64,000 bases of DNA from Tautonia plasticadhaerens (GTDB taxonomy: Bacteria > Planctomycetota > Planctomycetia > Isosphaerales > Isosphaeraceae): assembly GCF_007752535.1 (NCBI RefSeq), contig NZ_CP036426.1, positions 2,170,001 to 2,234,000 on the forward strand. Direction: 5' to 3'. Positions 1 to 64,000 of this stretch are shown here, in pieces; the stretch's first letter is position 1; every line of letters starts with the position of its first letter. A program made the translations under genes and the position numbers. The notes below the pieces were generated by a model. It was not told where the DNA came from. It ran no database searches and worked only from the letters and a program-made list of their open reading frames with translations.

Positions 1-2364
1 GTCCTGGCGCTGGCGGCGGTGGCGGCGGTGGCGAGCGTCTCGGCGCTGGCCGTGGCCGGCGCCCTCCGGTCGGCCGAGCTGGCCGGGGCCCGGGCGGAGG
101 AGGCCGGGCGGCGGGCCCGGGCCGAGGGGGCGAGGCTGACGCTCGACCGGGCCCTGTACCTCTGCCAGCTCGGCGACGTGCACGCCGGGCTGCTCTGGCT
201 GGCCGAGGCCCTGCGGCTCGACGACGAGGCCGGGCTCGGCGACGGGCCGACGATCCGGGCCAACCTCGCCGCCTGGGGGCGCCAGCTCGGCGAGGTGGTG
301 CGGGCGATCCCCCACCCCGAGCACCTCGCCGCCGTCGCCGTCTCCCCCGACGGCGATCGGATGGCGACCGCCTGCCACGACGGCCTCGTCCGGGTCTGGG
401 ATCCCGACACCGAGGGGCCGCCGATCGCGCTCCGGCACGAGGGCCCCGCCACCGTCGTCGCCTTCACCCCGGGCGGGGCCCTGATCTCGGGGGACGGCTC
501 GGGGTGGGTGATCGCCTGGGACCTCGGGCGTCGGGCCCCCCGGTGGCGGCTCCGGGCCCTGGCGGCCTGCGCCGCCATCGCCGTCTCCCCCGACGGGAGC
601 GCCTGCGTCGTCTCGGGACGGGACGGGGACGGGGTGGGCGTGGCCCGGCTGGTCGACCTCGGCGGGGGGACGTTGATCGGCGAGCCGATGCGCCACGAGG
701 GCTCCGTCGCGATCCTCGACGTGGCCTACCGGCCCGACGGCCTGGCCCTCGCCACCGCCGGCCACGACGGCACCGTCCGCACCTGGGACGCCCGGACCGG
801 GGCACCCGGGCCGCTCCGGCTGGGGCACCCGATGCCCGCCCAGGTCGTGGCCTATTCCCCCGACGGGGCCCGGCTGCTCACCGGCTGCCGGGACGGCCGG
901 CTGCGGACCTGGGACGCGGGCCTGGGCGTCGAGCTGGCCGGCCCGAGGCCGGCCCACCTGTCGGGGATCTCGGGCCTGGAGTTCCGGCCCGACGGCCGGG
1001 TGCTGCTGACCGTCGGCTGGGACGCCACGGCGCGGCTCTGGGACGCGGCCACCGGCCGGCCGATCGGCCCGGAACTGCCGCACCACCTCGACCTGGCCGC
1101 CGGCACCTTCTTCCCCGACGGCCGTCGGATCGCCACGGTCTCCAATGACTTCGTGGCCCGGGTCTGGGCCGCCCCCCCCGGGCCGCCCAACGAGCCGATC
1201 CTCCGGCCCGGCGGCTCGATCCGGCACGTCTCCTACCGCCCCGACGGCCGGGCCTTCCTGACCGGGGACGACCGGGGCCGCTCCCAGCTCTGGGACGCCG
1301 GGGACCTCTCGCCGATCGGCGGGCCCATGGTGCACCCCGGCGGGCTCGCCCGCATGGAGTTCGACGAGTCCTCCCGACGCCTGCTGACCTTCCGAGATCG
1401 GCGGATCATGGTCTGGGACGCCCGGGAGGGCGGGCCGACCGGGCTGGCGATCGAGGCGCCGATCCCCCTGATCTTCCCGAAGTTCGCCGCCGGCGGCGAC
1501 CGGATCGTCGCCGTCGCGATCGACGGCCGGCTCTCCTGCTGGGACTCGGCCGACGGCCGACCGGCCTGGGGGCCGGTGGACGTGCCCCTGGAACCGGACG
1601 TCCTGATCACCTCCCCCGACGGCCGGTCCGCCTGGGTCGGCGGCGGGGGCGGGACGATGATCGAGCTGGAGGTCGAGACCGGCCGGATCTCGAACACCGT
1701 GGCCGGCCTCGGGGCGACCGTGCTGGCGATGGCGGTCACCCCCGATGGGGAGACGGCGCTGGCCGGCCTGGCCGACGGCCGGGCCGTCCTGATCGACCTG
1801 TCCGACGGGGCCCGGCTGGGGCCGGAGATGGCCCACCGGGCCCCCCTGGCCTGGGTCGGCTTCGACGCCGAGGGCGGCGAGGCGCTGACCGAGTCCGGCG
1901 GGGTCCTCCGGCGCTGGGACGCGCGGACCGGGGCCCCGATCGGGCCGATGCTCCCCCACCTGGGCCCGACGATCGCCCGGGCCCGGGATGCCGGGCTCCG
2001 CACCGTCCTGACCGGCCAGGCGGGCGGCGACGCGATGGCCTGGGACGTGGCCTCCGGCAGGGCGATCGGCCCCCCCCTGGAGCACCTCGGCCCCGTCTCG
2101 GGCCTGGCGATCCACCCGGACGGCTCGGAGGCGCTGTCGTGCGACGGCACCGGCACGGTCTACCGCTGGCGCCGTCCCGCGCCGATGTCCGGCGAACCGG
2201 GCCGGGTCAACCTGGCCGTCGAGGTGCGGACGGGGATGGCCCTGGTGGGGGATGCGGCCCTCCCGCTGGATCTGGACGGGTGGCGCTCCCGACGGGCCCG
2301 GCTCGACGGGCCGTCCCCGCCCGACCCGGGGACCCCGGATCCGTCCCCCTCCCCGGCCCGATGA
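1..2364 (+). CDS. WD40-repeat protein, C-terminal part (probably of a membrane Ser/Thr protein kinase); 5' end outside window
   Basis: The frame is open from base 1, so the true start lies upstream; 787 residues are visible. The first residues are an Ala/Val/Leu-rich hydrophobic stretch that reads as the end of a transmembrane helix, followed by an Ala/Arg/Glu-rich segment resembling a short coiled coil. From about residue 100 onward come many WD40 blades with recurring SPDG or RPDG turns and closing VRVWD, VRTWD, LRTWD or ARLWD strands, so at least one full beta-propeller and probably two. In planctomycetes this arrangement (TM helix, short linker, WD40 blades) is the usual extracytoplasmic half of a Ser/Thr kinase; the kinase part would be upstream and is not seen. 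It could also be a stand-alone membrane WD40 protein. The tail is Pro/Ser-rich. Confidence 0.85.
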   Translation, partial: VLALAAVAAVASVSALAVAGALRSAELAGARAEEAGRRARAEGARLTLDRALYLCQLGDVHAGLLWLAEALRLDDEAGLGDGPTIRANLAAWGRQLGEVVRAIPHPEHLAAVAVSPDGDRMATACHDGLVRVWDPDTEGPPIALRHEGPATVVAFTPGGALISGDGSGWVIAWDLGRRAPRWRLRALAACAAIAVSPDGSACVVSGRDGDGVGVARLVDLGGGTLIGEPMRHEGSVAILDVAYRPDGLALATAGHDGTVRTWDARTGAPGPLRLGHPMPAQVVAYSPDGARLLTGCRDGRLRTWDAGLGVELAGPRPAHLSGISGLEFRPDGRVLLTVGWDATARLWDAATGRPIGPELPHHLDLAAGTFFPDGRRIATVSNDFVARVWAAPPGPPNEPILRPGGSIRHVSYRPDGRAFLTGDDRGRSQLWDAGDLSPIGGPMVHPGGLARMEFDESSRRLLTFRDRRIMVWDAREGGPTGLAIEAPIPLIFPKFAAGGDRIVAVAIDGRLSCWDSADGRPAWGPVDVPLEPDVLITSPDGRSAWVGGGGGTMIELEVETGRISNTVAGLGATVLAMAVTPDGETALAGLADGRAVLIDLSDGARLGPEMAHRAPLAWVGFDAEGGEALTESGGVLRRWDARTGAPIGPMLPHLGPTIARARDAGLRTVLTGQAGGDAMAWDVASGRAIGPPLEHLGPVSGLAIHPDGSEALSCDGTGTVYRWRRPAPMSGEPGRVNLAVEVRTGMALVGDAALPLDLDGWRSRRARLDGPSPPDPGTPDPSPSPAR

Positions 2365-2419
2365 CCGGCCCGTCCCCGGGATTCGGGGCCCCCCGGGCGT
2401 GCTCCCCCGGTCAATCGCC

Positions 2420-2448
2420 TTGACTTCGGCGGGCCGCCCTCCCAGACT
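2420..2448 (+). promoter_or_regulatory. Candidate sigma70-type promoter for the small exported protein
   Basis: TTGACT at 2420-2425, a 17-nt spacer, and CAGACT at 2443-2448. The -35 is five of six to consensus; the -10 is weaker. A start site near 2455 would give a leader of about 48 nt before the GTG at 2503. Found by eye. Confidence 0.4.
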
Positions 2449-2502
2449 GGGGGTGACACATCTCCCCCTCCCGACCTCCCCAGACGCCTCGGAGTGCACC
2501 GG

Positions 2503-2910
2503 GTGACCGTCCCCCGACCCATCCCCCGGCAGGCCCTGACCATCGCCGCCCTGATCGGGCTGGTGGCGGCGGTCCTCCCCGGGCCCCGGGCGGTCGCGGG
2601 CACCTGCCACGAGGCGGATCGGCCGGTCTTCGGGCTCTCGACGGGAGGGGCCGGCGAACCCGTCCCGGCCCCCGCCGATCGGGTCGGGACGGTCGCCGAG
2701 CCCTCCCCCGTCCGGATCGAGCCGAGCTGCCCGTCCGAGGACCCGGATCGGGGCCCGACCCGGCTGGTGGTCGGGGGCGAACTCCCGCTGTCCGACGCGA
2801 TCCGGACCGCCGCCCGCACCCCGTCCCGGGGGTTCCTCCGGGCCGACCGGGATCGCTCCCGCCCCCTCCAGGGCCCCAATCGGATCGACCGCCCCCCCAG
2901 GGCCCGCTGA
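2503..2910 (+). CDS. Small exported protein of unknown function
   Basis: It encodes 135 residues. GTG 2503 is preferred over GTG 2494 because GGAG (2491-2494) lies about 8 nt upstream of it. The N-terminus has basic residues and then a hydrophobic stretch (LTIAALIGLVAAVLPG) ending at an Ala-rich site, which reads as a Sec signal peptide. The rest is rich in Pro, Arg and Asp, holds two Cys, and looks disordered; no domain was recognised. It sits between the WD40 gene and the cytochrome gene, with its own promoter-like sequence at 2420-2448. It could still be a chance open frame in GC-rich DNA, but the start signal, signal peptide and upstream promoter agree with one another. Confidence 0.5.
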   Translation: MTVPRPIPRQALTIAALIGLVAAVLPGPRAVAGTCHEADRPVFGLSTGGAGEPVPAPADRVGTVAEPSPVRIEPSCPSEDPDRGPTRLVVGGELPLSDAIRTAARTPSRGFLRADRDRSRPLQGPNRIDRPPRAR

Positions 2911-2994
2911 CGGACCGTCCTGATCTCCCACCCTCCCCGACCTCGGCCGGCCGGATCCGGCCCCCGATCGGGGTGATCTCGACCGTCCGTCCCG

Positions 2995-3017
2995 CCCGGG
3001 GCCCGATCGGCCCCGGG
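2995..3017. terminator. Perfect 9-bp hairpin downstream of the small exported protein gene
   Basis: CCCGGGGCC (2995-3003) and GGCCCCGGG (3009-3017) pair perfectly around a 5-nt loop. There is no T tract. It begins 85 nt after the upstream stop and may end that transcript or shape the leader of the cytochrome gene. Confidence 0.4.
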
Positions 3018-3053
3018 TCGCGCCCCGAACCCATCCGATCCGATTCCGATTCA

Positions 3054-3091
3054 TCCCGGGGCGATCCGGCTCGATGCCGATCGCCCCGGGA
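3054..3091. promoter_or_regulatory. Perfect 13-bp inverted repeat just upstream of the cytochrome gene ribosome-binding site
   Basis: TCCCGGGGCGATC (3054-3066) and GATCGCCCCGGGA (3079-3091) are exact reverse complements around a 12-nt loop. The repeat ends 16 nt before the Shine-Dalgarno sequence GAGGAGGG (3108-3115) of the gene starting at 3121. It could be a terminator for upstream transcription, an operator, or a leader structure affecting translation. Confidence 0.45.
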
Positions 3092-3120
3092 GGCCCGGCC
3101 CCGTGCCGAGGAGGGCTCGC

Positions 3121-6100
3121 ATGTCCGCGACCGAACGACCCGCGCCCCGACCGATGCGCGACCGACGCGGGTTCGTGTATACCCCGGCCGTCGGCCGGGG
3201 GCTCAGGCCCTGGCTCTGGGCCGTCCTGATCGGGTTCGCCCTGCTGGGGGCCACCGGCATCTACATGTCCAGCGTCACCCTGGTGACCTGGCTCAGCGGC
3301 GCCCCGCAGGACACCTACTTCTACATGCTCATGGTCGCCCTGCACCTGCTGCTGGGCATCGTCCTCATCGTCCCGTTCATCGTCTTCGGCTTCGCCCACC
3401 TCGCCACCTCCTGGAAGCGGCCGAACCGGGCGGCGATCCGCTACGGCCTGATGCTGCTGGCCGCCTCGATCGTGCTGCTGGTCTCCGGGGTCGTGCTGGT
3501 CCGGATCGGCGGCTTCGAGGTGCGGGATCCGGTCGTCCGGGAGGTCGGCTACTGGCTGCACCTGCTGACGCCGGTGCTGGCGATCGGCCTCTATGTCCGG
3601 CACCGGCTGGCGGGGCCGAGGATCAACTGGCAGTACGCCCGGCTCTGGAGCGTCGGGGTCACCGTGGTCGTCGTGCTCATGGGCCTGATGCACGCCCACG
3701 ACCCGAGGCAGCTGAACAAGGTCGGGCCGAGGGAGGGCGCGAAGTACTTTTTCCCCTCCGAGGTGAAGACGGCCGACGGCAACCTGATCCCGGCCGAGAC
3801 CCTGATGATGGACCAGTATTGCATGGAGTGCCATCAGGACGCCTACGACGGCTGGTTCCACTCCTCGCACCACTTCAGCTCGTTCAACAACCCGCTGTAC
3901 CTGCATAGCGTCCGGGAGACCCGGAAGGTCGCCCTGGAGCGGGACGGCGACACGCAGGCCTCCCGATGGTGCGCCGGCTGCCACGACGTCGTGCCGTTCC
4001 TCTCGGGCAAGTTCGACGACCCAAAGTACGACGACGTGAACGACCCGACCGCCCACGCGGGGATCACCTGTACGTCGTGCCACTCGATCACGCACGTCAA
4101 CAGCAGCCGGGGCAACGCCGACTACACCATCGAGGAGCCGCAACACTACCCCTTCGCCTACAGCGACAACCCGATGCTCCAGTGGGTCAACCGGACGCTG
4201 GTGAAGGCCAAGCCGGATCTGCACAAGCAGACCTTCCTGAAGCCCCTGCACAAGACGGCCGAGTTCTGCTCGACGTGCCACAAGGTCAACCTGCCGTTCC
4301 AGCTCAACCACTACAAGGACTTCACCCGGGGGCAGAACCACCACGATTCCTACCTGCTCTCGGGGGTCTCCGGCCACGGGGCGCGCAGCTTCTACTACCC
4401 GGAGGTGGCGAAGACCAATTGCACGGAATGCCACATGAACTTCGTGGCCTCCGACGACTTCGGCGCCCAGAACTTCGACGGCGAGGCCGGCCGGGAGATC
4501 CACAACCACATGTTCCTCGGCGCCAACACGGGCCTGGCCGCGGCGCTCGGCGACGAGGAGATGCTGGAGGCCCACACCGAATACCTGACCGACAAGAAGG
4601 TGCGCGTCGACATCTTCGGGCTCCGCGAGGGCGGGACGGTCGACGGCGAGCTGGTCGCCCCGATCCGGCCCGAGATCCCCGAGCTGGAGCCGGGCGCCTC
4701 CTACCTGGTCGAGGTCGTCGTCCGGACCTTGGGTGTCGGCCACCACTTCTCGCAGGGGACGGTGGACTCGAACGAGATCTGGGTCGAGCTGACGGCGAAG
4801 TCCGGCGACCGGGTGCTCGGCAAGTCCGGCGGGATGGACGAGCGGGGATACGTCGACCCGTACTCCCACTTCATCAACGTCTACATGCTCGACCGCGACG
4901 GCAACCGGATCGACCGGCGCAACCCGCAGGACATCTTCGTGCCGCTCTACAACCGCCAGATCCCGCCGGGCGCCGGCCAGGTCGTCCACTTCCGGCTCGA
5001 CGTGCCCGAGGAGGGGATCGACGGGCCGATCGCGCTGGAGGCCGAGGTCAACTACCGCAAGTTCGACCGGACGTACCTCGACCACGTCTACGGCGAGGGG
5101 GTGTGGCCCGATCCCGACGAGGACGGCGAGCCGGACCCGCTGCCGATCGTCGTGATGGCCCGGGACGCGGTCGAGTTGCCCGTCTCCGGGGGCCCGACGC
5201 CGGAGAACCCGCCGTCGCCGATCGAGCAGGAATGGCAGCGCTGGAACGACTACGGCATCGGCCTGCTGCTCGAGGGGGGCGACACCGGCGCCCAGAAGGG
5301 CCTGCTGAAGCAGGCCGAGCCGGTCTTCCTCGCCGTGGCCGAGCGGTACGGCAAGGGGGACGGCTGGGTCAACCTCGCCCGGGTCTACCAGAAGGAGGGG
5401 CGCATCCCCGACGCCCTGGAGGCCCTCCGCAAGGCCGCGGCCGACCCCGAGTTCGCCGCGAAGTGGACGATCAACTGGCTGACCGGCCAGATCAACATGC
5501 GGCAGGGGAACCTCGACGCCGCGATCAAGAGCTTCGAGGACGTGCTCAGCACCAAGATCCCGAGCCGGAAGTTCGACTTCAGCCAGGATTACATGGTCAT
5601 CAACGAGCTGGGCCGGGCCCTCGACCGCCGGGGCCGCATCGAGGCCCTCGACAGCCCCGAGCGGTTCTCCTACATGAGCCGGGCCGTCGACGCCTTCCGT
5701 CGGACGCTCGCGATCGACCCGGAGAACGGCGACGCCCACTTCGGGCTCGGCCAGGCGTATGCCGAGTTCGCCCCCGACCGGTCGGCCTTCGAGCCCTGGG
5801 AAGGGCCCCCGCCGGAGCCGGCGCGGCTGGTGGACCTCGCCGCCGAGGTCGCCGCCCCGGACGCGGGCCCGGGCGCACGGGAGCAGTCCGCCCGGGAGCT
5901 GGCCCGGCAGATCGAGGCCTTCGTGGACGGGCCGAGGCCGGCCTTCGCCTCCCGGGTCGGCACGCTGATCGAGGTGGTCGGGCTGCTCGGCCCGGCGTGG
6001 GAGCGGCAGGCCGACGCGCCGGCGAAGGCCGGGCTGTCCCTCGCCCTGGAGTCGGCCCACAAGGCCCTGCACAACTTCGTCAGGCCGGACGAGACGGCCG

Positions 6101-6264
6101 AGGGCCGGGCCATCCGGATCGCCCGGGAGAAGGACCCCGCGGCCGACCAGAATGCCCAGCCGATCGTCATCCACGACCTGCACCGGCCCGGGGCCCCCGG
6201 GTTGCCCGACGCCGCCGGCCGCACCGATCCCGACTCCCGAGCCGAGAGCGAGGTGACGGAATGA
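3121..6264 (+). CDS. Membrane-anchored multihaem cytochrome c with C-terminal TPR domain
   Basis: ATG 3121 is chosen because GAGGAGGG ends 5 nt upstream; 1047 residues. Residues 25-200 hold about five hydrophobic helices. Two of them carry pairs of His spaced 14-18 residues apart (for example HLLTPVLAIGLYVRH), as expected for a b-type bis-His membrane haem domain. Next come five c-type haem sites: CMECH near 234, CAGCH near 284, CTSCH near 317, CSTCH near 383 and CTECH near 434, with further His that could be distal ligands. A beta-rich segment follows, then TPR-like helices from about residue 690. The protein probably moves electrons between the quinone pool or membrane and a periplasmic partner. 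Its stop overlaps the start of the CRTAC1-type gene (ATGA at 6261-6264), so the two are likely translated together. The substrate is unknown. Confidence 0.88.
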   Translation: MSATERPAPRPMRDRRGFVYTPAVGRGLRPWLWAVLIGFALLGATGIYMSSVTLVTWLSGAPQDTYFYMLMVALHLLLGIVLIVPFIVFGFAHLATSWKRPNRAAIRYGLMLLAASIVLLVSGVVLVRIGGFEVRDPVVREVGYWLHLLTPVLAIGLYVRHRLAGPRINWQYARLWSVGVTVVVVLMGLMHAHDPRQLNKVGPREGAKYFFPSEVKTADGNLIPAETLMMDQYCMECHQDAYDGWFHSSHHFSSFNNPLYLHSVRETRKVALERDGDTQASRWCAGCHDVVPFLSGKFDDPKYDDVNDPTAHAGITCTSCHSITHVNSSRGNADYTIEEPQHYPFAYSDNPMLQWVNRTLVKAKPDLHKQTFLKPLHKTAEFCSTCHKVNLPFQLNHYKDFTRGQNHHDSYLLSGVSGHGARSFYYPEVAKTNCTECHMNFVASDDFGAQNFDGEAGREIHNHMFLGANTGLAAALGDEEMLEAHTEYLTDKKVRVDIFGLREGGTVDGELVAPIRPEIPELEPGASYLVEVVVRTLGVGHHFSQGTVDSNEIWVELTAKSGDRVLGKSGGMDERGYVDPYSHFINVYMLDRDGNRIDRRNPQDIFVPLYNRQIPPGAGQVVHFRLDVPEEGIDGPIALEAEVNYRKFDRTYLDHVYGEGVWPDPDEDGEPDPLPIVVMARDAVELPVSGGPTPENPPSPIEQEWQRWNDYGIGLLLEGGDTGAQKGLLKQAEPVFLAVAERYGKGDGWVNLARVYQKEGRIPDALEALRKAAADPEFAAKWTINWLTGQINMRQGNLDAAIKSFEDVLSTKIPSRKFDFSQDYMVINELGRALDRRGRIEALDSPERFSYMSRAVDAFRRTLAIDPENGDAHFGLGQAYAEFAPDRSAFEPWEGPPPEPARLVDLAAEVAAPDAGPGAREQSARELARQIEAFVDGPRPAFASRVGTLIEVVGLLGPAWERQADAPAKAGLSLALESAHKALHNFVRPDETAEGRAIRIAREKDPAADQNAQPIVIHDLHRPGAPGLPDAAGRTDPDSRAESEVTE

Positions 6265-8063
6265 ACACCAACGACCCGAAGACCTGGGCGGTCCTCTTCG
6301 CCACCGCCGTCGCCGCCGCCCTGTCGCTGACCGGTTGCGGGGCCGACACCGGGGCCGAGTTCGTCCCGGCGGCCGCCCCCCCCGAGGCGGCGCCGGTCGT
6401 CGAGCCGGCCGCCCTGCCGACGGTCAAGTTCGTCGAGGTGACCGACGAGGCCGGCATCGACTTCGTCCACCACAACGCCGCCGAGGGGGAGAAGCTGCTG
6501 CCCGAGACGATGGGGTCGGGCGTCGCCGTGCTCGACTACGACGCCGACGGCCACCCCGACCTCCTGTTCGTCAATCAACGCCCCTGGCACGCCGAGGAGG
6601 GGGCGGGGGACGCCCCCTCGCCGGCCCTCTACCGCAACGACGGGGCCGGGAACTTCGAGGAGGTGACCTCGGCCGCCGGCCTGGACGTCCCGGTATTCGG
6701 AATGGGGGCGGTCGTCGGCGACATCGACAACGACTCGGATCCCGACCTCTACATCACCACCGTCTCCGGCGGCCTCCTGTTCCGGAACGACGGCGGCACC
6801 TTCGTCGACGTCACCGACGAGGCGGGGGCCGGGGCCGGCGACGGCTGGCTGACCTCCGGCGCCTTCTTCGACCTGGAGAACGACGGGGATCTGGATCTGT
6901 TCCTCTGCTGCTACGTCGAGTGGACGGCCGATTTCGACCGGGCCCAGGGCTTCCAGCTCACCGGGGCCGGCCGCGCCTACGGCCCGCCGACCGCCTTCCG
7001 GGGGGGCCATTGCGTCCTGCTCCGCAACGAAGGCGACGGCACCTTCGCCGACGTCAGCGAGGAGGCCGGCATCCGCCTGGTCACCCCCGAGCTGAAGGAG
7101 CCGATGGCCAAGGCCCTCGGCGTCGCCCCCTTCGACGTGGACGGCGACGGGTTCGTGGATCTCGCCGTGGCGAACGACACGGTCCGCAACTTCCTGTTCC
7201 GGAACCGGGGGGACGGCACGTTCGAGGAGCTGGGGATCGTCTCCGGCGTCTCGTTCGACCCCTCGGGGCAGGTCCGGGGGGCGATGGGGATCGACTGGGC
7301 CCACTTCCGGAACGACCGGTCGCTGGCCCTGGCGATCGCCAACTTCGCCAACGAGATGACGGCGCTCTACGTGGCCGACGACCCGACCCGGATGCAGTTC
7401 ATCGACCTGGCGAACGTCTTCGGCCTGGGGGCCCCGACGCAGCCCCCCCTGAAGTTCGGCCTCTTCTTCTTCGACTACGACCTCGACGGCCGGCCCGACC
7501 TGCTCTCGGTCAACGGGCACCTCGAATCGGACATCGAGAAGACCCAGGCGTCCGAGACTTACCGCCAGCCCGCCCAACTGTTCTGGAACAGCGGCCGGGC
7601 CGGGCCGACCCTGTTCACCCAGGTGTCGAAGGAGCAGGCCGGGCCGGACCTGTTCACCCCGATCGTCGGCCGGGGCAGCGCCTACCTCGACCTGGAGGGG
7701 GACGGCGACCTCGACGTGGTCATGACCTCCAGCGGCGGCGAGGCCCGCCTCTTCCGCAACGACGGCGGGGATGAGAATCACTGGATCCGGATCCGACTCG
7801 TCGGCCGGCGGTCGAACCGGGACGGGATCGGCGCCCGGATCGAACTCAAGGCGGGGGGCCAGGAGCAGGTCCGCCAGCACTTCCCGAGCAAGGGCTACCT
7901 CTCGTCCGTCGAGATGCCGATCACCTTCGGCCTCGGGGGCGCCGATCGGGCCGGGTCGCTGACGGTCCGCTGGCCCTCGGGCAAGGTCGACGAGTTTGCG
8001 GACCTGGAGGCCGATAGGTCCTACTCGATCGACGAGGAGCAGGGCATCGTCCCGAGTCCCTGA
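6261..8063 (+). CDS. CRTAC1 family (FG-GAP / ASPIC-UnbV) lipoprotein
   Basis: It encodes 600 residues. ATG 6261 overlaps the stop of the cytochrome gene by 4 nt. The N-terminus is a lipoprotein signal peptide with lipobox SLTGC, giving a lipidated Cys at residue 26. The body consists of repeated Ca-binding FG-GAP/VCBS motifs such as DYDADGHPDLLFVN, DIDNDSDPDLYI, DVDGDGFVDLAVAN and DLEGDGDLDVVM, typical of an integrin-alpha-like seven-bladed propeller. The last 80 residues match the ASPIC/UnbV region (SNRDGIGARIEL, VRWPSGKVDEF). The family is often found next to multihaem cytochromes or TPR proteins in planctomycetes. It is probably a surface or periplasmic partner of the cytochrome; its biochemical role is not established. 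Confidence 0.9.
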   Translation: MNTNDPKTWAVLFATAVAAALSLTGCGADTGAEFVPAAAPPEAAPVVEPAALPTVKFVEVTDEAGIDFVHHNAAEGEKLLPETMGSGVAVLDYDADGHPDLLFVNQRPWHAEEGAGDAPSPALYRNDGAGNFEEVTSAAGLDVPVFGMGAVVGDIDNDSDPDLYITTVSGGLLFRNDGGTFVDVTDEAGAGAGDGWLTSGAFFDLENDGDLDLFLCCYVEWTADFDRAQGFQLTGAGRAYGPPTAFRGGHCVLLRNEGDGTFADVSEEAGIRLVTPELKEPMAKALGVAPFDVDGDGFVDLAVANDTVRNFLFRNRGDGTFEELGIVSGVSFDPSGQVRGAMGIDWAHFRNDRSLALAIANFANEMTALYVADDPTRMQFIDLANVFGLGAPTQPPLKFGLFFFDYDLDGRPDLLSVNGHLESDIEKTQASETYRQPAQLFWNSGRAGPTLFTQVSKEQAGPDLFTPIVGRGSAYLDLEGDGDLDVVMTSSGGEARLFRNDGGDENHWIRIRLVGRRSNRDGIGARIELKAGGQEQVRQHFPSKGYLSSVEMPITFGLGGADRAGSLTVRWPSGKVDEFADLEADRSYSIDEEQGIVPSP

Positions 8064-8070
8064 TCGACGG

Positions 8071-8099
8071 GCGGCCCCGCCCCACTCCGTCGGGGCCGC
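8071..8099. terminator. Hairpin after the CRTAC1-type gene
   Basis: GCGGCCCCG (8071-8079) pairs perfectly with CGGGGCCGC (8091-8099) around an 11-nt loop, 7 nt after the stop codon. No T tract follows. Confidence 0.5.
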
Positions 8100-8112
8100 T
8101 CGGATCCTGGAC

Positions 8113-8141
8113 TCGATCGACCGCCCGGCGGGGTCGATCGA
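8113..8141. terminator. Second hairpin between convergent genes
   Basis: TCGATCGACC (8113-8122) pairs perfectly with GGTCGATCGA (8132-8141) around a 9-nt loop. It lies midway between the convergent CRTAC1-type and TPR genes and has no T tract. Confidence 0.4.
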
Positions 8142-8196
8142 CATCATCGACGGGGTTGCGGCAGCTGGAGGACGGCCTGAAGCGGGCCGGGGACGT

Positions 8197-8236
8197 ACGG
8201 CCGGGTGTCCGGGATTATTCCCGAGGCCCCGGCCGT
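8197..8236. terminator. Nested hairpin just after the TPR gene stop (minus strand)
   Basis: ACGGCCGGG (8197-8205) pairs with CCCGGCCGT (8228-8236), and an inner stem CGGG (8210-8213)/CCCG (8220-8223) closes a 6-nt loop. On the minus strand it begins 7 nt after the TPR gene stop at 8244, the position expected of a terminator; no T tract is present. Confidence 0.5.
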
Positions 8237-8243
8237 TTCCGCG

Positions 8244-9536
8244 TCAGGATGCGTCGAGCGGGGAGGAGAGCCCCGGGGAGCCGGCCTCGATTCGGGCGAT
8301 CGACTCCTGGGCCTCGTCGTGGAAGGGGTCGACGGAGAGGGCGGTGTCGAACCAGGCCCGGGCCTCCAGGGATCGGCCCAGGGAGAGGCACGCTCGGCCG
8401 ATCTCGACGCAGAGGTCGGGGTCATCGAGGTCGGGGAGCGTCGAGGCCCGGGAGATGAGCTGGCCGAGCGCGTCGTTGCGTCGCACCCGATCGAGGTAGG
8501 GCGCCGCCTCCTCGGCACGGCCGAGCATCGTCAACGCCCGGCCGAGGTGGAAGTTCACCAGTCGATCGGTCGGGTCGTTCTGCTCGGCGGCCCGGAGGTG
8601 GGGCAGGGCGGCCTCGGGGTCGCCGCGGATCAGCTCGATCTCGCCACGGACCCGGGCCACGGCCGGGTGATCGGCCGGCGCCCGGGCGATCATCTCCTCG
8701 GCCCGGGTCAGGTCGCCGCCTTCGATCGCCATGCCGGCGCGGAGGGCGGCGGCATCGGGATCGGTCGGGGGGAGGGGCGTGAGGATTCGACCGGCCTCGT
8801 TTAGGTCCCCCGATCGGCGGATCGCCTCGGCCAGGGTCAGCCTTGAGTGGCGATCGCCCGGGTCTCCGGCGAGGAACCGCCGGAGGTTGTCCAGGTCCTT
8901 CTCGTAGTTCCAGTTGACATTGCGGATCTTGCTCCAGTGGAGCACGTAGCTCGGGGGCAGTTCCCCGAGCGAGGCGAGGGCAGCGAGCTGCTCGTCGAGC
9001 TCGCGAAGCCTGCGCTGGATGCTGTAGATGAAGCTGAGCTCGCGGTGGGCCTGGACGTGGCGGGGCTGGAGGCGGACGGCCGCCAGGAAGGACCGCTCGG
9101 CCTCGGGCACGCGGCCGAGCCGCATCTCGACCTGGCCCAGCAGGAGCCGGGAGATCGGGGCGATCGGGTGGTCGTCGGGGATCCGGGCGAGCTGGTCCCT
9201 CGCCTGCTCAGGGCGATCGGTGGCGAGTTGCACCTGGGCCCGGAGCAAGCGGTCCAGCGGCGTCGGCTCCCGGGAGGAGGCGACGCGATCGAGCAGCGCC
9301 TCCGCCCGGTCGTGTCGGCCGGCGCGATGGGCGTCCTGGGCGAGCTGGAGGAGGCGATCGAGCTCGGCGGGGGACGGCGGCCTGGCCGCCGCGAGCCAGA
9401 TCAGGGCGAGGGCCGCGATCGCGGCACCGCCGAGGGCGAGCCGGATCGATCGTCTTCGGGAGGGGAGGGGAGGGGCATCACGGCCCCCTCCGCGGCCGGT
9501 CGGGGGGCCACTCACCGATTCGCCGGGATGGGTCAT
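8244..9536 (-). CDS. Membrane-anchored TPR protein
   Basis: It encodes 430 residues. After about 30 polar residues there is one transmembrane helix (LALGGAAIAALALIWLAAA), so the protein is probably anchored with its C-terminal bulk outside the cytoplasm. The rest is made of tetratricopeptide-like helical pairs with repeated A-x-x-x-GR/L-x-x-A-x-x-x-F patterns (for example HRAGRHDRAEALLDRV and SLGRSLEARAWFDTAL). It is probably a scaffold for protein contacts; the partner is unknown. It is the third gene of a minus-strand run with the DUF1559 protein and the small lipoprotein, 88 nt after the latter. Confidence 0.8.
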   Translation of the reverse strand: MTHPGESVSGPPTGRGGGRDAPPLPSRRRSIRLALGGAAIAALALIWLAAARPPSPAELDRLLQLAQDAHRAGRHDRAEALLDRVASSREPTPLDRLLRAQVQLATDRPEQARDQLARIPDDHPIAPISRLLLGQVEMRLGRVPEAERSFLAAVRLQPRHVQAHRELSFIYSIQRRLRELDEQLAALASLGELPPSYVLHWSKIRNVNWNYEKDLDNLRRFLAGDPGDRHSRLTLAEAIRRSGDLNEAGRILTPLPPTDPDAAALRAGMAIEGGDLTRAEEMIARAPADHPAVARVRGEIELIRGDPEAALPHLRAAEQNDPTDRLVNFHLGRALTMLGRAEEAAPYLDRVRRNDALGQLISRASTLPDLDDPDLCVEIGRACLSLGRSLEARAWFDTALSVDPFHDEAQESIARIEAGSPGLSSPLDAS

Positions 9537-9624
9537 GTCGCTGGGCTCGCTCCGGGTCGCCCGATTGCGCGGGGAGGGGCGGGGAAGCGGGCCCCCGGGG
9601 GAAGCCGGCGGGGGCCCCGGCCGG

Positions 9625-9807
9625 TTACTGGGCCTTGTTGACCGTCCCCTTCTTGTAGTTTTCGAGCATCTGGGCCTTCATCTGGTCGAGCTCCTTCGGG
9701 GGCTCGAAGGGTTCGCCAGTCGCCGGGGGCGGCGACTGGCCGCAGCCGACCACGCCCATCGAAACGATCACGGCCGCCGCGAGCAGGAGGGAGAAGACAC
9801 GGGCCAT
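9625..9807 (-). CDS. Small lipoprotein
   Basis: It encodes 60 residues. The start at 9807 is preceded by GAGGA about 6 nt upstream and begins a clear lipoprotein signal peptide with lipobox MGVVGC. The mature part is short, Pro/Glu/Lys-rich and ends in charged residues (KELDQMKAQMLENYKKG). Small lipoproteins directly after DUF1559 genes are common in planctomycetes. Function is unknown; it may be an accessory to the pseudopilin-like protein encoded upstream. Confidence 0.75.
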   Translation of the reverse strand: MARVFSLLLAAAVIVSMGVVGCGQSPPPATGEPFEPPKELDQMKAQMLENYKKGTVNKAQ

Positions 9808-9962
9808 CGGAGTCCTCGTCGGGGTCGATTGCGGAGCGGGCGAAGCGTGGAGATCAACCGGGCCGACCGGGCCTTGGCGCCGATCGAGCCGGGACGCGGT
9901 GCCGGGCCGTCGACGAGGAGGGAGGCCCCCCTCGCCGATCTGCCGGCGGACCGGGCTCGGGA

Positions 9963-11060
9963 TCAATACTGGTCGGCGCTGACGACCTCACCGCCGTTCC
10001 GAGTGCCGATCGCCCACCAGGTGGGGATGGCGATCGTGTCCTTGATGAACTTGACGGAACCGTCGGCGAAGCAGACGTTGACGCCGCCGGGGTGGTTGCT
10101 GCCGGGGGGCAAGGCATTCATGATGTTGCCGTAGCCGCCGGTGTTTCCGTCATTGTTGGCCTGGCAATTGTAGCCGTTGGGCCCGTTGTAGTGGTTGTAT
10201 CCGGACCAGATGATGCAAGACCCGGGGTTGGTGCCGATCCAGTAGGCCCCATTGGCCGGCGTCAGGGTCCCGAAGGATTCCTGGGTGCCGGGGATGCTGC
10301 GGCAGGCCTGCACGAAGGCGGTGGCGGCGGGGCCGCCGCTGCCGCCCTGGTCGACCGGGCTGTCCAGCGAGAGCTTGAAGGCATAGCCGTGCTTCGCCAG
10401 CGGGTGATTGGCCGGGACGGGTGAGGGGGGCCCGGTGCCGACGAGCATCTCGCTGAACAGGGCGGTCTGCGACGTGCCGTCTCGGATCCGGGCCATGCCC
10501 ACCGGGCCGATGTTGCTGTTCTGGTGCCCGCCGCTGTTGCCTAGCGCGTCGTTGCGGAAGGAGACGAAGGTGCCCGACCAGGCCATGAACGGCGACGGAC
10601 CGCCGATGTTCGCGGCGTAGTTCCGCCACGAGGAGCCCGGGCCGGCGGCGGGAAGCTCACCGTCGGAGGGGCAGACCATGGTGTTGACCAGGGTCCGCAG
10701 CACGGTAGCGTTCTGCGGCGAGCCGTTGGAGCCGAAGCTGAAATTCAGGGCGCTGTAGAGCGGGCCCTGCTCGATATAGGGCAGCGTCGAGGCCGCCCAG
10801 TCCAGCGGCCAGGGGTCGAAGACGGGCGTGCCCCAGTGGAGCCGCTCGTCGATGCTGGAGTTGAACGGCGGCAGGCTTCCGTTAGTGTCGATGTAGTTGT
10901 GGGCCGCCAGGCCGAGCTGCTTGAGGTTGTTGGTGCACTGGGCCCGGCGGGCGGCCTCCCGGGCCGCCTGTACCGCCGGCAGGAGCAGGGCGATCAGCAC
11001 GCCGATGATCGCGATGACCACCAGCAGCTCGATCAGCGTGAATCCGCGTCGCTTCTGCAT
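9963..11060 (-). CDS. DUF1559 protein with type II pseudopilin N-terminus
   Basis: It encodes 365 residues from ATG 11060. The N-terminus MQKRRGFTLIELLVV is a class III (prepilin-type) signal: a short basic leader, cleavage after Gly6, then a hydrophobic helix with Glu5 of the mature chain. The helix ends in the usual planctomycete continuation LPAVQAAREAARR. The C-terminal H-x9-DG box (HPGGVNVCFADGSVKF) matches DUF1559. Several Cys and many Asn/Gly residues suggest an extracellular beta-rich domain. Planctomycetes carry many paralogues, thought to be surface or cell-wall proteins exported by a type II secretion or pilus-like system. An upstream start in the same frame would add about 170 residues of low complexity and lose the signal, so it was rejected. 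Confidence 0.93.
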   Translation of the reverse strand: MQKRRGFTLIELLVVIAIIGVLIALLLPAVQAAREAARRAQCTNNLKQLGLAAHNYIDTNGSLPPFNSSIDERLHWGTPVFDPWPLDWAASTLPYIEQGPLYSALNFSFGSNGSPQNATVLRTLVNTMVCPSDGELPAAGPGSSWRNYAANIGGPSPFMAWSGTFVSFRNDALGNSGGHQNSNIGPVGMARIRDGTSQTALFSEMLVGTGPPSPVPANHPLAKHGYAFKLSLDSPVDQGGSGGPAATAFVQACRSIPGTQESFGTLTPANGAYWIGTNPGSCIIWSGYNHYNGPNGYNCQANNDGNTGGYGNIMNALPPGSNHPGGVNVCFADGSVKFIKDTIAIPTWWAIGTRNGGEVVSADQY

Positions 11061-11234
11061 GGGCTCGAGACCCCGCGAACGAATTGTGAGCCCCCTCGCC
11101 CGGATGACCGCAATAACGCATCCATGGAACAAAGGGGGTTGGATTTGCCTCGCACTCGCTAATATCGAGCGATTGGTTGGCCGAATCAAGCGGAAACCCG
11201 GACGCCGAGTTGGGCGGCGGGCCGAGGCGGCCGT

Positions 11235-11263
11235 TTGCGTCGCCGGCCCCCCTGGATTAGGCT
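11235..11263 (+). promoter_or_regulatory. Candidate promoter for the Gly/Ala-rich membrane protein
   Basis: TTGCGT at 11235-11240, a 17-nt spacer, TAGGCT at 11258-11263. The gene starts at 11335. Confidence 0.4.
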
Positions 11264-11334
11264 CCGAGGCGCCCGGATCGCCGCTGGCGTCGGCGACGAC
11301 CACCCAAGCACATCCCGATCCCGGAGCCCCTCCC

Positions 11335-12132
11335 ATGGCAGCCGAGCATCCCCCGGTGCCCGCACCCGACCCGACCCCCGCGGGGCCCCCCCCCATCGCG
11401 ACGGACGACGCCAGGCCGGCCTCGGCGGGCCGCACCCGGGTCGCCGCCCTGGTCGGCGCGATCCTCGCGGCGCTCGCCGCCTGGGGGCTGGGCGAGTCGC
11501 CGGCCGTCCGGGTGGCCCCGGTCGAGAGCAAGATGATGGTGATGGGCCAGGAGACCGAGACGATGGCCACGACGGCCGAGGCGATCCGCGAGGCGGACCG
11601 GCTGACGGCCGTCCGCAGCCTCTCGGCCTTCGGGGGGCTGCTCGGCCTGGCGATGGGGGCGGCCGCCGGCCTGGCGGCCCGGAGGGGCAGGGGGGCCGCG
11701 CTCGGCGGCGCAGCCGGGCTCGTCCTGGGGGGTCTGGCCGGGGCGGCGGCCGCCTACGGCGCGGCGCCGCTCTACGAGGCGATCCGGACCCCGGGCAAGC
11801 AGGACCTGCTCCCCGTGATGCTGATGCATCTGGCGCTCTGGGCGCCGATCGGCGCGGCGGGGGGGGCCGCCGCCGGGATCGGCCGGGGGAGGGGCCCGGC
11901 CGGGGCGGTCGGATCGGCGATCGCCGGGGCGGTGGGGGCGGCGATAGCCGGACTGATCTTCCAGGTGATCGGCACGCTCGCCTTCCCGATGGCCGGGGTG
12001 GACAAGGTGCTCTCGACGACCCCGGCCAGCCGGCTGGCCTCCCGGCTGGCCGTGGCCCTGGGCACCGGGCTGTTCGCGGCCTCTGCCGCGCCGGGGGGCC
12101 GGAAGAGGCGGGGCGGCCCACCCGCCTCCTGA
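11335..12132 (+). CDS. Polytopic Gly/Ala-rich membrane protein of unknown function
   Basis: It encodes 265 residues from ATG 11335. After about 35 Pro-rich cytoplasmic-type residues there are roughly six hydrophobic segments made almost wholly of Gly, Ala and Leu (for example LGGAAGLVLGGLAGAAAAYG), a pattern of tightly packed small-residue helices. Between the first two helices is a Met-rich loop (ESKMMVMGQETETMATT). No family was recognised. The gene ends 7 nt from the convergent aminotransferase gene and is divergent from the DUF1559 gene, so it is probably a single-gene unit driven by the promoter-like sequence at 11235. Confidence 0.65.
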   Translation: MAAEHPPVPAPDPTPAGPPPIATDDARPASAGRTRVAALVGAILAALAAWGLGESPAVRVAPVESKMMVMGQETETMATTAEAIREADRLTAVRSLSAFGGLLGLAMGAAAGLAARRGRGAALGGAAGLVLGGLAGAAAAYGAAPLYEAIRTPGKQDLLPVMLMHLALWAPIGAAGGAAAGIGRGRGPAGAVGSAIAGAVGAAIAGLIFQVIGTLAFPMAGVDKVLSTTPASRLASRLAVALGTGLFAASAAPGGRKRRGGPPAS

Positions 12133-12139
12133 GCGGCGA

Positions 12140-13342
12140 TCAGGCGGTCGAGGCGGCCGGGGAGCCGGCGTAGACCTCGGCCGAGGAGGCGAGCGCGGCC
12201 CCCGGCTCGACGGGGGCGCCGGCGTCCCTCAGGCAGGTCTCCAGGGCCGAGAGGACGAGCGTCACCGACTCCCTCCGGGAGCCATAGCCCATCAGGCCGA
12301 TCCGCCAGGCCTTGCCCTTCAGGTCCCCCAGTCCGCCGCCGATCTCGACGTTCCACTCGGAGAGCAGGCGCTTGCGGACCGCCAGGTCGTCGACCCCCTC
12401 GGGGATGGTCACGCAGTTGAGCTGCGGCAGGCGGTGGCCCTCGGCGGGGACGTAGTCGATCCCCATCGCCTTCAGGCCGGCGGCGAGGGCCTGCGCATTC
12501 AGCAGGTGGCGGGCGAACCGGGCGTCGAGCCCCTCCTCGAGGACGATCGCCAACGCCTCCCGGAGGGCGTAGTTCATGTTGATCGGCGCCGTGTGGTGGT
12601 AGAGGCGGTCGGAGCCCCAGTACCGGCCGATCAGCGTCATGTCGAGGTACCAGGACTGGACCTTGGTCTTCCTCGCCTTGATCGCCTCCATCGCCCGGGG
12701 CCCGAAGGACACGGGGGCCAGGCCCGGCGGGCAGCTCAGGCACTTCTGGGTGCCGGAGTAGACCGCGTCGACGTCCCAGCCGTCGACCTCGACCGGGACC
12801 CCGGCGAGGGAGGTGACGGCGTCGATGGCCAGCAGGGCGCCGTTCTCGTGGGCGATCCGGGCGATCTCGTCGACCGGCTGCAACGCCCCCGTGGAGGTCT
12901 CCGCGTGGACGATGCCGACGAGCTTGGGGCGATGCGCCTTGATGGCCGCCTCGACCTCGGAGGGGTCGAAGACCTCCCCCCAGGGGCGGTCGATCCGGGA
13001 GACCTCGGCCCCGCATCGCCCGGCGACGTCGACCATCCGGCCGCCGAAGACGCCGTTGACACAGACGAGCATCCGGTCGCCGGGCTCGACGAGGTTGGCG
13101 ACCACGGCCTCCATGCCCGCCGAGCCGGTCCCGGAGACGGCCAGGGTCATCGGGTTCTCGGTTCGGAAGACCCGGCGGAGCATCCCCTGCATCTCGTCCA
13201 TCAGCGCGACGAACTCGGGGTCGAGGTGCCCGACCGGGGGCATCCCCAGGGCCGAGAGGACCCGGGGGGGCACGTTCGACGGCCCGGGGCCGAGCAGGAC
13301 CCGGGGGGAGGGATCCAGGGGCTTCGAGGCGGGCGTGGTCAC
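12140..13342 (-). CDS. Class V PLP-dependent aminotransferase (alanine-glyoxylate / serine-pyruvate type)
   Basis: It encodes 400 residues, the usual length. The N-terminal [16 protein letters not shown] is the substrate-side loop of alanine-glyoxylate aminotransferases. [10 protein letters not shown] binds the cofactor phosphate, and HAETSTG followed by IDAVTSLAG includes the Asp that pairs with the pyridine nitrogen. [12 protein letters not shown] carries the Schiff-base Lys, and the C-terminal WRIGLMGYG contains the carboxylate-binding Arg. It probably interconverts glyoxylate/glycine or serine/pyruvate; the exact substrate cannot be told from sequence. It is cytosolic. The C-terminal Ala/Ser/Glu-rich tail of about 20 residues is an extension to the fold. 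Confidence 0.9.
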
Positions 13343-13527
13343 GGCGATGTCCCTTCAGGAATTGCGAGGGCGGGCGTTCGGGTCGGGGATCGGAAGATGA
13401 AGGAGGCCGGAGGGTCGATGCCGGATGATCGAGGTCGATCCCCGGCCGCGCCGCCCCCGAGGCCGCGCCATCGAGCTTCGGCCATCCGGTCCCGATCGAG
13501 GGCGGCGCGTCGGCCCCGGCCCGCCGA

Positions 13528-14172
13528 TCAATCCTCGTCCGGGTCGGTGTCCCGGAGTCGGGTCCGGAGCTTGAATTCCCCCTTGTCCTTCTCCCGGTCC
13601 TTGCGCTTTCGGGGCGAGGAGAAGTCCCGGACCAGGGCGCTGATCGCCTTGAACTCGGGGCGTTCGGCGGTCTCGGCCCATTCGAAGAGGACCGCCTCGG
13701 TGGTGGAGACGACCACCCCGGCGCGTTCCATCCGGCGGAGGGCGACGTCCCAGTCGATCTTGCCCCGGGAGGCGACGGCGTCGGCCGGCACCTGGACGTG
13801 GAAGCCGCGGTCGATCAGCTCCAGGGCGGTCTGGGAGACGCAGACGTGGGCCTCGATGCCGGTGAGGGTCAGGTGCCTCACGTCCCGGGCCCGGAACTGC
13901 TCCACGATTCCCGGCGCCCCGCAGCAGTGGAAGGTCAGCTTGGCGAGCCGGTCGGGCAGCAGGTCGGCCACCTCCGGGGTGGTCGGCCCGAGCCCCTTGG
14001 GGTACTGCTCGGTCGCCCAGACGGGGATCGAGAGCAGCTGCGCCGCCTTGATCAGCCGGACGGCGTTGGCGACGACGAGGTCGCCGTACCGGATCGGCTC
14101 CAGGATCCGGGACTGGAGGTCGACGACGAGAAGGCCGCCCTCTCGGGCGGTCAGGCGGTCGGGAGAGGACAT
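13528..14172 (-). CDS. Isochorismatase-family cysteine hydrolase
   Basis: It encodes 214 residues. The catalytic triad of the family is visible: Asp18 in LLVVDLQ, Lys in AKLTFHCC, and Cys in GIEAHVCVSQTALEL, with the cis-peptide motif just before the Cys. The fold core covers residues 10-185; a highly charged Lys/Arg/Asp tail follows (RKRKDREKDKGEF), which is unusual. The family includes YcaC-like and nicotinamidase-related hydrolases; the substrate is not predicted. It lies on the same strand as the aminotransferase gene but 185 nt upstream of it, so co-transcription is possible but not shown. Confidence 0.88.
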   Translation of the reverse strand: MSSPDRLTAREGGLLVVDLQSRILEPIRYGDLVVANAVRLIKAAQLLSIPVWATEQYPKGLGPTTPEVADLLPDRLAKLTFHCCGAPGIVEQFRARDVRHLTLTGIEAHVCVSQTALELIDRGFHVQVPADAVASRGKIDWDVALRRMERAGVVVSTTEAVLFEWAETAERPEFKAISALVRDFSSPRKRKDREKDKGEFKLRTRLRDTDPDED

Positions 14173-14519
14173 GGCCGGACCTCGGCGGTCGATCGATCGG
14201 GATGGGGCCGATGCTACGCCCCCCGGGACGGGGGTGTCAAGCGTCGGGGAAGCCGGGGGGAGGGCCGGGGCTGGGGTGGGGGGGCGGGGACGGGATGGGT
14301 CGGGCCGGGGGGGACTCCGCCCCGACGCATCCCGCCCCCACCCCCCACGATCCGGGTCGTCCCGGGGGACGCGTCGGGATCTCCCCCTCGGGACCCTCGG
14401 TGCCTTGTCCGGCGCCGACCGCCTCGGTTAGGATGGCCCTGGGATCCGGGCGCCGGGCCGCGTCCGGGAGCGCCCGGTGTCGAACCGCTCGAGCCTCGGC
14501 GCCGAGGAGGTCGTCTCGC
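14173..14519. other. Intergenic region of 347 bp between divergent genes
   Basis: It holds G-runs and C-runs with no credible gene. The only signals are the promoter-like pair at 14405-14434 and the ribosome-binding site GAGGAGG at 14504-14510 of the following gene. Confidence 0.6.
14405..14434 (+). promoter_or_regulatory. Candidate promoter for the PAS-GAF-receiver gene
   Basis: TTGTCC at 14405-14410, an 18-nt spacer and TAGGAT at 14429-14434. Expected start near 14441, about 80 nt before the GTG start. Confidence 0.45.
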
Positions 14520-16256
14520 GTGTCCGAGAAGCCGCGTGTCTTGGTCATCGATCGCGACTCCGACCCCGCGCCGCCGGCCCGCCTCCCGCTCGACGACTCC
14601 TGCGAGGTCGTCCGGGCCCGAACCATGGCCCGGGCCCTGCACCTGCTCCGCGACCAGCGGTTCGACGCCGTCTTCGTCTCGGCCGCCCAGCTCTCCTCGC
14701 TGCACTGGGCGGGGATGCTGATCCAGTCCGACGAGATCCTGGAGGCGATCGCCGACGGCGTGGCCGTGGTCGAGCCGGGGACGCAGCGGATCCTCTGGTA
14801 CAATCCCGAGTTCCGCAACCTCGCGTCGATCGACTCCGACCCGATCGATCGGCCCTTCTTCGAGGTGCTCGACCACCCCGAGCGCTGCGAGCCGGACCTC
14901 TGCGCCTTCTCGCAGGCCGAGCGGACGAAGCACCCGGCCGGGTGCATCCTCAAGCTGGGCACGGGCAATTTCTTCCGGCTCAACGTCACGCCGATCCTGG
15001 ACGCCTCCGGGGGGCTCCAGTCGCTGATCGCCCTGACCCGGGACATCACCGACGAGGTGCTCCAGGAGCAGAAGGTCCGGGCCATCAACAAGGCCGGCGA
15101 GGAGCTGGCCGACCTGACCCCCGAGGAGCTGGGGGACCTCCGGGTCAGCGAGCGGATCGACCTGCTGAAGTACAACATCGTCCGCCACATGCGCGACCTG
15201 CTCGGGCTGGACTTCATCGAGATCCGGCTGCTCCGCCCCTCCGGACGGCTCGACCCGCTGCTGACCGAGGGGATGACCCCCCTGGCGGCCGACCGGCAGC
15301 TGTACGCCTCGGAGGCCGACAACGGGGTGACCGGCTTCGTCGCCGCCACCGGCAAGGGGTATCTCTGTTCCGACACGACCCGGGACCCGAGGTACCTGGA
15401 GGGGGCCGCCGACTCCCGGAGCTCGCTGACGGTCCCCCTGGTCCGGCACGGCACGGTGATCGGCACCCTGAACGTCGAGAGCCCCAAGCCCAACGCCTTC
15501 GACCTCCGGGACCAGCAGTACCTGGAGATCTACGCCCGGAACATCGCCTCGGCCCTGACGACCCTGGAGCTGCTGGAGGCGGAGAAGGTAAGCACGGCGA
15601 CCGCCTCGGTGGAGGCGATCGCCCGGGAGCTGGCCCTGCCGCTGGACGACATCCTCGGCGACGCCACCACGGCGCTGGACCGCTACGCCGGCCACGACGA
15701 GGACATCGTCAACCGCCTCCGCCACCTGCTGGAGCGGGCCCGGGAGATCCGGGGCCTGGTCCGCCGGGCCGGGGCGACGGTCCTCCCGGAGAACTCCCGG
15801 AACTCCCGGCCCCCGAAACGCCTGGCCGACGCCCGGGTGCTGGTCGTCGACGCCGACGAGGCGATCCGGGGGGCGGCCCACCAGCTGCTGGAGCAGCAGG
15901 GGGCGACCGTCGAGACCGCCCGGGACGCCCAGGAGGCGATCGCCCTGGCCCGGCAGACCCCCTACGACGCGGCCCTGCTGGACATCCGACTGCCGGACCT
16001 CGACGGCTACGAGGCCTTCCGACGGATCCTGGAGGTCCAGCCGGGGGTCCCGGTGATCCTGATGACCGGGTTCGGCTACGACCCCACCCACTCGATCGTC
16101 AAGGCCCGCAAGGAGGGCCTGCGGACGGTGCTCTACAAGCCCTTCCACGTCGAGCGGCTGATCGACGCCGTCGAGCAGGCGATCCGGGCCCCCGCCGCCA
16201 CCCCCGGCCCCGACGGCTTCCCGCCCGCCCCCCCCCTCGACCGCCCCGAGCCCTGA
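14520..16256 (+). CDS. Signalling protein with PAS, GAF and C-terminal receiver domains
   Basis: It encodes 578 residues. GTG 14520 is chosen because GAGGAGG lies 9 nt upstream. Residues 1-75 look like a degenerate receiver (PRVLVIDRD start, no clear phospho-acceptor). A PAS domain follows at about 75-190 (DEILEAIADGVAVVEPG), containing several Cys, then a GAF domain at about 220-350 (FVAATGKGYLCSD, SRSSLTVPLV). A short helical segment comes next (LALPLDDILGDATTALDRY), where a kinase dimerisation helix would be, but with no His and no ATPase domain. Residues 440-565 form a receiver with acceptor Asp in AALLDIRLPDLDGYEAF and conserved Lys in LYKPFH. So it senses and receives but has no visible output enzyme. 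The metallophosphoesterase gene follows 65 nt later. Confidence 0.85.
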   Translation: MSEKPRVLVIDRDSDPAPPARLPLDDSCEVVRARTMARALHLLRDQRFDAVFVSAAQLSSLHWAGMLIQSDEILEAIADGVAVVEPGTQRILWYNPEFRNLASIDSDPIDRPFFEVLDHPERCEPDLCAFSQAERTKHPAGCILKLGTGNFFRLNVTPILDASGGLQSLIALTRDITDEVLQEQKVRAINKAGEELADLTPEELGDLRVSERIDLLKYNIVRHMRDLLGLDFIEIRLLRPSGRLDPLLTEGMTPLAADRQLYASEADNGVTGFVAATGKGYLCSDTTRDPRYLEGAADSRSSLTVPLVRHGTVIGTLNVESPKPNAFDLRDQQYLEIYARNIASALTTLELLEAEKVSTATASVEAIARELALPLDDILGDATTALDRYAGHDEDIVNRLRHLLERAREIRGLVRRAGATVLPENSRNSRPPKRLADARVLVVDADEAIRGAAHQLLEQQGATVETARDAQEAIALARQTPYDAALLDIRLPDLDGYEAFRRILEVQPGVPVILMTGFGYDPTHSIVKARKEGLRTVLYKPFHVERLIDAVEQAIRAPAATPGPDGFPPAPPLDRPEP

Positions 16257-16321
16257 CCCGCCGACGCCCGGGGCCGTCGCCCCCCCCGGGCGCGTGTCCC
16301 GACCCGACCCCGAGGACGACC

Positions 16322-17536
16322 ATGATCGACTGGCCGATGCTCGCCGCGATCGCGCTGGGCCATTTCTGCCTCGCCGTGCTGATGGTCAACGTGCTGCACG
16401 GCGTGGGGATCCCCGAGGGGAACCCGACCCGGGTGGTCAAGCTGATCGGCGTCTCGTTCCTCGGCTCGGTGTCGGTCGGGTTGGCGATGCTGGTGCTCGA
16501 TCGGCCCTGGGGCGACTGGCCGGCCGTCGCCCGGCTGTATGCCGGGCTCTGCCTCCTGGTGGGGGCCGTCGGCCTGCCGATCGTCACGGTGTCGAGGCGG
16601 TTCCGGCGGCTCCCGACGGGCGTCTCGGGCACGTCGACCCGGGTCGACCTGACCGACTCGATCCCGAAGGACGAGCTGATCGGCCCCGCCTGGGATTCCT
16701 TCTGGCTCCGGATCCCCGGGAACGAGTGCTTCCGGCTCGACCTGACCGACTGGGAGCTGGGCCGCCCCCGGCTGCCGGGCCCGCTGGACGGCCTCCGGAT
16801 CCTCCACCTGACGGATCTGCACCTGACCCCCGCCTATTCCGACCGCTTCTTCGAGGCGATGCTGGCGCAGGCCGAGGGGTTCGAGGCCGACCTCGTCGCC
16901 TTCACCGGCGACCTCGTCGACGACGAGGCGATGCTCGACCGGGTCGGGCCGCTTCTCTCCCGATTCCGGGGCCGGCTGGGCCAGTACGCCGTGCTGGGCA
17001 ACCACGACCACCGGACCGCACCGGTCGGCGCGGCCGAGGCGCTCCGGTCGGCCGGGTTCTCGGTGGTCGAGGCGTCCTGGACCGCGATCGAGGTCGACGG
17101 CGCCCGGCTGGCCGTCGGCGGCACCTCCGCCCCCTGGGGCCCGCTCCCCGACCCGGCCGCCACCCCCGAGGCCGACGTCCGGCTGCTGCTGAGCCACTCG
17201 CCCGACACCCTCGGCTGGGCGTCCCGCCGGGGGGTGGACCTCGTCCTCTCCGGCCACACACACGGCGGCCAGTACCGCCTGCCGGTCGTCGGGTCGGTGA
17301 TCCTCCCCAGCCGGTACAGCAGGCGGTACGACTGCGGCTTCTTCCGGCTGGGGCCGACCTTGCTCTACGTCTCCCGGGGGATCGCCGCCCAGCACCCGAT
17401 CCGGGTCAACTGCCCGCCCGAGATCTCCCGGTTCACCCTCCGCACCGCCGCCGCCCTCCCGGCCGTGCCCGGGGCCCACCGGGCCGCCCGGACGCCGGCG
17501 GCGGTGCCGAACTCGACGGCCCGGCATCAGATGTAG
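16322..17536 (+). CDS. Membrane-anchored metallophosphoesterase
   Basis: It encodes 404 residues, with GAGGA 6 nt before ATG 16322. The first 100 residues form about three hydrophobic helices. Then the calcineurin-like motifs appear in order: DLHLTP, FTGDLVD, GNHDHR, LLSHSPD and SGHTHGGQ, which supply the two-metal centre. The layout (N-terminal helices, then a phosphoesterase) matches YkuE/YaeI-like proteins, some of which act on lipid phosphoesters; this is a family inference. The C-terminal 40 residues are low-complexity Ala/Pro/Thr. The end overlaps the convergent BatA-like gene by 10 nt. Together with the PAS-GAF-receiver gene upstream it probably forms one transcription unit. Confidence 0.9.
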   Translation: MIDWPMLAAIALGHFCLAVLMVNVLHGVGIPEGNPTRVVKLIGVSFLGSVSVGLAMLVLDRPWGDWPAVARLYAGLCLLVGAVGLPIVTVSRRFRRLPTGVSGTSTRVDLTDSIPKDELIGPAWDSFWLRIPGNECFRLDLTDWELGRPRLPGPLDGLRILHLTDLHLTPAYSDRFFEAMLAQAEGFEADLVAFTGDLVDDEAMLDRVGPLLSRFRGRLGQYAVLGNHDHRTAPVGAAEALRSAGFSVVEASWTAIEVDGARLAVGGTSAPWGPLPDPAATPEADVRLLLSHSPDTLGWASRRGVDLVLSGHTHGGQYRLPVVGSVILPSRYSRRYDCGFFRLGPTLLYVSRGIAAQHPIRVNCPPEISRFTLRTAAALPAVPGAHRAARTPAAVPNSTARHQM

Positions 17537-19746
17537 ACGCGTCGGTTGTAGATGTACCACTCGAACAGGACCACCCCCAGGGCCCCCAGCGCGACCCACC
17601 ACCAGCGGTCCAGCCGGGCCGGGCGCGACTGCCGGGTGCCGGCCACCTCGGTGTAGCCGATCTTGATGAGGTAGGGCTCGGCCGCCCGGCCCGTCACCCC
17701 CTCGGGGGGGATGCCCCGGGGGGCGAGGTCGCTCTCCCGGGCGTCGAAGAGGTTGACCGCGAAGACCGTGCGGTTGGTCGCCTCGCCGTCGGCGGACTCC
17801 CAGGAGACCCGGTAGAGGCCCGGCTCGTCGGCGCCGTTGAAGACGAACGTGCCGAGGTCGGAGCGCCGGACGTCGACCTCGGGCCCCTCGGGCGGGTCGA
17901 TGGTGACGCGCTCGGCGGTGGCGTCGGCCCGGAGGACGACCGGCTGGCCCGGCCGGTGGGCCTCCTCGCCCAGCGCCTCCTGGACGTTGCCGAGGAAGCG
18001 CAGGGTGTTGTAGAGGAAGACCGGGAAGCTGAGCTTGGTGTGCCAGTCGGTGTTCAGCTGGTCGCCCTCCCGGTAGATCGAGAAGCCGATGACCGCGTCG
18101 GAGTAGCCGTCCCTCGGGGAGATGAAGGCCAGCGGCCCCTTGTCGCTCTCGACCAGCGTTGTGGAGCCGGGGGGGGGCTCGGCGATCAGGGCGTCCCGGA
18201 TCAGGACCAGGGGGAGATCCCGGACGTACTGGAGCATCGGGTGGGCGATGTCCCAGTCGAGCACAATCGGCGCCTCGACGGCCTCGGCCGCCTCGAACGC
18301 CTCGCCGGGGGGCATGACGCCGAGGTAAAGGGCGTTGCTGGCCGGGGGTTCCTCGGGGGCGACCCGGTCGAAGACGACCAGGTCGTAGAGCCCGGCGATC
18401 AGGGCACGCCGGACGTCGTCATTCTCCAGCTCGGAGGGGCGGATCTCGATGACCTCGGCGGCGTCCCCGGCGGTGGCGGTGGTCAGGGCGTTGAGCAGGT
18501 AGCGGTTCCGCTCGGTGACCACGAGCACCCGGGCCGTCCGGGGGCGGCCGACGGCGGCGAAGGCGCGGTCGTCCTGGTCGAGCTCGTCCTCGACGTCGAG
18601 CCGGACCTCCAGGCCGACGGCGCCGGGGTCGGGCACGTCGAACTTGAAGGCCCGGGTCGACCGGGCCGGCAGCGAGACCTCGGCCGCGTCGATGAGGCGC
18701 CCGTCGCCGATCGGCGCGTCGAGCGGGTGGAGGTAGAGCCGGGCGGTGGTGACGACCGGCTCATCCCGGTAGTTCCGGGCCCGGCCGAAGAGCTGGATCA
18801 GGTCGGGCCGCTCCTCGTTCCGGGCGGTCTGCAACGCGAGCACGGCGACGTTGTCCGACGGGGGCGTATTCGTCCCGTCCCCGGCCCCGGGATCGGCCCC
18901 CTCTCCGGCCTCGGCCTCGGCCTCGGCGGGGGCCGATGCCGGGGCCGCCCCCTCGGAGGGGCGGCCGAGGACGACGATCTCGGGGACGAGGTTGCCGAGG
19001 CTGAAGCCCTCGACGTCGGGGAAGCCGCCGTCGGTGTAGATCATCAGCCGGGGGGCCTGGACCTCGGAGGCGACCTCCCCCTCGCCGAATTGCTTCGAGG
19101 GGTTGGCCAGGCCGGCGGCCACCTGGAGCGCCTCCCGGAGCGAGGTGCCCGTGCGGGACGGGCGGATGGCGGCGATCCGCTCGCGGAGCTGGGCCTTGTT
19201 GCCCGTGTAGGTGGAGGCGACCCGGGCGGAGTCGGAGAAGGCGATGACCATGGCCAGGTCGTTCGAGCCCATCGAGTCGACCAGGTCGAGCGCCCGGCCC
19301 TTGGCCTGCTCCAGGCGGGTCGGCCGGACGTCGGTGGCGGACATGCTCGCCGAGTTGTCGACGGCGATCACGAAGCGCTGGCCGACCCGGGCGCTGCCCT
19401 TCACCTGGGGGCCGAGCAGGGCGAGCAGCACCAGCAGGGCGGCGAGCAGCTGCAGGAACAGCAGCAGGTTCTTCCTCAGCCGCTGGAAGAGGCTGTTGAC
19501 GTGCAGATCCTCGATGCTCCGCCTCCAGAGGAAGGTGCTGGGCACCTGGACCGGCTTGCGGCGCAGCTTGAGGAAATACAGCAGGATGATCGTGACGGGC
19601 ACCCCCGCCAGCACCGACCAGAAGACCGGCCCCCAGCTGGAGAACCAGGGGACCGGCGGGTCGAACTGGAGGTTCAGCCCCCCCAGGGGATTCGACTGCG
19701 CCAGCGGCACGGGCAGCATCGGGAGCACCTCCGCGATCGCGGTCAC
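17527..19746 (-). CDS. BatA-like VWA-domain membrane protein
   Basis: It encodes 739 residues from GTG 19746, 1 nt after the DUF58 stop. A BatA-type N-terminus has a helix at about 40-62 followed by LRRKPVQVPSTFLWRRS and a second helix (LLAALLVLLALLG). The VWA domain starts near 115 with a MIDAS-type DNSAS motif and continues through TGTSLREAL and IYTDGGFPD. Then come beta-rich extracellular-type regions and a final helix (WWWVALGALGVVLFEWYIYN). It is the last gene of a run with DUF58 and MoxR genes, an arrangement known as the MoxR-VWA or aerotolerance (Bat) cluster. MoxR ATPases are thought to remodel or load metal on VWA partners; the client is unknown. Confidence 0.88.
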   Translation of the reverse strand: MTAIAEVLPMLPVPLAQSNPLGGLNLQFDPPVPWFSSWGPVFWSVLAGVPVTIILLYFLKLRRKPVQVPSTFLWRRSIEDLHVNSLFQRLRKNLLLFLQLLAALLVLLALLGPQVKGSARVGQRFVIAVDNSASMSATDVRPTRLEQAKGRALDLVDSMGSNDLAMVIAFSDSARVASTYTGNKAQLRERIAAIRPSRTGTSLREALQVAAGLANPSKQFGEGEVASEVQAPRLMIYTDGGFPDVEGFSLGNLVPEIVVLGRPSEGAAPASAPAEAEAEAGEGADPGAGDGTNTPPSDNVAVLALQTARNEERPDLIQLFGRARNYRDEPVVTTARLYLHPLDAPIGDGRLIDAAEVSLPARSTRAFKFDVPDPGAVGLEVRLDVEDELDQDDRAFAAVGRPRTARVLVVTERNRYLLNALTTATAGDAAEVIEIRPSELENDDVRRALIAGLYDLVVFDRVAPEEPPASNALYLGVMPPGEAFEAAEAVEAPIVLDWDIAHPMLQYVRDLPLVLIRDALIAEPPPGSTTLVESDKGPLAFISPRDGYSDAVIGFSIYREGDQLNTDWHTKLSFPVFLYNTLRFLGNVQEALGEEAHRPGQPVVLRADATAERVTIDPPEGPEVDVRRSDLGTFVFNGADEPGLYRVSWESADGEATNRTVFAVNLFDARESDLAPRGIPPEGVTGRAAEPYLIKIGYTEVAGTRQSRPARLDRWWWVALGALGVVLFEWYIYNRRVYI

Positions 19747-19747
19747 G

Positions 19748-20644
19748 TCACTTGACGAGCCCGCGCTCGCGCAAATAGTTGAGAATAAGTTTGTCGAACG
19801 GCGCCTGGTTCGTGGTGAAGATGTAGGCGATGCCGCGGCGGGTGCACCACTCCCGGAAGCCGCCGACGTAGGCGTCGAGCGTCTCCTTGTACCGCCTCAG
19901 CAGCGGGGCGCTGACGGTGATCTCGGCCTCGTCATCGTCCTCGCAGTCGACCAGGCGGAGGTCGCCGACGATCTCCGGCTCCACTTCCTCACGGCTCAGG
20001 ACGTGGACGACGTAGATGTCCATGTTCCGGGCCATCAGGTAGCGGAGGGCGTCTTCGTAGCCCCGCTTGTCCATGAAATCCGAGATGACGACGACGATCC
20101 CCTTGCCCGCGTGCTTGATGGCGAACGACCGGGCCGCGGCGGTCAGGTCGCTGGAGCCGCTGGCCTTGAGGTTGTCCAGGTGCTGCACGACCCGCCACAT
20201 CTGCGACCGGCCCCGGACGCTGGAGAGGCCCACTTCCAGGTCGCTGCTGAAGGTGTCCAGCACGATCCGGTCGTGGTTCACCAGCCCGACGAACGACAGC
20301 GCCGCCGCGACCTGCTTGCCGTACCGGAGCTTGGTCGGGTCGCCGAAATCCATCGACAGGCTCGTGTCCAGCAGCGTGTAGACGTGCAGGTCTTCCTCCT
20401 CGAGGAACAGCTTCAGGAAGAGCTTGTCGAGCCGGCCGTAGACGTTCCAGTCGATGTGCCTCAGGTCGTCGCCGACGGAGTAGTTGCGGTGGTCGGCGAA
20501 CTCGACCGAGGAGCCGCGCCGCTTGCTCCGCCGCTCCCCCTTCATGCGGCCGACGAAGATCTTGCGGCTGACCAGCTCCAGCTGCTCCAGCTTGTGGAGG
20601 AACTCGGGGTCGAGCAGGGGGGTGGTCGAGGAGGCGGTGGACAT
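19748..20644 (-). CDS. DUF58 domain protein
   Basis: It encodes 298 residues, the usual length. The DUF58 signature YSVGDDLRHIDWNVYGR is present near residue 60, followed by a VWA-like fold with LLDTSLSMDFG as a MIDAS-type motif and VVVISDFMDKRGYEDAL. No membrane helices are seen, so it is probably cytosolic. DUF58 genes sit next to MoxR genes across bacteria and the proteins are considered partners of the AAA+ ATPase. It is 33 nt after the small membrane-protein gene and 1 nt before the BatA-like gene. Confidence 0.92.
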   Translation of the reverse strand: MSTASSTTPLLDPEFLHKLEQLELVSRKIFVGRMKGERRSKRRGSSVEFADHRNYSVGDDLRHIDWNVYGRLDKLFLKLFLEEEDLHVYTLLDTSLSMDFGDPTKLRYGKQVAAALSFVGLVNHDRIVLDTFSSDLEVGLSSVRGRSQMWRVVQHLDNLKASGSSDLTAAARSFAIKHAGKGIVVVISDFMDKRGYEDALRYLMARNMDIYVVHVLSREEVEPEIVGDLRLVDCEDDDEAEITVSAPLLRRYKETLDAYVGGFREWCTRRGIAYIFTTNQAPFDKLILNYLRERGLVK

Positions 20645-20677
20645 GGAGGCTCCCGGTCGTCGGATCCTTCGGACAGC

Positions 20678-21049
20678 TCAGGCACCCAGGTCGGTCAGGA
20701 GGAACAGCCCGATCATCAACGCCGCCGACAGGCCCAGCCCGAAGAGCCAGGGCACCAGCGCCGCCAGGATGATGACGACCCGCTGCCAGGCGTGCTCGGT
20801 CGGCCTCCGGGAGAGGAAGCCGAGGGCGGTGTACCAGCTCTCCAGCACCACCAACGCCCCCCCCACGAGCACGAGGGCCCCCAGCAGCGCCTCGAACGCG
20901 AACGCGACCCCGGCGCCGACGAGCACGACCAGGCCCAGGACCAGCAGGCACGCCAGGTCCCCCCGGGTGAACAGCAGCGGCTCGCTCCTCGGCGGCAGCC
21001 AGGAGGTGCCGGAGGGGGGCGGGTCGTAGATGTCGTGCTGGCTGGTCAT
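20678..21049 (-). CDS. Small membrane protein in the MoxR cluster
   Basis: It encodes 123 residues. After a polar N-terminus with SGTSWLPPRSEPLLF there are three to four hydrophobic helices (CLLVLGLVVLVGAGVAFAF, LVLVGGALVVLESWY, VVIILAALVPWLFGLG). No named family was recognised. It lies between the MoxR and DUF58 genes (54 and 33 nt away) and is probably a membrane component of the same system. Confidence 0.75.
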   Translation of the reverse strand: MTSQHDIYDPPPSGTSWLPPRSEPLLFTRGDLACLLVLGLVVLVGAGVAFAFEALLGALVLVGGALVVLESWYTALGFLSRRPTEHAWQRVVIILAALVPWLFGLGLSAALMIGLFLLTDLGA

Positions 21050-21103
21050 GGGTGCGGCTTCGGTCGATCGGGGCCGGCTCGGGCTCGGGGAGGCCGATGC
21101 GGG

Positions 21104-22129
<1,026 letters not shown>

Positions 22130-22203
22130 GGTGGGGTACCGATCGAGAAGGGGCCAGGGGACTCGCCTGTCGCGGTGGGGAACACCCACCTCATGCCATC
22201 TCA

Positions 22204-22884
22204 TCAGGGGGCCGGGGAAGATCGGGCGAACGGACGGAGCGCCCCCCCGGACTCGGGGACGGGGGGGGCGATCGGGGGCCGATCCGACGGCCCTGGCCGT
22301 GGATCCATCGCCCGGCCGACGACCGCACCGAGCATGCCGAAGGCGACCGCCAGCGAGGCGTGGCCGATCCGGGTGGCCCGCTCGACCCGCCTCCCCCGGT
22401 CCATGACCGCGTCGGTGTACGAGGCCTTCGCGTCCTGATAACGCTTGGCGTCCTCGAGTTCGGCGGTCGTGGGGCCGACGGCCGACCGGGGCCCGGGAGG
22501 AACGATCATCTGGCCGTCCCGGTCGAATCGGATCGCGCGGACCCTGGCGTCGTCCAGTTCCGGGGGGCGGGTGGGGGCCGGGTGGAGGCGATCGGCCGCC
22601 CTGGCGATCGGGACGCCGAAGGGCAAGGGGTCCTCCGATCCCCAGCCCAGCTCGGGCCGGAGGAACGTCGAGGCGATGTAGATCCAGGCGAAGAGGGCGA
22701 AGCCCCGCCAGGGGGCGGCCGGCGAGGGTCGCACCATCGCCCCGAGCGAGCCGACCGCCAGCGCGATGAACACCATCCCCATGATCAGGGAGCAAACGAG
22801 GACCGAGCCGGACCGCATGGCAGCCAGGCCCAGGGCGACGACCGCCACCAGCCCCATCAGCCCCGAGATCGAGAGGCGGACCAT
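22204..22884 (-). CDS. Membrane protein of unknown function in the MoxR cluster
   Basis: It encodes 226 residues. ATG 22884 overlaps the stop of the preceding VWA gene by 1 nt (TGATG on the minus strand). Two N-terminal helices, a third near residue 60 (GFALFAWIYIASTFL), a polar stretch with charged and Pro residues, and a last hydrophobic helix (IGHASLAVAFGMLGAVVG) are visible. The loop between helices three and four resembles soluble substrate-binding or regulatory loops but no family was recognised. The overlap argues that it is translated together with the large VWA protein. Confidence 0.7.
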   Translation of the reverse strand: MVRLSISGLMGLVAVVALGLAAMRSGSVLVCSLIMGMVFIALAVGSLGAMVRPSPAAPWRGFALFAWIYIASTFLRPELGWGSEDPLPFGVPIARAADRLHPAPTRPPELDDARVRAIRFDRDGQMIVPPGPRSAVGPTTAELEDAKRYQDAKASYTDAVMDRGRRVERATRIGHASLAVAFGMLGAVVGRAMDPRPGPSDRPPIAPPVPESGGALRPFARSSPAP

Positions 22885-25800
22885 CAGGACGGCCTCCCGT
22901 GATCGTCGCCCTTCTCCTTGCCCTTCTCCTGCTCCCGCTCCTCCCAGACCTTCTTCTTGGCCTTGAGCAGGCGGTTGGTGTACGTGTCGGCCTCCCCCGG
23001 GGCCTCCTTCGGCCGGTCGGGGCCGAGGCCGGTCCCCCGGCCCGAGTTGCCGGAGGGGCGGGGGCGATCGGGGGCGGCCCCGGTCGCGGTCGGGTCGGCG
23101 GTGGGGCTGGGGCCGCCGGGGGGCGGGGGCACGGTGGGAGCCTCGAAGCGGGTGGCGGCCCGGGTGCGGTCGATTTGCTGGCCGACCTCGGCTTTCCGGC
23201 TCCGGAGCTTCTCCATGTACTCCTCGCGGGGCGCCACCTCCCGGCCCCGGAGCTGCTGCCAGGAGTCGGCCAGGTGGCGGCGGATCCGCTCGAAGTCGGG
23301 GGCGATCCGGCGGACTCCGACGTCGCCGACGAAGACCAGGGCCGCGGCGAAGAGCATCCAGTGCCAGATCGGCCGGTAGCTGCGGGGGGGCTGGACGTCG
23401 GGGTCCCGTCGGAAGACGTCGGCGGCCATCGCGGTGCGGTCGCCGCTGAGGCGGCCGTCGGGGCCGGCCTCCCACTGGAAGACCTCGCCCCCGGTGGCGT
23501 CGGCCAGGCTCTCCAGCAGCACCGGGTTCGAGCGCAGGTCGCGGTACTCGTCGGAATAGGGGACGGAGAGGCCGGTGGTGATGACCCCCTGCTGGCCGTC
23601 GGGCCCCCGGTAGCCGAGGGTGACGAAGTAGTTGCCCCGGGCCTCGGCGTTGTCGATCGTCCCCTCATACTTGCCGGGGGCGATCTGTTGCAGTTCGAGC
23701 CGTTCGGCGGGGGCGTCGAGGGCCCGGTCGGGGCGATTGACGATCCCCTGGAACTGGAGGAAGTTCAGGAAGTCGCTCTCGGCGTCGATCGCGTCGACCA
23801 CCACCTTGATCTGGCCCTCCTCCCGGCGGAGCGAGACCGTCAGGTTCCCCCGGTCGACCGGCCGCAGGGCCCAGCGGACCACCTGCGACCAGAACGCGGT
23901 GTAACTGTCCCAGCCCGGCCACTGGGTCGTCCACTTGCGGCCGGCGTCGGAGGTGAAGGCGACGGCCCGGCCCAGGCCGTAGTTCCAGTGGGCGAGCACC
24001 GGGTTGAGCTGGCCGGTGGGGTTGGGCGAGGTGATCGGCACCTCGACCAGCTCGTTCTCCTTCACGCTGGCGAGCACCAGACCGCTGATCGGCGGCAGGT
24101 CCTGGGGCAGCCCCAGCAGGGGCTCGCTCTGGTACGCCATCGTCACGTTCCAGGCCGGCGGCGGCCCCTCGAAGATGAGGGGGCGGGAGATGAGCCGGGC
24201 CTCCTTCTGGTAGATCCGGGGCAGGGCCCTGGGGTTGGTGACGTTGTAGAAACGGCCGTTGGTCTGCTGGGCGAGCTGCTGCATGACCGTGGCCGATCGG
24301 ATGTCGTTGCCGTGGGCGGCGGTCAGGACGGTCGTCACCGTGACCTTGGCGTTCTTGAGCTGCCGGATCACCGGGGGGGTCGGCGCGGTGGGGTCGCCGT
24401 CGCTGATGATGATGACGTGGCGGGACATCGCGTCCTGCTTCGACCGCAGGGCCCGCCCGGCCATCGCCAACGACGGGTTCATGTCCGGCATGTCCCCGGG
24501 GGTCATGCGGTCGATGGCCCGGAGCATCGCCGACTTCGCCCCGCCGATCTCCCGGAGCGTGAACAGCCACGACTCCTGGCCCTGCCAGTGCAGCAGCCCG
24601 GCGTAGTCGTAGCTGGAGAGGGTCTTCAGCGCCTCCTGGGCCACGACCGCCTGCCAGTAGTTCCCCTCCGGGATCTCGCTGGCGTGCATGATCATGACCA
24701 TCGCCGCCTTGCCCTTCACCTTCAGTGCCGGGATCTGCATGTCCACCGGCAGGGCCTTCTCGATCGGCGTGTTCATCCAGCCGCCGGCGCCGAAGGAGGT
24801 CTCCCCGCCGATCATCAGCAGGCCGATCCCCTGGTCGTGCGTGGCGTTGGCGATCAGCTCCTGCTGGGCGTCGGTGAAGGCGTCCTTGGGGACGTTGGCG
24901 AGGATGATCGCGTCGTACTTCTGCAATTCCGAGAGGTCGGTCGGCAAGGGGTCGCCCCCCACCAGCCCGGCCCCGGTCACGTCCCCGGCGGCGAGGGTGG
25001 TGACGGCCAGCTCGTTCTCCCGAAGCGCGTCGACCAGCTCCTCGTGCTCGTTGGCGGTGCCCTCGATGAGCAGGACGTTGGCCTCTCCCCGGTACTGGGT
25101 GAAGCCCTCGGCCATGTTGTTCATGGCCCGGTCGGCGCGGAGCCCGCGGCGGAGCCCCTCCTCGGGGATGAACTGGGCCGAATAGGTGTAGAAGTTCGGG
25201 TCGGTGATCTCCTGCTTGAGGCGGAAGACGTTGACGCCGCGCTGCAATTCCACGTCGTCGAGCGTGTCGATCGGCACGGTCGAGTTGTCGGCCTTCTGGT
25301 AGATCTCCAGGCGTCCCCGGGCCGGGGCGGCGGCCCGGACGACGACGTTGATGTTCACCGTCTCGCCCTTCTTCACGTCGGGGGGCAGGGCGATCTTCTC
25401 GACGAGGACCTCGCGGTCGTAGTTGTAATCCACCGGCAGCACGTCGACCTGCACGTCGAGCCCGGCGGCGGCCAGCGCCTGCTCGTAGGCGTCGCCGCGG
25501 TTCTCGTTGCCGTCGGAGAGCACGACGATCCGCCGGGCGGTGTCGTCGGGGAAGGTGGCCAGCGCCAGCTTCATCGCCGAGGCGAGGTCGGTGTACTCGC
25601 TGTCGATGGTGCTCTGCACCCCGGTCAGGGTCTCGGTGTAGGGGGCCGGGGGGCTCTCGACCTTCGACTCCTTGCCGAAGACGACCACGCCGGCGCGGTC
25701 CTCGGGGCGCTGGTGCTGGGCGATGGCCCGGTTGATGAACTGGAGCATCGGCGCCTGGAGGTCGCCGGGGATGGACCGCGAGGCGTCCAGCAGGAAGATC

Positions 25801-26027
25801 GTCGTCAGGGACTCGTTGCGGCGGACGAGCTGCGGGTCGGACAGGGCCAGGGCGATCAGCGAGACCACGGACGCCCGGAGCAGGATCGCCGCCGCCCGGC
25901 GGGCCTTGCCCAGCCCGGCCAGGCTCCTCATGCTCAGGAGCACCAGCGGCGGCAGCAGGACGGGGATCAGCAGCAGCCACCAGGGCTGCAAGAAGGTGAG
26001 CCGGAGGTTCCCGAGGCTGTCGAGCAT
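22884..26027 (-). CDS. Large VWA / glutamine-amidotransferase-like membrane protein
   Basis: It encodes 1047 residues from ATG 26027. Two N-terminal helices (PWWLLLIPVLLPPLVLLSM and ASVVSLIALALSDP) precede a VWA domain with FLLDASRSIPG as MIDAS-type motif and VLSDGNENRGDA. A beta-sandwich region follows. Next is a region resembling a class I glutamine amidotransferase fold without an evident catalytic Cys (ANVLLIEGTANEHEELVDAL, IGLLMIGGETSFGAGGW). Then comes a second VWA-like stretch (SRHVIIISDGDPTAP), more beta-rich sequence, a C-terminal helix (WHWMLFAAALVFVGDVGV) and a charged Lys/Glu tail. This family is common in planctomycete MoxR clusters. It is probably an envelope protein assembled with the other cluster products. 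Confidence 0.88.
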   Translation of the reverse strand: MLDSLGNLRLTFLQPWWLLLIPVLLPPLVLLSMRSLAGLGKARRAAAILLRASVVSLIALALSDPQLVRRNESLTTIFLLDASRSIPGDLQAPMLQFINRAIAQHQRPEDRAGVVVFGKESKVESPPAPYTETLTGVQSTIDSEYTDLASAMKLALATFPDDTARRIVVLSDGNENRGDAYEQALAAAGLDVQVDVLPVDYNYDREVLVEKIALPPDVKKGETVNINVVVRAAAPARGRLEIYQKADNSTVPIDTLDDVELQRGVNVFRLKQEITDPNFYTYSAQFIPEEGLRRGLRADRAMNNMAEGFTQYRGEANVLLIEGTANEHEELVDALRENELAVTTLAAGDVTGAGLVGGDPLPTDLSELQKYDAIILANVPKDAFTDAQQELIANATHDQGIGLLMIGGETSFGAGGWMNTPIEKALPVDMQIPALKVKGKAAMVMIMHASEIPEGNYWQAVVAQEALKTLSSYDYAGLLHWQGQESWLFTLREIGGAKSAMLRAIDRMTPGDMPDMNPSLAMAGRALRSKQDAMSRHVIIISDGDPTAPTPPVIRQLKNAKVTVTTVLTAAHGNDIRSATVMQQLAQQTNGRFYNVTNPRALPRIYQKEARLISRPLIFEGPPPAWNVTMAYQSEPLLGLPQDLPPISGLVLASVKENELVEVPITSPNPTGQLNPVLAHWNYGLGRAVAFTSDAGRKWTTQWPGWDSYTAFWSQVVRWALRPVDRGNLTVSLRREEGQIKVVVDAIDAESDFLNFLQFQGIVNRPDRALDAPAERLELQQIAPGKYEGTIDNAEARGNYFVTLGYRGPDGQQGVITTGLSVPYSDEYRDLRSNPVLLESLADATGGEVFQWEAGPDGRLSGDRTAMAADVFRRDPDVQPPRSYRPIWHWMLFAAALVFVGDVGVRRIAPDFERIRRHLADSWQQLRGREVAPREEYMEKLRSRKAEVGQQIDRTRAATRFEAPTVPPPPGGPSPTADPTATGAAPDRPRPSGNSGRGTGLGPDRPKEAPGEADTYTNRLLKAKKKVWEEREQEKGKEKGDDHGRPS

Positions 26028-26095
26028 GGGACGTCCACTCCAGGGTCGGGCCGGGGCGCCGCCTCGGGGCCGCCGGCCGCCGCCCGCTCGCCGGG

Positions 26096-27019
26096 CTAGA
26101 TGCGGAACCGCTGGACGCGGTGGTTGTTCGAGTCGATCACCGAGACCGCCCCCCGGCTGTCCACCGCCAGGGCCCAGGGGTTGTTCAGCTCGCCCGGCCC
26201 CCGGCCGGCCCGGCCCCAGGTGCCCAGCGACTCGCCGTCGACGCTGAACTTCTGGACCCGGCAATTCGCATATTCGCAGACATACAGGTGGCCGTCGGGG
26301 CCCATGTCGACGTCATAGGCGTAGCCGATCTGGCCGGGCCCGGCGCCCCGGGAACCCCAGACGTCGATCAGCTCCCCCGCCGTGTCGAAGATCTGGATCC
26401 GGTGGTTGCAGGCGTCGGCCACGTAGAGCCGGTCCTGGTCGTCGATCTCCAGGGCCGCCGGGCGGAGGAACTGCCCCGGCCGGTGCCCGTGGCCCCCCCA
26501 CTGGCGGAGCCATTCCCCCTCGGGGGAGAAGACCTGGATCCGGTCGTTCTCGCCGTACTCGCTCACGTAGAAGCAGCCGTCCCGGTCGATCACGACGTCG
26601 GTCGGGTAGTCGAACCGGCCGGGGGTCGAGCCCTGCACGCCGTCGCCGATCTGGAAGAGCAACTCGCCGTCGCGGTCGTAGATCAACAGCCGGTAGAAAT
26701 GGGTGTCGGCCACGAGCACCCGTCCGTGGCGGTCGATCGTCAGGCCGCTGGGGCCGTCGATGTTCAGGTCGGGGGTCCGCCAGTGCCGGAGGAAGTTGCC
26801 GTCGCGGTCGAAGACCTGGATCCGGTCGGTCAGGTCGGCGATGTAGAGCTGGTCCTCGGCGTCGAAGGCCGCCACCCGGGGCTTGTGCAGCCACCCCGGC
26901 TTCGTCCCGTGGATCCCCCAGACCGCCTCCGGGTACGAGCCGATCCCGCCGCCGCAGCCGGCCATCGGCGCGGCCATCGAGGCGACCAGGCTCCCCAGGA
27001 ACGTGCGGCGGGAGGTCAT
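26096..27019 (-). CDS. NHL-repeat beta-propeller, Tat-exported lipoprotein
   Basis: It encodes 307 residues from ATG 27019, with GAGGA just upstream on the minus strand. The N-terminus MTSRRTFLGSLVA is a twin-arginine motif and is followed by a lipobox (MAGC), so the protein is probably folded in the cytoplasm, exported by Tat and lipidated. Six NHL blades follow, with recurring PTDVVIDRDGCFYVSE, LYVADACNHRIQIF and LNNPWALAVDSRGAV patterns. It is the first gene of the minus-strand run that continues into the VWA and MoxR genes (68-nt gap). NHL propellers usually bind proteins or ligands; no enzyme site is seen. Confidence 0.88.
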   Translation of the reverse strand: MTSRRTFLGSLVASMAAPMAGCGGGIGSYPEAVWGIHGTKPGWLHKPRVAAFDAEDQLYIADLTDRIQVFDRDGNFLRHWRTPDLNIDGPSGLTIDRHGRVLVADTHFYRLLIYDRDGELLFQIGDGVQGSTPGRFDYPTDVVIDRDGCFYVSEYGENDRIQVFSPEGEWLRQWGGHGHRPGQFLRPAALEIDDQDRLYVADACNHRIQIFDTAGELIDVWGSRGAGPGQIGYAYDVDMGPDGHLYVCEYANCRVQKFSVDGESLGTWGRAGRGPGELNNPWALAVDSRGAVSVIDSNNHRVQRFRI

Positions 27020-27062
27020 GCGATCCTCGATCGGGGAGGAGACGGACACCGACGATCGTCCT

Positions 27063-27092
27063 AGGATACCGGAGCGGACGGCCGCCGGGCAA
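27063..27092 (-). promoter_or_regulatory. Candidate promoter of the NHL-VWA-MoxR gene run
   Basis: On the minus strand TTGCCC (27092-27087), an 18-nt spacer, and TATCCT (27068-27063). The expected start is near 27056, about 37 nt before the ATG of the NHL gene. It is the only good pair seen upstream of the seven-gene run. Confidence 0.45.
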
Positions 27093-27149
27093 CTCCGAAG
27101 GGTTTCGTAGACACGTGTTTTTCTCCCGGGTGCGGGGGGAGGTCGGGGG

Positions 27150-27455
27150 ATGGCGGGGTGGGAGGCGGTCTGCCGGGTCGGCGAGATCCCCGAGGGGGAG
27201 GGACGGACGTTCCGGATCCGGGGCCTGGAGGTCGCGGTCTTCAATGACGGGGGCCGGTTCTCCGCGATCCTCGACCGCTGCCCGCATGCCGGGGGCTCGC
27301 TCGGCTCGGGCTGGGTCGAGGACGGGACGGCGGTCTGCCCGCTGCACTACTGGCGCTTCCGGCTGGACGACGGCCGGTGCGTCGCCGGGGGCGGGGGGGG
27401 CGTCCCGGGTTTCGACTGCGAGGTGCGGGACGGGAGGGTCTGGCTGTCGACGTGA
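27150..27455 (+). CDS. Small Rieske [2Fe-2S] protein
   Basis: It encodes 101 residues, the size of a stand-alone Rieske ferredoxin. The two cluster-binding motifs are CPHAGGSLGSG near residue 44 and CPLHYWRF near residue 63, each supplying one Cys and one His. No signal peptide is seen, so it is probably a soluble cytosolic electron carrier like NirD or the ferredoxin subunit of a dioxygenase; no partner oxygenase lies nearby. A Gly-rich loop (VAGGGGGVPG) follows the second motif. It is divergent from the NHL gene and convergent with the MBL gene. Confidence 0.9.
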   Translation: MAGWEAVCRVGEIPEGEGRTFRIRGLEVAVFNDGGRFSAILDRCPHAGGSLGSGWVEDGTAVCPLHYWRFRLDDGRCVAGGGGGVPGFDCEVRDGRVWLST

Positions 27456-27472
27456 GGGCCTCCCCCCTCGGG

Positions 27473-28402
27473 TCAGAGCCAGATCTTCACCCGCTCCTTC
27501 AGCCCGTCGGGCAACGCCTTCGAGACGATCTTCTGGATCAGGTCCGGGTGCAGCCGGGTGCTGAAGTGGGAGGCGATGATCCAGTCGTTCCGGAAGCGGT
27601 CGGCCCGGGAGACGAAGTCGTCCAGGTGCATGTGGCCGAACTTGTGGATCCGGTCCGGCCGCTCGTTCCGGGCGACGAAGGTCATCTCCAGGATCAGGAC
27701 CTCGGCCTCGAATGCGTCCGGGTTGGCGTCCAGCCCCGCCGGGTTGGTGTCGCCGAGGTAGCAGAGCCGGGGGAGGCGGATCTCCCGGGTGATCTCGACG
27801 CCGGAGAGCTTCAGGTCCCGGATCTCGGGGCCGGAAAGCTCCAGGTACTCCGGCAGCAGCTTCTTGCGGCGCTCCCAGACCAGGAACCCCAGCGCCGGGA
27901 TCGTGTGCTTCGTCTCCAGGACCGAGACGACCAGCTCCCGGGACAGTTCCACCTCCATCCCCGGCTCCAGGCCGACGAGGTTGGCGACCTGCTTGCCCCG
28001 GTCGAGCCGCTGGTAGGCCCGCATCAGGGCGTGGACCGGGTCGACGGCGTCGATCGGCAGGTAGATCGTCGGCGGCTCCATCTTCATCATCCGCCGCCGG
28101 GCGACGTAGACCGGCAGCGCGGCGATGTGGTCGAGGTGGGCGTGCGAGACGAACCAGTTCGGCGTGCTCATGAAGCTCCAGGGCTGCAAGCCGAGGTCGA
28201 ACCCCAGCTTCAGCTCCGGCACCCGCCAGTAGGTCTGCACGGCGGCCCGGGAATAGCCCTCGATCGTCATCCCCTTGTGCGAGAACGACCGCACCGGGGC
28301 GTTGTCGACGGGGTGTTCCAACTCGTCCGGGGCCGCTCCTTCGAGCACGCTGGCGTCCTTCATCTCATTCGTTCGGTAGGATGGTGAGGTGTCGTTGCGC
28401 AT
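27473..28402 (-). CDS. MBL-fold hydrolase, RNase Z-like
   Basis: It encodes up to 309 residues; ATG 28363 (MKDASVLEG) is an alternative start that would remove 13 residues. The metallo-beta-lactamase signature is SHAHLDHIAALP, with further metal ligands likely in YLGDTNPAGLD and ASHFSTR. The spacing and the His-rich segment IHKFGHMHLDDF resemble the tRNase Z/ElaC group rather than glyoxalases. It may process RNA 3' ends or act on a small-molecule ester; this is a family inference. It is cytosolic with no signal peptide, and convergent with the Rieske gene (17 nt apart). Confidence 0.82.
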   Translation of the reverse strand: MRNDTSPSYRTNEMKDASVLEGAAPDELEHPVDNAPVRSFSHKGMTIEGYSRAAVQTYWRVPELKLGFDLGLQPWSFMSTPNWFVSHAHLDHIAALPVYVARRRMMKMEPPTIYLPIDAVDPVHALMRAYQRLDRGKQVANLVGLEPGMEVELSRELVVSVLETKHTIPALGFLVWERRKKLLPEYLELSGPEIRDLKLSGVEITREIRLPRLCYLGDTNPAGLDANPDAFEAEVLILEMTFVARNERPDRIHKFGHMHLDDFVSRADRFRNDWIIASHFSTRLHPDLIQKIVSKALPDGLKERVKIWL

Positions 28403-28482
28403 CGGACCACTCTATCAGGGGACGCCCCGATGATGCGACCGGTTCGCCCCCCGTCGATCCCCGCAGCAAAGGCGCCGCCGCG

Positions 28483-29604
28483 ATGCCCCGACGCGTCCTC
28501 GTCTTCGGCCCGGCCTACCTCGACCGGGTCCTCCGGGTCGATCGCCCCCTGCTCCCCCCCGGGCTCGGGGGGCCGCTCGACCTGAGCGTCGGGGTCCTCC
28601 CGGGCGAGGGGGGGACGAACGAGGGACTGATCGTGCTGGAGGATCCCGAGGGCGGGACGATCGAGATCGAAGCTCCGGGCGGCTGGCCCGAGCGGCTTTC
28701 CCCGATCCTCCGGCTCGACCGGCCGCTCGCCCCCGGGTCGGGCCCCTGGAGGACCCGGGCCCGGGGCGTCTCCTGGCTGGACGACCTCGGCGGCATGGGG
28801 GCCGGGTACGCCTCGGCCCTCGGCGGCGAACTGGTGAGCGCCCTCGGGGGGGAGGACGACCCGATCTCCGCCGAAATCGCCGGGATGCTCCGGGCCCAGG
28901 GGATCGCCCACCACCCGACCCGGGTCCCCGGGGTCGGGGCCGACTGGACGCTCCTCGTCTCCAGCGGCCCCCACGGCGACAAGCTGCCGATCGGCTTCCG
29001 GGGCTGCCATTCCCGCCTCGACGCCTACCCCGGGCCGACCGGGGGGCGCCGGGATCTCCTGGTCGTCGCCTCGCTGACGAATCCCCTCGCCTCCTCCGCG
29101 TTGCGGGCCGTCGACGCCCACGTCCGCGTCTTCGCCCCGACGCTCCGGAACATGACCGACGCCGCCTTCCCCGTGTCGTCCTTCGCCCACCGGTTCGACG
29201 TGCTCTGCTGCAACCGTCGGGAGTGGGAGTCCCTGGCCGATCGGGACGAGGTCGCCGGGCGGCTGCCCCTCGTCTCGGTCACCGACGGGCCCGACGGCGC
29301 CCTGATCCGCTTTCGGGATCCCGAGGGGCGAACCCGGGAGCACCGGGAACCGGCCTTCCCCCGAGCCCACTCCCCCCGCGACACGAACCGGGCCGGGGAG
29401 TGCTTCGCCGCCACGCTGCTCCGCACCCTGCTCGACTCCGGATGGTCGCCCGGCCCCGCGGACCCCGGGCTGGTCCGCCTCGCCGCCCGTCGCGCCTCCG
29501 CCGCCGCCGCCCTGGTCCTCGACCTGGAGCGGTTCGGCTTCCCGACCCCGGGGGAGATCGACCGGGCGGTCGGTCGGGGCGAGGTCGGCCGAGGAGCACC
29601 CTGA
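28483..29604 (+). CDS. PfkB-family carbohydrate kinase-like protein with altered active-site motif
   Basis: It encodes 373 residues from ATG 28483, with AAAGG about 11 nt upstream. The family pattern is visible: an N-terminal strand (RRVLVFGPAYLDRVLRVD), the Gly-Gly substrate motif (DLGGMGAGYASALGG) and a C-terminal signature. The usual DTxGAGD at the catalytic site reads DTNRAGE here, so the anion-hole Gly is Arg and the catalytic base Asp is Glu. That makes activity uncertain: it may be a diverged kinase or a non-catalytic sugar-binding protein. No nearby gene suggests the substrate. It is followed by a gene of unknown function. Confidence 0.72.
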   Translation: MPRRVLVFGPAYLDRVLRVDRPLLPPGLGGPLDLSVGVLPGEGGTNEGLIVLEDPEGGTIEIEAPGGWPERLSPILRLDRPLAPGSGPWRTRARGVSWLDDLGGMGAGYASALGGELVSALGGEDDPISAEIAGMLRAQGIAHHPTRVPGVGADWTLLVSSGPHGDKLPIGFRGCHSRLDAYPGPTGGRRDLLVVASLTNPLASSALRAVDAHVRVFAPTLRNMTDAAFPVSSFAHRFDVLCCNRREWESLADRDEVAGRLPLVSVTDGPDGALIRFRDPEGRTREHREPAFPRAHSPRDTNRAGECFAATLLRTLLDSGWSPGPADPGLVRLAARRASAAAALVLDLERFGFPTPGEIDRAVGRGEVGRGAP

Positions 29605-29630
29605 CCATCGGGGGCAGCCGTCCCTAGAAT
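29601..29630 (+). promoter_or_regulatory. Candidate promoter overlapping the kinase stop codon
   Basis: CTGACC (29601-29606, containing the stop of the kinase gene), an 18-nt spacer, TAGAAT (29625-29630). It would drive the gene starting at 29694. Confidence 0.4.
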
Positions 29631-29693
29631 GCTCCTTCGTCCCGAGCGGGCTGATGTATCGAGGCTCCGAGCACGCGCAGGAGGGCCCGGTCG

Positions 29694-30908
29694 ATGGGTC
29701 GATGGGCTTCCGAGATGGGCGAGGGCGTCCCGAACCTGCTCGCCCAGGCGATGGACCGGGGGGGAGGCGGGTCGGGCTGGGGATGGCTGGCCGACCCGAG
29801 GACGGCCGTGCTGTTCGTGCTCGGCTCGGCGGTGCTGATCGGCGGGGGGCGACGGTTGCTGTCGGCCTCGAAGGCGAGGAAGGCGGCCGACCGGCTGGCC
29901 GCCCCGGGGGTCTCGCCGGCCGAGGTCCTCGACGCCGCCGGCCACGGCCGGGCCGGGCTGATCGAGCTGTTCCGCCTGCTCTCGGAGGGGAAGACGCCCG
30001 AGGTCCGGGAGGCCGCCGGCCGGGCGTTGGCGGTCATCTGGGGTCGGGACGACCTGATCCCCGAGGAGGAGAAGGCGGTCGTCGCCCGGGGGTTCGACGT
30101 GCGTTGGCGGGCCCGTCGCCGCTATCCCCGGGCAATGCGGGCCCCCATCCCGATCGAGGTCCGCTACGGCCTGCCCTTCCTGATCGGTGGCGGCCCGGGG
30201 ATCGGCCCCGATGACCTGGAGTGGTCGCACCGGATCGCCGGGGCCGAGCGGGCCGCCCTCGAACTGCCGAGCGACTGGAAGGCCGGCGTCGGGGTCGCCT
30301 CGTTCACCCTCGACCCGGCCGACTTCCCCGGGAATGGCCCCCATCGGCTGGTCCTGAAGGCGACGGCCAGGACCGGCCCCCGGCTCACCTCTCGCTGGGA
30401 GGTTGCGCCGCCCCAGGCCCCCTTCAGCTTCGAGTTCGATCCCCGGCTCGACGCCGACGCCCTGTTCACCCTGCCCGACGAGGGGAAGCGGGCCGCCCTG
30501 GCCTCGGCGATCCGGCTCGACGACGCGATGCCGGAGGACGACTCTGCCCTCTTCCTGGACCTGCCGGGGCCGTTCGTCATGAGGGATCCCCCGGCAATCT
30601 GGCTCGACGTGCCGCTGGCCAGCGACCTGGCCCATCGCATCGAGCTGGAATTCGAGGGGATCCCCGGCCGGTTCGCCGCCGGTCGGGTCGTCTTCTCCGG
30701 CCAGGATCAGGCGCCCGGCGTGGTCGAGATCCCGATCGGCCCGGTGGACGGCCTGCCTCCCGACGCCTTCGACCGCCCCGGGGAGCATCGCCTCCGGGCC
30801 GTCCTCGTGCCCGACGCCGACCTCGGCTGGGCCGACCCCGACGTCCGGTCCCTCTGGCCCGAGCCGATCGAGACGGATTGGATGCCCGTCCGGCTCATCC
30901 GACGCTGA
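29694..30908 (+). CDS. Single-pass membrane protein of unknown function
   Basis: It encodes 404 residues. ATG 29694 is preceded by AGGAGGG at 29679-29685. One hydrophobic helix lies near residues 38-54 (AVLFVLGSAVLIGGG). It is followed by an Ala-rich alpha-helical segment that reads like HEAT-type helices (EVREAAGRALAVIWG), and then a long beta-rich C-terminal region of Pro/Asp-rich strands. No family was recognised. Its end overlaps the convergent pdxA gene by 14 nt. Confidence 0.7.
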   Translation: MGRWASEMGEGVPNLLAQAMDRGGGGSGWGWLADPRTAVLFVLGSAVLIGGGRRLLSASKARKAADRLAAPGVSPAEVLDAAGHGRAGLIELFRLLSEGKTPEVREAAGRALAVIWGRDDLIPEEEKAVVARGFDVRWRARRRYPRAMRAPIPIEVRYGLPFLIGGGPGIGPDDLEWSHRIAGAERAALELPSDWKAGVGVASFTLDPADFPGNGPHRLVLKATARTGPRLTSRWEVAPPQAPFSFEFDPRLDADALFTLPDEGKRAALASAIRLDDAMPEDDSALFLDLPGPFVMRDPPAIWLDVPLASDLAHRIELEFEGIPGRFAAGRVVFSGQDQAPGVVEIPIGPVDGLPPDAFDRPGEHRLRAVLVPDADLGWADPDVRSLWPEPIETDWMPVRLIRR

Positions 30909-31974
30909 CCGGTCCCCGGGCCTTCGCCCCCGAGAGCCTCGCGGCCACCCGGACGGCGGCGATCAGGCTGTCGGTGCGGGGGGCCTTGCCCCGCCAGGCG
31001 ATGTCGAAGGCGGTGCCGTGCGCCACGCTCGTCCGGACGATCGGCAGCCCGAGCGTCACGTTCACGGCGTGGTCAAAGCCGATCGTCTTCAGCGCGACGT
31101 GCCCCTGGTCGTGGTACATGGCGACCACCGCGTCGAACTCGCCGGCCAGCGCCCTGGAGAATAGCGTGTCGGCCGCGATCGGCCCCTCGACGACCGCCCC
31201 GTCGAGCCTGGCCCGCTCGATCGCCGGGGCGATGATCGTCTGCTCCTCGTCCCCGAACAGGCCGTGCTCGCCGGCGTGCGGGTTCAAGCCGGCCACCGCG
31301 ACCCGGGGCGTCCTCCCCCCCAGCAACGGCCGCATCGCCTCGGCGGCCAGCGCGATCTTCCCGGCGACGAGGTCGACCGTCAGCAGGTCGAACACCCGCC
31401 GGAGCGCGACGTGGAGCGTCGCGTGCACCACCCCCAGCCCCCCCGGGCCGTCGATCGGGGGCGGCAGGTACAGCATCATGGCATGCCGGGGCACCCCGCA
31501 GCGATCGGCCAGGATCTCCGTGTGCCCCGGGAACGGGACGCCCCCGGCGTTCAGGGACTCCTTGTTCAGCGGGAGCGTGCAGATCGCGTCGACCCTCCCG
31601 GCCATCGCCAGGTCGATCGCGGCGACGAGGAAGTCATACGCCGCCCGGCCCGCCCGGCCGTCGACGACCCCCGGGGGCACGGCCGAGGCGTCGACCCCGG
31701 TCGCCTCCAGGCAGGGGATGACCCGGTCCGTCGGCTCGGCCTCCTCGGGACGGCCGATCACCCGGACCTCGGCGTCGATCCCGCAGGCCGAGACGGCACG
31801 GCCCAGCACCCCGGCGCTGCCGACCACCACCGGCCGGGCCAGGTCCCTCAGGGGGGAGTCGGGCCAGGCCCGGGCAATCACCTCGGGGCCGACCCCGGCC
31901 ACGTCCCCCATCGTCAACGCCACCAGGGGCAACCCATCCGACACGGCATCCGCTCCGCTTCCCTGTCCGGTCAA
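30895..31974 (-). CDS. pdxA: 4-hydroxythreonine-4-phosphate dehydrogenase
   Basis: It encodes 359 residues, slightly longer than the usual 330. It oxidises and decarboxylates 4-phosphohydroxy-L-threonine in the DXP-dependent pathway to pyridoxal phosphate. Characteristic motifs are MGDVAGVGPEVIARA at the N-terminus, FPGHTEILADRCG, AGLNPHAGEHGLFGDEE with a metal-binding His, MYHDQGHVALK and RTSVAHGTAFDIAW. Its ATG (31974) overlaps the stop of the small lipoprotein gene by 4 nt, so the two are coupled. The usual partner genes (pdxJ, ksgA) are not in the window. Confidence 0.95.
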   Translation of the reverse strand: MTGQGSGADAVSDGLPLVALTMGDVAGVGPEVIARAWPDSPLRDLARPVVVGSAGVLGRAVSACGIDAEVRVIGRPEEAEPTDRVIPCLEATGVDASAVPPGVVDGRAGRAAYDFLVAAIDLAMAGRVDAICTLPLNKESLNAGGVPFPGHTEILADRCGVPRHAMMLYLPPPIDGPGGLGVVHATLHVALRRVFDLLTVDLVAGKIALAAEAMRPLLGGRTPRVAVAGLNPHAGEHGLFGDEEQTIIAPAIERARLDGAVVEGPIAADTLFSRALAGEFDAVVAMYHDQGHVALKTIGFDHAVNVTLGLPIVRTSVAHGTAFDIAWRGKAPRTDSLIAAVRVAARLSGAKARGPVSVG

Positions 31975-32141
31975 TGCATCTCGATCCGGGTCGACTGCTC
32001 CCGGACCGGGGCCGGCCCGCCCCCGGCCGTCACGCCGGGGTCGTCATACTCGACCGGCTCGGCGGTCGGGGTGCGATCGGGCCCGCCGTCGCAGCCGGTC
32101 GGGAGGATCAGGACGAGCCCGAGCAGGGCGATCCGGGTCAT
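31971..32141 (-). CDS. Small lipoprotein translationally coupled to pdxA
   Basis: It encodes 56 residues from ATG 32141 with GGGGAG about 8 nt upstream. The N-terminus MTRIALLGLVLILPTGC is a lipoprotein signal peptide with lipobox LPTGC. The mature part is short, acidic and Pro-rich. The stop overlaps the pdxA start (ATGA). No function is recognised; the overlap may simply serve to carry ribosomes to pdxA. Confidence 0.7.
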   Translation of the reverse strand: MTRIALLGLVLILPTGCDGGPDRTPTAEPVEYDDPGVTAGGGPAPVREQSTRIEMH

Positions 32142-32205
32142 GGCAAGGTGCTCCCCCGACGGATCCGGTCCGTCACCTCGACGCCCGCCGATCCGGCCAC
32201 CCTTC

Positions 32206-32211
32206 ATCATA
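32206..32211 (-). promoter_or_regulatory. Candidate -10 element for the lipoprotein-pdxA pair
   Basis: TATGAT on the minus strand at 32211-32206, about 65 nt upstream of the lipoprotein ATG. No good -35 box was seen at 17-18 nt. Confidence 0.3.
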
Positions 32212-32246
32212 CGATCCCGGCCGACGGCCGACGACCCGGGGCGGGT

Positions 32247-33734
32247 TCAGCCTCGCCCGGCGAGGGCGCCGGCGCCCTGGTCCTGGGCGTGCCGGGGAGG
32301 CTCCCCTCCCATCGACCAGTCCCCGCCGTCCGGGTCCCCGAGCGCGACGAGGGCCCGACGAATTCGGGCCTCCAGCCCCCCTCGGTCGGACGGGGCCGCC
32401 ACGCTCCGATCGGCCACGGCCGCGATCTCGACGACGTGCCGCCGGAGGGCCCGACGGCGGTCGGCGTCCCGGGAGAAGGTGCCGATCGTCCCCAGGGCGA
32501 CGAGCAGCTCGTCGAGGACCGAGACGTTGCCCTCGGCGTTGCGGCGGATCTCGTCGAACGCCTGATCCAGGAGGCCCTCGAAGGAGGGCCGCTCGGCGAT
32601 CACCCGCAGCTTGCCGTCGCTCGCCCGCCCCCGGGTGCCGACCTTCCGGGAGGCCAGCCGGGACAGGATGACCGCCAGGTAGTGGATGCAGGAGATCGCC
32701 GTCGTCGTCTCGTTGATCCCCGGCGAGAGGGCCTTCAGGGCCACGTCGACGACCTGCTGGATGCCGAACCCGACGTCCTGGCCGACCGTCCGATTCTTCC
32801 CCAGGATGTACAGGGCGTCGACCTTCCCGGCGACCAGGTCGACCTTCGCCTCGTCGCCCCGGGGCCCGTCTTCCAGGCGCCGGAACAGCTCCCGGCGGTT
32901 CTCCGCCTCGGACAGGGGGGCGCGGGCCTCGGGCACGAAGGCGAGCGAGACCAGCGGCATGCCCTCGACGCAGAAGTCCCCCGGGGCGTACTCCACCCGG
33001 GCGACCGCCCCGACCCGCTCGGCCAGCCCGAGCAGGGCCTCGCCGTCGACTCGGCAGACGTATCCCGAACGCCGGGCCGGGATCGGCAGCCAGGCCGTCT
33101 GGCCGAGGAACCGGCTCAGCCCCGGGTCTTCCCCCTCGGGGAACGGGTCGCCGATCGGCTCCGGGAACAGGTGGTCGATCGCCCCCAGGGTCTCCGAGGC
33201 GGCCTCGGAGATGATCTGCCCGGCCTGGATCGAGGCGATGATGTGGTGGATGAACGCGATCAACACCCCCACGCCGAACAACGCCAGCACCACCCCCCCG
33301 AGGACTGCCAGGGAAGGGACGAACGGGTCGCCGTCGGCCCGGATCGTCCGGACCACGATCAGGCAATAGGCGTAGATCCCGAGGAAGATGCCCAGGACGG
33401 ACTGATTGAAGCGGTCCCTCAGGAAGTTCCGGAGGATCCGGGGCGAATACTGGTTCGAGGCCAGCGACAGCACGACGATCGTGATCGAGAAGGTCACGCC
33501 GGCCACCGAGATCATCGACGAGGCGACCGCCGTGAGCAGCCCCCGGGACCCCTCCGCCCCGGCCCCGAAGAGCCGGGGGAAGCGGCCGAGCACCTCCTCG
33601 TCCACCGTCCCGTTGGCATACACCAGCACGACCGCGAGCACGACCATCGCCGAGACGATCAGCGCCGGGACGAACCAGAGGCTCGACCGCAGGGCGTCCC
33701 AGATCCGGATCGGCAGGTTCTTGAGCATCTCCAT
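32247..33734 (-). CDS. DUF2254 membrane protein
   Basis: It encodes 495 residues from ATG 33734. Four transmembrane helices lie in the first 170 residues: SLWFVPALIVSAMVVLAVVL, the DUF2254 signature LLTAVASSMISVAGVTFSIT, SVLGIFLGIYAYCLIVVRT and LAVLGGVVLALFGVGVLIAF. These are followed by IHHIIASIQAGQII and a large cytosolic domain ending in an Arg-rich helical region. The family is widespread, predicted to be an inner-membrane protein, and has no established function. It lies upstream of the lipoprotein-pdxA pair (105 nt) and divergent from the radical SAM gene. Confidence 0.88.
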   Translation of the reverse strand: MEMLKNLPIRIWDALRSSLWFVPALIVSAMVVLAVVLVYANGTVDEEVLGRFPRLFGAGAEGSRGLLTAVASSMISVAGVTFSITIVVLSLASNQYSPRILRNFLRDRFNQSVLGIFLGIYAYCLIVVRTIRADGDPFVPSLAVLGGVVLALFGVGVLIAFIHHIIASIQAGQIISEAASETLGAIDHLFPEPIGDPFPEGEDPGLSRFLGQTAWLPIPARRSGYVCRVDGEALLGLAERVGAVARVEYAPGDFCVEGMPLVSLAFVPEARAPLSEAENRRELFRRLEDGPRGDEAKVDLVAGKVDALYILGKNRTVGQDVGFGIQQVVDVALKALSPGINETTTAISCIHYLAVILSRLASRKVGTRGRASDGKLRVIAERPSFEGLLDQAFDEIRRNAEGNVSVLDELLVALGTIGTFSRDADRRRALRRHVVEIAAVADRSVAAPSDRGGLEARIRRALVALGDPDGGDWSMGGEPPRHAQDQGAGALAGRG

Positions 33735-33900
33735 CGCGTCGAGCCCTCGTGGCCTCGGCCCCCGGACGGCGACGACGCCCTCCGCCCGGCCGGTCGAGCA
33801 AATGCACATGTCGCGCCGGGGGCGACGGGACGCCCCTCCGCCCGGGCCGATGGCCCCTGGGGCCCGGATGGGGAACTGTCCAATCCCGGGCCGGGCCGGT

Positions 33901-33906
33901 TAAGAT
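33901..33906 (+). promoter_or_regulatory. Candidate -10 element for the radical SAM gene
   Basis: TAAGAT within the sequence GGTTAAGATGAGG; TGTCCA at 33877-33882 lies 18 nt upstream as a poor -35. The start would be about 115 nt before the gene at 34026. The rest of the 291-bp divergent gap shows nothing else. Confidence 0.3.
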
Positions 33907-34025
33907 GAGGGGGTGCGGCCCGGGAGGACGGACCGACCCCCGAGGGCCGAGGCCCGTCCCCCGGACCGTTTCCGCCCGCGGCCCCCGGGCCGCGCCCCCC
34001 CGGACCGTCGCGAAGCCAGAATACG

Positions 34026-35819
34026 ATGCTGAACACGGCCCTGAAAGACCGCGTCACCTCCCGGATCCTGCCCAACGTCCAGATGCCCGCCCAGTACCTG
34101 GGGGGCGAGCTGCACAGCGTCCGCAAGGACCACCGGGAGGCCCGGGGCTCCGTCTGCATCGCCTTCCCCGACACCTACGCGATGGGGATGAGCCACCACG
34201 GGCTCCAGGTCCTCTACGGCATCATGAACGCCTCCGGCTGGGCCTGCGAGCGCGCCTTCACGCCCTTGCCCGACTTCGAGGCCGCCCTCCGATCGCACGA
34301 GGTCCCCCTCTACGGCCTGGAGACCTTCACGCCGCTGCACGAGTTCGACGTGCTCGGCTTCACGCTCCAGTACGAGATCAGCTACTCGAACATCCTCACC
34401 ATGCTCGACCTCGGCGGCATCCCCCTGCACGCCGAGGACCGGGGCCCGGACGACACCCTGGTCATCGCCGGCGGCCCAGGCGGCCAGAACCCCGAGGTCA
34501 TCGCCCCGTTCATCGACCTGTTCGTGCTCGGCGACGGCGAGCCGAGCCTGCCGTTCGTCTGCGAGCAATGGAAGGCGATGCAGGGCAATGGCATGAGCCG
34601 GGACGACAAGCTCGCCGCGATCGCCTCCCGGGTCGACTGGGCCTACGTCCCCCGCTTCTACGAGCCGATCTACAACGAGGACGGCGTCCAGGTCGACACC
34701 GCCCGCACCCGGGACGACGTGCCCGACTCGATCAGGCAGTGCGTCGAGGCCGACCTCGACGCCTCCCCGCTGCCGACCTCCCCGGTCGTCCCCTTCGTCC
34801 AGACGGCCCACGACCGGATCGCCATCGAGATCATGCGCGGCTGCCCCTGGCAGTGCCGCTTCTGCCAGAGCACCACCCTCAAGCGCCCCCTGCGATACCG
34901 CACCGTCGACACGATCGTCGACGCCGCACTCGAGACCTACCGGAACACCGGCTACGACGAGATCAGCCTGCTCTCGCTCTCGACCAGCGACTACCCCAAG
35001 TTCGAGGAGCTGGTGACCCGGATGAGCGAGGTCTTCACGCCGCTCGGCGTGAAGATCTCCCTGCCCAGCCTGCGGATCACCGAGATGCTCAAGAAGATCC
35101 CGGCGCTCTTGCAGGAAGGCCGCCGCAGCGGCCTGACGCTGGCCCCCGAGGTCGCCCGGGACGACATGCGCGAGCAGATCCGCAAGCCCGTCAAGAACCA
35201 GGACCTCTACGACGGCTGCCGGGAGGCCTTCCGGCGCGGCTGGCGCAAGGTCAAGCTCTACTTCATGTGCGGCCTCCCCGGCGAGCGTCCGGTCGACCTC
35301 GACGGCATCGTCGAGATGGCCGAGATCATCTCCCGGATCGGCAAGGAGGAGACCGGCCGCTACACCGAGGTCACCGCCAGCGTCTCCAACTTCGTCCCCA
35401 AGTCGGCCACGCCTTACCAGTGGAACGGCATGCAGCGGCGCGAGTACTTCGAGTGGGCACACCGCTACTTGAAGTCGAAGGTGTCGATGCGATCGGTCCG
35501 GATCAAGTGCCACGACATCGACACGAGCATGCTCGAAGGCGTCCTCACCCGGGGGGACCGCCGCCTCGCCCCCGCCCTGGAGGAGGCCTGGCGCCGGGGC
35601 GCCCGGCTCGACGCCTGGCGGGAGCACTTCCGGCCCGACCTCTGGTGGCAGGCCTTCGCCGACCTCGGCATCGACCTGGACTTCTACGTCCACCGCCAAC
35701 GGGGGGTCGACGAGGTCCTCCCCTGGGACCTGATCCGGATCAAGAAGGGCCGGGAGTACCTGGCCAAGGAGCAGGGCCGCTCCGTCCTCCAGCTCGACGC
35801 CATGGCCGGCGCCGTCTGA
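34026..35819 (+). CDS. TIGR03960-type B12-binding-like radical SAM protein
   Basis: It encodes 597 residues. The N-terminal part (1-230) is a Rossmann-like B12-binding-type domain with CIAFPDTYAMGMSHHGLQVL and LGDGEPSLPF. The radical SAM cluster motif is RGCPWQCRFCQS (CX3CX2C) near residue 280, followed by SLSTSDYPKFEEL and LTLAPEVA. In many bacteria this domain is fused to, or followed by, a DUF2344 partner; none is present here. The reaction is unknown; it is thought to modify a macromolecule or cofactor. It is first of a plus-strand run leading to the Uma2 gene (55-nt gap). Confidence 0.92.
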   Translation: MLNTALKDRVTSRILPNVQMPAQYLGGELHSVRKDHREARGSVCIAFPDTYAMGMSHHGLQVLYGIMNASGWACERAFTPLPDFEAALRSHEVPLYGLETFTPLHEFDVLGFTLQYEISYSNILTMLDLGGIPLHAEDRGPDDTLVIAGGPGGQNPEVIAPFIDLFVLGDGEPSLPFVCEQWKAMQGNGMSRDDKLAAIASRVDWAYVPRFYEPIYNEDGVQVDTARTRDDVPDSIRQCVEADLDASPLPTSPVVPFVQTAHDRIAIEIMRGCPWQCRFCQSTTLKRPLRYRTVDTIVDAALETYRNTGYDEISLLSLSTSDYPKFEELVTRMSEVFTPLGVKISLPSLRITEMLKKIPALLQEGRRSGLTLAPEVARDDMREQIRKPVKNQDLYDGCREAFRRGWRKVKLYFMCGLPGERPVDLDGIVEMAEIISRIGKEETGRYTEVTASVSNFVPKSATPYQWNGMQRREYFEWAHRYLKSKVSMRSVRIKCHDIDTSMLEGVLTRGDRRLAPALEEAWRRGARLDAWREHFRPDLWWQAFADLGIDLDFYVHRQRGVDEVLPWDLIRIKKGREYLAKEQGRSVLQLDAMAGAV

Positions 35820-35874
35820 TCGGGCCCGACACCCTCCCCCGGACCAGCCGACCCCTCGCCGAAGGAGGCGACCG

Positions 35875-36435
35875 ATGGCGACCGAGGCGAAGCCGAAGCT
35901 CATCACCGCCGAGCAGTTCATGGCGATGGACCTCGGCGAGGGGATGCACGAACTGGTCCGAGGGGAGATCGTCGAGGTGACCCCTCCTGGCGGCTGGCAT
36001 GGATTCGTGTCTGCGAATGCGACCTTCGTCCTGGCGAAGTTCGGCCGGGACACCGGACACGGCTATCCGTTGAGCAACGACACCGCCGTCCTCACCGGGA
36101 GGGATCCCGACTCGGTCCGGGGCGGCGACGTGCTCTACTACAGCAACGCCCGGTGGCCCCGGGGGCAGGCCGGGCCCGGCATCCCGCCGCTCGCCCCGGA
36201 TCTCGTCGTCGAGGTCTATTCCCCGAGCGACCGCCCCGGCAAGATGTGGGAGAAGATCGCGGAGTACTTCAACGCCGGGATCCCGATGGTCTGGGTCCTG
36301 TACCCGGATCGGCGGGCCCTGCGGATCGAGCGGGCCGACGACCCCGTGCCGATTGTCCTCGCCGATCGGGACGCGGTGGAGGGCCTCCCCGAGCTCCCCG
36401 GCTTCCGCTGCCTTGTCGCCGAGTTCTTCGACTGA
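35875..36435 (+). CDS. Uma2-family endonuclease-like protein
   Basis: It encodes 186 residues, the usual size, with GAAGGAGG before the start at 35875. The restriction-endonuclease-like core is present: EQFMAMDLGEGMHELVRGEIVE at the N-terminus (Glu ligand), VRGGDVLYYS (Asp), and PDLVVEVYSPSDRPGKMWEKI with the catalytic Asp/Glu-x-Lys-type cluster, followed by KIAEYFNAGIPMVWVL. Uma2 proteins occur in large numbers in planctomycetes and cyanobacteria, and their biological target is unknown. It is downstream of the radical SAM gene. Confidence 0.9.
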   Translation: MATEAKPKLITAEQFMAMDLGEGMHELVRGEIVEVTPPGGWHGFVSANATFVLAKFGRDTGHGYPLSNDTAVLTGRDPDSVRGGDVLYYSNARWPRGQAGPGIPPLAPDLVVEVYSPSDRPGKMWEKIAEYFNAGIPMVWVLYPDRRALRIERADDPVPIVLADRDAVEGLPELPGFRCLVAEFFD

Positions 36436-36471
36436 CCCGCCCCGCACCGCCCCCCCCGGAGCCCGCCCGCC

Positions 36472-37086
36472 ATGGCCGAGTGGCAGAAGAAGACGCTCCC
36501 GCTCCAGGACGGCCACGGCTGGACCGCCCGGGAGGGCTGCAACGTCCTGGTCGCCGACCGGGGCGCCGTCCGGTTCGACTACCCGGAGGACTGGGTGGTG
36601 GTCCCCGACGAGAAGGGATCGCTCAAGCTCCACGACCGGCAGCCCCCGGACGACGACTGCACGCTGCAGATGACCGTCTTCTACCTCAATCCCGAGGTCG
36701 ACTGGAGCGGCCTGCCGCTGACGCCCCTGGTCGAGAAGCTGCTGGAGGACGACTCCCGGTTCATCCTCGACCGGGGCGAGGTCGTCTCCCTCCGGAGGGG
36801 GAGGACGGAGGTCTCCTGGGCCGAGGTCCGCTTCATGGATCCCAACGAGGCCCGGCCCGCCTTCTCCCGGATGTGCCTGGCCCGCTGCCGGGACATCCAG
36901 CCGCTGATCACCTTCGACTACTGGGAGAACGACGCCCCCCGATGCCGGGAGGTCTGGGACATCGTGATGGCCACCCTCCGCCTCGGCGAGACGATCGCCG
37001 ACCCGTCCGCCGGACCCCCCCGGCGGGACCGCCGCCGGGACGCGGGCAAGGGCAAGGGCAGGGGGCCCGGCCGCCGGTCGCCCTGA
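36472..37086 (+). CDS. Soluble protein of unknown function
   Basis: It encodes 204 residues, 36 nt after the Uma2 gene, with GGAG 10-13 nt before the start. The core (residues 25-165) is an alpha/beta-looking domain with VRFDYPEDWVVVPDEKGSLKL and FSRMCLARCRDIQPLITFDY, a layout reminiscent of PsbP/Mog1-like small domains. That resemblance is weak and not claimed as an assignment. The C-terminal 35 residues are an Arg/Lys/Gly tail (RRDRRRDAGKGKGRGPGRR) that could bind nucleic acid or be disordered. No signal peptide is present. Confidence 0.7.
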   Translation: MAEWQKKTLPLQDGHGWTAREGCNVLVADRGAVRFDYPEDWVVVPDEKGSLKLHDRQPPDDDCTLQMTVFYLNPEVDWSGLPLTPLVEKLLEDDSRFILDRGEVVSLRRGRTEVSWAEVRFMDPNEARPAFSRMCLARCRDIQPLITFDYWENDAPRCREVWDIVMATLRLGETIADPSAGPPRRDRRRDAGKGKGRGPGRRSP

Positions 37087-37293
37087 TCGGCGGCCAACGA
37101 CCCGGGCTCCCGGCATCGGGACGGCGGCTCCTGGCCTCCCCTGCGGTCGCCCCGGTCCCGGGCCGAGACCCGACGGGATCGCCGCCGCCTCCCGTGCCCC
37201 GACCGTCGCCCCTCGTCCGCCGGGCGTCCCGGTCCCGGGCGCCCCGCCCCCGGCCGCACCAGACCGATCGCCCCGCCCCGCTCGCCCGATCCC

Positions 37294-38949
37294 ATGACCA
37301 ACCCGCCCCCGACGACCGGACCGAGACCCCCACGATGGCCCTGGCTCGTGCTGGCGATCGGGCTCATCTGGACCGCGGCCATCCGCGTGCCCCTGATCCT
37401 CCTCGCCGCCGACCACCTCGACAGCGACCTCGCCGTCGACGGCCTGACCCTGCTCGACGCCGTCGAGGGCCGATGGCGGTGGCACTATCCCGGCACCCCC
37501 CACATGGGGATCCTGCCGGTCCTGCTCTCGTACCCCCAGGCGATGATCGGGGGGGCCGGGCCGATCGCCCTGGTCAGCGGCGGGACGGTCGCCTGGCTGA
37601 TCGTGGTGGCGTCGACGTTCCTCCTGGCCTGGCGAGCGTTCGGGCCCTCGGTCGCGTGCTGGGCGATCGTCCCCCTGGTCTTCTCCTCGGTCGGCACCGT
37701 CTGGCTCTCGGGTCGGATCACCGGCGGCCACCTGCTGACGCTGGCCTGGCACGCCTCCGCGTTCCTGGGGATGGTGGCCTGCCTCTCGAAGGGAGGTTCG
37801 AGGCGGGCGGGCCTGCTGGGGCTCTGGTGCGGGCTCGGCCTGTATCTGGATGCGATGTTCGCGTTCACCCTGGCCGGGCTGGTGCCGGCGGCGGTCGCGT
37901 CGTGGTGGTCCCGGGGGCGGTCGAAGGCCGGGATCCTCGCGGCGCTGACGTTCGTGATCGGCCTGGCGATCGGCGCGGTCCCGAGTGAGATCGGCCGTCG
38001 GGTCGACCCGCACGACCCCTACAACGAGCAATTCTCCCCGGTCTTCCAACCCGAGGTCCTGGCCGAGCACGCCCGGATCCTGGCCCTGGAATGCCTCCCC
38101 CGGCTGATCGCCGGCCATGAGCTGCCCAGTCTGCGGGCGACGCCGGAGGATCTCAGCGGGACGGGGCGTCCCCTCCCCGCCCGTCCCGGCCGGGTCGCCT
38201 CCCACCCCCACGCGGTCTTCACGGCGCTCCTGGCGCTCGGGCTGTTCTCGGCCTCGGTCGCCCGGCTGGCGATTGCCGCGACGAGGGGGGCAGATCCCGG
38301 TGGCCGGGCGGTGGCGGGGGGGCTGCTCGGCTCGGCGGCGCTGATCGTGGCGGCGTTCCTGGTCAACCGGAACATCTTCAATTCGGACAACTATCGATAC
38401 CTGATCTTCCTGCTCGTCCCCTGGTCCGTCGGGTTCGGGCTGCTGATGAGGACGATCGCGGGGCGGGAGGTGCTCGGCCGCGTCGCGGCCCCGGCGCTGG
38501 CGATCCTGCTGGGGGCCTCGATGACCGCGAGCGTCGCGGGCTGGTACCTCGGGCTCGGCTGGGTTGACGGGCGGCTCGTGCCGAACCGAGAGACGCCGGG
38601 CGGCCTCCGCCCCGACGCCTGGGCGGACCTGGTCATCCCGGTCCGGGCGCCGGGCGGCCGGGTCGTCGGGCAGGACTGGTTCCGGATCCCCTCCGAGGCG
38701 ACCCATATCTACGGCGATTACTGGGACGTCTACCGCGTCGCCTTCCTCTCCGGCGGTCGGGTGGTCGGCGTGCCGTTGCCGACCTACCCGAACCGGTTCG
38801 AAGGCTGGTCGGCCGGGCTCGGGCCCGGAAGGGGATCGCTGGTCGTCCTCGACCCCGTCCCCGGCTGGGAGGCGATGCTCGCCGAATCCTGGCGCCGGGA
38901 GGGCCGAGACCCCGCCGAGCTGGACCGGATCACCATCACCACCCCCTGA
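37294..38949 (+). CDS. Polytopic membrane protein, GT-C glycosyltransferase-like
   Basis: It encodes 551 residues with about ten hydrophobic helices (for example WLVLAIGLIWTAAIRVPLIL, LGLWCGLGLYLDAMFAFTL, ALLALGLFSASVARLAIAA). A first extracytoplasmic loop with acidic residues (LDSDLAVDGLTLLDAVEGR) resembles the Asp/Glu-bearing loop of lipid-phosphosugar-dependent transferases (PMT/ArnT-like), which is the basis for the call. The final 120 residues are soluble and beta-rich. No Shine-Dalgarno sequence is evident before 37294. The YfhO gene follows after 18 nt, so the two are probably co-expressed and may work on a shared envelope glycan. Confidence 0.7.
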   Translation: MTNPPPTTGPRPPRWPWLVLAIGLIWTAAIRVPLILLAADHLDSDLAVDGLTLLDAVEGRWRWHYPGTPHMGILPVLLSYPQAMIGGAGPIALVSGGTVAWLIVVASTFLLAWRAFGPSVACWAIVPLVFSSVGTVWLSGRITGGHLLTLAWHASAFLGMVACLSKGGSRRAGLLGLWCGLGLYLDAMFAFTLAGLVPAAVASWWSRGRSKAGILAALTFVIGLAIGAVPSEIGRRVDPHDPYNEQFSPVFQPEVLAEHARILALECLPRLIAGHELPSLRATPEDLSGTGRPLPARPGRVASHPHAVFTALLALGLFSASVARLAIAATRGADPGGRAVAGGLLGSAALIVAAFLVNRNIFNSDNYRYLIFLLVPWSVGFGLLMRTIAGREVLGRVAAPALAILLGASMTASVAGWYLGLGWVDGRLVPNRETPGGLRPDAWADLVIPVRAPGGRVVGQDWFRIPSEATHIYGDYWDVYRVAFLSGGRVVGVPLPTYPNRFEGWSAGLGPGRGSLVVLDPVPGWEAMLAESWRREGRDPAELDRITITTP

Positions 38950-38967
38950 CCCCGAGCAAACCCGACC

Positions 38968-41544
38968 GTGGCGACCGAACCGACCGACGCCGATCGGACT
39001 CCCGACACGACATCCGCCCCCGGTTGGTCGCCGAGCCCCCGGCCCCGGGGCCTCGGCGACGTGCTCGCCCTGCTCGCCTGGACCGGGGCGATCGTCGCCT
39101 TCTTCTGGGACGTCGTCTCGATGCGGGCGGCCTTGTTCTACTTCGACGTGACTGAGATCAACCTCCCCTACCGGGACTTCTTCGCCGACGAGCTGAAGGC
39201 CGGGCGGTTCTCCCGGTGGTTCCCCGGGGTCTACTGCGGGATGCCGCTCTACAGCGAGAGCCAGGCCGGATATCTCCACCCGTTGAAGTACCTGCTCTAC
39301 CCCTGGATGGAGACCTGGCGGGCGTTCGGGCTGGACACGGTCGGCTCGATCTGGCTGACGGGCCTGGGAACTTATGGGTGGCTCCGGCGGCACGTCGGGC
39401 CGATCGGGGCCCTGACCGGGGCCTCGCTCTTCGCGCTGAGCGGGTTCATGTGGGCACACCTGATCCACACGAGCATGATCAACGCGCTGGCGAGCGTCCC
39501 GCTGGCGTTCTGGGCCCTCGAATGCGCCTGGGACGGCGGCCGGCTCCGGGGGGTGGCGCTGGGGGCCCTGGCCCTGGCCTGCCAGATCTTCGCCGGTCAC
39601 CTGCAGGACTTCCTGCTGTCGAGCATGGCGATCGGCGTCTACGGGCTGTACCGGGCGTCGATCGAGCGCGGGGCGCGGGGCCGCCTGACGGTCCTGACCC
39701 TGGCGGCGGCGATCCCGGTGCTCGGGTCGGTGCTCTCCGCCGTGCAATGGATCCCGTCCAAGGAGCTGCTCGACCGCTCCCCCCGGGCCGAGGGCCTGAC
39801 CTGGGACGGGCTCACCTACGGCTCCTGGAGCCCGGAGCTGCTGCCGACCCTGGTGCTCCGGGAGGCCTACGGCACCCGGGCCAGGGACACGGACTGGATG
39901 GACGGGTTCTACCCGTACCACGAAATGAACACGTACATGGGCGTCATCGGCCTGGCCCTGGCGGTGGTGGGGATGTCGGGGCGTCGGGACCGCTGGGGCG
40001 CCTTCTGGCCGATCCTGGCGACGGTCGGCGGGCTGTTGATGCTCGGCCGGTTCACCTTCCTGATGGACCACGCCCACGAGATCCCGGTCCTGGGGAGTTC
40101 CCGGATCCCGGTGCGGTTCCACCTCTGGGTGTCGCTCGCCGTGGCGGCCCTCGCGGCGATCGGGGCCGATCGCCTGGCGAGGCCGGGGGAGGTCCGCCTC
40201 CGATGGGCGGCGCTGGCCGTGGCGGCCCTCGTCCTGGCCTCGATCCCGATCATGCTCGTGGTCTATGCCCCCGCCTTCCGGGTCCCCGACCCCTGGCCGA
40301 AGCCCTACCACCAGGACCGATACCGCTGGCTCGGTCGGGAACTCGCGGAGGCCGGTGCCCGGACGGCCGGCCTGACGATCCTCGGCCTTGGACTCGCGAT
40401 CGCCGCCGCCCGGCGGTCCGGACGGGGCCGGACGATCGCCGCGGCGGGCCTCCCGCTGGTGGTGATCGCCGAACTGCTCGGGGCGCATTGGAATGACGTG
40501 GTGACGATCGACCCCGCCTACTGGACCGACCCGCCCGCCAGCGCCGTGCGGATCAAGGCCGACCCGGACCACGGGAGGGTCGTCGGCGTCGCCCGGTTCT
40601 CGGCCGGGGAGCCGGGCTACGCCTCGTTCCCGATCGACTTCATGGCCGTCCGCGACACCCTGGCCTGGAGCCTGCCGCCGGCCTACGGGCTGGACTCGGT
40701 GATGGGGGAGACCCCCATGATCCCCCGGCGCTGGAAGCGGTTCATGGACGCGACCTCCGGCAGCCTGACGCAGGCGAGCGTGGCCTCGGCGTCCCACGTC
40801 CTCTACGGCTCCCCCGGCGGGATCCCCGACTGGCCCCCGCCGGAGCAATTGGGGACGGCCTTCGTCTTCACCAACCCTTCGCCCTCGCCCCGGGCCCGGC
40901 TGATGGGCCGCCCGGCCTACGCGACCGGGGAGGACGAGGCGGTCGCGCTGCTGGGGCGACTCGGCCCGGAGATCCTCCGCCGGGTCGTGGTCGAGGATCC
41001 CGATCGGCCGCTTCCGGCCGACGCCGAGGCGGGCGGCCGGGCTGAGGTCGTCGCCGACCTCCCCGAGCGGGTGGCGGTGCGGACCCGGTCGGACGGGCCC
41101 TCGTACCTCGTCCTGGCCGACACCTTCGACCCCGGCTGGTCGGCGACGGTCGACGGCGAGCCGGCGCCGATCCGGCCGGCCTTCGTGAACTTCCGGGCGG
41201 TCTACCTGACGGCGGGGGACCATGAGGTCGTCTTCCGGTACCGGCCGGCCGGCTTCGGGCTCGGCCTGGCGATCTCGGGGACGGGCGCCGTCATGGCGTT
41301 GGGGATGCTCGTCTCTCGGAAGCGAGTCGCCCGGCTCGGGGGGGAGCACGGGCCGGTCGGCTGGCCGGGCTGGTGGCCGTGGGTGGCGGCGGTGTTGGCG
41401 TCGGCGATCGTGGCGGCCTCGACGGTGTCCCTCGGCCCCGAGGGGGTGAGGCCGCACCCGAGGTGGTCGATCGGCCTGCACGGGTTCACCTGGGGGGCCG
41501 GGATCGAGGCCATGCAGCGGGAGCCGATCGTCGACCGACCCTGA
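38968..41544 (+). CDS. YfhO-family membrane protein
   Basis: It encodes 858 residues from GTG 38968. About 12 hydrophobic helices are spread over residues 30-500. The YfhO-type features are the periplasmic loop PGVYCGMPLYSESQAGYLHP, the acidic loop after the first helix (FDVTEINLPYRDFF), and the C-terminal soluble domain with LVLADTFDPGWSATVDGE and VFRYRPAGFGLGL, which is the diagnostic tail of the family. YfhO proteins are predicted GT-C glycosyltransferases that modify lipoteichoic acid or other envelope polymers in Firmicutes; the acceptor here is unknown. It ends 28 nt from the convergent AroD-AroE gene. Confidence 0.9.
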   Translation: MATEPTDADRTPDTTSAPGWSPSPRPRGLGDVLALLAWTGAIVAFFWDVVSMRAALFYFDVTEINLPYRDFFADELKAGRFSRWFPGVYCGMPLYSESQAGYLHPLKYLLYPWMETWRAFGLDTVGSIWLTGLGTYGWLRRHVGPIGALTGASLFALSGFMWAHLIHTSMINALASVPLAFWALECAWDGGRLRGVALGALALACQIFAGHLQDFLLSSMAIGVYGLYRASIERGARGRLTVLTLAAAIPVLGSVLSAVQWIPSKELLDRSPRAEGLTWDGLTYGSWSPELLPTLVLREAYGTRARDTDWMDGFYPYHEMNTYMGVIGLALAVVGMSGRRDRWGAFWPILATVGGLLMLGRFTFLMDHAHEIPVLGSSRIPVRFHLWVSLAVAALAAIGADRLARPGEVRLRWAALAVAALVLASIPIMLVVYAPAFRVPDPWPKPYHQDRYRWLGRELAEAGARTAGLTILGLGLAIAAARRSGRGRTIAAAGLPLVVIAELLGAHWNDVVTIDPAYWTDPPASAVRIKADPDHGRVVGVARFSAGEPGYASFPIDFMAVRDTLAWSLPPAYGLDSVMGETPMIPRRWKRFMDATSGSLTQASVASASHVLYGSPGGIPDWPPPEQLGTAFVFTNPSPSPRARLMGRPAYATGEDEAVALLGRLGPEILRRVVVEDPDRPLPADAEAGGRAEVVADLPERVAVRTRSDGPSYLVLADTFDPGWSATVDGEPAPIRPAFVNFRAVYLTAGDHEVVFRYRPAGFGLGLAISGTGAVMALGMLVSRKRVARLGGEHGPVGWPGWWPWVAAVLASAIVAASTVSLGPEGVRPHPRWSIGLHGFTWGAGIEAMQREPIVDRP

Positions 41545-41572
41545 GGCCCGTCCCCCCCGGCCCGGTCCTCGC

Positions 41573-43069
41573 CTAGTCCCGGGTCACCCCCAGCTCCCGG
41601 GAGACGGCGTCCCGCATCACCTCGACCGGGGCGTCCTTGCCGGTGAAGAGCTTGAACTGGAGGGCGGCCTGGCGGACGAACATGTCGACGCCGGTGACCG
41701 TCCGGCACTCGCGCTCCCGGGCGAGTTTCAGGAACATCGTGTTCTCGGGGTGGTAGATGGTGTCGAAGACGAGCATCCCGGCGCGGAAGGCGGCGGGGGG
41801 GACGGGGGAGTCGTCCAGGTTCGGGTGCATGCCCACGGGGGTGCCGTTGATCAGGATGTCGCAGGGGGTGCTGGCCCGGGCGGCCCAGGACGTGTATCGG
41901 CACCCGACCTCGGAGGCGACCCGGGCGGCCCGCTCGTCGTCCCGGTTGACCAGGGCGACGCCGGCCCCCCGGCGGCTCAGGCCGTAGGCGATCGTCCGGG
42001 CCACCCCCCCGGCGCCGAGGATGACCACCTGCTTGTCCATCAGCACGCTGACCTCGTCCCGGGTCGAGCCGCCGAAGGCCTCCTCCAGGACGCCCATCGC
42101 GGCGTGGTAGTCGGTGTTGTGGCCGGTCCAGACGCCGTCCTTGATGACCACGGTGTTGCAGGCCTTCAGCCGCTCGACGGCGCCGTCGACCTGCTTCAGC
42201 AGGGGGATGATCGCCTCCTTGTGCGGGATCGTGACGCTCAGGCCCTTCAGGTCGAGCCAGGAGAGCGCCTCCAGCGACGCCTTGAGCGTGCCCCCCGGGA
42301 TCAGCAGCGGCACGTACACCTTGTTCATGCCGAGCTTGCGGAAGGCGGCGTTGTGCACCGCCGGGCTGAGGCTGTGGGCGACGGGGTCGCCCAGGACGGC
42401 GTAGACCTCGGTGTCCTTGTTGATCCGGTTGTAGCCGTAGTCGCGCCAGAGCTCGTCGAAGCCGAGCATGCCGGGGGCGAAGACGCGCTCGGGGTTGAAC
42501 CCGGCGTAGGTGAAGGGCGCCCCGTACTTGCGGTTGAGGATCCGGGTGAAGACCCCCAGCGGTCCCATGGCGATGCCGACCGTCGGCACCGACTCCGACG
42601 ACCGGGCCGCCGCCTCCATGAGCCGGGCGGCGTCGCCGATCGACCTGGCCAGGGTGGCCACCTTCACCACGTCGGGGCCGGCGCCCCGGGCCTGGTCGAA
42701 GATGGTGTCGAGGTCGGCGGGGGTCTCCCGGAAGTTGTGGTAGCTGACGATCCGCTTGGTGTGGCCGAAGCGGGGGATCGATTTGGCGATGTCCAGCTCC
42801 AGGTCCACGTAGTCGACCTCGGAGACGATCGCCTCCCGGATCAGCAGCAGCCGCTTCTCCTCGGTGCCCCTCCAGAGGCCGCCGTCGGCCCCCCGCCGGA
42901 CGGTGAAGACCAGCGGGGTGTGCCGCTCGGAGAGCAGGCGCTTGAGGTTGATCTCGCTGCGGAGGCAGTCCATCCGCAGCTCGACCAGCTCGGCGCCGGC
43001 GTCGGCGGCCTGGCTCCACTCTTCCAGCAGCGTGCGGTGCCGGCCTCGGCCGAGGGTGACGCAGATCAT
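41573..43069 (-). CDS. Bifunctional 3-dehydroquinate dehydratase (type I) / shikimate dehydrogenase
   Basis: It encodes 498 residues. ATG 43069 is preferred to GTG 43084 because GGAG lies 9 nt upstream. The N-terminal half (1-215) is a type I dehydratase with substrate Glu in ELRMDCL, VSYHNFRETP, and the Schiff-base Lys in VVKVATLARS. The C-terminal half (225-498) is shikimate dehydrogenase with VLGDPVAHSLSPAVHNAAF, SVTIPHKEAIIP (catalytic Lys), GHNTDYHAAMG (catalytic Asp), the NADP-binding ILGAGGVARTIAYGL and FVRQAALQFKLF. The fusion catalyses steps three and four of the shikimate pathway; such fusions are known from plants, Chlamydiae and some planctomycetes. No other aro gene is near. Confidence 0.95.
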   Translation of the reverse strand: MICVTLGRGRHRTLLEEWSQAADAGAELVELRMDCLRSEINLKRLLSERHTPLVFTVRRGADGGLWRGTEEKRLLLIREAIVSEVDYVDLELDIAKSIPRFGHTKRIVSYHNFRETPADLDTIFDQARGAGPDVVKVATLARSIGDAARLMEAAARSSESVPTVGIAMGPLGVFTRILNRKYGAPFTYAGFNPERVFAPGMLGFDELWRDYGYNRINKDTEVYAVLGDPVAHSLSPAVHNAAFRKLGMNKVYVPLLIPGGTLKASLEALSWLDLKGLSVTIPHKEAIIPLLKQVDGAVERLKACNTVVIKDGVWTGHNTDYHAAMGVLEEAFGGSTRDEVSVLMDKQVVILGAGGVARTIAYGLSRRGAGVALVNRDDERAARVASEVGCRYTSWAARASTPCDILINGTPVGMHPNLDDSPVPPAAFRAGMLVFDTIYHPENTMFLKLARERECRTVTGVDMFVRQAALQFKLFTGKDAPVEVMRDAVSRELGVTRD

Positions 43070-43200
43070 CGGCGGACGCTCCACTCTGACTCGGACGCTC
43101 GGGCGTTCGGATTCGGGTCGGATCAGGTCGGAGGATCGGTCGGGCGGGCGGCGGGCCGGGGAGGCGCCCCCGCCCCCTCCGATCCCGGGGGGATCGGCTC

Positions 43201-43229
43201 ATCATACGACGATCGGCGGGGGGGAGGAA
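43201..43229 (-). promoter_or_regulatory. Candidate promoter for the AroD-AroE gene
   Basis: On the minus strand TTCCTC (43229-43224), a 17-nt spacer, TATGAT (43206-43201). The leader to the ATG at 43069 would be about 125 nt. Confidence 0.33.
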
Positions 43230-43268
43230 GCCGGTCAGGGGGCGGCGGGCGACGGCCGGGATCGCCCC

Positions 43269-45239
43269 TCAGACCCGGCCGAACTGCTTCTCCAGCTCCT
43301 CCTTGGTGAAGACGAGGGCGGTGGGGCGGCCGTGTGGGCAGTGGTGGTGGTCGGTCACAAGGTGGCGTCGGGAGAGCAGGGCGGTGACCTCGTCGGCCGA
43401 GAGCCGCTGCCCCGCCTTCACCGCGGCCTTGCAGGCCATCAGGCTGAGCACGTCGTTGAGCACGGCGTCGGCCGAGGGGGGCACGGCGCGGCCGACGAGC
43501 TGCTCGGCCAGGTCCCGGAGCAGCCGGGTCGGCGAGACCGGGCCGAGCATCGCCGGCACGCTCCCCACCAGCACCGTCCCGCCGCCGAAGGGCTCCACCT
43601 CCAGGCCGAGCCGGGCCAGGACCTCCCGGCGCTCCAGGACCTCGGCCGCCTCGTCGGCCCCCAGCTCGACCGGCTCGGGGACCAGCAGCCGCTGGGACTC
43701 CACCCCCCCGCGCTCGACCCGCCCCCGGAACTCCTCGAAGAGGATCCGCTCGTGCAGGGCGTGCTGGTCGATCACCACCATGCCGTCCTCGGTCTCGGCG
43801 ATCAGGTAGCTGTCGTGGACCTGGATCGCCCGGGGCGGCAGCGACGCCAGCTCCTCGACCGGCCGGGCCGCCGCCGAGGCCCCGGCGACGGGACCGGCCG
43901 AGGCCGAGGCCGAGGCCGAGGGTGGGGACGGAGGTCCCGAAGGATCCGAGGTCTCCCCGCCGAACTCGTCGAAGGCCGGGGGCGGGGCCGCGCCCGGCTC
44001 GGGACGGGGGGGGAGTGCCCGGGCCCAGTCGGGTTCCTCCCGGACGGGCAGGGGGCCGAGGTCCGGGGGCGTCGAGGACGACCCCGACGGGGGGAACCAC
44101 GAGGCGACCGTCTGGCGGTCGGGGACGCCGGGGCGGAGGGCGAAGTCGGACGACCCCGAGGCCCCCGGGGAGCCCGGCCGGGCCGCATCCGAGGGCCCCG
44201 GCGGCGTCACCTCGGGCCGGGCCGGGGGGGCCTGGAGCCGGCCGTGCAGGTCGCTGGTCAGGAAGGTCTGGCGGACGGTCCGCAGCAGCTGGCCGTAGAT
44301 CCGCTGGGAGTCCCGGAAGCGGACCTCGACCTTGGTCGGGTGGACGTTCACGTCCACCTCCTCGGGGGGCAGCTCCAGGTGGAGGAAGGCCACCGGGATC
44401 CGGCCGACCATCAGCAGGCCCCGGTAGGCCTCGGCCAGGGCGTGGGCCAGGGAGCGGTCCTTCACGTACCGGCCGCCGACGAACAGGTACTGGCCCTTGG
44501 CGCTCGACCGGCTCTGGGAGGGGTGGGCCACGTACCCCCAGAGGTGCACGTCGTCCACCTCGCTCTCGACCCAGAGCAGGGCCTCGGCCAGCTCCCGGCC
44601 GAAGAAGACGGCCACCCGCTCCTTCAGGCCGGTGACGGGGGGCAGGTCGTAGAGGGTCTTCCCCGCCGACCGGTACGTCAGGTGGATCGTCGGGTGGGCC
44701 AGGGCGATCCGGGTGAACATCTCGGCCACGTGGCCGGCCTCGGTCGTGTCGCTCTTGAGGAAGGTCCGGCGGACCGGGGTATTGAAGAAGAGGTTGCGGA
44801 TCTCGAAGCTCGTGCCGACCGGGCAGCCGCAGTCCTTGATCTCCGACGCCTCCCCCCCCTCGATGCGGATCTCCGAGCCGACCTCCGAGTCCGCCGTCCG
44901 GGTCTGGCACCGGACCCGGGAGATCTCGGCGATGGCGGCCAGCGCCTCCCCCCGGAAGCCCAGGGTCCGGATCGAGTGCAGGTCCTCGGCCCCGACCAGC
45001 TTGCTGGTGGCGTGGGGGCGGAAGGCCAGGGGGAGGTCCTCCCGCGCGATCCCGGAGCCGTCGTCGGCCACCCGGACCAGATCCCGGCCCCCCCGCTCGA
45101 CGGACAGCTCCACCCGGGTCGACCCGGCGTCGATCGCGTTCTCCAGCAGCTCCTTGACCACGCTGGCCGGACGCTCCACCACCTCGCCCGCGGCGATCTG
45201 GTTGACGACCGACGGAGGCAGCTCTCGGATCTGTCCCAT
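43269..45239 (-). CDS. mutL: DNA mismatch repair endonuclease MutL
   Basis: It encodes 656 residues. The GHKL ATPase motifs are clear: VVKELLENAIDAGSTRVEL, VADDGSGIAREDL and TLGFRGEALAAI, followed by the transducer domain (VNVHPTKVEVRF). A Pro/Ser/Ala-rich linker of about 120 residues separates it from the C-terminal dimerisation domain. That domain carries the endonuclease motif DQHALHERILFEE, plus ACKAAVKAG and CPHGRPTALVFTKEELEK. MutL of this type nicks the nascent strand itself, consistent with absence of mutH in most bacteria. No mutS is in the window. A -10 element and paired inverted repeats lie in the leader (45261-45300). Confidence 0.96.
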   Translation of the reverse strand: MGQIRELPPSVVNQIAAGEVVERPASVVKELLENAIDAGSTRVELSVERGGRDLVRVADDGSGIAREDLPLAFRPHATSKLVGAEDLHSIRTLGFRGEALAAIAEISRVRCQTRTADSEVGSEIRIEGGEASEIKDCGCPVGTSFEIRNLFFNTPVRRTFLKSDTTEAGHVAEMFTRIALAHPTIHLTYRSAGKTLYDLPPVTGLKERVAVFFGRELAEALLWVESEVDDVHLWGYVAHPSQSRSSAKGQYLFVGGRYVKDRSLAHALAEAYRGLLMVGRIPVAFLHLELPPEEVDVNVHPTKVEVRFRDSQRIYGQLLRTVRQTFLTSDLHGRLQAPPARPEVTPPGPSDAARPGSPGASGSSDFALRPGVPDRQTVASWFPPSGSSSTPPDLGPLPVREEPDWARALPPRPEPGAAPPPAFDEFGGETSDPSGPPSPPSASASASAGPVAGASAAARPVEELASLPPRAIQVHDSYLIAETEDGMVVIDQHALHERILFEEFRGRVERGGVESQRLLVPEPVELGADEAAEVLERREVLARLGLEVEPFGGGTVLVGSVPAMLGPVSPTRLLRDLAEQLVGRAVPPSADAVLNDVLSLMACKAAVKAGQRLSADEVTALLSRRHLVTDHHHCPHGRPTALVFTKEELEKQFGRV

Positions 45240-45260
45240 CGCCCTCGCTCCCCTCCCCGG

Positions 45261-45300
45261 ATGGCCCTTCGGCCATTATACACTCTGATCAAACGATCAG
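45261..45300 (-). promoter_or_regulatory. mutL leader: -10 element and two perfect short inverted repeats
   Basis: TATAAT on the minus strand at 45280-45275, about 36 nt before the mutL ATG, with no good -35 at 17-18 nt. A 6-bp inverted repeat with 4-nt loop covers 45285-45300 (CTGATC/GATCAG), upstream of the -10 where an operator or -35-binding protein would sit. A second one at 45261-45276 (ATGGCC/GGCCAT) starts at the -10 and runs into the leader. Confidence 0.45.
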
Positions 45301-45330
45301 GAGGACGGGTCGGGAGCGAGCCGAGGGCGG

Positions 45331-46728
45331 TCAGGGGCGGCGATCGGGCGGCCCAGCCGGGGGCCGGGGGCGGGCCGGGGAGGGGTCGGTGCGCCCGGCG
45401 TCCCGGCGGGAGCCCGGCCCCGCATCGGGACGCAAATCGTTGCGTCGAAACGCATTCCCGAGCCCGTCCCGATCCGGTGCGCCCCTCGAAATGGGTTCGG
45501 TCCGTCGAGGCGCATCCGACGAGGCGGGCCGGGCTTCGGCCGGGGCCTCGGGCTCGGCCTCGGCCTCGGCCGAGTTCGAGGGAGGGGCAACGGCGACCGG
45601 GCCGGCCGAAGGCCCGGTTCGGAGGGGATCCGGCCGGGTTTCGACCTCAGCCGAGGGGATCGGGGAGCCGGGGAGGGAATCTGCCCCGATCGGATCGGGC
45701 GACGGCTCGGAGGCGATCCGCTCGAAGCCGGGGGGGGCCGGGTCGGCGTCGACCTCGCACCACCAGCCGCCCCCCACCGGGGCCCGGGGGATGCTGCAAT
45801 GCCTCGCCTCCTTCGACAACTCCAGCAGCTCCCGGCGCCGGCGGTCCCGCAGGTTCAAAAACAGCCGGACGGCGGCGTTCGCCGCGCGGTCGGCGGCCAC
45901 CTCGTAGCGGTGCATCAGCTGGCCCTCGCCCGACGGGTCGGCCGCCGCGGCCTGCAGCGCGACGGCCCGGCCCTCGGGCCCTTCCACCTCCTCCCACGAC
46001 TCGGCCCGCAGCCCTTCGAGCCGCCGCACCTGCTCGGCCACGAACCGGCTCAGGGAGGCCCGGGCGTGCGCCGGGTCGGTGGGAAAGCCCTCCTCGGCCT
46101 CCAGCCGGGGCAGCGCCGTCACCTGCGTCGGCGACGCGGCGGCGGTGAGGATCCAGAGGCGGCGGACCTCCCGGTCGGCGTCGGGGCCGGGCAGGGAGTC
46201 CGGGAAGCCGAGCAATGCCTGGGCCTTCAGCACCGTCCGCTGGTCCCAGCCCTGGCCCAGCTGCAGCGGGGCGTCCAGGGCCTGCCACCGGCGGATCAGC
46301 CAGTCGCAGCCGAAGGCGGTCCCCTCCAGGTCGAGCACCGTGTTGCTGGGGTCCTTGACGAGGTCCTGGGCCTTGCGGCGGGCCCGGGCCTGGCGCCGCT
46401 TCTCCCAGCCGGCCAGGGCCTTCAGCGCCGCCTCGCGGCGGGTCTGCTCGCGGGCGCGCTCGATCCGCTCCAGCTTCACCGAGCAGGCGGCGGCGCGGCG
46501 GGCGAGGTGGCGCTCGACGACGTTGGCCGGGCCCATCTCGCGGTCCCAGCGGGCGAGCTGGGCGTCGAAGGCGGCGCGGTCCTCCTCGGGGACGACGACC
46601 TGGGCGGCGAGGCCGTGGGCCAGGCCGTTGCGGCGGCTGCGGAGCTTGCCCTCGGCGGTCCTGGGTCCGGTGGAGCGGAGGGCGTTGCGGCGGTTGGCGG
46701 CGAGCTGCTTCTCGGAGGGGGGCGTCAT
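45331..46728 (-). CDS. Planctomycete orphan-family protein with N-terminal ANRRNALRSTGPRT motif
   Basis: It encodes 465 residues from ATG 46728. The N-terminus (about residues 9-40) has the conserved signature ANRRNALRSTGPRTAEGK and RRNGLAHGLAA, seen at the start of many uncharacterised proteins in planctomycetes, acidobacteria and others. That segment is strongly basic and could contact DNA or RNA. The middle (60-300) is alpha-helical with many Arg, Glu and Ala residues, and the last 150 residues are Pro/Ala/Glu low complexity. No enzymatic motif is seen. In-frame codons upstream of 46728 lack similarity and were not included. Confidence 0.75.
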   Translation of the reverse strand: MTPPSEKQLAANRRNALRSTGPRTAEGKLRSRRNGLAHGLAAQVVVPEEDRAAFDAQLARWDREMGPANVVERHLARRAAACSVKLERIERAREQTRREAALKALAGWEKRRQARARRKAQDLVKDPSNTVLDLEGTAFGCDWLIRRWQALDAPLQLGQGWDQRTVLKAQALLGFPDSLPGPDADREVRRLWILTAAASPTQVTALPRLEAEEGFPTDPAHARASLSRFVAEQVRRLEGLRAESWEEVEGPEGRAVALQAAAADPSGEGQLMHRYEVAADRAANAAVRLFLNLRDRRRRELLELSKEARHCSIPRAPVGGGWWCEVDADPAPPGFERIASEPSPDPIGADSLPGSPIPSAEVETRPDPLRTGPSAGPVAVAPPSNSAEAEAEPEAPAEARPASSDAPRRTEPISRGAPDRDGLGNAFRRNDLRPDAGPGSRRDAGRTDPSPARPRPPAGPPDRRP

Positions 46729-47257
46729 CGGGGGGATCTCAAGGGGTGCCCGGGCCGCGGATCGGCCCGGCCGCGCCGGGGGGACGGCGTCGTCCCGCGC
46801 GATCGGCGTCGGCCGTACACCCTTAAGATCAGGGGATCGGGCCCCGGCAGTCACTTTTTCCGCCGACGGGGCCGAGATTTCCGCCATCGACCCCGGCATG
46901 GACCGGATGCTCGTGATCGCTCCACCCCGAAGAATTCGGGCGGCCCCGATGCGCATTGGACGTTCGGTGGGTGGCCGTGAACATGAGAGGTTCATGCACC
47001 GAAGATCCGGAGGGATCTGTCCCTCTGAAGGTCCGGACCACGGGAATAGGCCCGAAAGAATCCACAACTATCAAACGTACATCGTCTCGATCAACGGGCA
47101 CTGCGGGGACGTGCCTGCGGCGGGTGCAAGCGGGAAGAATCGGGCTCAGCAAACGGACGGGAACCGACGCCGAGATCTGGCCCCTTGAACACGACGAGCC
47201 ACCCGAGTCCAATCTCCGGGAGTGGCGGACATTCAGATTCGATCGAAGGAGGCAGCG
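46729..47257. other. Intergenic region of 529 bp between divergent genes
   Basis: It is visibly less GC-rich than the flanks in its right half (about 47,000-47,160). A minus-strand pair GTGACT (46854-46849), 17 nt, TGATCT (46831-46826) could drive the orphan-family gene. A plus-strand pair drives the PEP-CTERM gene (47185-47213). No gene was recognised in it. Confidence 0.5.
47185..47213 (+). promoter_or_regulatory. Candidate promoter for the PEP-CTERM protein gene
   Basis: TTGAAC (47185-47190), a 17-nt spacer and TCCAAT (47208-47213). The start would fall near 47220, giving a leader of about 38 nt that contains the ribosome-binding site AAGGAGG (47246-47252). Confidence 0.42.
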
Positions 47258-47983
47258 ATGGACATGATGAGATGGTCGGCTCTTGTCCTGCTGGCGGCGA
47301 TCGGCGTCCTGTCCCCATCGGCGGCCTTCGCCGACCCCATCGTCGGCCAGGTCGATGACTTCGAGGACGGGACGACCCAAGGCTGGACAGTGAACTTTGC
47401 GGGGATGGCGCCCCCGCCTGCCGACGCCCTCCCCACCGTCGTCTCGACGGGAGGGCCCGGTGGGGCCGCTGATAGCTTCCTGATGTTGACCTCCCTCGGC
47501 GGCAACGGTCCGGGCAGCCGGCTCTCGGTGGGCAACCTCGATCCCCGTTGGACCGGGGACTACCTCGCCGCGGGCGTGCGCGCCATCACCATGGACGTGA
47601 ACAACTTCGGATCGACGGAGCTGGCCCTGCGGTTGGCCTTCGAAGACCCGACGGCCGGCCCGCCCAGCAACGTCGCCTTCTCGACGGACGCGTTGATCGT
47701 GCCCACCGGCAGCGGGTGGATGACGGTGACGTTCCTCATCGGGCCGGGCGACCTGACCGCCGGGCTCGGGGACGTCGACGCGGCGTTGACGGGTGCGACC
47801 CTCATCCGCCTCTACCACAGCCCCGACCCCAATTTCCCCAATCCGGTGTCCCCGATCCCCGCGGTCGTCGCCCAGTTGGGCATCGACAACATCGCCGTCG
47901 TGCCGGAGCCGGCGTCGCTCGTCCTGACCGTCACCGGCCTCATCGGATTATGCTCGTCGATCCGCCGACGTCGCAGCTCGTAG
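47258..47983 (+). CDS. PEP-CTERM sorting-domain protein
   Basis: It encodes 241 residues. ATG 47258 has AAGGAGG 5 nt upstream. A Sec signal peptide (MRWSALVLLAAIGVLSPSAAFA) is followed by a beta-rich domain that begins VDDFEDGTTQGWTVNF, the opening of many carbohydrate-binding-like jelly rolls. It ends with the sorting signal VPEPASLVLTVTGLIGLC plus SSIRRRRSS: a VPEP motif, a hydrophobic helix and a basic tail. Such proteins are cut by exosortase and attached to the surface or exopolysaccharide. No exosortase gene is in the window. Confidence 0.9.
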   Translation: MDMMRWSALVLLAAIGVLSPSAAFADPIVGQVDDFEDGTTQGWTVNFAGMAPPPADALPTVVSTGGPGGAADSFLMLTSLGGNGPGSRLSVGNLDPRWTGDYLAAGVRAITMDVNNFGSTELALRLAFEDPTAGPPSNVAFSTDALIVPTGSGWMTVTFLIGPGDLTAGLGDVDAALTGATLIRLYHSPDPNFPNPVSPIPAVVAQLGIDNIAVVPEPASLVLTVTGLIGLCSSIRRRRSS

Positions 47984-48665
47984 CGGCCGTGACTCGGGAA
48001 ACGCCCGGGGTCTGCATGGCCTTCAGCCCCGTGGACCCCATGGCCGGGCTTGCTGACATGGCGAGGCGTCCCAGTGCGACGCCCCTCCGGCCGGCGGCTC
48101 ATGGGCTGCTCGGCGCCGCCCTCGGCAGCCGCACGCCCGGTCGCGTCGGCCTCGGAGCCTCCTCGCGACCGGACTCGCCTCGAATCGGCGCCGGGCAGGG
48201 ACCGGCGCGATTGCATTTATGATGACGATTCGCCCCTAAGGATCGGTGCCGGCGGGGTGGCCGGGGTCGTCCTCGACCCCGGTCGACCGGCGTCGCCTGG
48301 GTGACCGGACCGGGGTCGAGGACGACCCCGGCCACCCCGCCGGTGTGACAACCCCATCGTCGCGAGGGATCATGGCCCTGACTCCATCCCCATCGGGGGC
48401 GGGGAACGTACGACGTCGAGCGAAGCGGCGTCGATCGGGAGCAAATCGGAGCCTCACGGGAATTTGCTTGCCTTTAGTTTTCTGCCATGCATTGATATCT
48501 TTCGCCGCGGAATTCTGGCCTGACTTGGCAGGAAGTGTCGAGGCCTGGACCGATTGACGCATCAGGCCCGATTCCTCGCGGTGACCTATGTTTGTGCATC
48601 GATTTCGCTCGGCGGTCTGGTCCGCTTAGCCCGGTCGATAGTCGGTTAGAATCGAGGCGACAATC
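47984..48665. other. Intergenic region of 682 bp with a long palindrome
   Basis: No credible gene. It contains a 9-bp inverted repeat CCGGTCGCG (48137-48145)/CGCGACCGG (48164-48172), the 36-bp inverted repeat at 48249-48343, and an AT-richer stretch from about 48,430. TAGAAT at 48647-48652, with no clear -35, is a candidate -10 for the gene at 48666. Confidence 0.55.
48249..48343. repeat. 95-bp palindromic element with 36-bp perfect arms
   Basis: Arms 48249-48284 and 48308-48343 are exact reverse complements over 36 nt, around a 23-nt centre. The arm starts CCGGCGGGGTGG and ends ACCCCGGTC. No target-site duplication is obvious at the edges and no open frame is carried. It may be a palindromic intergenic repeat, a MITE-like remnant or an unusually long terminator. 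The start of the arm shares GGCGGGGTGGC with sites near 49,791, 52,620 and 56,642. Confidence 0.8.
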
Positions 48666-48992
48666 ATGAGTATGACAGCGACAGGCGAGGCGAAGGCCTT
48701 GGAGGTCGGGCGCCACGCCCCCATCGCGAGCACCGGAATCCGAATCGGCTGGGCCGTCGTCTGCTGCGTGCTGGCCTACCTCCGCCTCTCGGGCGTGATG
48801 GACAACCGTTTCCAGGCGTTCGCCCATCTGGTCGTCGGTGGGCTGCTCGGGGCCTGGGCCCTGGGGATGGTGGTCCAGAAACGACACCACATCCGCGTGG
48901 CCCCCGGCATCTATGGGTGGCTCGCGCTCCTGACCTCGCTCGTCGAGGTCTACGCGTTCATGGCCGGCAAGGGCGAGATCGACGGCGTTTAG
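48666..48992 (+). CDS. Small membrane protein of unknown function
   Basis: It encodes 108 residues. GAGG lies 9 nt before ATG 48666. Three hydrophobic helices are visible (IGWAVVCCVLAYLRL, AFAHLVVGGLLGAWALGMV, GWLALLTSLVEVYAFMAG) with polar ends. The first helix contains two adjacent Cys, and a His-rich segment (KRHHIRVAP) lies between helices two and three. No family was recognised. It stands alone between two long spacers in the accessory region. Confidence 0.65.
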   Translation: MSMTATGEAKALEVGRHAPIASTGIRIGWAVVCCVLAYLRLSGVMDNRFQAFAHLVVGGLLGAWALGMVVQKRHHIRVAPGIYGWLALLTSLVEVYAFMAGKGEIDGV

Positions 48993-49154
48993 GGATGGCA
49001 TTCCCTGCTCGCACCGCAATGCCGCCAACCCTGGCGCCGCGGCGGGCCCGGCTCGCCGCTGTGCATCATGGTCATATCGAGGCCCGACCCGGCGGTCCGG
49101 TCCGCCGGGCCTGGGCGAGAAGCGGTCTCTGAGTTTTCATGACGGAGAGAAAAT

Positions 49155-49700
49155 ATGCCAGGTATCGGCGTGGATGAGAGGCTCCTGAGCGGCGAGAAAC
49201 TCGCCCAGGCGTTGCAGCAGGATTCGTCGTCGGGCCTGTGCACGGTCGTCGGTGCGGCCAAGCGGTCGGACGACGCCTATTCGGGGGAGATCCTCTTCAA
49301 CCAGGACCCGATGGGCGGCTCTTGGACGAAGGTCCCGGTGGAGATGATCGAGTCCGCCGAGATCCTGGGCCGGGTGAGCGTCTCGGGCGAGGTCTGCCAG
49401 TACGTGCGCCTCCACCTGAGGACGCCCGCCGGCCCCGAGGCGGCGGTCCTGTCGCGGATGCTGGGCCAGCGCGGGTTCGCCGCCGCTTCGGGGGGCGGGA
49501 CCACGCCGCTCGAGAACGGCGGCACCCTGCCCCTGCTGCGAGCCGGCGATGGGGTCCTGCCGCTCCGGCTCGTCGACGGGGCCGCGCTGTTCCCCGGGAT
49601 CGATCCCCTCGCCGGGACCGGCTGGGGCAATGGCCTTGTCCCGGTCGGCTGGCGCGTGGGCAACGTCTTCCTCGTGATGGGGTGGCGGGTGGGCAATTGA
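49155..49700 (+). CDS. Orphan protein with duplicated GWRVGN tail
   Basis: It encodes 181 residues. GGAG lies 7 nt before ATG 49155. No signal peptide is seen. The middle (50-110) is alpha/beta with two Cys in total. The last 30 residues contain two copies of GWRVGN, as LVPVGWRVGNVFLV and MGWRVGN at the very C-terminus. The repeated aromatic-basic ending suggests a binding or sorting signal, but none is known for this motif. The Gly/Leu-rich region before it has no domain match by eye. It is flanked by long spacers. Confidence 0.6.
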   Translation: MPGIGVDERLLSGEKLAQALQQDSSSGLCTVVGAAKRSDDAYSGEILFNQDPMGGSWTKVPVEMIESAEILGRVSVSGEVCQYVRLHLRTPAGPEAAVLSRMLGQRGFAAASGGGTTPLENGGTLPLLRAGDGVLPLRLVDGAALFPGIDPLAGTGWGNGLVPVGWRVGNVFLVMGWRVGN

Positions 49701-50274
49701 TCGCGACGCCAGTGCATCCCGCATCCCTCGTGGGCATTCCCGGGCGTCAGTCGAGCCGCCTGACCGCGCTCATGGCCGTATCACACAAGGGCGGCGGGGT
49801 GGCACAAAAATATTAAGAGTCCTCACCCTTGGATTCCACTTGTCCCTCCGGTGCTCCGGGCCGACCCGGCACCGGCGGGGCCGGTGGCACCCGAGATCGG
49901 CCGTCCGCCTGCGCCAGCCGCCGGGAACCGCGACGTCGGGTCGGGCCCCCACCATCCGGGATTCCTCGCGCAGAGCGGCCCGACGCCCCGGAGCGGCTCG
50001 CAACCTGGGGGAGCGATCCGGCATCGGCCTTCCCCCATGTTTCTCCCCGAACCCCATCGAGAATCCCGGGATGTTTTTGGGGCGGGCCGAGGTGTTTGAA
50101 TTCGGTTTCGGGTCCGTCGGGACACGGCCAGTCGTCACGCCGCACGCGGCGCCCCGGGCGCCCGACGATGGGCAGGCGGACCGTGGGCGGGCAACCCATT
50201 CCGGGCCATGATCACGTCAGGCAGCTTGATGTTGTCCGATCGCTCGCATCAAGTCGCACATCTGAGAGCGACCC
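49701..50274. other. Intergenic region of 574 bp holding repeat copy 1
   Basis: It contains the dispersed element at 49791-49890. The rest is GC-rich with no credible gene and no clear promoter; the only low-GC patch is AAAAATATTAA at 49806-49816, inside the repeat. Confidence 0.5.
49791..49890. repeat. Dispersed intergenic element, copy 1
   Basis: It is 100 nt long, from GCGGCGGGGTGGCAC to CCGGTGGCAC. It aligns without gaps to 56642-56741: the first 15 nt are identical and the last 41 nt differ at about 6 positions. The middle is less alike. The right half can fold through CCGGTGC (49848-49854)/GCACCGG (49869-49875). Confidence 0.7.
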
Positions 50275-51264
50275 ATGAAGAGGTGCAGGATGACACGATT
50301 CGTGCTGATCGCCGGCCTGACCCTGGGCTTGACGGCCCCGCAGGCGGGGCATTCGATGGGCCTGGAGGGGGAGGAACCGCTTGAAGTCAAGGTCGGCGAC
50401 TTCGTGCGTAACGGCGGTGCGACCGGGGAGGTGAAAGCCGTCAAGCCGGATGGTTCTGTCGAAGTGTTCGTCATCAGCCCGCAATACGGCACCGCGACAT
50501 GGCGGGTCGGAGAGGTCACCTACGCGTGGATGACTCGCTCCCATCAGCTCGCGACGAAATACCAGGAGGTCCCGCCCGAGCTCGACACGCGTGGGAACGA
50601 TTACAAGATTTCCATCTCCGTCCCCGACGACGCGGGGAAGACCTCCCTGAGCGGCAGGCGCGTCCTCATCATCAGCGCCGACGGCCCCGAGCTCCCGGAA
50701 CTCGACATCCCGATGGGATTCCTCGAATCGAGGGGAGCCGAGGTCGACCTGGCCGGTCAGAGTTGGATCTTCGACGGCGACCCCGAGACCAAGGTGCCCT
50801 ACCGCAACCCTCCCGGGCACATCGTCATCGCACAGTGGCTGGCCGACGACATCTGCGTGAAGGCAGACCTGGCTTTAAGGAATGTCGACGTAGGCAAATA
50901 CGACGCGATTTTCATCCCGGGTGGCGCGTGGAACCCGGACATGCTGCGGACCGACGGCGACGCGCTGAGGGTCGTCCGCGAGGCCCGCGCCCCGGGGAAG
51001 CTGATCGTCAGCCTGTGCCACGGCCCCCAGGTCCTCATCAACGCCGACAGGGACGGCGAGAAGAAGAACGCCGTGTTCCCGGCCTGCACCAAAATCACCG
51101 GGGTGGCCAACATCCGCGTCGACCTGGAGAACGCCGGCTTCACCGTCCTCGACGAGCCGACGGTGTACGATGAGGAGTGCCGGCTCCTCACCGCGCGTGA
51201 CCCCAACGATCTCGGGCCCTTGTGTGAGGAGATGGGGCGTCTGTTGGCCGCGGAGCGGGAGTAG
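50275..51264 (+). CDS. Exported DJ-1/PfpI-family protein with N-terminal SH3-like domain
   Basis: It encodes 329 residues; ATG 50290 is an alternative start with AAGAGG upstream. A signal peptide (FVLIAGLTLGLTAPQAGHS) is followed by a small beta-rich domain at about 35-85 (VKVGDFVRNGGATGEVKAV, GTATWRVGEVTYAW), resembling KOW/SH3-like barrels. Residues 120-325 are a PfpI/DJ-1 domain with VLIISADGPELPELDIP (Glu) and the nucleophile elbow VSLCHGPQVLI, with Cys followed by His. PfpI-family proteins are usually cytosolic deglycases, chaperones or proteases; an exported one with an extra domain is unusual. The function is not predicted beyond a Cys-dependent hydrolase-like fold. Confidence 0.85.
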   Translation: MKRCRMTRFVLIAGLTLGLTAPQAGHSMGLEGEEPLEVKVGDFVRNGGATGEVKAVKPDGSVEVFVISPQYGTATWRVGEVTYAWMTRSHQLATKYQEVPPELDTRGNDYKISISVPDDAGKTSLSGRRVLIISADGPELPELDIPMGFLESRGAEVDLAGQSWIFDGDPETKVPYRNPPGHIVIAQWLADDICVKADLALRNVDVGKYDAIFIPGGAWNPDMLRTDGDALRVVREARAPGKLIVSLCHGPQVLINADRDGEKKNAVFPACTKITGVANIRVDLENAGFTVLDEPTVYDEECRLLTARDPNDLGPLCEEMGRLLAAERE

Positions 51265-51335
51265 GACCGAGGTGTCGTCCGGGGTCCGGGCCGGTCAGGA
51301 CTCGCCGCGGGTGGCCGGGAGACACGTCGACCCGG

Positions 51336-51386
51336 TCACCTTTCGACACCCTTGAACTGGCCCGGGCCGGTGCTGATGATGGTCAT
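51336..51386 (-). pseudogene. Short stretch resembling an IS110-type transposase start (copy A)
   Basis: On the minus strand the sequence reads MTIISTGPGQFKGV and then stops. It matches the stretch at 54415-54465 (TIIGLDPGPFKGV) in sequence and in the DNA around it (CCCTTGAAC then GATGATGGT). IS110 transposases often begin with TIIGLDxGKFK-like strands, so both may be eroded remnants. The fragment is too short to be certain. Confidence 0.25.
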
Positions 51387-51507
51387 GGCCGTGGGGACTC
51401 CTCCGATCGATGGGATCGAAGGATCGCCATCCGTCTCGAGATGACCCCGAGGCGGCCTCTCGGCGTGCATGAATCTCGTGGCGTTCGGGCGATTCTCGGA
51501 GGCGTTT

Positions 51508-52248
51508 ATGAGCGGATCCTTGACGCGACGGTCGGTCTTGCAGTCCGGCGGGCTGGTGGGCCTGGCTGGGGTCGTCCCCGGGCGGGCGGTCGCGGGGGCG
51601 CAGGGCGAAGGGGAATCGTTCCAGAGCCGATTCGGCGAGGTCAGGGTGCTCGGCGCCGGCCTCCTGGAACCCGGCGCGGTCACCGGCAGCGTCTCACCCG
51701 ATGGGCTCGCGACGACGATCCTGTTCGGCGACAGGCTGGACGTCCGCCTCGATGCGGACGTCGAGGCGGGCAGCATCACCAGGGTCGCGGTGCTGGAGAT
51801 CCCCGTGACCATCCCCGACCCGAAGGAGGAGCGCTTCCTCGGGTATCATGCCAGTGTCCCCGGGACGGTGGTCAAGGGCGAAGGGACTCGGGTCGTGCTG
51901 TCCCTCGACCTCGGGGGGAGCCACCACGCCGTCGAGTACCCGTTCGGCGAGGCGTATGAGGGGGGGATCAACCCCGATGACTTCTTCGCCTACGCCCGGA
52001 TCCAGGTGAAGCAAGTGGTCGGGCCCGACGGCGAGCGGGACGTGATCGAGATCCCGACTCCCCCCCATTTCACCGCCATCCTGATGGTGTCCATCCAGCG
52101 CCGGACTCCCGATGAGGTCGCGTCCGTGCTGATCGAGAATCTCGACGTGGAGATCATCCGTCCCCGGAAGGACTCGGGGTCTCCTCAGGATGGCGGGACC
52201 GAGGGACGAGGCCCGGACGGGGAGCCGAAGCCCTACATCAAGAATTAG
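51508..52248 (+). CDS. Tat-exported protein of unknown function
   Basis: It encodes 246 residues. ATG 51508 is chosen over an upstream in-frame ATG because GGAGG lies 5 nt away. The N-terminus MSGSLTRRSVLQSGGLVGLAG has a twin-Arg motif, a hydrophobic stretch and an Ala cleavage site (AVAGA), so the protein is probably exported folded. The mature part is beta-rich with DVRLDADVEAGSITRVAV, LSLDLGGSHHAVEYPFG and a Pro/Asp-rich tail. No metal-binding or catalytic motif was recognised. Confidence 0.75.
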   Translation: MSGSLTRRSVLQSGGLVGLAGVVPGRAVAGAQGEGESFQSRFGEVRVLGAGLLEPGAVTGSVSPDGLATTILFGDRLDVRLDADVEAGSITRVAVLEIPVTIPDPKEERFLGYHASVPGTVVKGEGTRVVLSLDLGGSHHAVEYPFGEAYEGGINPDDFFAYARIQVKQVVGPDGERDVIEIPTPPHFTAILMVSIQRRTPDEVASVLIENLDVEIIRPRKDSGSPQDGGTEGRGPDGEPKPYIKN

Positions 52249-52871
52249 GCATACTCCTGTGCCGGTTCAAGCGCGGTCGGGTGGCACCGCGGGCGAGCCG
52301 TTTCGGGTTGCCGGCGGCGGCTCGCCCGCCCGCGCTCCGGGCCGGTCGAAGATGCCGGAGGGCGATCCGCCGGTGCCCCGGTTCGGGTCGGCACCGGCGG
52401 AGCCGGTGGCGCCCGGAGACGAGGAACTCCAGGCCGAGTCCGCGGCAGGCGCCGGCGGATCGTCGGCGGCCGCCGTGCCGTCGGGAGGCGGCTCGGCGGT
52501 GGGACCGAGGGGACCGGACCGATCTGCGGGCGGCCGATCGGGGGGGAATCGGCCCAGGTCCGGGTCGACCCGGGTCGACCTCCGGCCGGGGCCGGGGCGT
52601 GGCGGCCCGGTTTCGCGGCGGGCGGGGTGGCCGGGGTTCGTGCCGGGCGTGGGGGCGACGGGCATGGGGCGCCAACCGGATCCGGTCGAGCCGCCCGGGT
52701 CCGTCTCGTCGGCCGGCCCCCGCCCGCCCGTCACGCCGAGAATTTGCTTGCACCGTTGCACCTATCACGGGATGATCGGGATGTCTGGCGGCTTGAGGAG
52801 GGCGGGCAGGCGCGTCGGGAGGCGGATCTCCGCCCGCCTGCCGTGGGTGAGGCGCCAGCAGGAATCGTCCC
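52249..52871. other. Intergenic region of 623 bp holding repeat copy 2
   Basis: It carries the partial repeat at 52276-52411. GAATTTGCTTGC (near 52,740) also occurs near 48,461, a shared AT-richer 12-mer that is notable in this composition. A GGCGGGGTGGC core appears near 52,620. No gene was recognised. Confidence 0.5.
52276..52411. repeat. Dispersed intergenic element, copy 2 (partial or expanded)
   Basis: The last 42 nt (52372-52411 plus flanks) align without gaps to the end of copy 1, with about eight differences. A GGGTGGCACC at 52279-52288 may be its left end, which would make this copy longer. It contains a perfect 11-bp inverted repeat CCGCCGGTGCC (52367-52377)/GGCACCGGCGG (52390-52400). 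Confidence 0.55.
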
Positions 52872-54311
52872 ATGGGTCTTCAATCACGACTGTTCCGCGG
52901 CGACCCCGCGCTCGAAGCCGCCGCCGTGTCCGATCCCGCCCATGTCGTCCCGGGCGCGACCGGGACGCACGTCGTCAAGATTCAACAGGCGTTGATCCGG
53001 CTCGATGACGCGGACATCGACCCCGACGGGGTCTACGGCCCCGCGACCGCCGCCGCGGTCCTCGCCTACAAGCAGGTGCGATCGATCATCAACCCGGCCC
53101 ATCAGACCCGGGCCGACAATATCGTCGGCAAGATGACGATGGCCAGCCTCGATCGCGAGATCCTCCAGCAGGAGGCCATCCCCCGGCCCCGAGTCCAGAT
53201 CAAGCCCACGTCGTTCTCACGGGTCCGCCCGCCCAGGCCGCTCCCCCTGGTCGCGCTGCTCGATCGCTCCCGATCGTTCGGGGTCAATGGTGCGACCGTC
53301 GCCGCGCCTGGCTCAGCGACCGGCTCCGCGATCGTCGCCGCGCCCGTCATCCGGCCCGGCCCGGATTTCGGCCCGCGGGTCGTGCTGGAACTGCGCAGGA
53401 ATAGTGTGGGCAGTTTCGAGGTCACCAATGGCATGTTCGGGGAGGTGTCGATCGCCGACACGGGCATCGCCAAGATCGCCCCGGATGCGCCGGTGGTCCC
53501 CGGGGAGAAGGCCCCGGTGGTCCAGGACCCGCAGACCTTCAAGGTCTTCAGCGGGAAGGCGTTGGGCAGGACGACCATCACGGCCAGCACGCTCGCGTTC
53601 ACGGACGGCGGATCGGCCTCGATCGAGGTGGTGGTCAAGACGTTCGCGACGGCGCCGAGGTTCGTGCAGGGCATCAACCACGCCCATCGGCCGTCGGGCC
53701 GCTACGCGGACGTGCAGGCCAACCCGAATAGCGGCTTCCTCCTGGAACTCGCCTGCAAGGTCCACAGCGCGCAGGGGCTCGTGGACCTGGCGAAGCGGAC
53801 CCAATTCCAGGACAAGCCGATCGCGTTGAAGCACCTCAATTTCTACCTGACCGACGGCAAAGGGGCCGATTTCGTCGAGGACGCCAACATCAAGGACTGG
53901 TTGACGCGCGATCGCGGGATCAAGAAACGCCTCAAGCGCGAGATCTTCCCGGGCCCCGGGAGGAAACCGCGGGGGGAAGGGCATTTCACCTTCGAGCAGG
54001 ACGAGTTCGCCGACGACGCCGCCGGCCAGGATTTCCGGTTCGCGTTCGGCGGCATCGACCGGGTGGATTTCGAGGTCGATTTCAGCCAGGACACCGTCCG
54101 GGTGTTCTTCCAGGACCGCTATGAATGGCATCCGGTCTATCCGTTCTACAGCTTCGTGGGCCCGACGGCCCAATTCCCCGAGTCGGGGGACGAGGTCCGG
54201 GAGACCAATTGCCTGCATGCCGCCCTGGTCGAGTTGAAGGCCTCCGGGGCCGCCGACTTCTGGATGAAGGGCCAGGCCGAAGTGGCGTTGTCTTCGATCA
54301 TCGCCCCATGA
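52872..54311 (+). CDS. Peptidoglycan-binding-domain-like protein with Ig-like and unknown C-terminal regions
   Basis: It encodes 479 residues. Residues 1-100 match a PG_binding_1-like module (VPGATGTHVVKIQQALIRL, DGVYGPATAAAVLAYKQ), preceded by LFRGDPALEAAAVSDPAHV and followed by ADNIVGKMTMASLDREI; this opening occurs in many proteobacterial proteins. Residues 155-265 are beta-rich and look Ig/BIG-like (VSIADTGIAKIAPDAP, SIEVVVKTF). Residues 270-479 have many aromatic and charged residues (NFYLTDGKGADFVED, FFQDRYEWHPVYPFYSF) and no recognised family. No signal peptide is seen, so it may be a cytosolic cargo, be exported by a non-Sec route, or be released by lysis. Confidence 0.7.
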   Translation: MGLQSRLFRGDPALEAAAVSDPAHVVPGATGTHVVKIQQALIRLDDADIDPDGVYGPATAAAVLAYKQVRSIINPAHQTRADNIVGKMTMASLDREILQQEAIPRPRVQIKPTSFSRVRPPRPLPLVALLDRSRSFGVNGATVAAPGSATGSAIVAAPVIRPGPDFGPRVVLELRRNSVGSFEVTNGMFGEVSIADTGIAKIAPDAPVVPGEKAPVVQDPQTFKVFSGKALGRTTITASTLAFTDGGSASIEVVVKTFATAPRFVQGINHAHRPSGRYADVQANPNSGFLLELACKVHSAQGLVDLAKRTQFQDKPIALKHLNFYLTDGKGADFVEDANIKDWLTRDRGIKKRLKREIFPGPGRKPRGEGHFTFEQDEFADDAAGQDFRFAFGGIDRVDFEVDFSQDTVRVFFQDRYEWHPVYPFYSFVGPTAQFPESGDEVRETNCLHAALVELKASGAADFWMKGQAEVALSSIIAP

Positions 54312-54414
54312 CCCCGCGGCGGGGCGACGCGCCGCCCCGGCTGCCCCCGGGCCCTCGTCTCGGTCCGGGGGCCTGCCCGGCGTCCCGGCGTCGGACCCGG
54401 CCGGCGTTCGCCCG

Positions 54415-54465
54415 GGGGGGACGACGCCCTTGAACGGGCCGGGGTCGAGGCCGATGATGGTGGCC
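54415..54465 (-). pseudogene. Short stretch resembling an IS110-type transposase start (copy B)
   Basis: On the minus strand it reads ATIIGLDPGPFKGVV and has no continued transposase-like frame. It is similar to 51336-51386 in DNA and protein. RuvC-like DPG turns also fit, so the call is tentative. The surrounding spacer (54312-54590) has nothing else. Confidence 0.25.
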
Positions 54466-54590
54466 CCGGCCGAGGGGCTCCGGCGCGAGGCGACATGGAG
54501 GCATGTCGGCGTCGTTGATGTCTCCCACGAGACGACACATCGACGTTCCTGGATTCGATCGGCGGCCGGAGCCGGCCTCGGGGATCACCC

Positions 54591-55610
54591 ATGAGCGCAG
54601 CGTTCGGTTCGCGTTTCTCTCGTGTCCTCGTCCCGGCCCTGGCCTGCATGCTGGTCGGGTTCGTGACCCTCCCGGCCGAGGCGGGGGGCGAAGGGCCCGC
54701 CCCCGAGGCCGTCCGCGTCCTGAGCTTCAACCTCTGGCACGGCGGCGACGCGGGGCGGCAGCCGATCGAGCAGACGCTCGCCGTCATCCGGGAATCCGGG
54801 GCCGACGTGGTCGGGCTCCAGGAGACGGAGGGGCTGGCCCCGGAGGGGGAACCCCGTCCCGACCGGGGCGCCGAGCTGGCCGAACGCCTGGGGTGGCACC
54901 ACCTCGACCAGGGGGGGAGGACGGCGATCATCAGCCGGTTCGAGATCGTCGACGCCACGCCCGGGAGGTGGGGTGCCGCCCTCGTCCTGCCCTCGGGCCG
55001 GCGGATGTACGCCTTCAACGCCCACCTCGCCCACAGCCCGTATCAGCCGTACCAGCTGCTGGGGATCCCCTACGGCGACGGCGCCTTCATCGAGACGGAG
55101 GCCGAGGCGATCCGGGAAGCCCGGGAGGCGAGGGGGGGGCAGGTGGGTGAGCTGCTGGCGGAGGTGGGGGCCGTCCTGCCGGAGGGGCTGCCGGTGGTGA
55201 TCACCGGAGACTTCAACGAGCCGTCGCACCGGGACTGGACGGCGGCCGCGGCCGCGGCGGGCCTCTGCCCCCTGGGGGTGCGTTGGCCCTCGACGGGCGC
55301 GGTCGAGGCCGCCGGGTTCGTCGACGCATACCGGGCCGTTCATCCCGATCCCGCGTCGATGAGGGGCCTGACGTGGACCCCGACGACCGAGCCCGGCGAC
55401 CCCGGGGACCGGCACGACCGCATCGACTTCGTGTTCGTGAGCGGGGGCGATCGCCCGACGGTCCGGGTGGCCGAGTGCCTCGTGGTCGGCGAGTCGGGGG
55501 AGTCCGCCGACCTCGTCGTCACCCCGTACCCCTCCGATCACCGGGCGGTGGTCGCGGAGCTGCTCCTCCTCGACGACGGCCCGACGCCGGCGCCCTCCCC
55601 GTCGAACTGA
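54591..55610 (+). CDS. Exported endonuclease/exonuclease/phosphatase-family protein
   Basis: It encodes 339 residues. The signal peptide is VLVPALACMLVGFVTLPAEA. The EEP fold follows in order: VRVLSFNLWHGGDAG, VVGLQETEGL (metal-binding Glu), YAFNAHLAHSP, VVITGDFNEPSHRDW (GDFN), TWTPTTEPGDPGDRHDRIDFVFVS and the C-terminal YPSDHRAVVAEL (catalytic His). All key residues of the family are present. It may act on nucleic acid, lipid phosphoesters or phosphorylated sugars outside the cell; the substrate cannot be told from sequence. It stands alone. Confidence 0.9.
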   Translation: MSAAFGSRFSRVLVPALACMLVGFVTLPAEAGGEGPAPEAVRVLSFNLWHGGDAGRQPIEQTLAVIRESGADVVGLQETEGLAPEGEPRPDRGAELAERLGWHHLDQGGRTAIISRFEIVDATPGRWGAALVLPSGRRMYAFNAHLAHSPYQPYQLLGIPYGDGAFIETEAEAIREAREARGGQVGELLAEVGAVLPEGLPVVITGDFNEPSHRDWTAAAAAAGLCPLGVRWPSTGAVEAAGFVDAYRAVHPDPASMRGLTWTPTTEPGDPGDRHDRIDFVFVSGGDRPTVRVAECLVVGESGESADLVVTPYPSDHRAVVAELLLLDDGPTPAPSPSN

Positions 55611-55613
55611 CGG

Positions 55614-55684
55614 CGGCCGGGGTCCTCGAGCCCGGGGGGGACGACACCGGCCTCCGGGAATCCGGCCGCGTCGGGCCCCGGCCG
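55614..55684. terminator. Structured sequence after the exported EEP gene
   Basis: A 9-bp perfect pair CGGCCGGGG (55614-55622)/CCCCGGCCG (55676-55684) encloses smaller GGCC pairs. It begins 3 nt after the stop. No T tract. Confidence 0.3.
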
Positions 55685-55847
55685 AGTGGCGAGGGGCGAA
55701 GGCGGGAACTATGGTCCTCGTGCCGGTGGGATCGCCGAGGCTCCTGTTCGAGCCGACGCCGGCGGCGTGGGGGCGCCAGGGGTCGACCGGACGCCGGGGC
55801 CCTCCGCCCGAAGGCCACCTCCCGCCTCCCATCCCTCGAGGACCCCC

Positions 55848-56522
55848 ATGAACTCGATCCCCTTCAGCCGGAGGCGAGGGCGCCTGCGGATTCGCGCCCT
55901 GCTCGTGATGGTCGGGACGCTGTCCGGCGTGGGCGTCTGGATGGTCCAGGGGACCACCCCCGGCCGGGCCATGACCCTCGCCCAGGTGCCGAGCGACACG
56001 CCCCGCGTCTCCGCCGAGGAGCTGGCCTCGCGGTTCCCCGAGGAGACGCACGAGGCGTACCTGCGTCGGGCCATCGCCAATTCGAGGAGGGCGGGCGTCG
56101 AGTACAAGACCGGGGGCGCCTTCGGCGCGGTGGTCGTCGACCGATACGGCAACGTGCTCGCCGACGGCCTCAATCACGTCGTCGCCCAGAACGACCCGAC
56201 CTGGCACGCCGAGATGCACGCGATCCGCCAGGCCTGCGCCCTGCTCAAGAGCCCCAAGCTCGACGGCTGCATCCTCTACACGTCCTCGGAACCCTGCCCC
56301 ATGTGCCTCGCCACCGCCTACTGGGCGGGCGTGGATGGCATCTACTACGCCGCCACCGTCGCCGACTCCAAGGAGTACGGCAACTTCGACGACGACTTCA
56401 TCTACGACCAGTTCTCCAGGCCGATCGGCGAGCGGGCCATCCCTCAGCAGGAGCTCCTCCGGCCCGAGGCCGTCGAGGTCTGGAAGGAGTACGCCGCCCG
56501 CCCCGACAAGGTCGACTACTGA
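55848..56522 (+). CDS. Exported guanine-deaminase-like (CDA-fold) protein
   Basis: It encodes 224 residues from ATG 55848. It opens with an Arg-rich segment and hydrophobic stretch (RIRALLVMVGTLSGVGVWMV) that reads as a signal peptide or anchor. The CDA-fold zinc motifs are HAEMHAIRQA (zinc-binding His and catalytic Glu) and EPCPMCLATAYWAG (two Cys). The C-terminal FDDDFIYDQF and the ending PDKVDY are characteristic of GuaD-type guanine deaminases, where the last aromatic residue closes the active site. GuaD is normally cytosolic, so an exported form could salvage or inactivate external purines or related bases. It stands alone. Confidence 0.88.
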   Translation: MNSIPFSRRRGRLRIRALLVMVGTLSGVGVWMVQGTTPGRAMTLAQVPSDTPRVSAEELASRFPEETHEAYLRRAIANSRRAGVEYKTGGAFGAVVVDRYGNVLADGLNHVVAQNDPTWHAEMHAIRQACALLKSPKLDGCILYTSSEPCPMCLATAYWAGVDGIYYAATVADSKEYGNFDDDFIYDQFSRPIGERAIPQQELLRPEAVEVWKEYAARPDKVDY

Positions 56523-56965
56523 TCGTCGACGGGGGTGGGGCAGTCGTCCGTCGGGGTCGGCGACGGCGAGGCCGGCCGCACCCGGCGGCGCGGCCGACCG
56601 GCGTCGGCACGGGCGGGATCGGGGCCGGGGCCCAGCCCCGGGCGGCGGGGTGGCACCAGCGGACGAGGGGTGCTAAGGTCTGGGTTCCCCTGGCTCCGCC
56701 AGTGCTCCGGCCCTGCCCGGGACCGGCAGGGCCGGTGGCACGCGAAGCCGGTGTCTTCGATCCGACCGGGGCACCGGCGGGCAAGCCGACCGCTGCACCC
56801 GACCGGGAGGGCAGCCAAACCCCGGGTCGTCGCGGTCCCTCCCGGTCTCGGCGATTCCTGGTTGCTCGCCTCGTTCCGCGGGACCTCGGGTCCGCCGGGC
56901 ATTCGTGGGAGGCGGCACCTCCGAGTCGGCCGCACGATTCCGATCATGGGTACGCTGCAACGACC
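56523..56965. other. Intergenic region of 443 bp holding repeat copy 3
   Basis: It contains the dispersed element at 56642-56741. No promoter or further gene was recognised. Confidence 0.5.
56642..56741. repeat. Dispersed intergenic element, copy 3
   Basis: It is 100 nt long and collinear with copy 1 (49791-49890) with no gap. It contains a perfect 9-bp stem GGCCCTGCC (56709-56717)/GGCAGGGCC (56725-56733) with a 7-nt loop. Base changes relative to copy 1 partly preserve pairing in this part, which suggests the structure matters. Confidence 0.7.
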
Positions 56966-57511
56966 ATGAACGCGCAAGCACGCACCAAACTGCTCCGGGC
57001 CCTGGAGGCTCGCTTCGAGGCGAACATGAGGCGCCACGAGGGCATCGCGTGGGCCGAAGTCCAAGCCAGGATCGAGGGCAACCCCGGGGCCCTTGGGACG
57101 CTGCTCGCGATGGAGGAGTCCGGCGGCGAGCCCGACGTGATCGGCCAGGACCCGACGACCGGCCGGTTCACCTTCTGCGACTGCTCGGCGGAGAGCCCGG
57201 CCGCTCGCAGGAGCGTCTGCTACGACCGCGAGGCGCTCGACGCCCGGAAGGAGAACAAACCGAGGGGCAGCGCCGTCGAGATGGCCGCGGAGATGGGGAT
57301 CGACCTTTTGACCGAGGCGCAGTATCGCGAACTGCAATCACTCGGGGCGTTCGATACCAAGACATCGAGCTGGGTCGAGACGCCGCCCGAGGTCCGATCG
57401 CTCGGTGGCGCCCTCTTCTGCGACCGCCGCTACGACAAGGTGTTCGTCTACCACAACGGCGCGCAGTCGTACTACGCCGCCCGGGGCTTCCGGGGCCTGC
57501 TCCGGGTCTGA
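56966..57511 (+). CDS. DUF4256 protein
   Basis: It encodes 181 residues from ATG 56966, the usual length. Nearly the whole protein matches the family: LEARFEANMRRHEGIAWAEV, GEPDVIGQDPTTGRFTFCDC, RRSVCYDREALDARKENKP, FDTKTSSWVETP and the ending YHNGAQSYYAARGFRG. The conserved Cys, His and Tyr residues may form an active site, but no function is known. It is unusually well conserved for this region, which suggests recent acquisition or strong selection. It is convergent with the glycerophosphodiesterase gene. Confidence 0.92.
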   Translation: MNAQARTKLLRALEARFEANMRRHEGIAWAEVQARIEGNPGALGTLLAMEESGGEPDVIGQDPTTGRFTFCDCSAESPAARRSVCYDREALDARKENKPRGSAVEMAAEMGIDLLTEAQYRELQSLGAFDTKTSSWVETPPEVRSLGGALFCDRRYDKVFVYHNGAQSYYAARGFRGLLRV

Positions 57512-57533
57512 AGGGGCGAGGGGCCGGGCCGGG

Positions 57534-57560
57534 CCGGGGCCCGTGCCCGGTCGGCCCCGG
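57534..57560. terminator. Hairpin between convergent DUF4256 and phosphodiesterase genes
   Basis: CCGGGGCC (57534-57541) pairs with GGCCCCGG (57553-57560) around an 11-nt loop, 22 nt after one stop and 15 nt after the other. It could act in both directions. No T tract. Confidence 0.45.
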
Positions 57561-57575
57561 TTCGGTCGCTCGGCC

Positions 57576-58400
57576 TCAGGGGGCGGGGGACGCGAGCTGC
57601 GCTCGCATCCACCCGGCGCGGTTGGTGGTGACGCCGTCGACGCCGAGGGCGGCCAGCTCCCGGGCGACGGAGGGGTCGTCGACGGTCCAGACGTAGAGGC
57701 CCATGTTGGCGTCCCGGACCTTGCCCAGGAGATCCGCGTCGAAGGGGCCCCGGTAATTCAGGTCGAGGCCGTCGGCGCCGAGGGCACGGGCCTGCTCGAT
57801 CAGGGCCTCGATGGTTGTGTTCCACTCGCCGGTTTTCTCGTCCCGGCGGAAGCCGGAGAGGAAGTACATGGGGTGCTCGGGGAGGGCCCGCTTCGCCTCG
57901 GCGAGGGTGTCGGCGTTGAAGGAGATGACGGGGAGCTGGTCGGGGGACTTGCCGGACGCCTCGACGGCCCGGACGAGGGCGGGGACGGCCTCGGGGCCGA
58001 CCTTGACCTCGATGAAGCATCGAGAGCCGTCGGGGAGGGTGTCGAGGGCCTCCTCCAGGGTCGGGATCGACTCGCCGGCGAAGGCGTCGGACTTCCAGGA
58101 GCCGGCGTCGAGGGATCGGAGCTGGTCGAGGTTGGAGTCGGCGACGACGAGGTCGGCGCCGGTGGTGCGCCTCGTCGTCGCGTCGTGGATGCAGACGAGG
58201 CGGCCGTCGGCGGTGAGGTGGACGTCCAGCTCGACGGCGGGGACGCCCCGCTCCCAGGCGAGGTTGAAGGCGGCGAGGGTGTTCTCGGGGGCGTCGAAGG
58301 ACTCGCCGCGGTGGGCGATCAGCTCGACGGCGGGGGCCGGGGAGGGCCGGGGGTCGTCGGTCGGGTTCATCAGGGCGAGGCCGATCAGCAGGGCGGTCAC
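57576..58400 (-). CDS. Glycerophosphodiester phosphodiesterase
   Basis: It encodes 274 residues from GTG 58400 with GGAG about 6 nt upstream. The family motifs are present: IAHRGESFDAPENTLAAF (catalytic His and Glu), VELDVHLTADGRLVCIHDA with the second catalytic His, and FIEVKVG (metal Glu). Near the end YVWTVDDPSVA and GVDGVTTNRAG complete the TIM barrel. The first 20 residues are mildly hydrophobic and may be a signal peptide, so it may act in the periplasm. It hydrolyses glycerophosphodiesters to glycerol 3-phosphate and an alcohol. Confidence 0.93.
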   Translation of the reverse strand: MTALLIGLALMNPTDDPRPSPAPAVELIAHRGESFDAPENTLAAFNLAWERGVPAVELDVHLTADGRLVCIHDATTRRTTGADLVVADSNLDQLRSLDAGSWKSDAFAGESIPTLEEALDTLPDGSRCFIEVKVGPEAVPALVRAVEASGKSPDQLPVISFNADTLAEAKRALPEHPMYFLSGFRRDEKTGEWNTTIEALIEQARALGADGLDLNYRGPFDADLLGKVRDANMGLYVWTVDDPSVARELAALGVDGVTTNRAGWMRAQLASPAP

Positions 58401-58764
58401 GGGGGGCTCCGATTCGGGGACGGTGGGGGGGGGATCCGGGTCGGGCCCATTCTGGCGGACGGGGGGGGACGGGGCAACACGCCGGGCGGGACTTGATCAG
58501 ATCTTCACGAAGGCCGGCGATCGGGCGGGCCCCGGGCCCGGGAGCGTGCCGGGGCCGGGACGGATTGTCCGGGTCGCCGGGCGTCGCCGGGATTTTCCGC
58601 TGGCGATCGCGGGCGGTGGTCCGTTCTAATGAGTCGAGCGTGCCGGGATCGGCCGTCGCGCCTCGATCCCGCCGGTCGGCCGGTGCGCCGGGGGGGAGGG
58701 GACGCGTGGGGCCGGTCCGGCCCGGAGTCGCACTCACGTCGAAAGGAACCCCCGGGACACCACC
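58401..58764. other. Intergenic region of 364 bp between divergent genes
   Basis: It holds the promoter-like pair for the phosphodiesterase (58449-58477). TCTAAT near 58,625 could be a -10 for the thioredoxin gene but has no good -35. No gene was recognised. Confidence 0.5.
58449..58477 (-). promoter_or_regulatory. Candidate promoter for the phosphodiesterase gene
   Basis: On the minus strand TTGCCC (58477-58472), a 17-nt spacer and CAGAAT (58454-58449). The start would be near 58442, about 42 nt before the GTG. Confidence 0.42.
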
Positions 58765-59868
58765 ATGAAGCGAAGTCTGTTCGCGATCGCGCTGCTGCCG
58801 ATCCTCTCCGCCGCCGCGATCGCCCAGGAGCCGGCCGAGGCGGACGCCCTCCGGCAGGCGGTCAAGGCGGACCCCAACTCGATCGAGGCGATCAACGCCT
58901 ACATGGGCGCCGCCATCGGCGAGGTGCTCTCCAGCATCGAGACCGACCCCGACGCCGCCGAGAAGGCCCTGGGAGAGATGGGGGCGTTCCTGAAGACCCT
59001 CACGCCGACCTCCCCGGAGGCCCAGCAGCTGATGGCCCGCGCCAACGGCGTGGTGCCGGTGCTCCAGCAGCGGATCACCCTGGGCCGCAAGACCCTGGAC
59101 GAGCTGCAGGAGGCCGTCCGCCAGGCCCCGGGCGACGCCCAGGCGCTGAGCGACTACCGGGAGAAGCTGACGATGCAGCTCAGCGAGCAGGCCTACAGCG
59201 CCCCAACCGAGGCGTCCAAGGTGCTGGCCGGGGCCCGGGACTTCCTCGCCGAGATGAAGGCCAAGGCCGGCGCCCCGGCCGAGGAGGCCTACGCCCAGGC
59301 CGGCCAGGTGCTCGACCAGCTCTCGACCGCGATCGAGAGCAACCTGGCCCGGGACGCCCTGGTGGGCAAGCCGGCGGCCCCGCTGGCCGTCGAGGCGTGG
59401 GTCAACGGCTCCCCGCTGACCGAGGCCGACCTGAAGGGCAAGGTCGTGCTGCTGGACTTCTGGGCCGTCTGGTGCGGCCCCTGCATCGCCACCTTCCCGC
59501 ACCTGATCGAGTGGGACGAGCAGTACGGCGACAAGGGGCTGGTGATCCTCGGCCTGACGAACTATTACCAGTTCGACTGGGACGAGGACGCCCAGCGCGC
59601 CGCGCCGACCCCGGACACCACGCCGGAGCAAGAGCGGGCGATGCTGGAGAAGTTCGCCGCCCACCACGGCCTGACCCACCGCTTCGCCATCCAGGACGGC
59701 GACTCGATGAGCGAGTATTACCAGGTCTCGGGCATCCCCCAGGCGGTGGTGATCGACCAGGAGGGGAAGGTCCGGATGGTCCGCGTCGGCAGCGGGGAGG
59801 CCAACGCCAAGGCCATCGGCGACCTGCTGGCCGAGCTGCTCGGCCCGGCCGAGAAGGCCGCGGAATGA
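58765..59868 (+). CDS. TlpA-like thioredoxin-domain protein, exported
   Basis: It encodes 367 residues. The signal peptide is MKRSLFAIALLPILSAAAIA. Residues 25-200 are alpha-helical with Gln/Ala/Glu-rich repeats and no recognised family. The C-terminal 165 residues are a TlpA/ResA-type thioredoxin with active site FWAVWCGPCIATFPHL and the cis-Pro loop (VSGIPQAVVID). The insertion between helices includes LTNYYQFDWDEDA, as in TlpA-like folds. It probably reduces or isomerises disulfides, or serves cytochrome c maturation, in the periplasm; the N-terminal domain is a planctomycete addition. Confidence 0.9.
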   Translation: MKRSLFAIALLPILSAAAIAQEPAEADALRQAVKADPNSIEAINAYMGAAIGEVLSSIETDPDAAEKALGEMGAFLKTLTPTSPEAQQLMARANGVVPVLQQRITLGRKTLDELQEAVRQAPGDAQALSDYREKLTMQLSEQAYSAPTEASKVLAGARDFLAEMKAKAGAPAEEAYAQAGQVLDQLSTAIESNLARDALVGKPAAPLAVEAWVNGSPLTEADLKGKVVLLDFWAVWCGPCIATFPHLIEWDEQYGDKGLVILGLTNYYQFDWDEDAQRAAPTPDTTPEQERAMLEKFAAHHGLTHRFAIQDGDSMSEYYQVSGIPQAVVIDQEGKVRMVRVGSGEANAKAIGDLLAELLGPAEKAAE

Positions 59869-59961
59869 GCCGGGGTTGATCGATCGGATCGACCGAGAGG
59901 CGGGCCGTCGCCGACCGGATTCGGCGGCGGCCCGTCGGCGTCGAGGGGGAGAGGTGCGTCG

Positions 59962-60240
59962 ATGCAGGTCCCGTCACGCTGGCTGGTCGGGCGGAAACGG
60001 ACGGCGGAGGCGGAGGAGGCGCTCGCCGAGGGGGAGCCGTCGGACCTCTGGCTGCAGTCGTGGTGGTCGCTGCTGGACCGGATGGAGCCGGGGGACCAGC
60101 TCTGGGAGTTCAAGGCCGACGAGTGCCCCGGGCCGGGCGAGCCGGTCGACATGCCCCACGCCGGGTATGCCGTGGTCCGGGCGGGGCGGGTCGTCGACGC
60201 GATCGATGTCCCCTGGATGGGAGGGCCGGCGCCCCACTGA
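59962..60240 (+). CDS. Small soluble protein of unknown function
   Basis: It encodes 92 residues. GGAGAGG lies about 7 nt before the start at 59962. It contains QSWWSLLDRMEPGDQLWEF and GYAVVRAGRVVDAIDV, an alpha-beta layout resembling small proteins annotated only as hypothetical in other bacteria. It lies 93 nt after the thioredoxin gene and is convergent with the NtrC-type regulator gene. Confidence 0.65.
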   Translation: MQVPSRWLVGRKRTAEAEEALAEGEPSDLWLQSWWSLLDRMEPGDQLWEFKADECPGPGEPVDMPHAGYAVVRAGRVVDAIDVPWMGGPAPH

Positions 60241-60258
60241 CCGCGCATCGGGCCCGGC

Positions 60259-61625
<1,367 letters not shown>

Positions 61626-61626
<1 letters not shown>

Positions 61627-62471
61627 CAGCCGTCTCCTCCCTCGTCGTCGCCCCGGGGCCCGGCGGCGGGCAGCAGCAGGGAGAACTGGGTCCCCTTGCC
61701 GGGCTCGGAGTCGAGCTCGATGGTGCCGCCGTGGGCCTCGACGATCCGCCGGGTCATCGGCAGGCCGAGGCCGGTCCCCCGGGCCCGGGTGGAGAAGAAG
61801 GCGTCGAAGACCCGGGGCCGGTCCGAGGGGGGGATGCCGACCCCGGTGTCGATCACGTCGAGCCGGGCGACGTCGCCGGCGTCCCCGGCACACCGCCGGG
61901 TGCGGAGGATCAGCTCGCCGCCGGAGGGCATGGCGTTCTGGGCGTTGCGGATCAGGTTGAGCAGGGCCTGCTTGAGGGAGTCGACGTGCAGGGCGACCGG
62001 GGGCAGCTCGGGGTCGAGCTGGATCCGGGTGACGATGCCGTGGGCCAGGGACTGGGGCTCGCAGAAGTCCCGGACGTCCTCGACGACGGCGTTCAGGTCG
62101 GCCGGCGCGAGATCCAGGCCGCCGACCCGGACCAGGCGGAGGAAGTCCTCCAGGAGCCCTTCGAGGCGGTGGGACTCCTTGCGGACGCGGTCGATCTTCT
62201 GCAGGGCCCGGCGGTCCCGGTCGGACTGGGCGCCCCGGAAGTCCTCGGCCAGCAGGTCGAGGGTCAATCGCATGGTGGAGAGGGGATTGCGGATCTCGTG
62301 GGCCAGCCCGCCGGCGAGCTGGGCGATCTCGGCGTACTGGTCGCGCAGGCGTTGCGCCTGGTCGGCGGGCAGGGGGGAGGAGGACTGGGGGGCGGATGCC
62401 GGGTCGGGTCCGCCCTCGGCGGACGCGGACGAGAAGGCTTCGGTCACCTCGGCGGCGGAGGATCGGGCCAT
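61626..62471 (-). CDS. Histidine kinase paired with the NtrC-type regulator
   Basis: It encodes 281 residues from ATG 62471 with a GGGGAG upstream. After about 35 low-complexity residues comes the H-box [20 protein letters not shown]. The N-box is [12 protein letters not shown], followed by [37 protein letters not shown] and [17 protein letters not shown]. There is no membrane helix and no sensor domain, so it is a cytosolic kinase like NtrB; the signal must come from a partner or the N-terminal stretch. It is translationally coupled to the regulator. Confidence 0.93.
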
Positions 62472-62671
62472 GGGCGGGGCTCCCCTCTGAGGGATCGGGG
62501 GGCGGGGCTCGGTCCGGTCGGCGGCGGTCGCCCGGCGATCGGACCCCGGCGGGAGGCCGATGGCCGTCGCGGGCAACGGGGGATCGGGTCACCCCCAGCG
62601 GGATCCGGACCCGGGCGGGCTCGCGTCTCCTGGCGGGCGGGCGCCCCGACCGCGGGGCGACGGGGGGGGAG

Positions 62672-62701
62672 GCCGGGACCCGGCGGATGCCGGGTCCCGG
62701 C
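62672..62701. terminator. Perfect 13-bp hairpin with GGAT tetraloop
   Basis: Arms 62672-62684 (GCCGGGACCCGGC) and 62689-62701 pair perfectly around a 4-nt loop GGAT. It lies 170 nt after the pnp stop and 200 nt before the kinase gene. No T tract. Confidence 0.5.
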
Positions 62702-62815
62702 GCCGGATCGCGGCTCAGGGCGCGTCCCTCCCGGACGTCGGACGGCACTCGGGGCCGCCCTGCTCATCGGGGAGGGAGGGCCCGGCGGGCGGCGGGGACC
62801 GGGTCGGGTTGGGAT

Positions 62816-62840
62816 GGCCGGGGTCGCGTCGTCCCCGGCC
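62816..62840. terminator. Hairpin after pnp
   Basis: GGCCGGGG (62816-62823) and CCCCGGCC (62833-62840) pair perfectly around a 9-nt loop, 31 nt after the pnp stop on the minus strand. No T tract. Confidence 0.45.
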
Positions 62841-62871
62841 CCCCTCGGCCCCCGATCTCCCCGCGATCGAA

Positions 62872-64000
62872 TCAGCGGCGGTCCCGAGGGGGGGGGCCGC
62901 CGGGGCCCCGGCCGCGGTCGCGGTCGCCGCCGCTGGGGCGGGGGCCGCGGTCGCCGCCGCTGGGGCGGGGCCCGCGGTCGCCGCCGCCGCCGCCCTCGCC
63001 GGCGGGCGGGCGGGGCTTGGATTCGACGGTGTCCTCGAGCCCGCGCTCGGCCAGGGCCTGGCGTCGGGAGAGCTTGACGCGGTCCTGTTCGTCGATGGCG
63101 ATGACCTTGACGAGCATCTGGTCACCGACCCGGCAGACGTCGGAGACGCTGTTGATGTAGCCGTCGGTCAGCTCGGAGATGTGGACCATGCCGTCCTGGC
63201 CGGGCAGCAACTCGACGAAGGCGCCGAAGTCCTTGACGGACATCACGCGGCCCTCGTAGATCTTGCCGAGCTGGACGCCGGCGGTCATCCCCTCGATGCG
63301 GTCCCGGCACTCCTCGGCGCCGGCGGCGGAGGCGCTGGCGATGGTGACGACGCCGGTGTCCTCGATGTCGATCTTGGTGCCGGTCTCCTCCTGGAGGCGG
63401 CGGATGGTCTTGCCACCGGGGCCGATCAGCATGCCGATCTTCTGGGGGTCGATCTGGATCTGGATGAGCCGGGGGGCGTTCATCGAGATCTGGTCGCGGG
63501 GCCGCTTGATGGCGCGGAGCATCGAGCGGAGGATCTCGACGCGGGCCTCCCGGGCCTGGTCGAGGGTGCCCCGGATGATCTCCTCGGTCAGGCCGACGTT
63601 CTTGACGTCGAGCTGGATGCCGGTGATGCCGTGCTGGGTGCCGGCGACCTTGAAGTCCATGTCGCCGAAGTGGTCCTCGTCGCCGATGATGTCGGTGAGG
63701 AGGATGTATCGGCCGGTCTTCTGGTCCTCGACCAGGCCGATGGAGATGCCGCCGACGGGGTCGGAGATGGGGACGCCGGCGTCCATCAGGCTGAGCGTGG
63801 CGCCGCAGACCGAGGCCATCGAGCTGGAGCCGTTGGACTCCAGGATGTCGCTGACGACCCGGATGGTGTAGGGGAAGCGGGCCGGGTCGGGCAGGATCGG
63901 GGCGACGGAGCGTTCGGCGAGCATGCCGTGGCCGATCTCGCGGCGGCCGGGGCCGCGGATGGGGCGGACCTCGCCGACGGCGAAGTGCGGCATGTTGTAG
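62872..64000 (-). CDS. pnp: Polyribonucleotide nucleotidyltransferase (PNPase), C-terminal part; 5' end outside window
   Basis: The frame runs off the right edge, so only the last 375 or so residues are seen. They begin in the second RNase PH domain, with the active-site region GDEDHFGDMDFKVAGT. Then come the KH domain (LIGPGGKTIRRLQEETGTKI), the S1 domain (GKIYEGRVMSVKDFGAFVEL and DGMVHISEL) and a tail of about 45 residues rich in Arg, Gly, Asp and Pro. That tail contains the repeat GDRGPRPSG twice and ends in Arg/Gly/Pro. PNPase degrades RNA 3' to 5' using phosphate. RG-rich tails may help bind RNA or assemble a degradosome. Confidence 0.95.
   Translation of the reverse strand, partial: YNMPHFAVGEVRPIRGPGRREIGHGMLAERSVAPILPDPARFPYTIRVVSDILESNGSSSMASVCGATLSLMDAGVPISDPVGGISIGLVEDQKTGRYILLTDIIGDEDHFGDMDFKVAGTQHGITGIQLDVKNVGLTEEIIRGTLDQAREARVEILRSMLRAIKRPRDQISMNAPRLIQIQIDPQKIGMLIGPGGKTIRRLQEETGTKIDIEDTGVVTIASASAAGAEECRDRIEGMTAGVQLGKIYEGRVMSVKDFGAFVELLPGQDGMVHISELTDGYINSVSDVCRVGDQMLVKVIAIDEQDRVKLSRRQALAERGLEDTVESKPRPPAGEGGGGGDRGPRPSGGDRGPRPSGGDRDRGRGPGGPPPRDRR
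62921..62974. repeat. Tandem 27-nt repeat inside the pnp tail
   Basis: Two units, 62921-62947 and 62948-62974, differ at one base, and a partial third follows. Each encodes nine residues (GDRGPRPSG). Repeat-number variation between strains would change tail length in frame. Confidence 0.75.

Follow-up and report, generated by a model that had tools for sequence, protein, structure and literature searches.

In inner-membrane b/c quinol oxidases of the CbcL, MtrH and MtoC group, a multihaem c domain is joined to a membrane domain of b type that putatively binds two haems. According to the sections of PMC6295460 drawn on here, the N-terminal half of CbcL carries nine c haems and its C-terminal part six helices resembling HydC/FdnI; the group has three conserved helix histidines and mostly six helices, with five in four listed homologues and four in one. 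The same sections give ImcH three helices and similarity to NapC/NirT, and count a CX3CH among its seven haem motifs. A beta domain comes after the five haem motifs in the pentahaem family, which includes T. tepidum c552 (5ze8), ExtKL and the sPHC of cable bacteria, and is related to the archaeal AvECN nanowires; its cable-bacteria members are extracytoplasmic soluble cytochromes, according to the relevant portion of PMC11976967. Lastly, a CRTAC1-type FG-GAP gene flanks homologues of the alpha and beta-gamma subunits of hydrazine synthase (PMC12758564, in the part describing these loci).

We analysed a 64,000-nucleotide stretch from Tautonia plasticadhaerens (the window; contig NZ_CP036426.1, positions 2,170,001 to 2,234,000), in which two overlapping genes encode a multihaem cytochrome and a propeller protein, a pair that appears to be without an existing name. 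From their sequences, the two products probably form a two-protein electron-transfer complex on the periplasmic side of the cytoplasmic membrane. The features of the locus are the following.

3108-3115, forward strand: Shine-Dalgarno-like GAGGAGGG, 5 bases 5' of the ATG at 3121
3121-6264, forward strand: b/c multihaem cytochrome gene, type A, 1047 aa (ORF call, Pfam, 82 homologous loci)
3187-3705, forward strand: five-helix membrane domain, residues 23-195, predicted N-in/C-out (helix models, invariant His, positive-inside loops)
3820-3834, forward strand: haem c site I, CMECH, residues 234-238 (CX2CH in 83/83 type A)
3970-3984, forward strand: haem c site II, CAGCH, residues 284-288; candidate open (five-coordinate) haem
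4069-4083, forward strand: haem c site III, CTSCH, residues 317-321
4267-4281, forward strand: haem c site IV, CSTCH, residues 383-387
4420-4434, forward strand: haem c site V, CTECH, residues 434-438
4576-5190, forward strand: beta domain, residues 486-690, with an invariant GH motif (H541) (modelled strands, conservation, weak 5ze8 match)
5350-5790, forward strand: TPR region, residues about 744-890 (TPR_16 and others above Pfam cut-off)
5791-6261, forward strand: C-terminal tail after the TPRs, conserved in part of the family
6261-6264, forward strand: ATGA stop-start overlap of cytochrome and partner (two ORF boundaries)
6261-8063, forward strand: CRTAC1-type lipoprotein gene, 600 aa, with lipobox LTGC and six calcium-loop-like repeats (FG-GAP_3 x6, UnbV_ASPIC)

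The chain runs from five membrane helices through five haem c sites and the beta domain to the TPRs and the tail. By analogy it may work much as CbcL, MtrH and MtoC do, but the order is reversed, with helices (26-192) first and haems (234-438) after, and it has five helices, five c haems and four invariant helix histidines (spaced 18 and 14); relative to CbcL, the beta domain, the TPRs and the CRTAC1 partner are extra. As in ImcH, N-terminal helices precede the c haems, and in type B the first haem motif, beside the helices, is atypical (CX4CH); however, there are five N-terminal helices here and three in ImcH, whose description in those sections of PMC6295460 lacks the b-haem histidine pairs. 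The succession of five haem motifs and a beta domain, the latter with strands of low confidence, is that of the pentahaem family, although here it shares one chain with a membrane b-type domain and TPRs. A scan for promoters and terminators found none, close to the averages of 0.3 and 1.4 for shuffled sequence. The structure model of the whole cytochrome, built from a three-row alignment (the window and two related loci), was of low confidence (mean pLDDT 45.6) and unusable for haem geometry.

An earlier note had described five N-terminal helices with paired histidines, and both models agree with it: the helices lie at 26-58, 64-96, 103-129, 137-163 and 170-192 in the low-confidence whole-chain model, and at boundaries no more than 3 residues away in a model of the membrane domain alone (mean pLDDT 63.4). 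The pairs H75/H93 (helix 2) and H147/H161 (helix 4) are unchanged in 82/82 type-A homologues and 16/16 type-B proteins, with spacings of 18 and 14 in 83/83 type A and 16/16 type B, and the only homologues seen without them were four soluble relatives. These four histidines are putative ligands of two b haems. The loops between helices 2-3 and 4-5 average 4.38 and 3.86 K+R, as compared with 0.77 and 1.89 for loops 1-2 and 3-4 (65 sequences), a positive-inside pattern that places the haem domain on the periplasmic side.

The ancestry of the membrane domain is less evident. In the query it falls below every Pfam cut-off (Ni_hydr_CYTB, 13.6 bits vs 30.1); of 65 homologues, 15 matched the uncharacterised DUF7139 and 12 matched Ni_hydr_CYTB, the latter counted at E up to 1, with a best value of 1.9e-6. 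A sequence profile of the domain gave one insignificant PDB match (E 0.017). Fold searches with its model found no clear match: Foldseek returned nothing at E 0.001 or better, and in VIA-align unrelated helical bundles ranked first (Z 7.5), with bc1-complex chains lower (Z 5.9 and 5.5). The haem histidine pairs of bc1/b6f cytochrome b (PF00033) are 14 and 15 apart in the 12/12 members fetched, unlike the 18/14 found here. Against a small bc1 profile, the real score of 21.15 was equalled by 18/100 block-shuffled controls and nearly so by the reversed alignment (20.33), and 44/100 such controls equalled the score against a small b561 profile. As these scores are no better than those of shuffled controls, homology to b561 or bc1 is not shown, despite the alignment of all four helix histidines with histidines of the cytochrome b profile.

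The haem region is better defined. All 10 cysteines of the chain fall inside its five CXXCH motifs, of which 5000 shuffles of the chain produced a mean of 0.0026 and a maximum of one. At every one of the five sites, Cys and His are unchanged in 82/82 type-A homologues and 16/16 type-B proteins, although spacing varies at site V (CX2CH in 77 of 83 type A, CX3CH in 4 and CX4CH in 2) and at site I, which is CX4CH in 15/16 type-B homologues. Because both these residues and the helix histidine pairs are invariant, a diheme b-type membrane domain feeding c haems, as proposed earlier, is supported. A sequence profile relates the haem part to pentahaem c552: it matches 5ze8 at E 1.7e-15 across haems I-III and, weakly but in collinear order, at haems IV and V and the beta domain; residues 234-322 also match Cytochrome_C554 above the Pfam cut-off.

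Outside the helices, only four non-motif histidines (H250, H368, H463 and H541) are unchanged in 82/82 type-A and 16/16 type-B proteins. With five haems and only four conserved distal histidines, one haem may be open; judged from these histidines and from PMC11976967, it is probably haem II that lacks a conserved distal histidine, H541 of the GH motif being a candidate ligand itself. The pair could consequently be a periplasmic enzyme, in which a small compound of nitrogen, sulfur or oxygen is reduced or oxidised at the open haem, the b haems provide quinone coupling and the propeller is a substrate gate or scaffold. The histidine count and the C554-type match favour this, as does the part of PMC11976967 that places pentahaem-family relatives in a potentially catalytic group having at least one pentacoordinated haem. 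Nevertheless, we regard it as rather unlikely: the identity of the open haem is deduced, the fifth haem may have a Met, Lys or less conserved His ligand, and no third gene that might point to a substrate lies beside the pair in more than 12/82 loci.

Between the haems and the TPRs sits the conserved beta domain, absent from the earlier note, with strands between residues 494 and 686 in the whole-chain model (low confidence). The TPR-like helices noted before correspond to repeats that pass Pfam cut-offs. This solenoid is carried by the cytochrome in type A and by the partner in 5/15 type B, but is not universal, since the other 10/15 type-B pairs show neither TPR nor HEAT in the partner, and no TPR in the cytochrome alignment. 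Tail residues 965-1040 are present in 52/82 loci, and of 67 close homologues 62 have H980 and 61 H984; no separately encoded copy of the tail was seen in the homologous loci examined.

The partner ORF spans 6261-8063, so the overlap with the cytochrome is the ATGA at 6261-6264, as reported previously. Its product has the domain composition of CRTAC1, with six FG-GAP_3 stretches (107.6 bits; cut-off 26.9) and one UnbV_ASPIC domain (73.1; cut-off 23.4), and its lipobox, LTGC, was read by eye. A quinol-to-surface route had been proposed, in which the lipoprotein, on the outer surface, docks an extracellular acceptor; the lipobox of this partner speaks for it, and the build also resembles that of CbcL-type quinol oxidases of extracellular electron transfer, as outlined in PMC6295460. 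However, a script classified 62 of 72 type-A partner N-termini as anchor-like, 9 as lipobox and 1 as other, and no lipobox was found by eye in 15 type-B partners. As most partners look membrane-anchored rather than like lipoproteins, surface docking is not supported, and their common trait is probably attachment to the cytoplasmic membrane. Moreover, no outer-membrane conduit appears to be conserved beside the pair, since the most widespread neighbour cluster occurs in only 12/82 loci (many flanks ended at contig ends), and the haem-copper oxidase in 71/72 close-homologue genomes makes an extracellular acceptor unnecessary. A surface route is therefore improbable. The earlier interpretation is supported for the b-type domain and for its association with CRTAC1, and not supported for the surface route with its docking partner.

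That association, anticipated in the note, was evident in a neighbourhood survey: a propeller gene adjoins the cytochrome gene in 72/82 type-A and 15/16 type-B loci. A gap of -4 was chosen in 32/72 homologous pairs, by a script that took the start nearest to -4. In four further loci an unlinked partner orthologue lies elsewhere in the genome, in the same clade as the linked ones (53, 53 and 49% identity in the genomes of L048, L069 and L070). The outer type-A members L109, L116 and L117 have no partner adjacent, and a close partner orthologue was sought in G116 and G245 with none found. In the partner tree, linked and unlinked type-A proteins form one branch (support 100) and type B another (92), both separate from ten sampled CRTAC1 proteins outside the pair. 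Multihaem genes are linked to an FG-GAP/CRTAC1 gene here and in hydrazine-synthase loci, although here it comes after a membrane b/c cytochrome.

TPR and CRTAC1 are interaction modules, and CRTAC1 paralogues are numerous, with 24 matches to P0002 in the window's own genome alone. The pair might accordingly be a redox sensor or part of an envelope assembly or adhesion machinery, in which the haems would report on redox state, and the arms formed by propeller and TPRs would serve signalling or protein assembly instead of respiration. This seems very improbable, because the strictly kept helix histidines and haem sites and the exact histidine spacing fit electron transfer, and neither a regulator nor any other third gene is widely conserved next to the two.

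We thus favour a b/c cytochrome coupled to quinone, whose periplasmic subunit at the cytoplasmic membrane would be the propeller. Helices 2 and 4 would bind a transmembrane stack of two b haems. Electrons would be exchanged between these haems and the quinone pool and would move on to the pentahaem domain, which would hand them to a periplasmic acceptor, or the flow may run in reverse. The propeller and solenoid may hold the acceptor or the assembled complex, and the haem without a conserved distal histidine, probably II, may be a reaction site for a small substrate. The pair is a differently built candidate quinone-multihaem protein, kept across many planctomycete bacteria, and gives their abundant, unexplained CRTAC1 proteins a testable context as redox-complex subunits.

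We tentatively extend this, with some doubt, to a further, undescribed class of quinone-coupled multihaem oxidoreductases beside CymA, CbcL and ImcH. Its obligate parts would be a calcium-loop propeller and, for most members, a TPR/HEAT solenoid, and an open c haem would turn over a periplasmic substrate; it would be a near-core respiratory complex of the Isosphaeraceae, common in other, largely oxidase-bearing Planctomycetota. Close cytochrome homologues occur in 72/392 sampled genomes of the phylum, and haem-copper oxidase in 71 of these 72 vs 249/320 others. A role as complex III replacement was rejected, as cytochrome b was present in 18/21 genomes searched, own included. The T. plasticadhaerens genome also encodes haem-copper oxidases besides its regular cytochrome b, so the pair is not its sole quinol route. 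Within its own family, the Isosphaeraceae, a cytochrome match was found in 39/45 genomes, and the orthologue in Tautonia sociabilis is 82% identical.

Two overlapping genes of the window, in a host genome of 9.4 Mb, encode a b/c multihaem cytochrome and its CRTAC1-type partner, and a third gene converges on them:

3121-6264, + strand: gene 1, b/c multihaem cytochrome, 1047 residues
6261-8063, + strand: gene 2, CRTAC1-type partner, 600 residues, overlapping gene 1 by ATGA
8244-9536, - strand: convergent TPR-like gene, ending 180 bases from gene 2

The next ORF 5' of gene 1 stops at 2364, 756 bases ahead of the ATG, with a mechanical ORF of 138 residues in between. All ten cysteines of the gene 1 chain lie inside five CXXCH motifs, which are almost absent from shuffled gene 1 chains. 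Gene 1 has Pfam matches to Cytochrome_C554 and TPRs, gene 2 to FG-GAP_3 and UnbV_ASPIC; together with the ORFs, this confirms the earlier note's observation of a chain with five CXXCH and TPRs that shares an ATGA overlap with an FG-GAP gene. No NCBIfam model scored above its cut-off with either protein. The closest named relative found was Tautonia sociabilis (Isosphaeraceae, Planctomycetota), with 82% identity for the cytochrome. The convergent gene is syntenic in this species (67% identity), and by eye its product has an N-terminal membrane segment.

Some match to the cytochrome occurs in 182 of the 392 sampled genomes of the phylum, and a close homologue (at least 41% identity) in 72 of them, as counted from the list. 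Matches were found in 39 of 45 genomes of the family and 4/4 of the genus; in a second phylum, apparently Verrucomicrobia, they occur in 12 of 194 genomes and are close in two. The 82 loci studied in detail, designated type A, comprise 66 of the 72 close homologues, 14 outer loci with 30-34% identity, and L039 and L040; the close-homologue genomes left out were the host's own and G015, G150, G190, G224 and G326. Sixteen of 20 additional loci form type B, and the remaining four (L133-L136) encode pentahaem proteins without the five helices, the helix histidines or a CRTAC1 neighbour. These four keep the GH beta domain and belong to genomes of families f46, f77 and f99.

The cysteines and histidines of the five haem sites are invariant in all 82 type-A loci, as are two histidines in helix 2 (H75, H93), two in helix 4 (H147, H161) and the four distal histidines (H250, H368, H463, H541). 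With the query included, all 83 type-A chains have CX2CH at sites I-IV; at site V, 77 of them have CX2CH, four CX3CH and two CX4CH, the widened sites being those of L042, L044, L046, L075, L085 and L087. Type B keeps the four helix and four distal histidines in 16/16 loci, with haem I as CX4CH in 15 of the 16.

The helix pairs are spaced exactly 18 and 14 residues in 83/83 type-A (query included) and 16/16 type-B chains, whereas cytochrome b (PF00033) shows spacings of 14 and 15 in all 12 members compared. In PF01292, a 14 pair is present in all six strong members compared and an 18 pair in the second helix of one. Profile tests against known b families gave no tie for the membrane domain. Since K and R are plentiful in loops 2-3 and 4-5, H75 and H147 are placed near the periplasmic side and H93 and H161 towards the cytoplasm, an arrangement suited to two b haems across the membrane, which would be bound at these positions.

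A profile of the haem and beta region matched the pentahaem cytochrome c552 5ze8 of Thermochromatium tepidum (species as given in PMC11976967) at E 1.7e-15, mainly over haems I-III; the haem IV, haem V and beta-domain (HAMPTG) pieces are collinear, each alone insignificant. Cytochrome c554 came next (E 2.4e-6). The same paper relates the cable-bacteria pentahaem sPHC to ExtKL, c552 (5ze8) and the archaeal nanowire AvECN, aligns the four haems of AvECN with sPHC haems I, III, IV and V, and groups sPHC with cytochromes having one or more open haems (PMC11976967). Because there are four invariant distal histidines for five haems, and haem II is missing from AvECN, haem II would be the candidate open one.

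A CRTAC1 match starts at most 1.2 kb downstream of the cytochrome in 72 of the 82 type-A loci. The L119 partner overlaps the cytochrome stop and is thus adjacent, though outside the 72, and that of L105 lies 3.5 kb off. The L040 locus stops 187 bases past the cytochrome, and a 52% match lies near the start of another contig of the same genome; unlinked partners occur in the genomes of L048 (53% identity), L069 (53%), L070 (49%) and L114 (47%). L109, L116 and L117 have no adjacent partner: the best matches over most of the length reach 32% in the L116 genome and 31% in that of L117, and the L109 genome carries another, type-A pair, of which its top match is a member. In type B the partner is adjacent in 15/16 loci, the sixteenth being cut by a contig end, and the close copy from the second phylum (L153) likewise has cytochrome then partner. 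A start gap of -4 was scored in 32 of the 72 type-A pairs, a biased count because the script favoured whichever start came closest to that gap.

A tree was built from 99 proteins (quick method, SH-aLRT support only, midpoint root; four of the 72 partners, L041, L073, L085 and L115, left out at <500 residues). In it the type-A partners group with the five unlinked partners in a single branch (support 100), and type-B partners make up a separate branch (support 92). Ten outside-pair proteins, namely eight own-genome paralogues and the best matches of G116 and G245, stand apart, one group at support 46 only. With linked and unlinked partners in the same branch, these comparisons indicate that cytochrome and partner are co-inherited, not merely neighbours.

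The host genome has a large FG-GAP/CRTAC1 expansion, with 149 FG-GAP_3 matches and 24 matches to the window's partner, many in frames of ~1000 residues. Twelve of the 82 loci (L043, L049, L057, L062, L074, L077, L083, L088 and L102-L105) have a further ORF close to the pair, directly 5' of the cytochrome in several; it is 1085-1329 residues long, except for one of 884 that stands at the end of its locus; the two scanned both have FG-GAP repeats, one with ASPIC, the other with TPRs.

The TPR region of type A lies within the cytochrome (mean column occupancy 0.95, 68 loci); the 68 longer partners span 576-675 residues, and no Pfam TPR was found in the three scanned (the window's own, L043 and L093). 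The type-B cytochrome has no TPR region, and C-terminal repeats occur in five of the 15 partners scanned, as TPRs in L122, L124, L128 and L130 and as long HEAT repeats in L121 (1209 residues). A similar module carried by the cytochrome in type A and by some of the partners in type B suggests that cytochrome, partner and solenoid work together. Against this, ten type-B pairs have no solenoid, and fusions of CRTAC1 with TPRs may be frequent in these genomes in any case; a large share of the other CRTAC1-like frames of the own genome are ~1000 residues long.

The partners of the window and of L039 are lipoproteins. Among the 72 type-A partners, an N-terminus script returned 62 anchor-like, nine lipobox and one other, corrected by eye to ~61 anchor-like and ~11 lipoprotein-like (L047 an anchor; L101, L112 and L115 lipoprotein-like); the 15 type-B partners show, by eye, a hydrophobic N-terminal stretch (anchor or cleaved signal peptide) and no lipobox. 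The common feature is probably membrane attachment, which favours the periplasmic face of the cytoplasmic membrane. Of the earlier note's interpretation, the putative two-haem b-type membrane domain that feeds c haems and the association with the CRTAC1 partner are supported; the quinol-to-surface route with the lipoprotein as docking partner is not, these N-termini speaking against a surface role.

Haem-copper oxidase is present in 71 of the 72 close-homologue genomes (the exception being G117) versus 249 of 320 others, as raw counts ignoring kinship, and cytochrome b is encoded in the host genome too. The pair would thus be an additional quinone outlet or inlet in mostly oxidase-bearing organisms. 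Among the papers listed from the open-access literature, we recognised no description of this fusion or pair. It appears to be a novel form of quinone-linked multihaem cytochrome. The own genome holds six other C554-type matches, whose loci show four or seven CXXCH; three of the ORFs, L145, L146 and L147, carry seven apiece and seem to start with a hydrophobic stretch.
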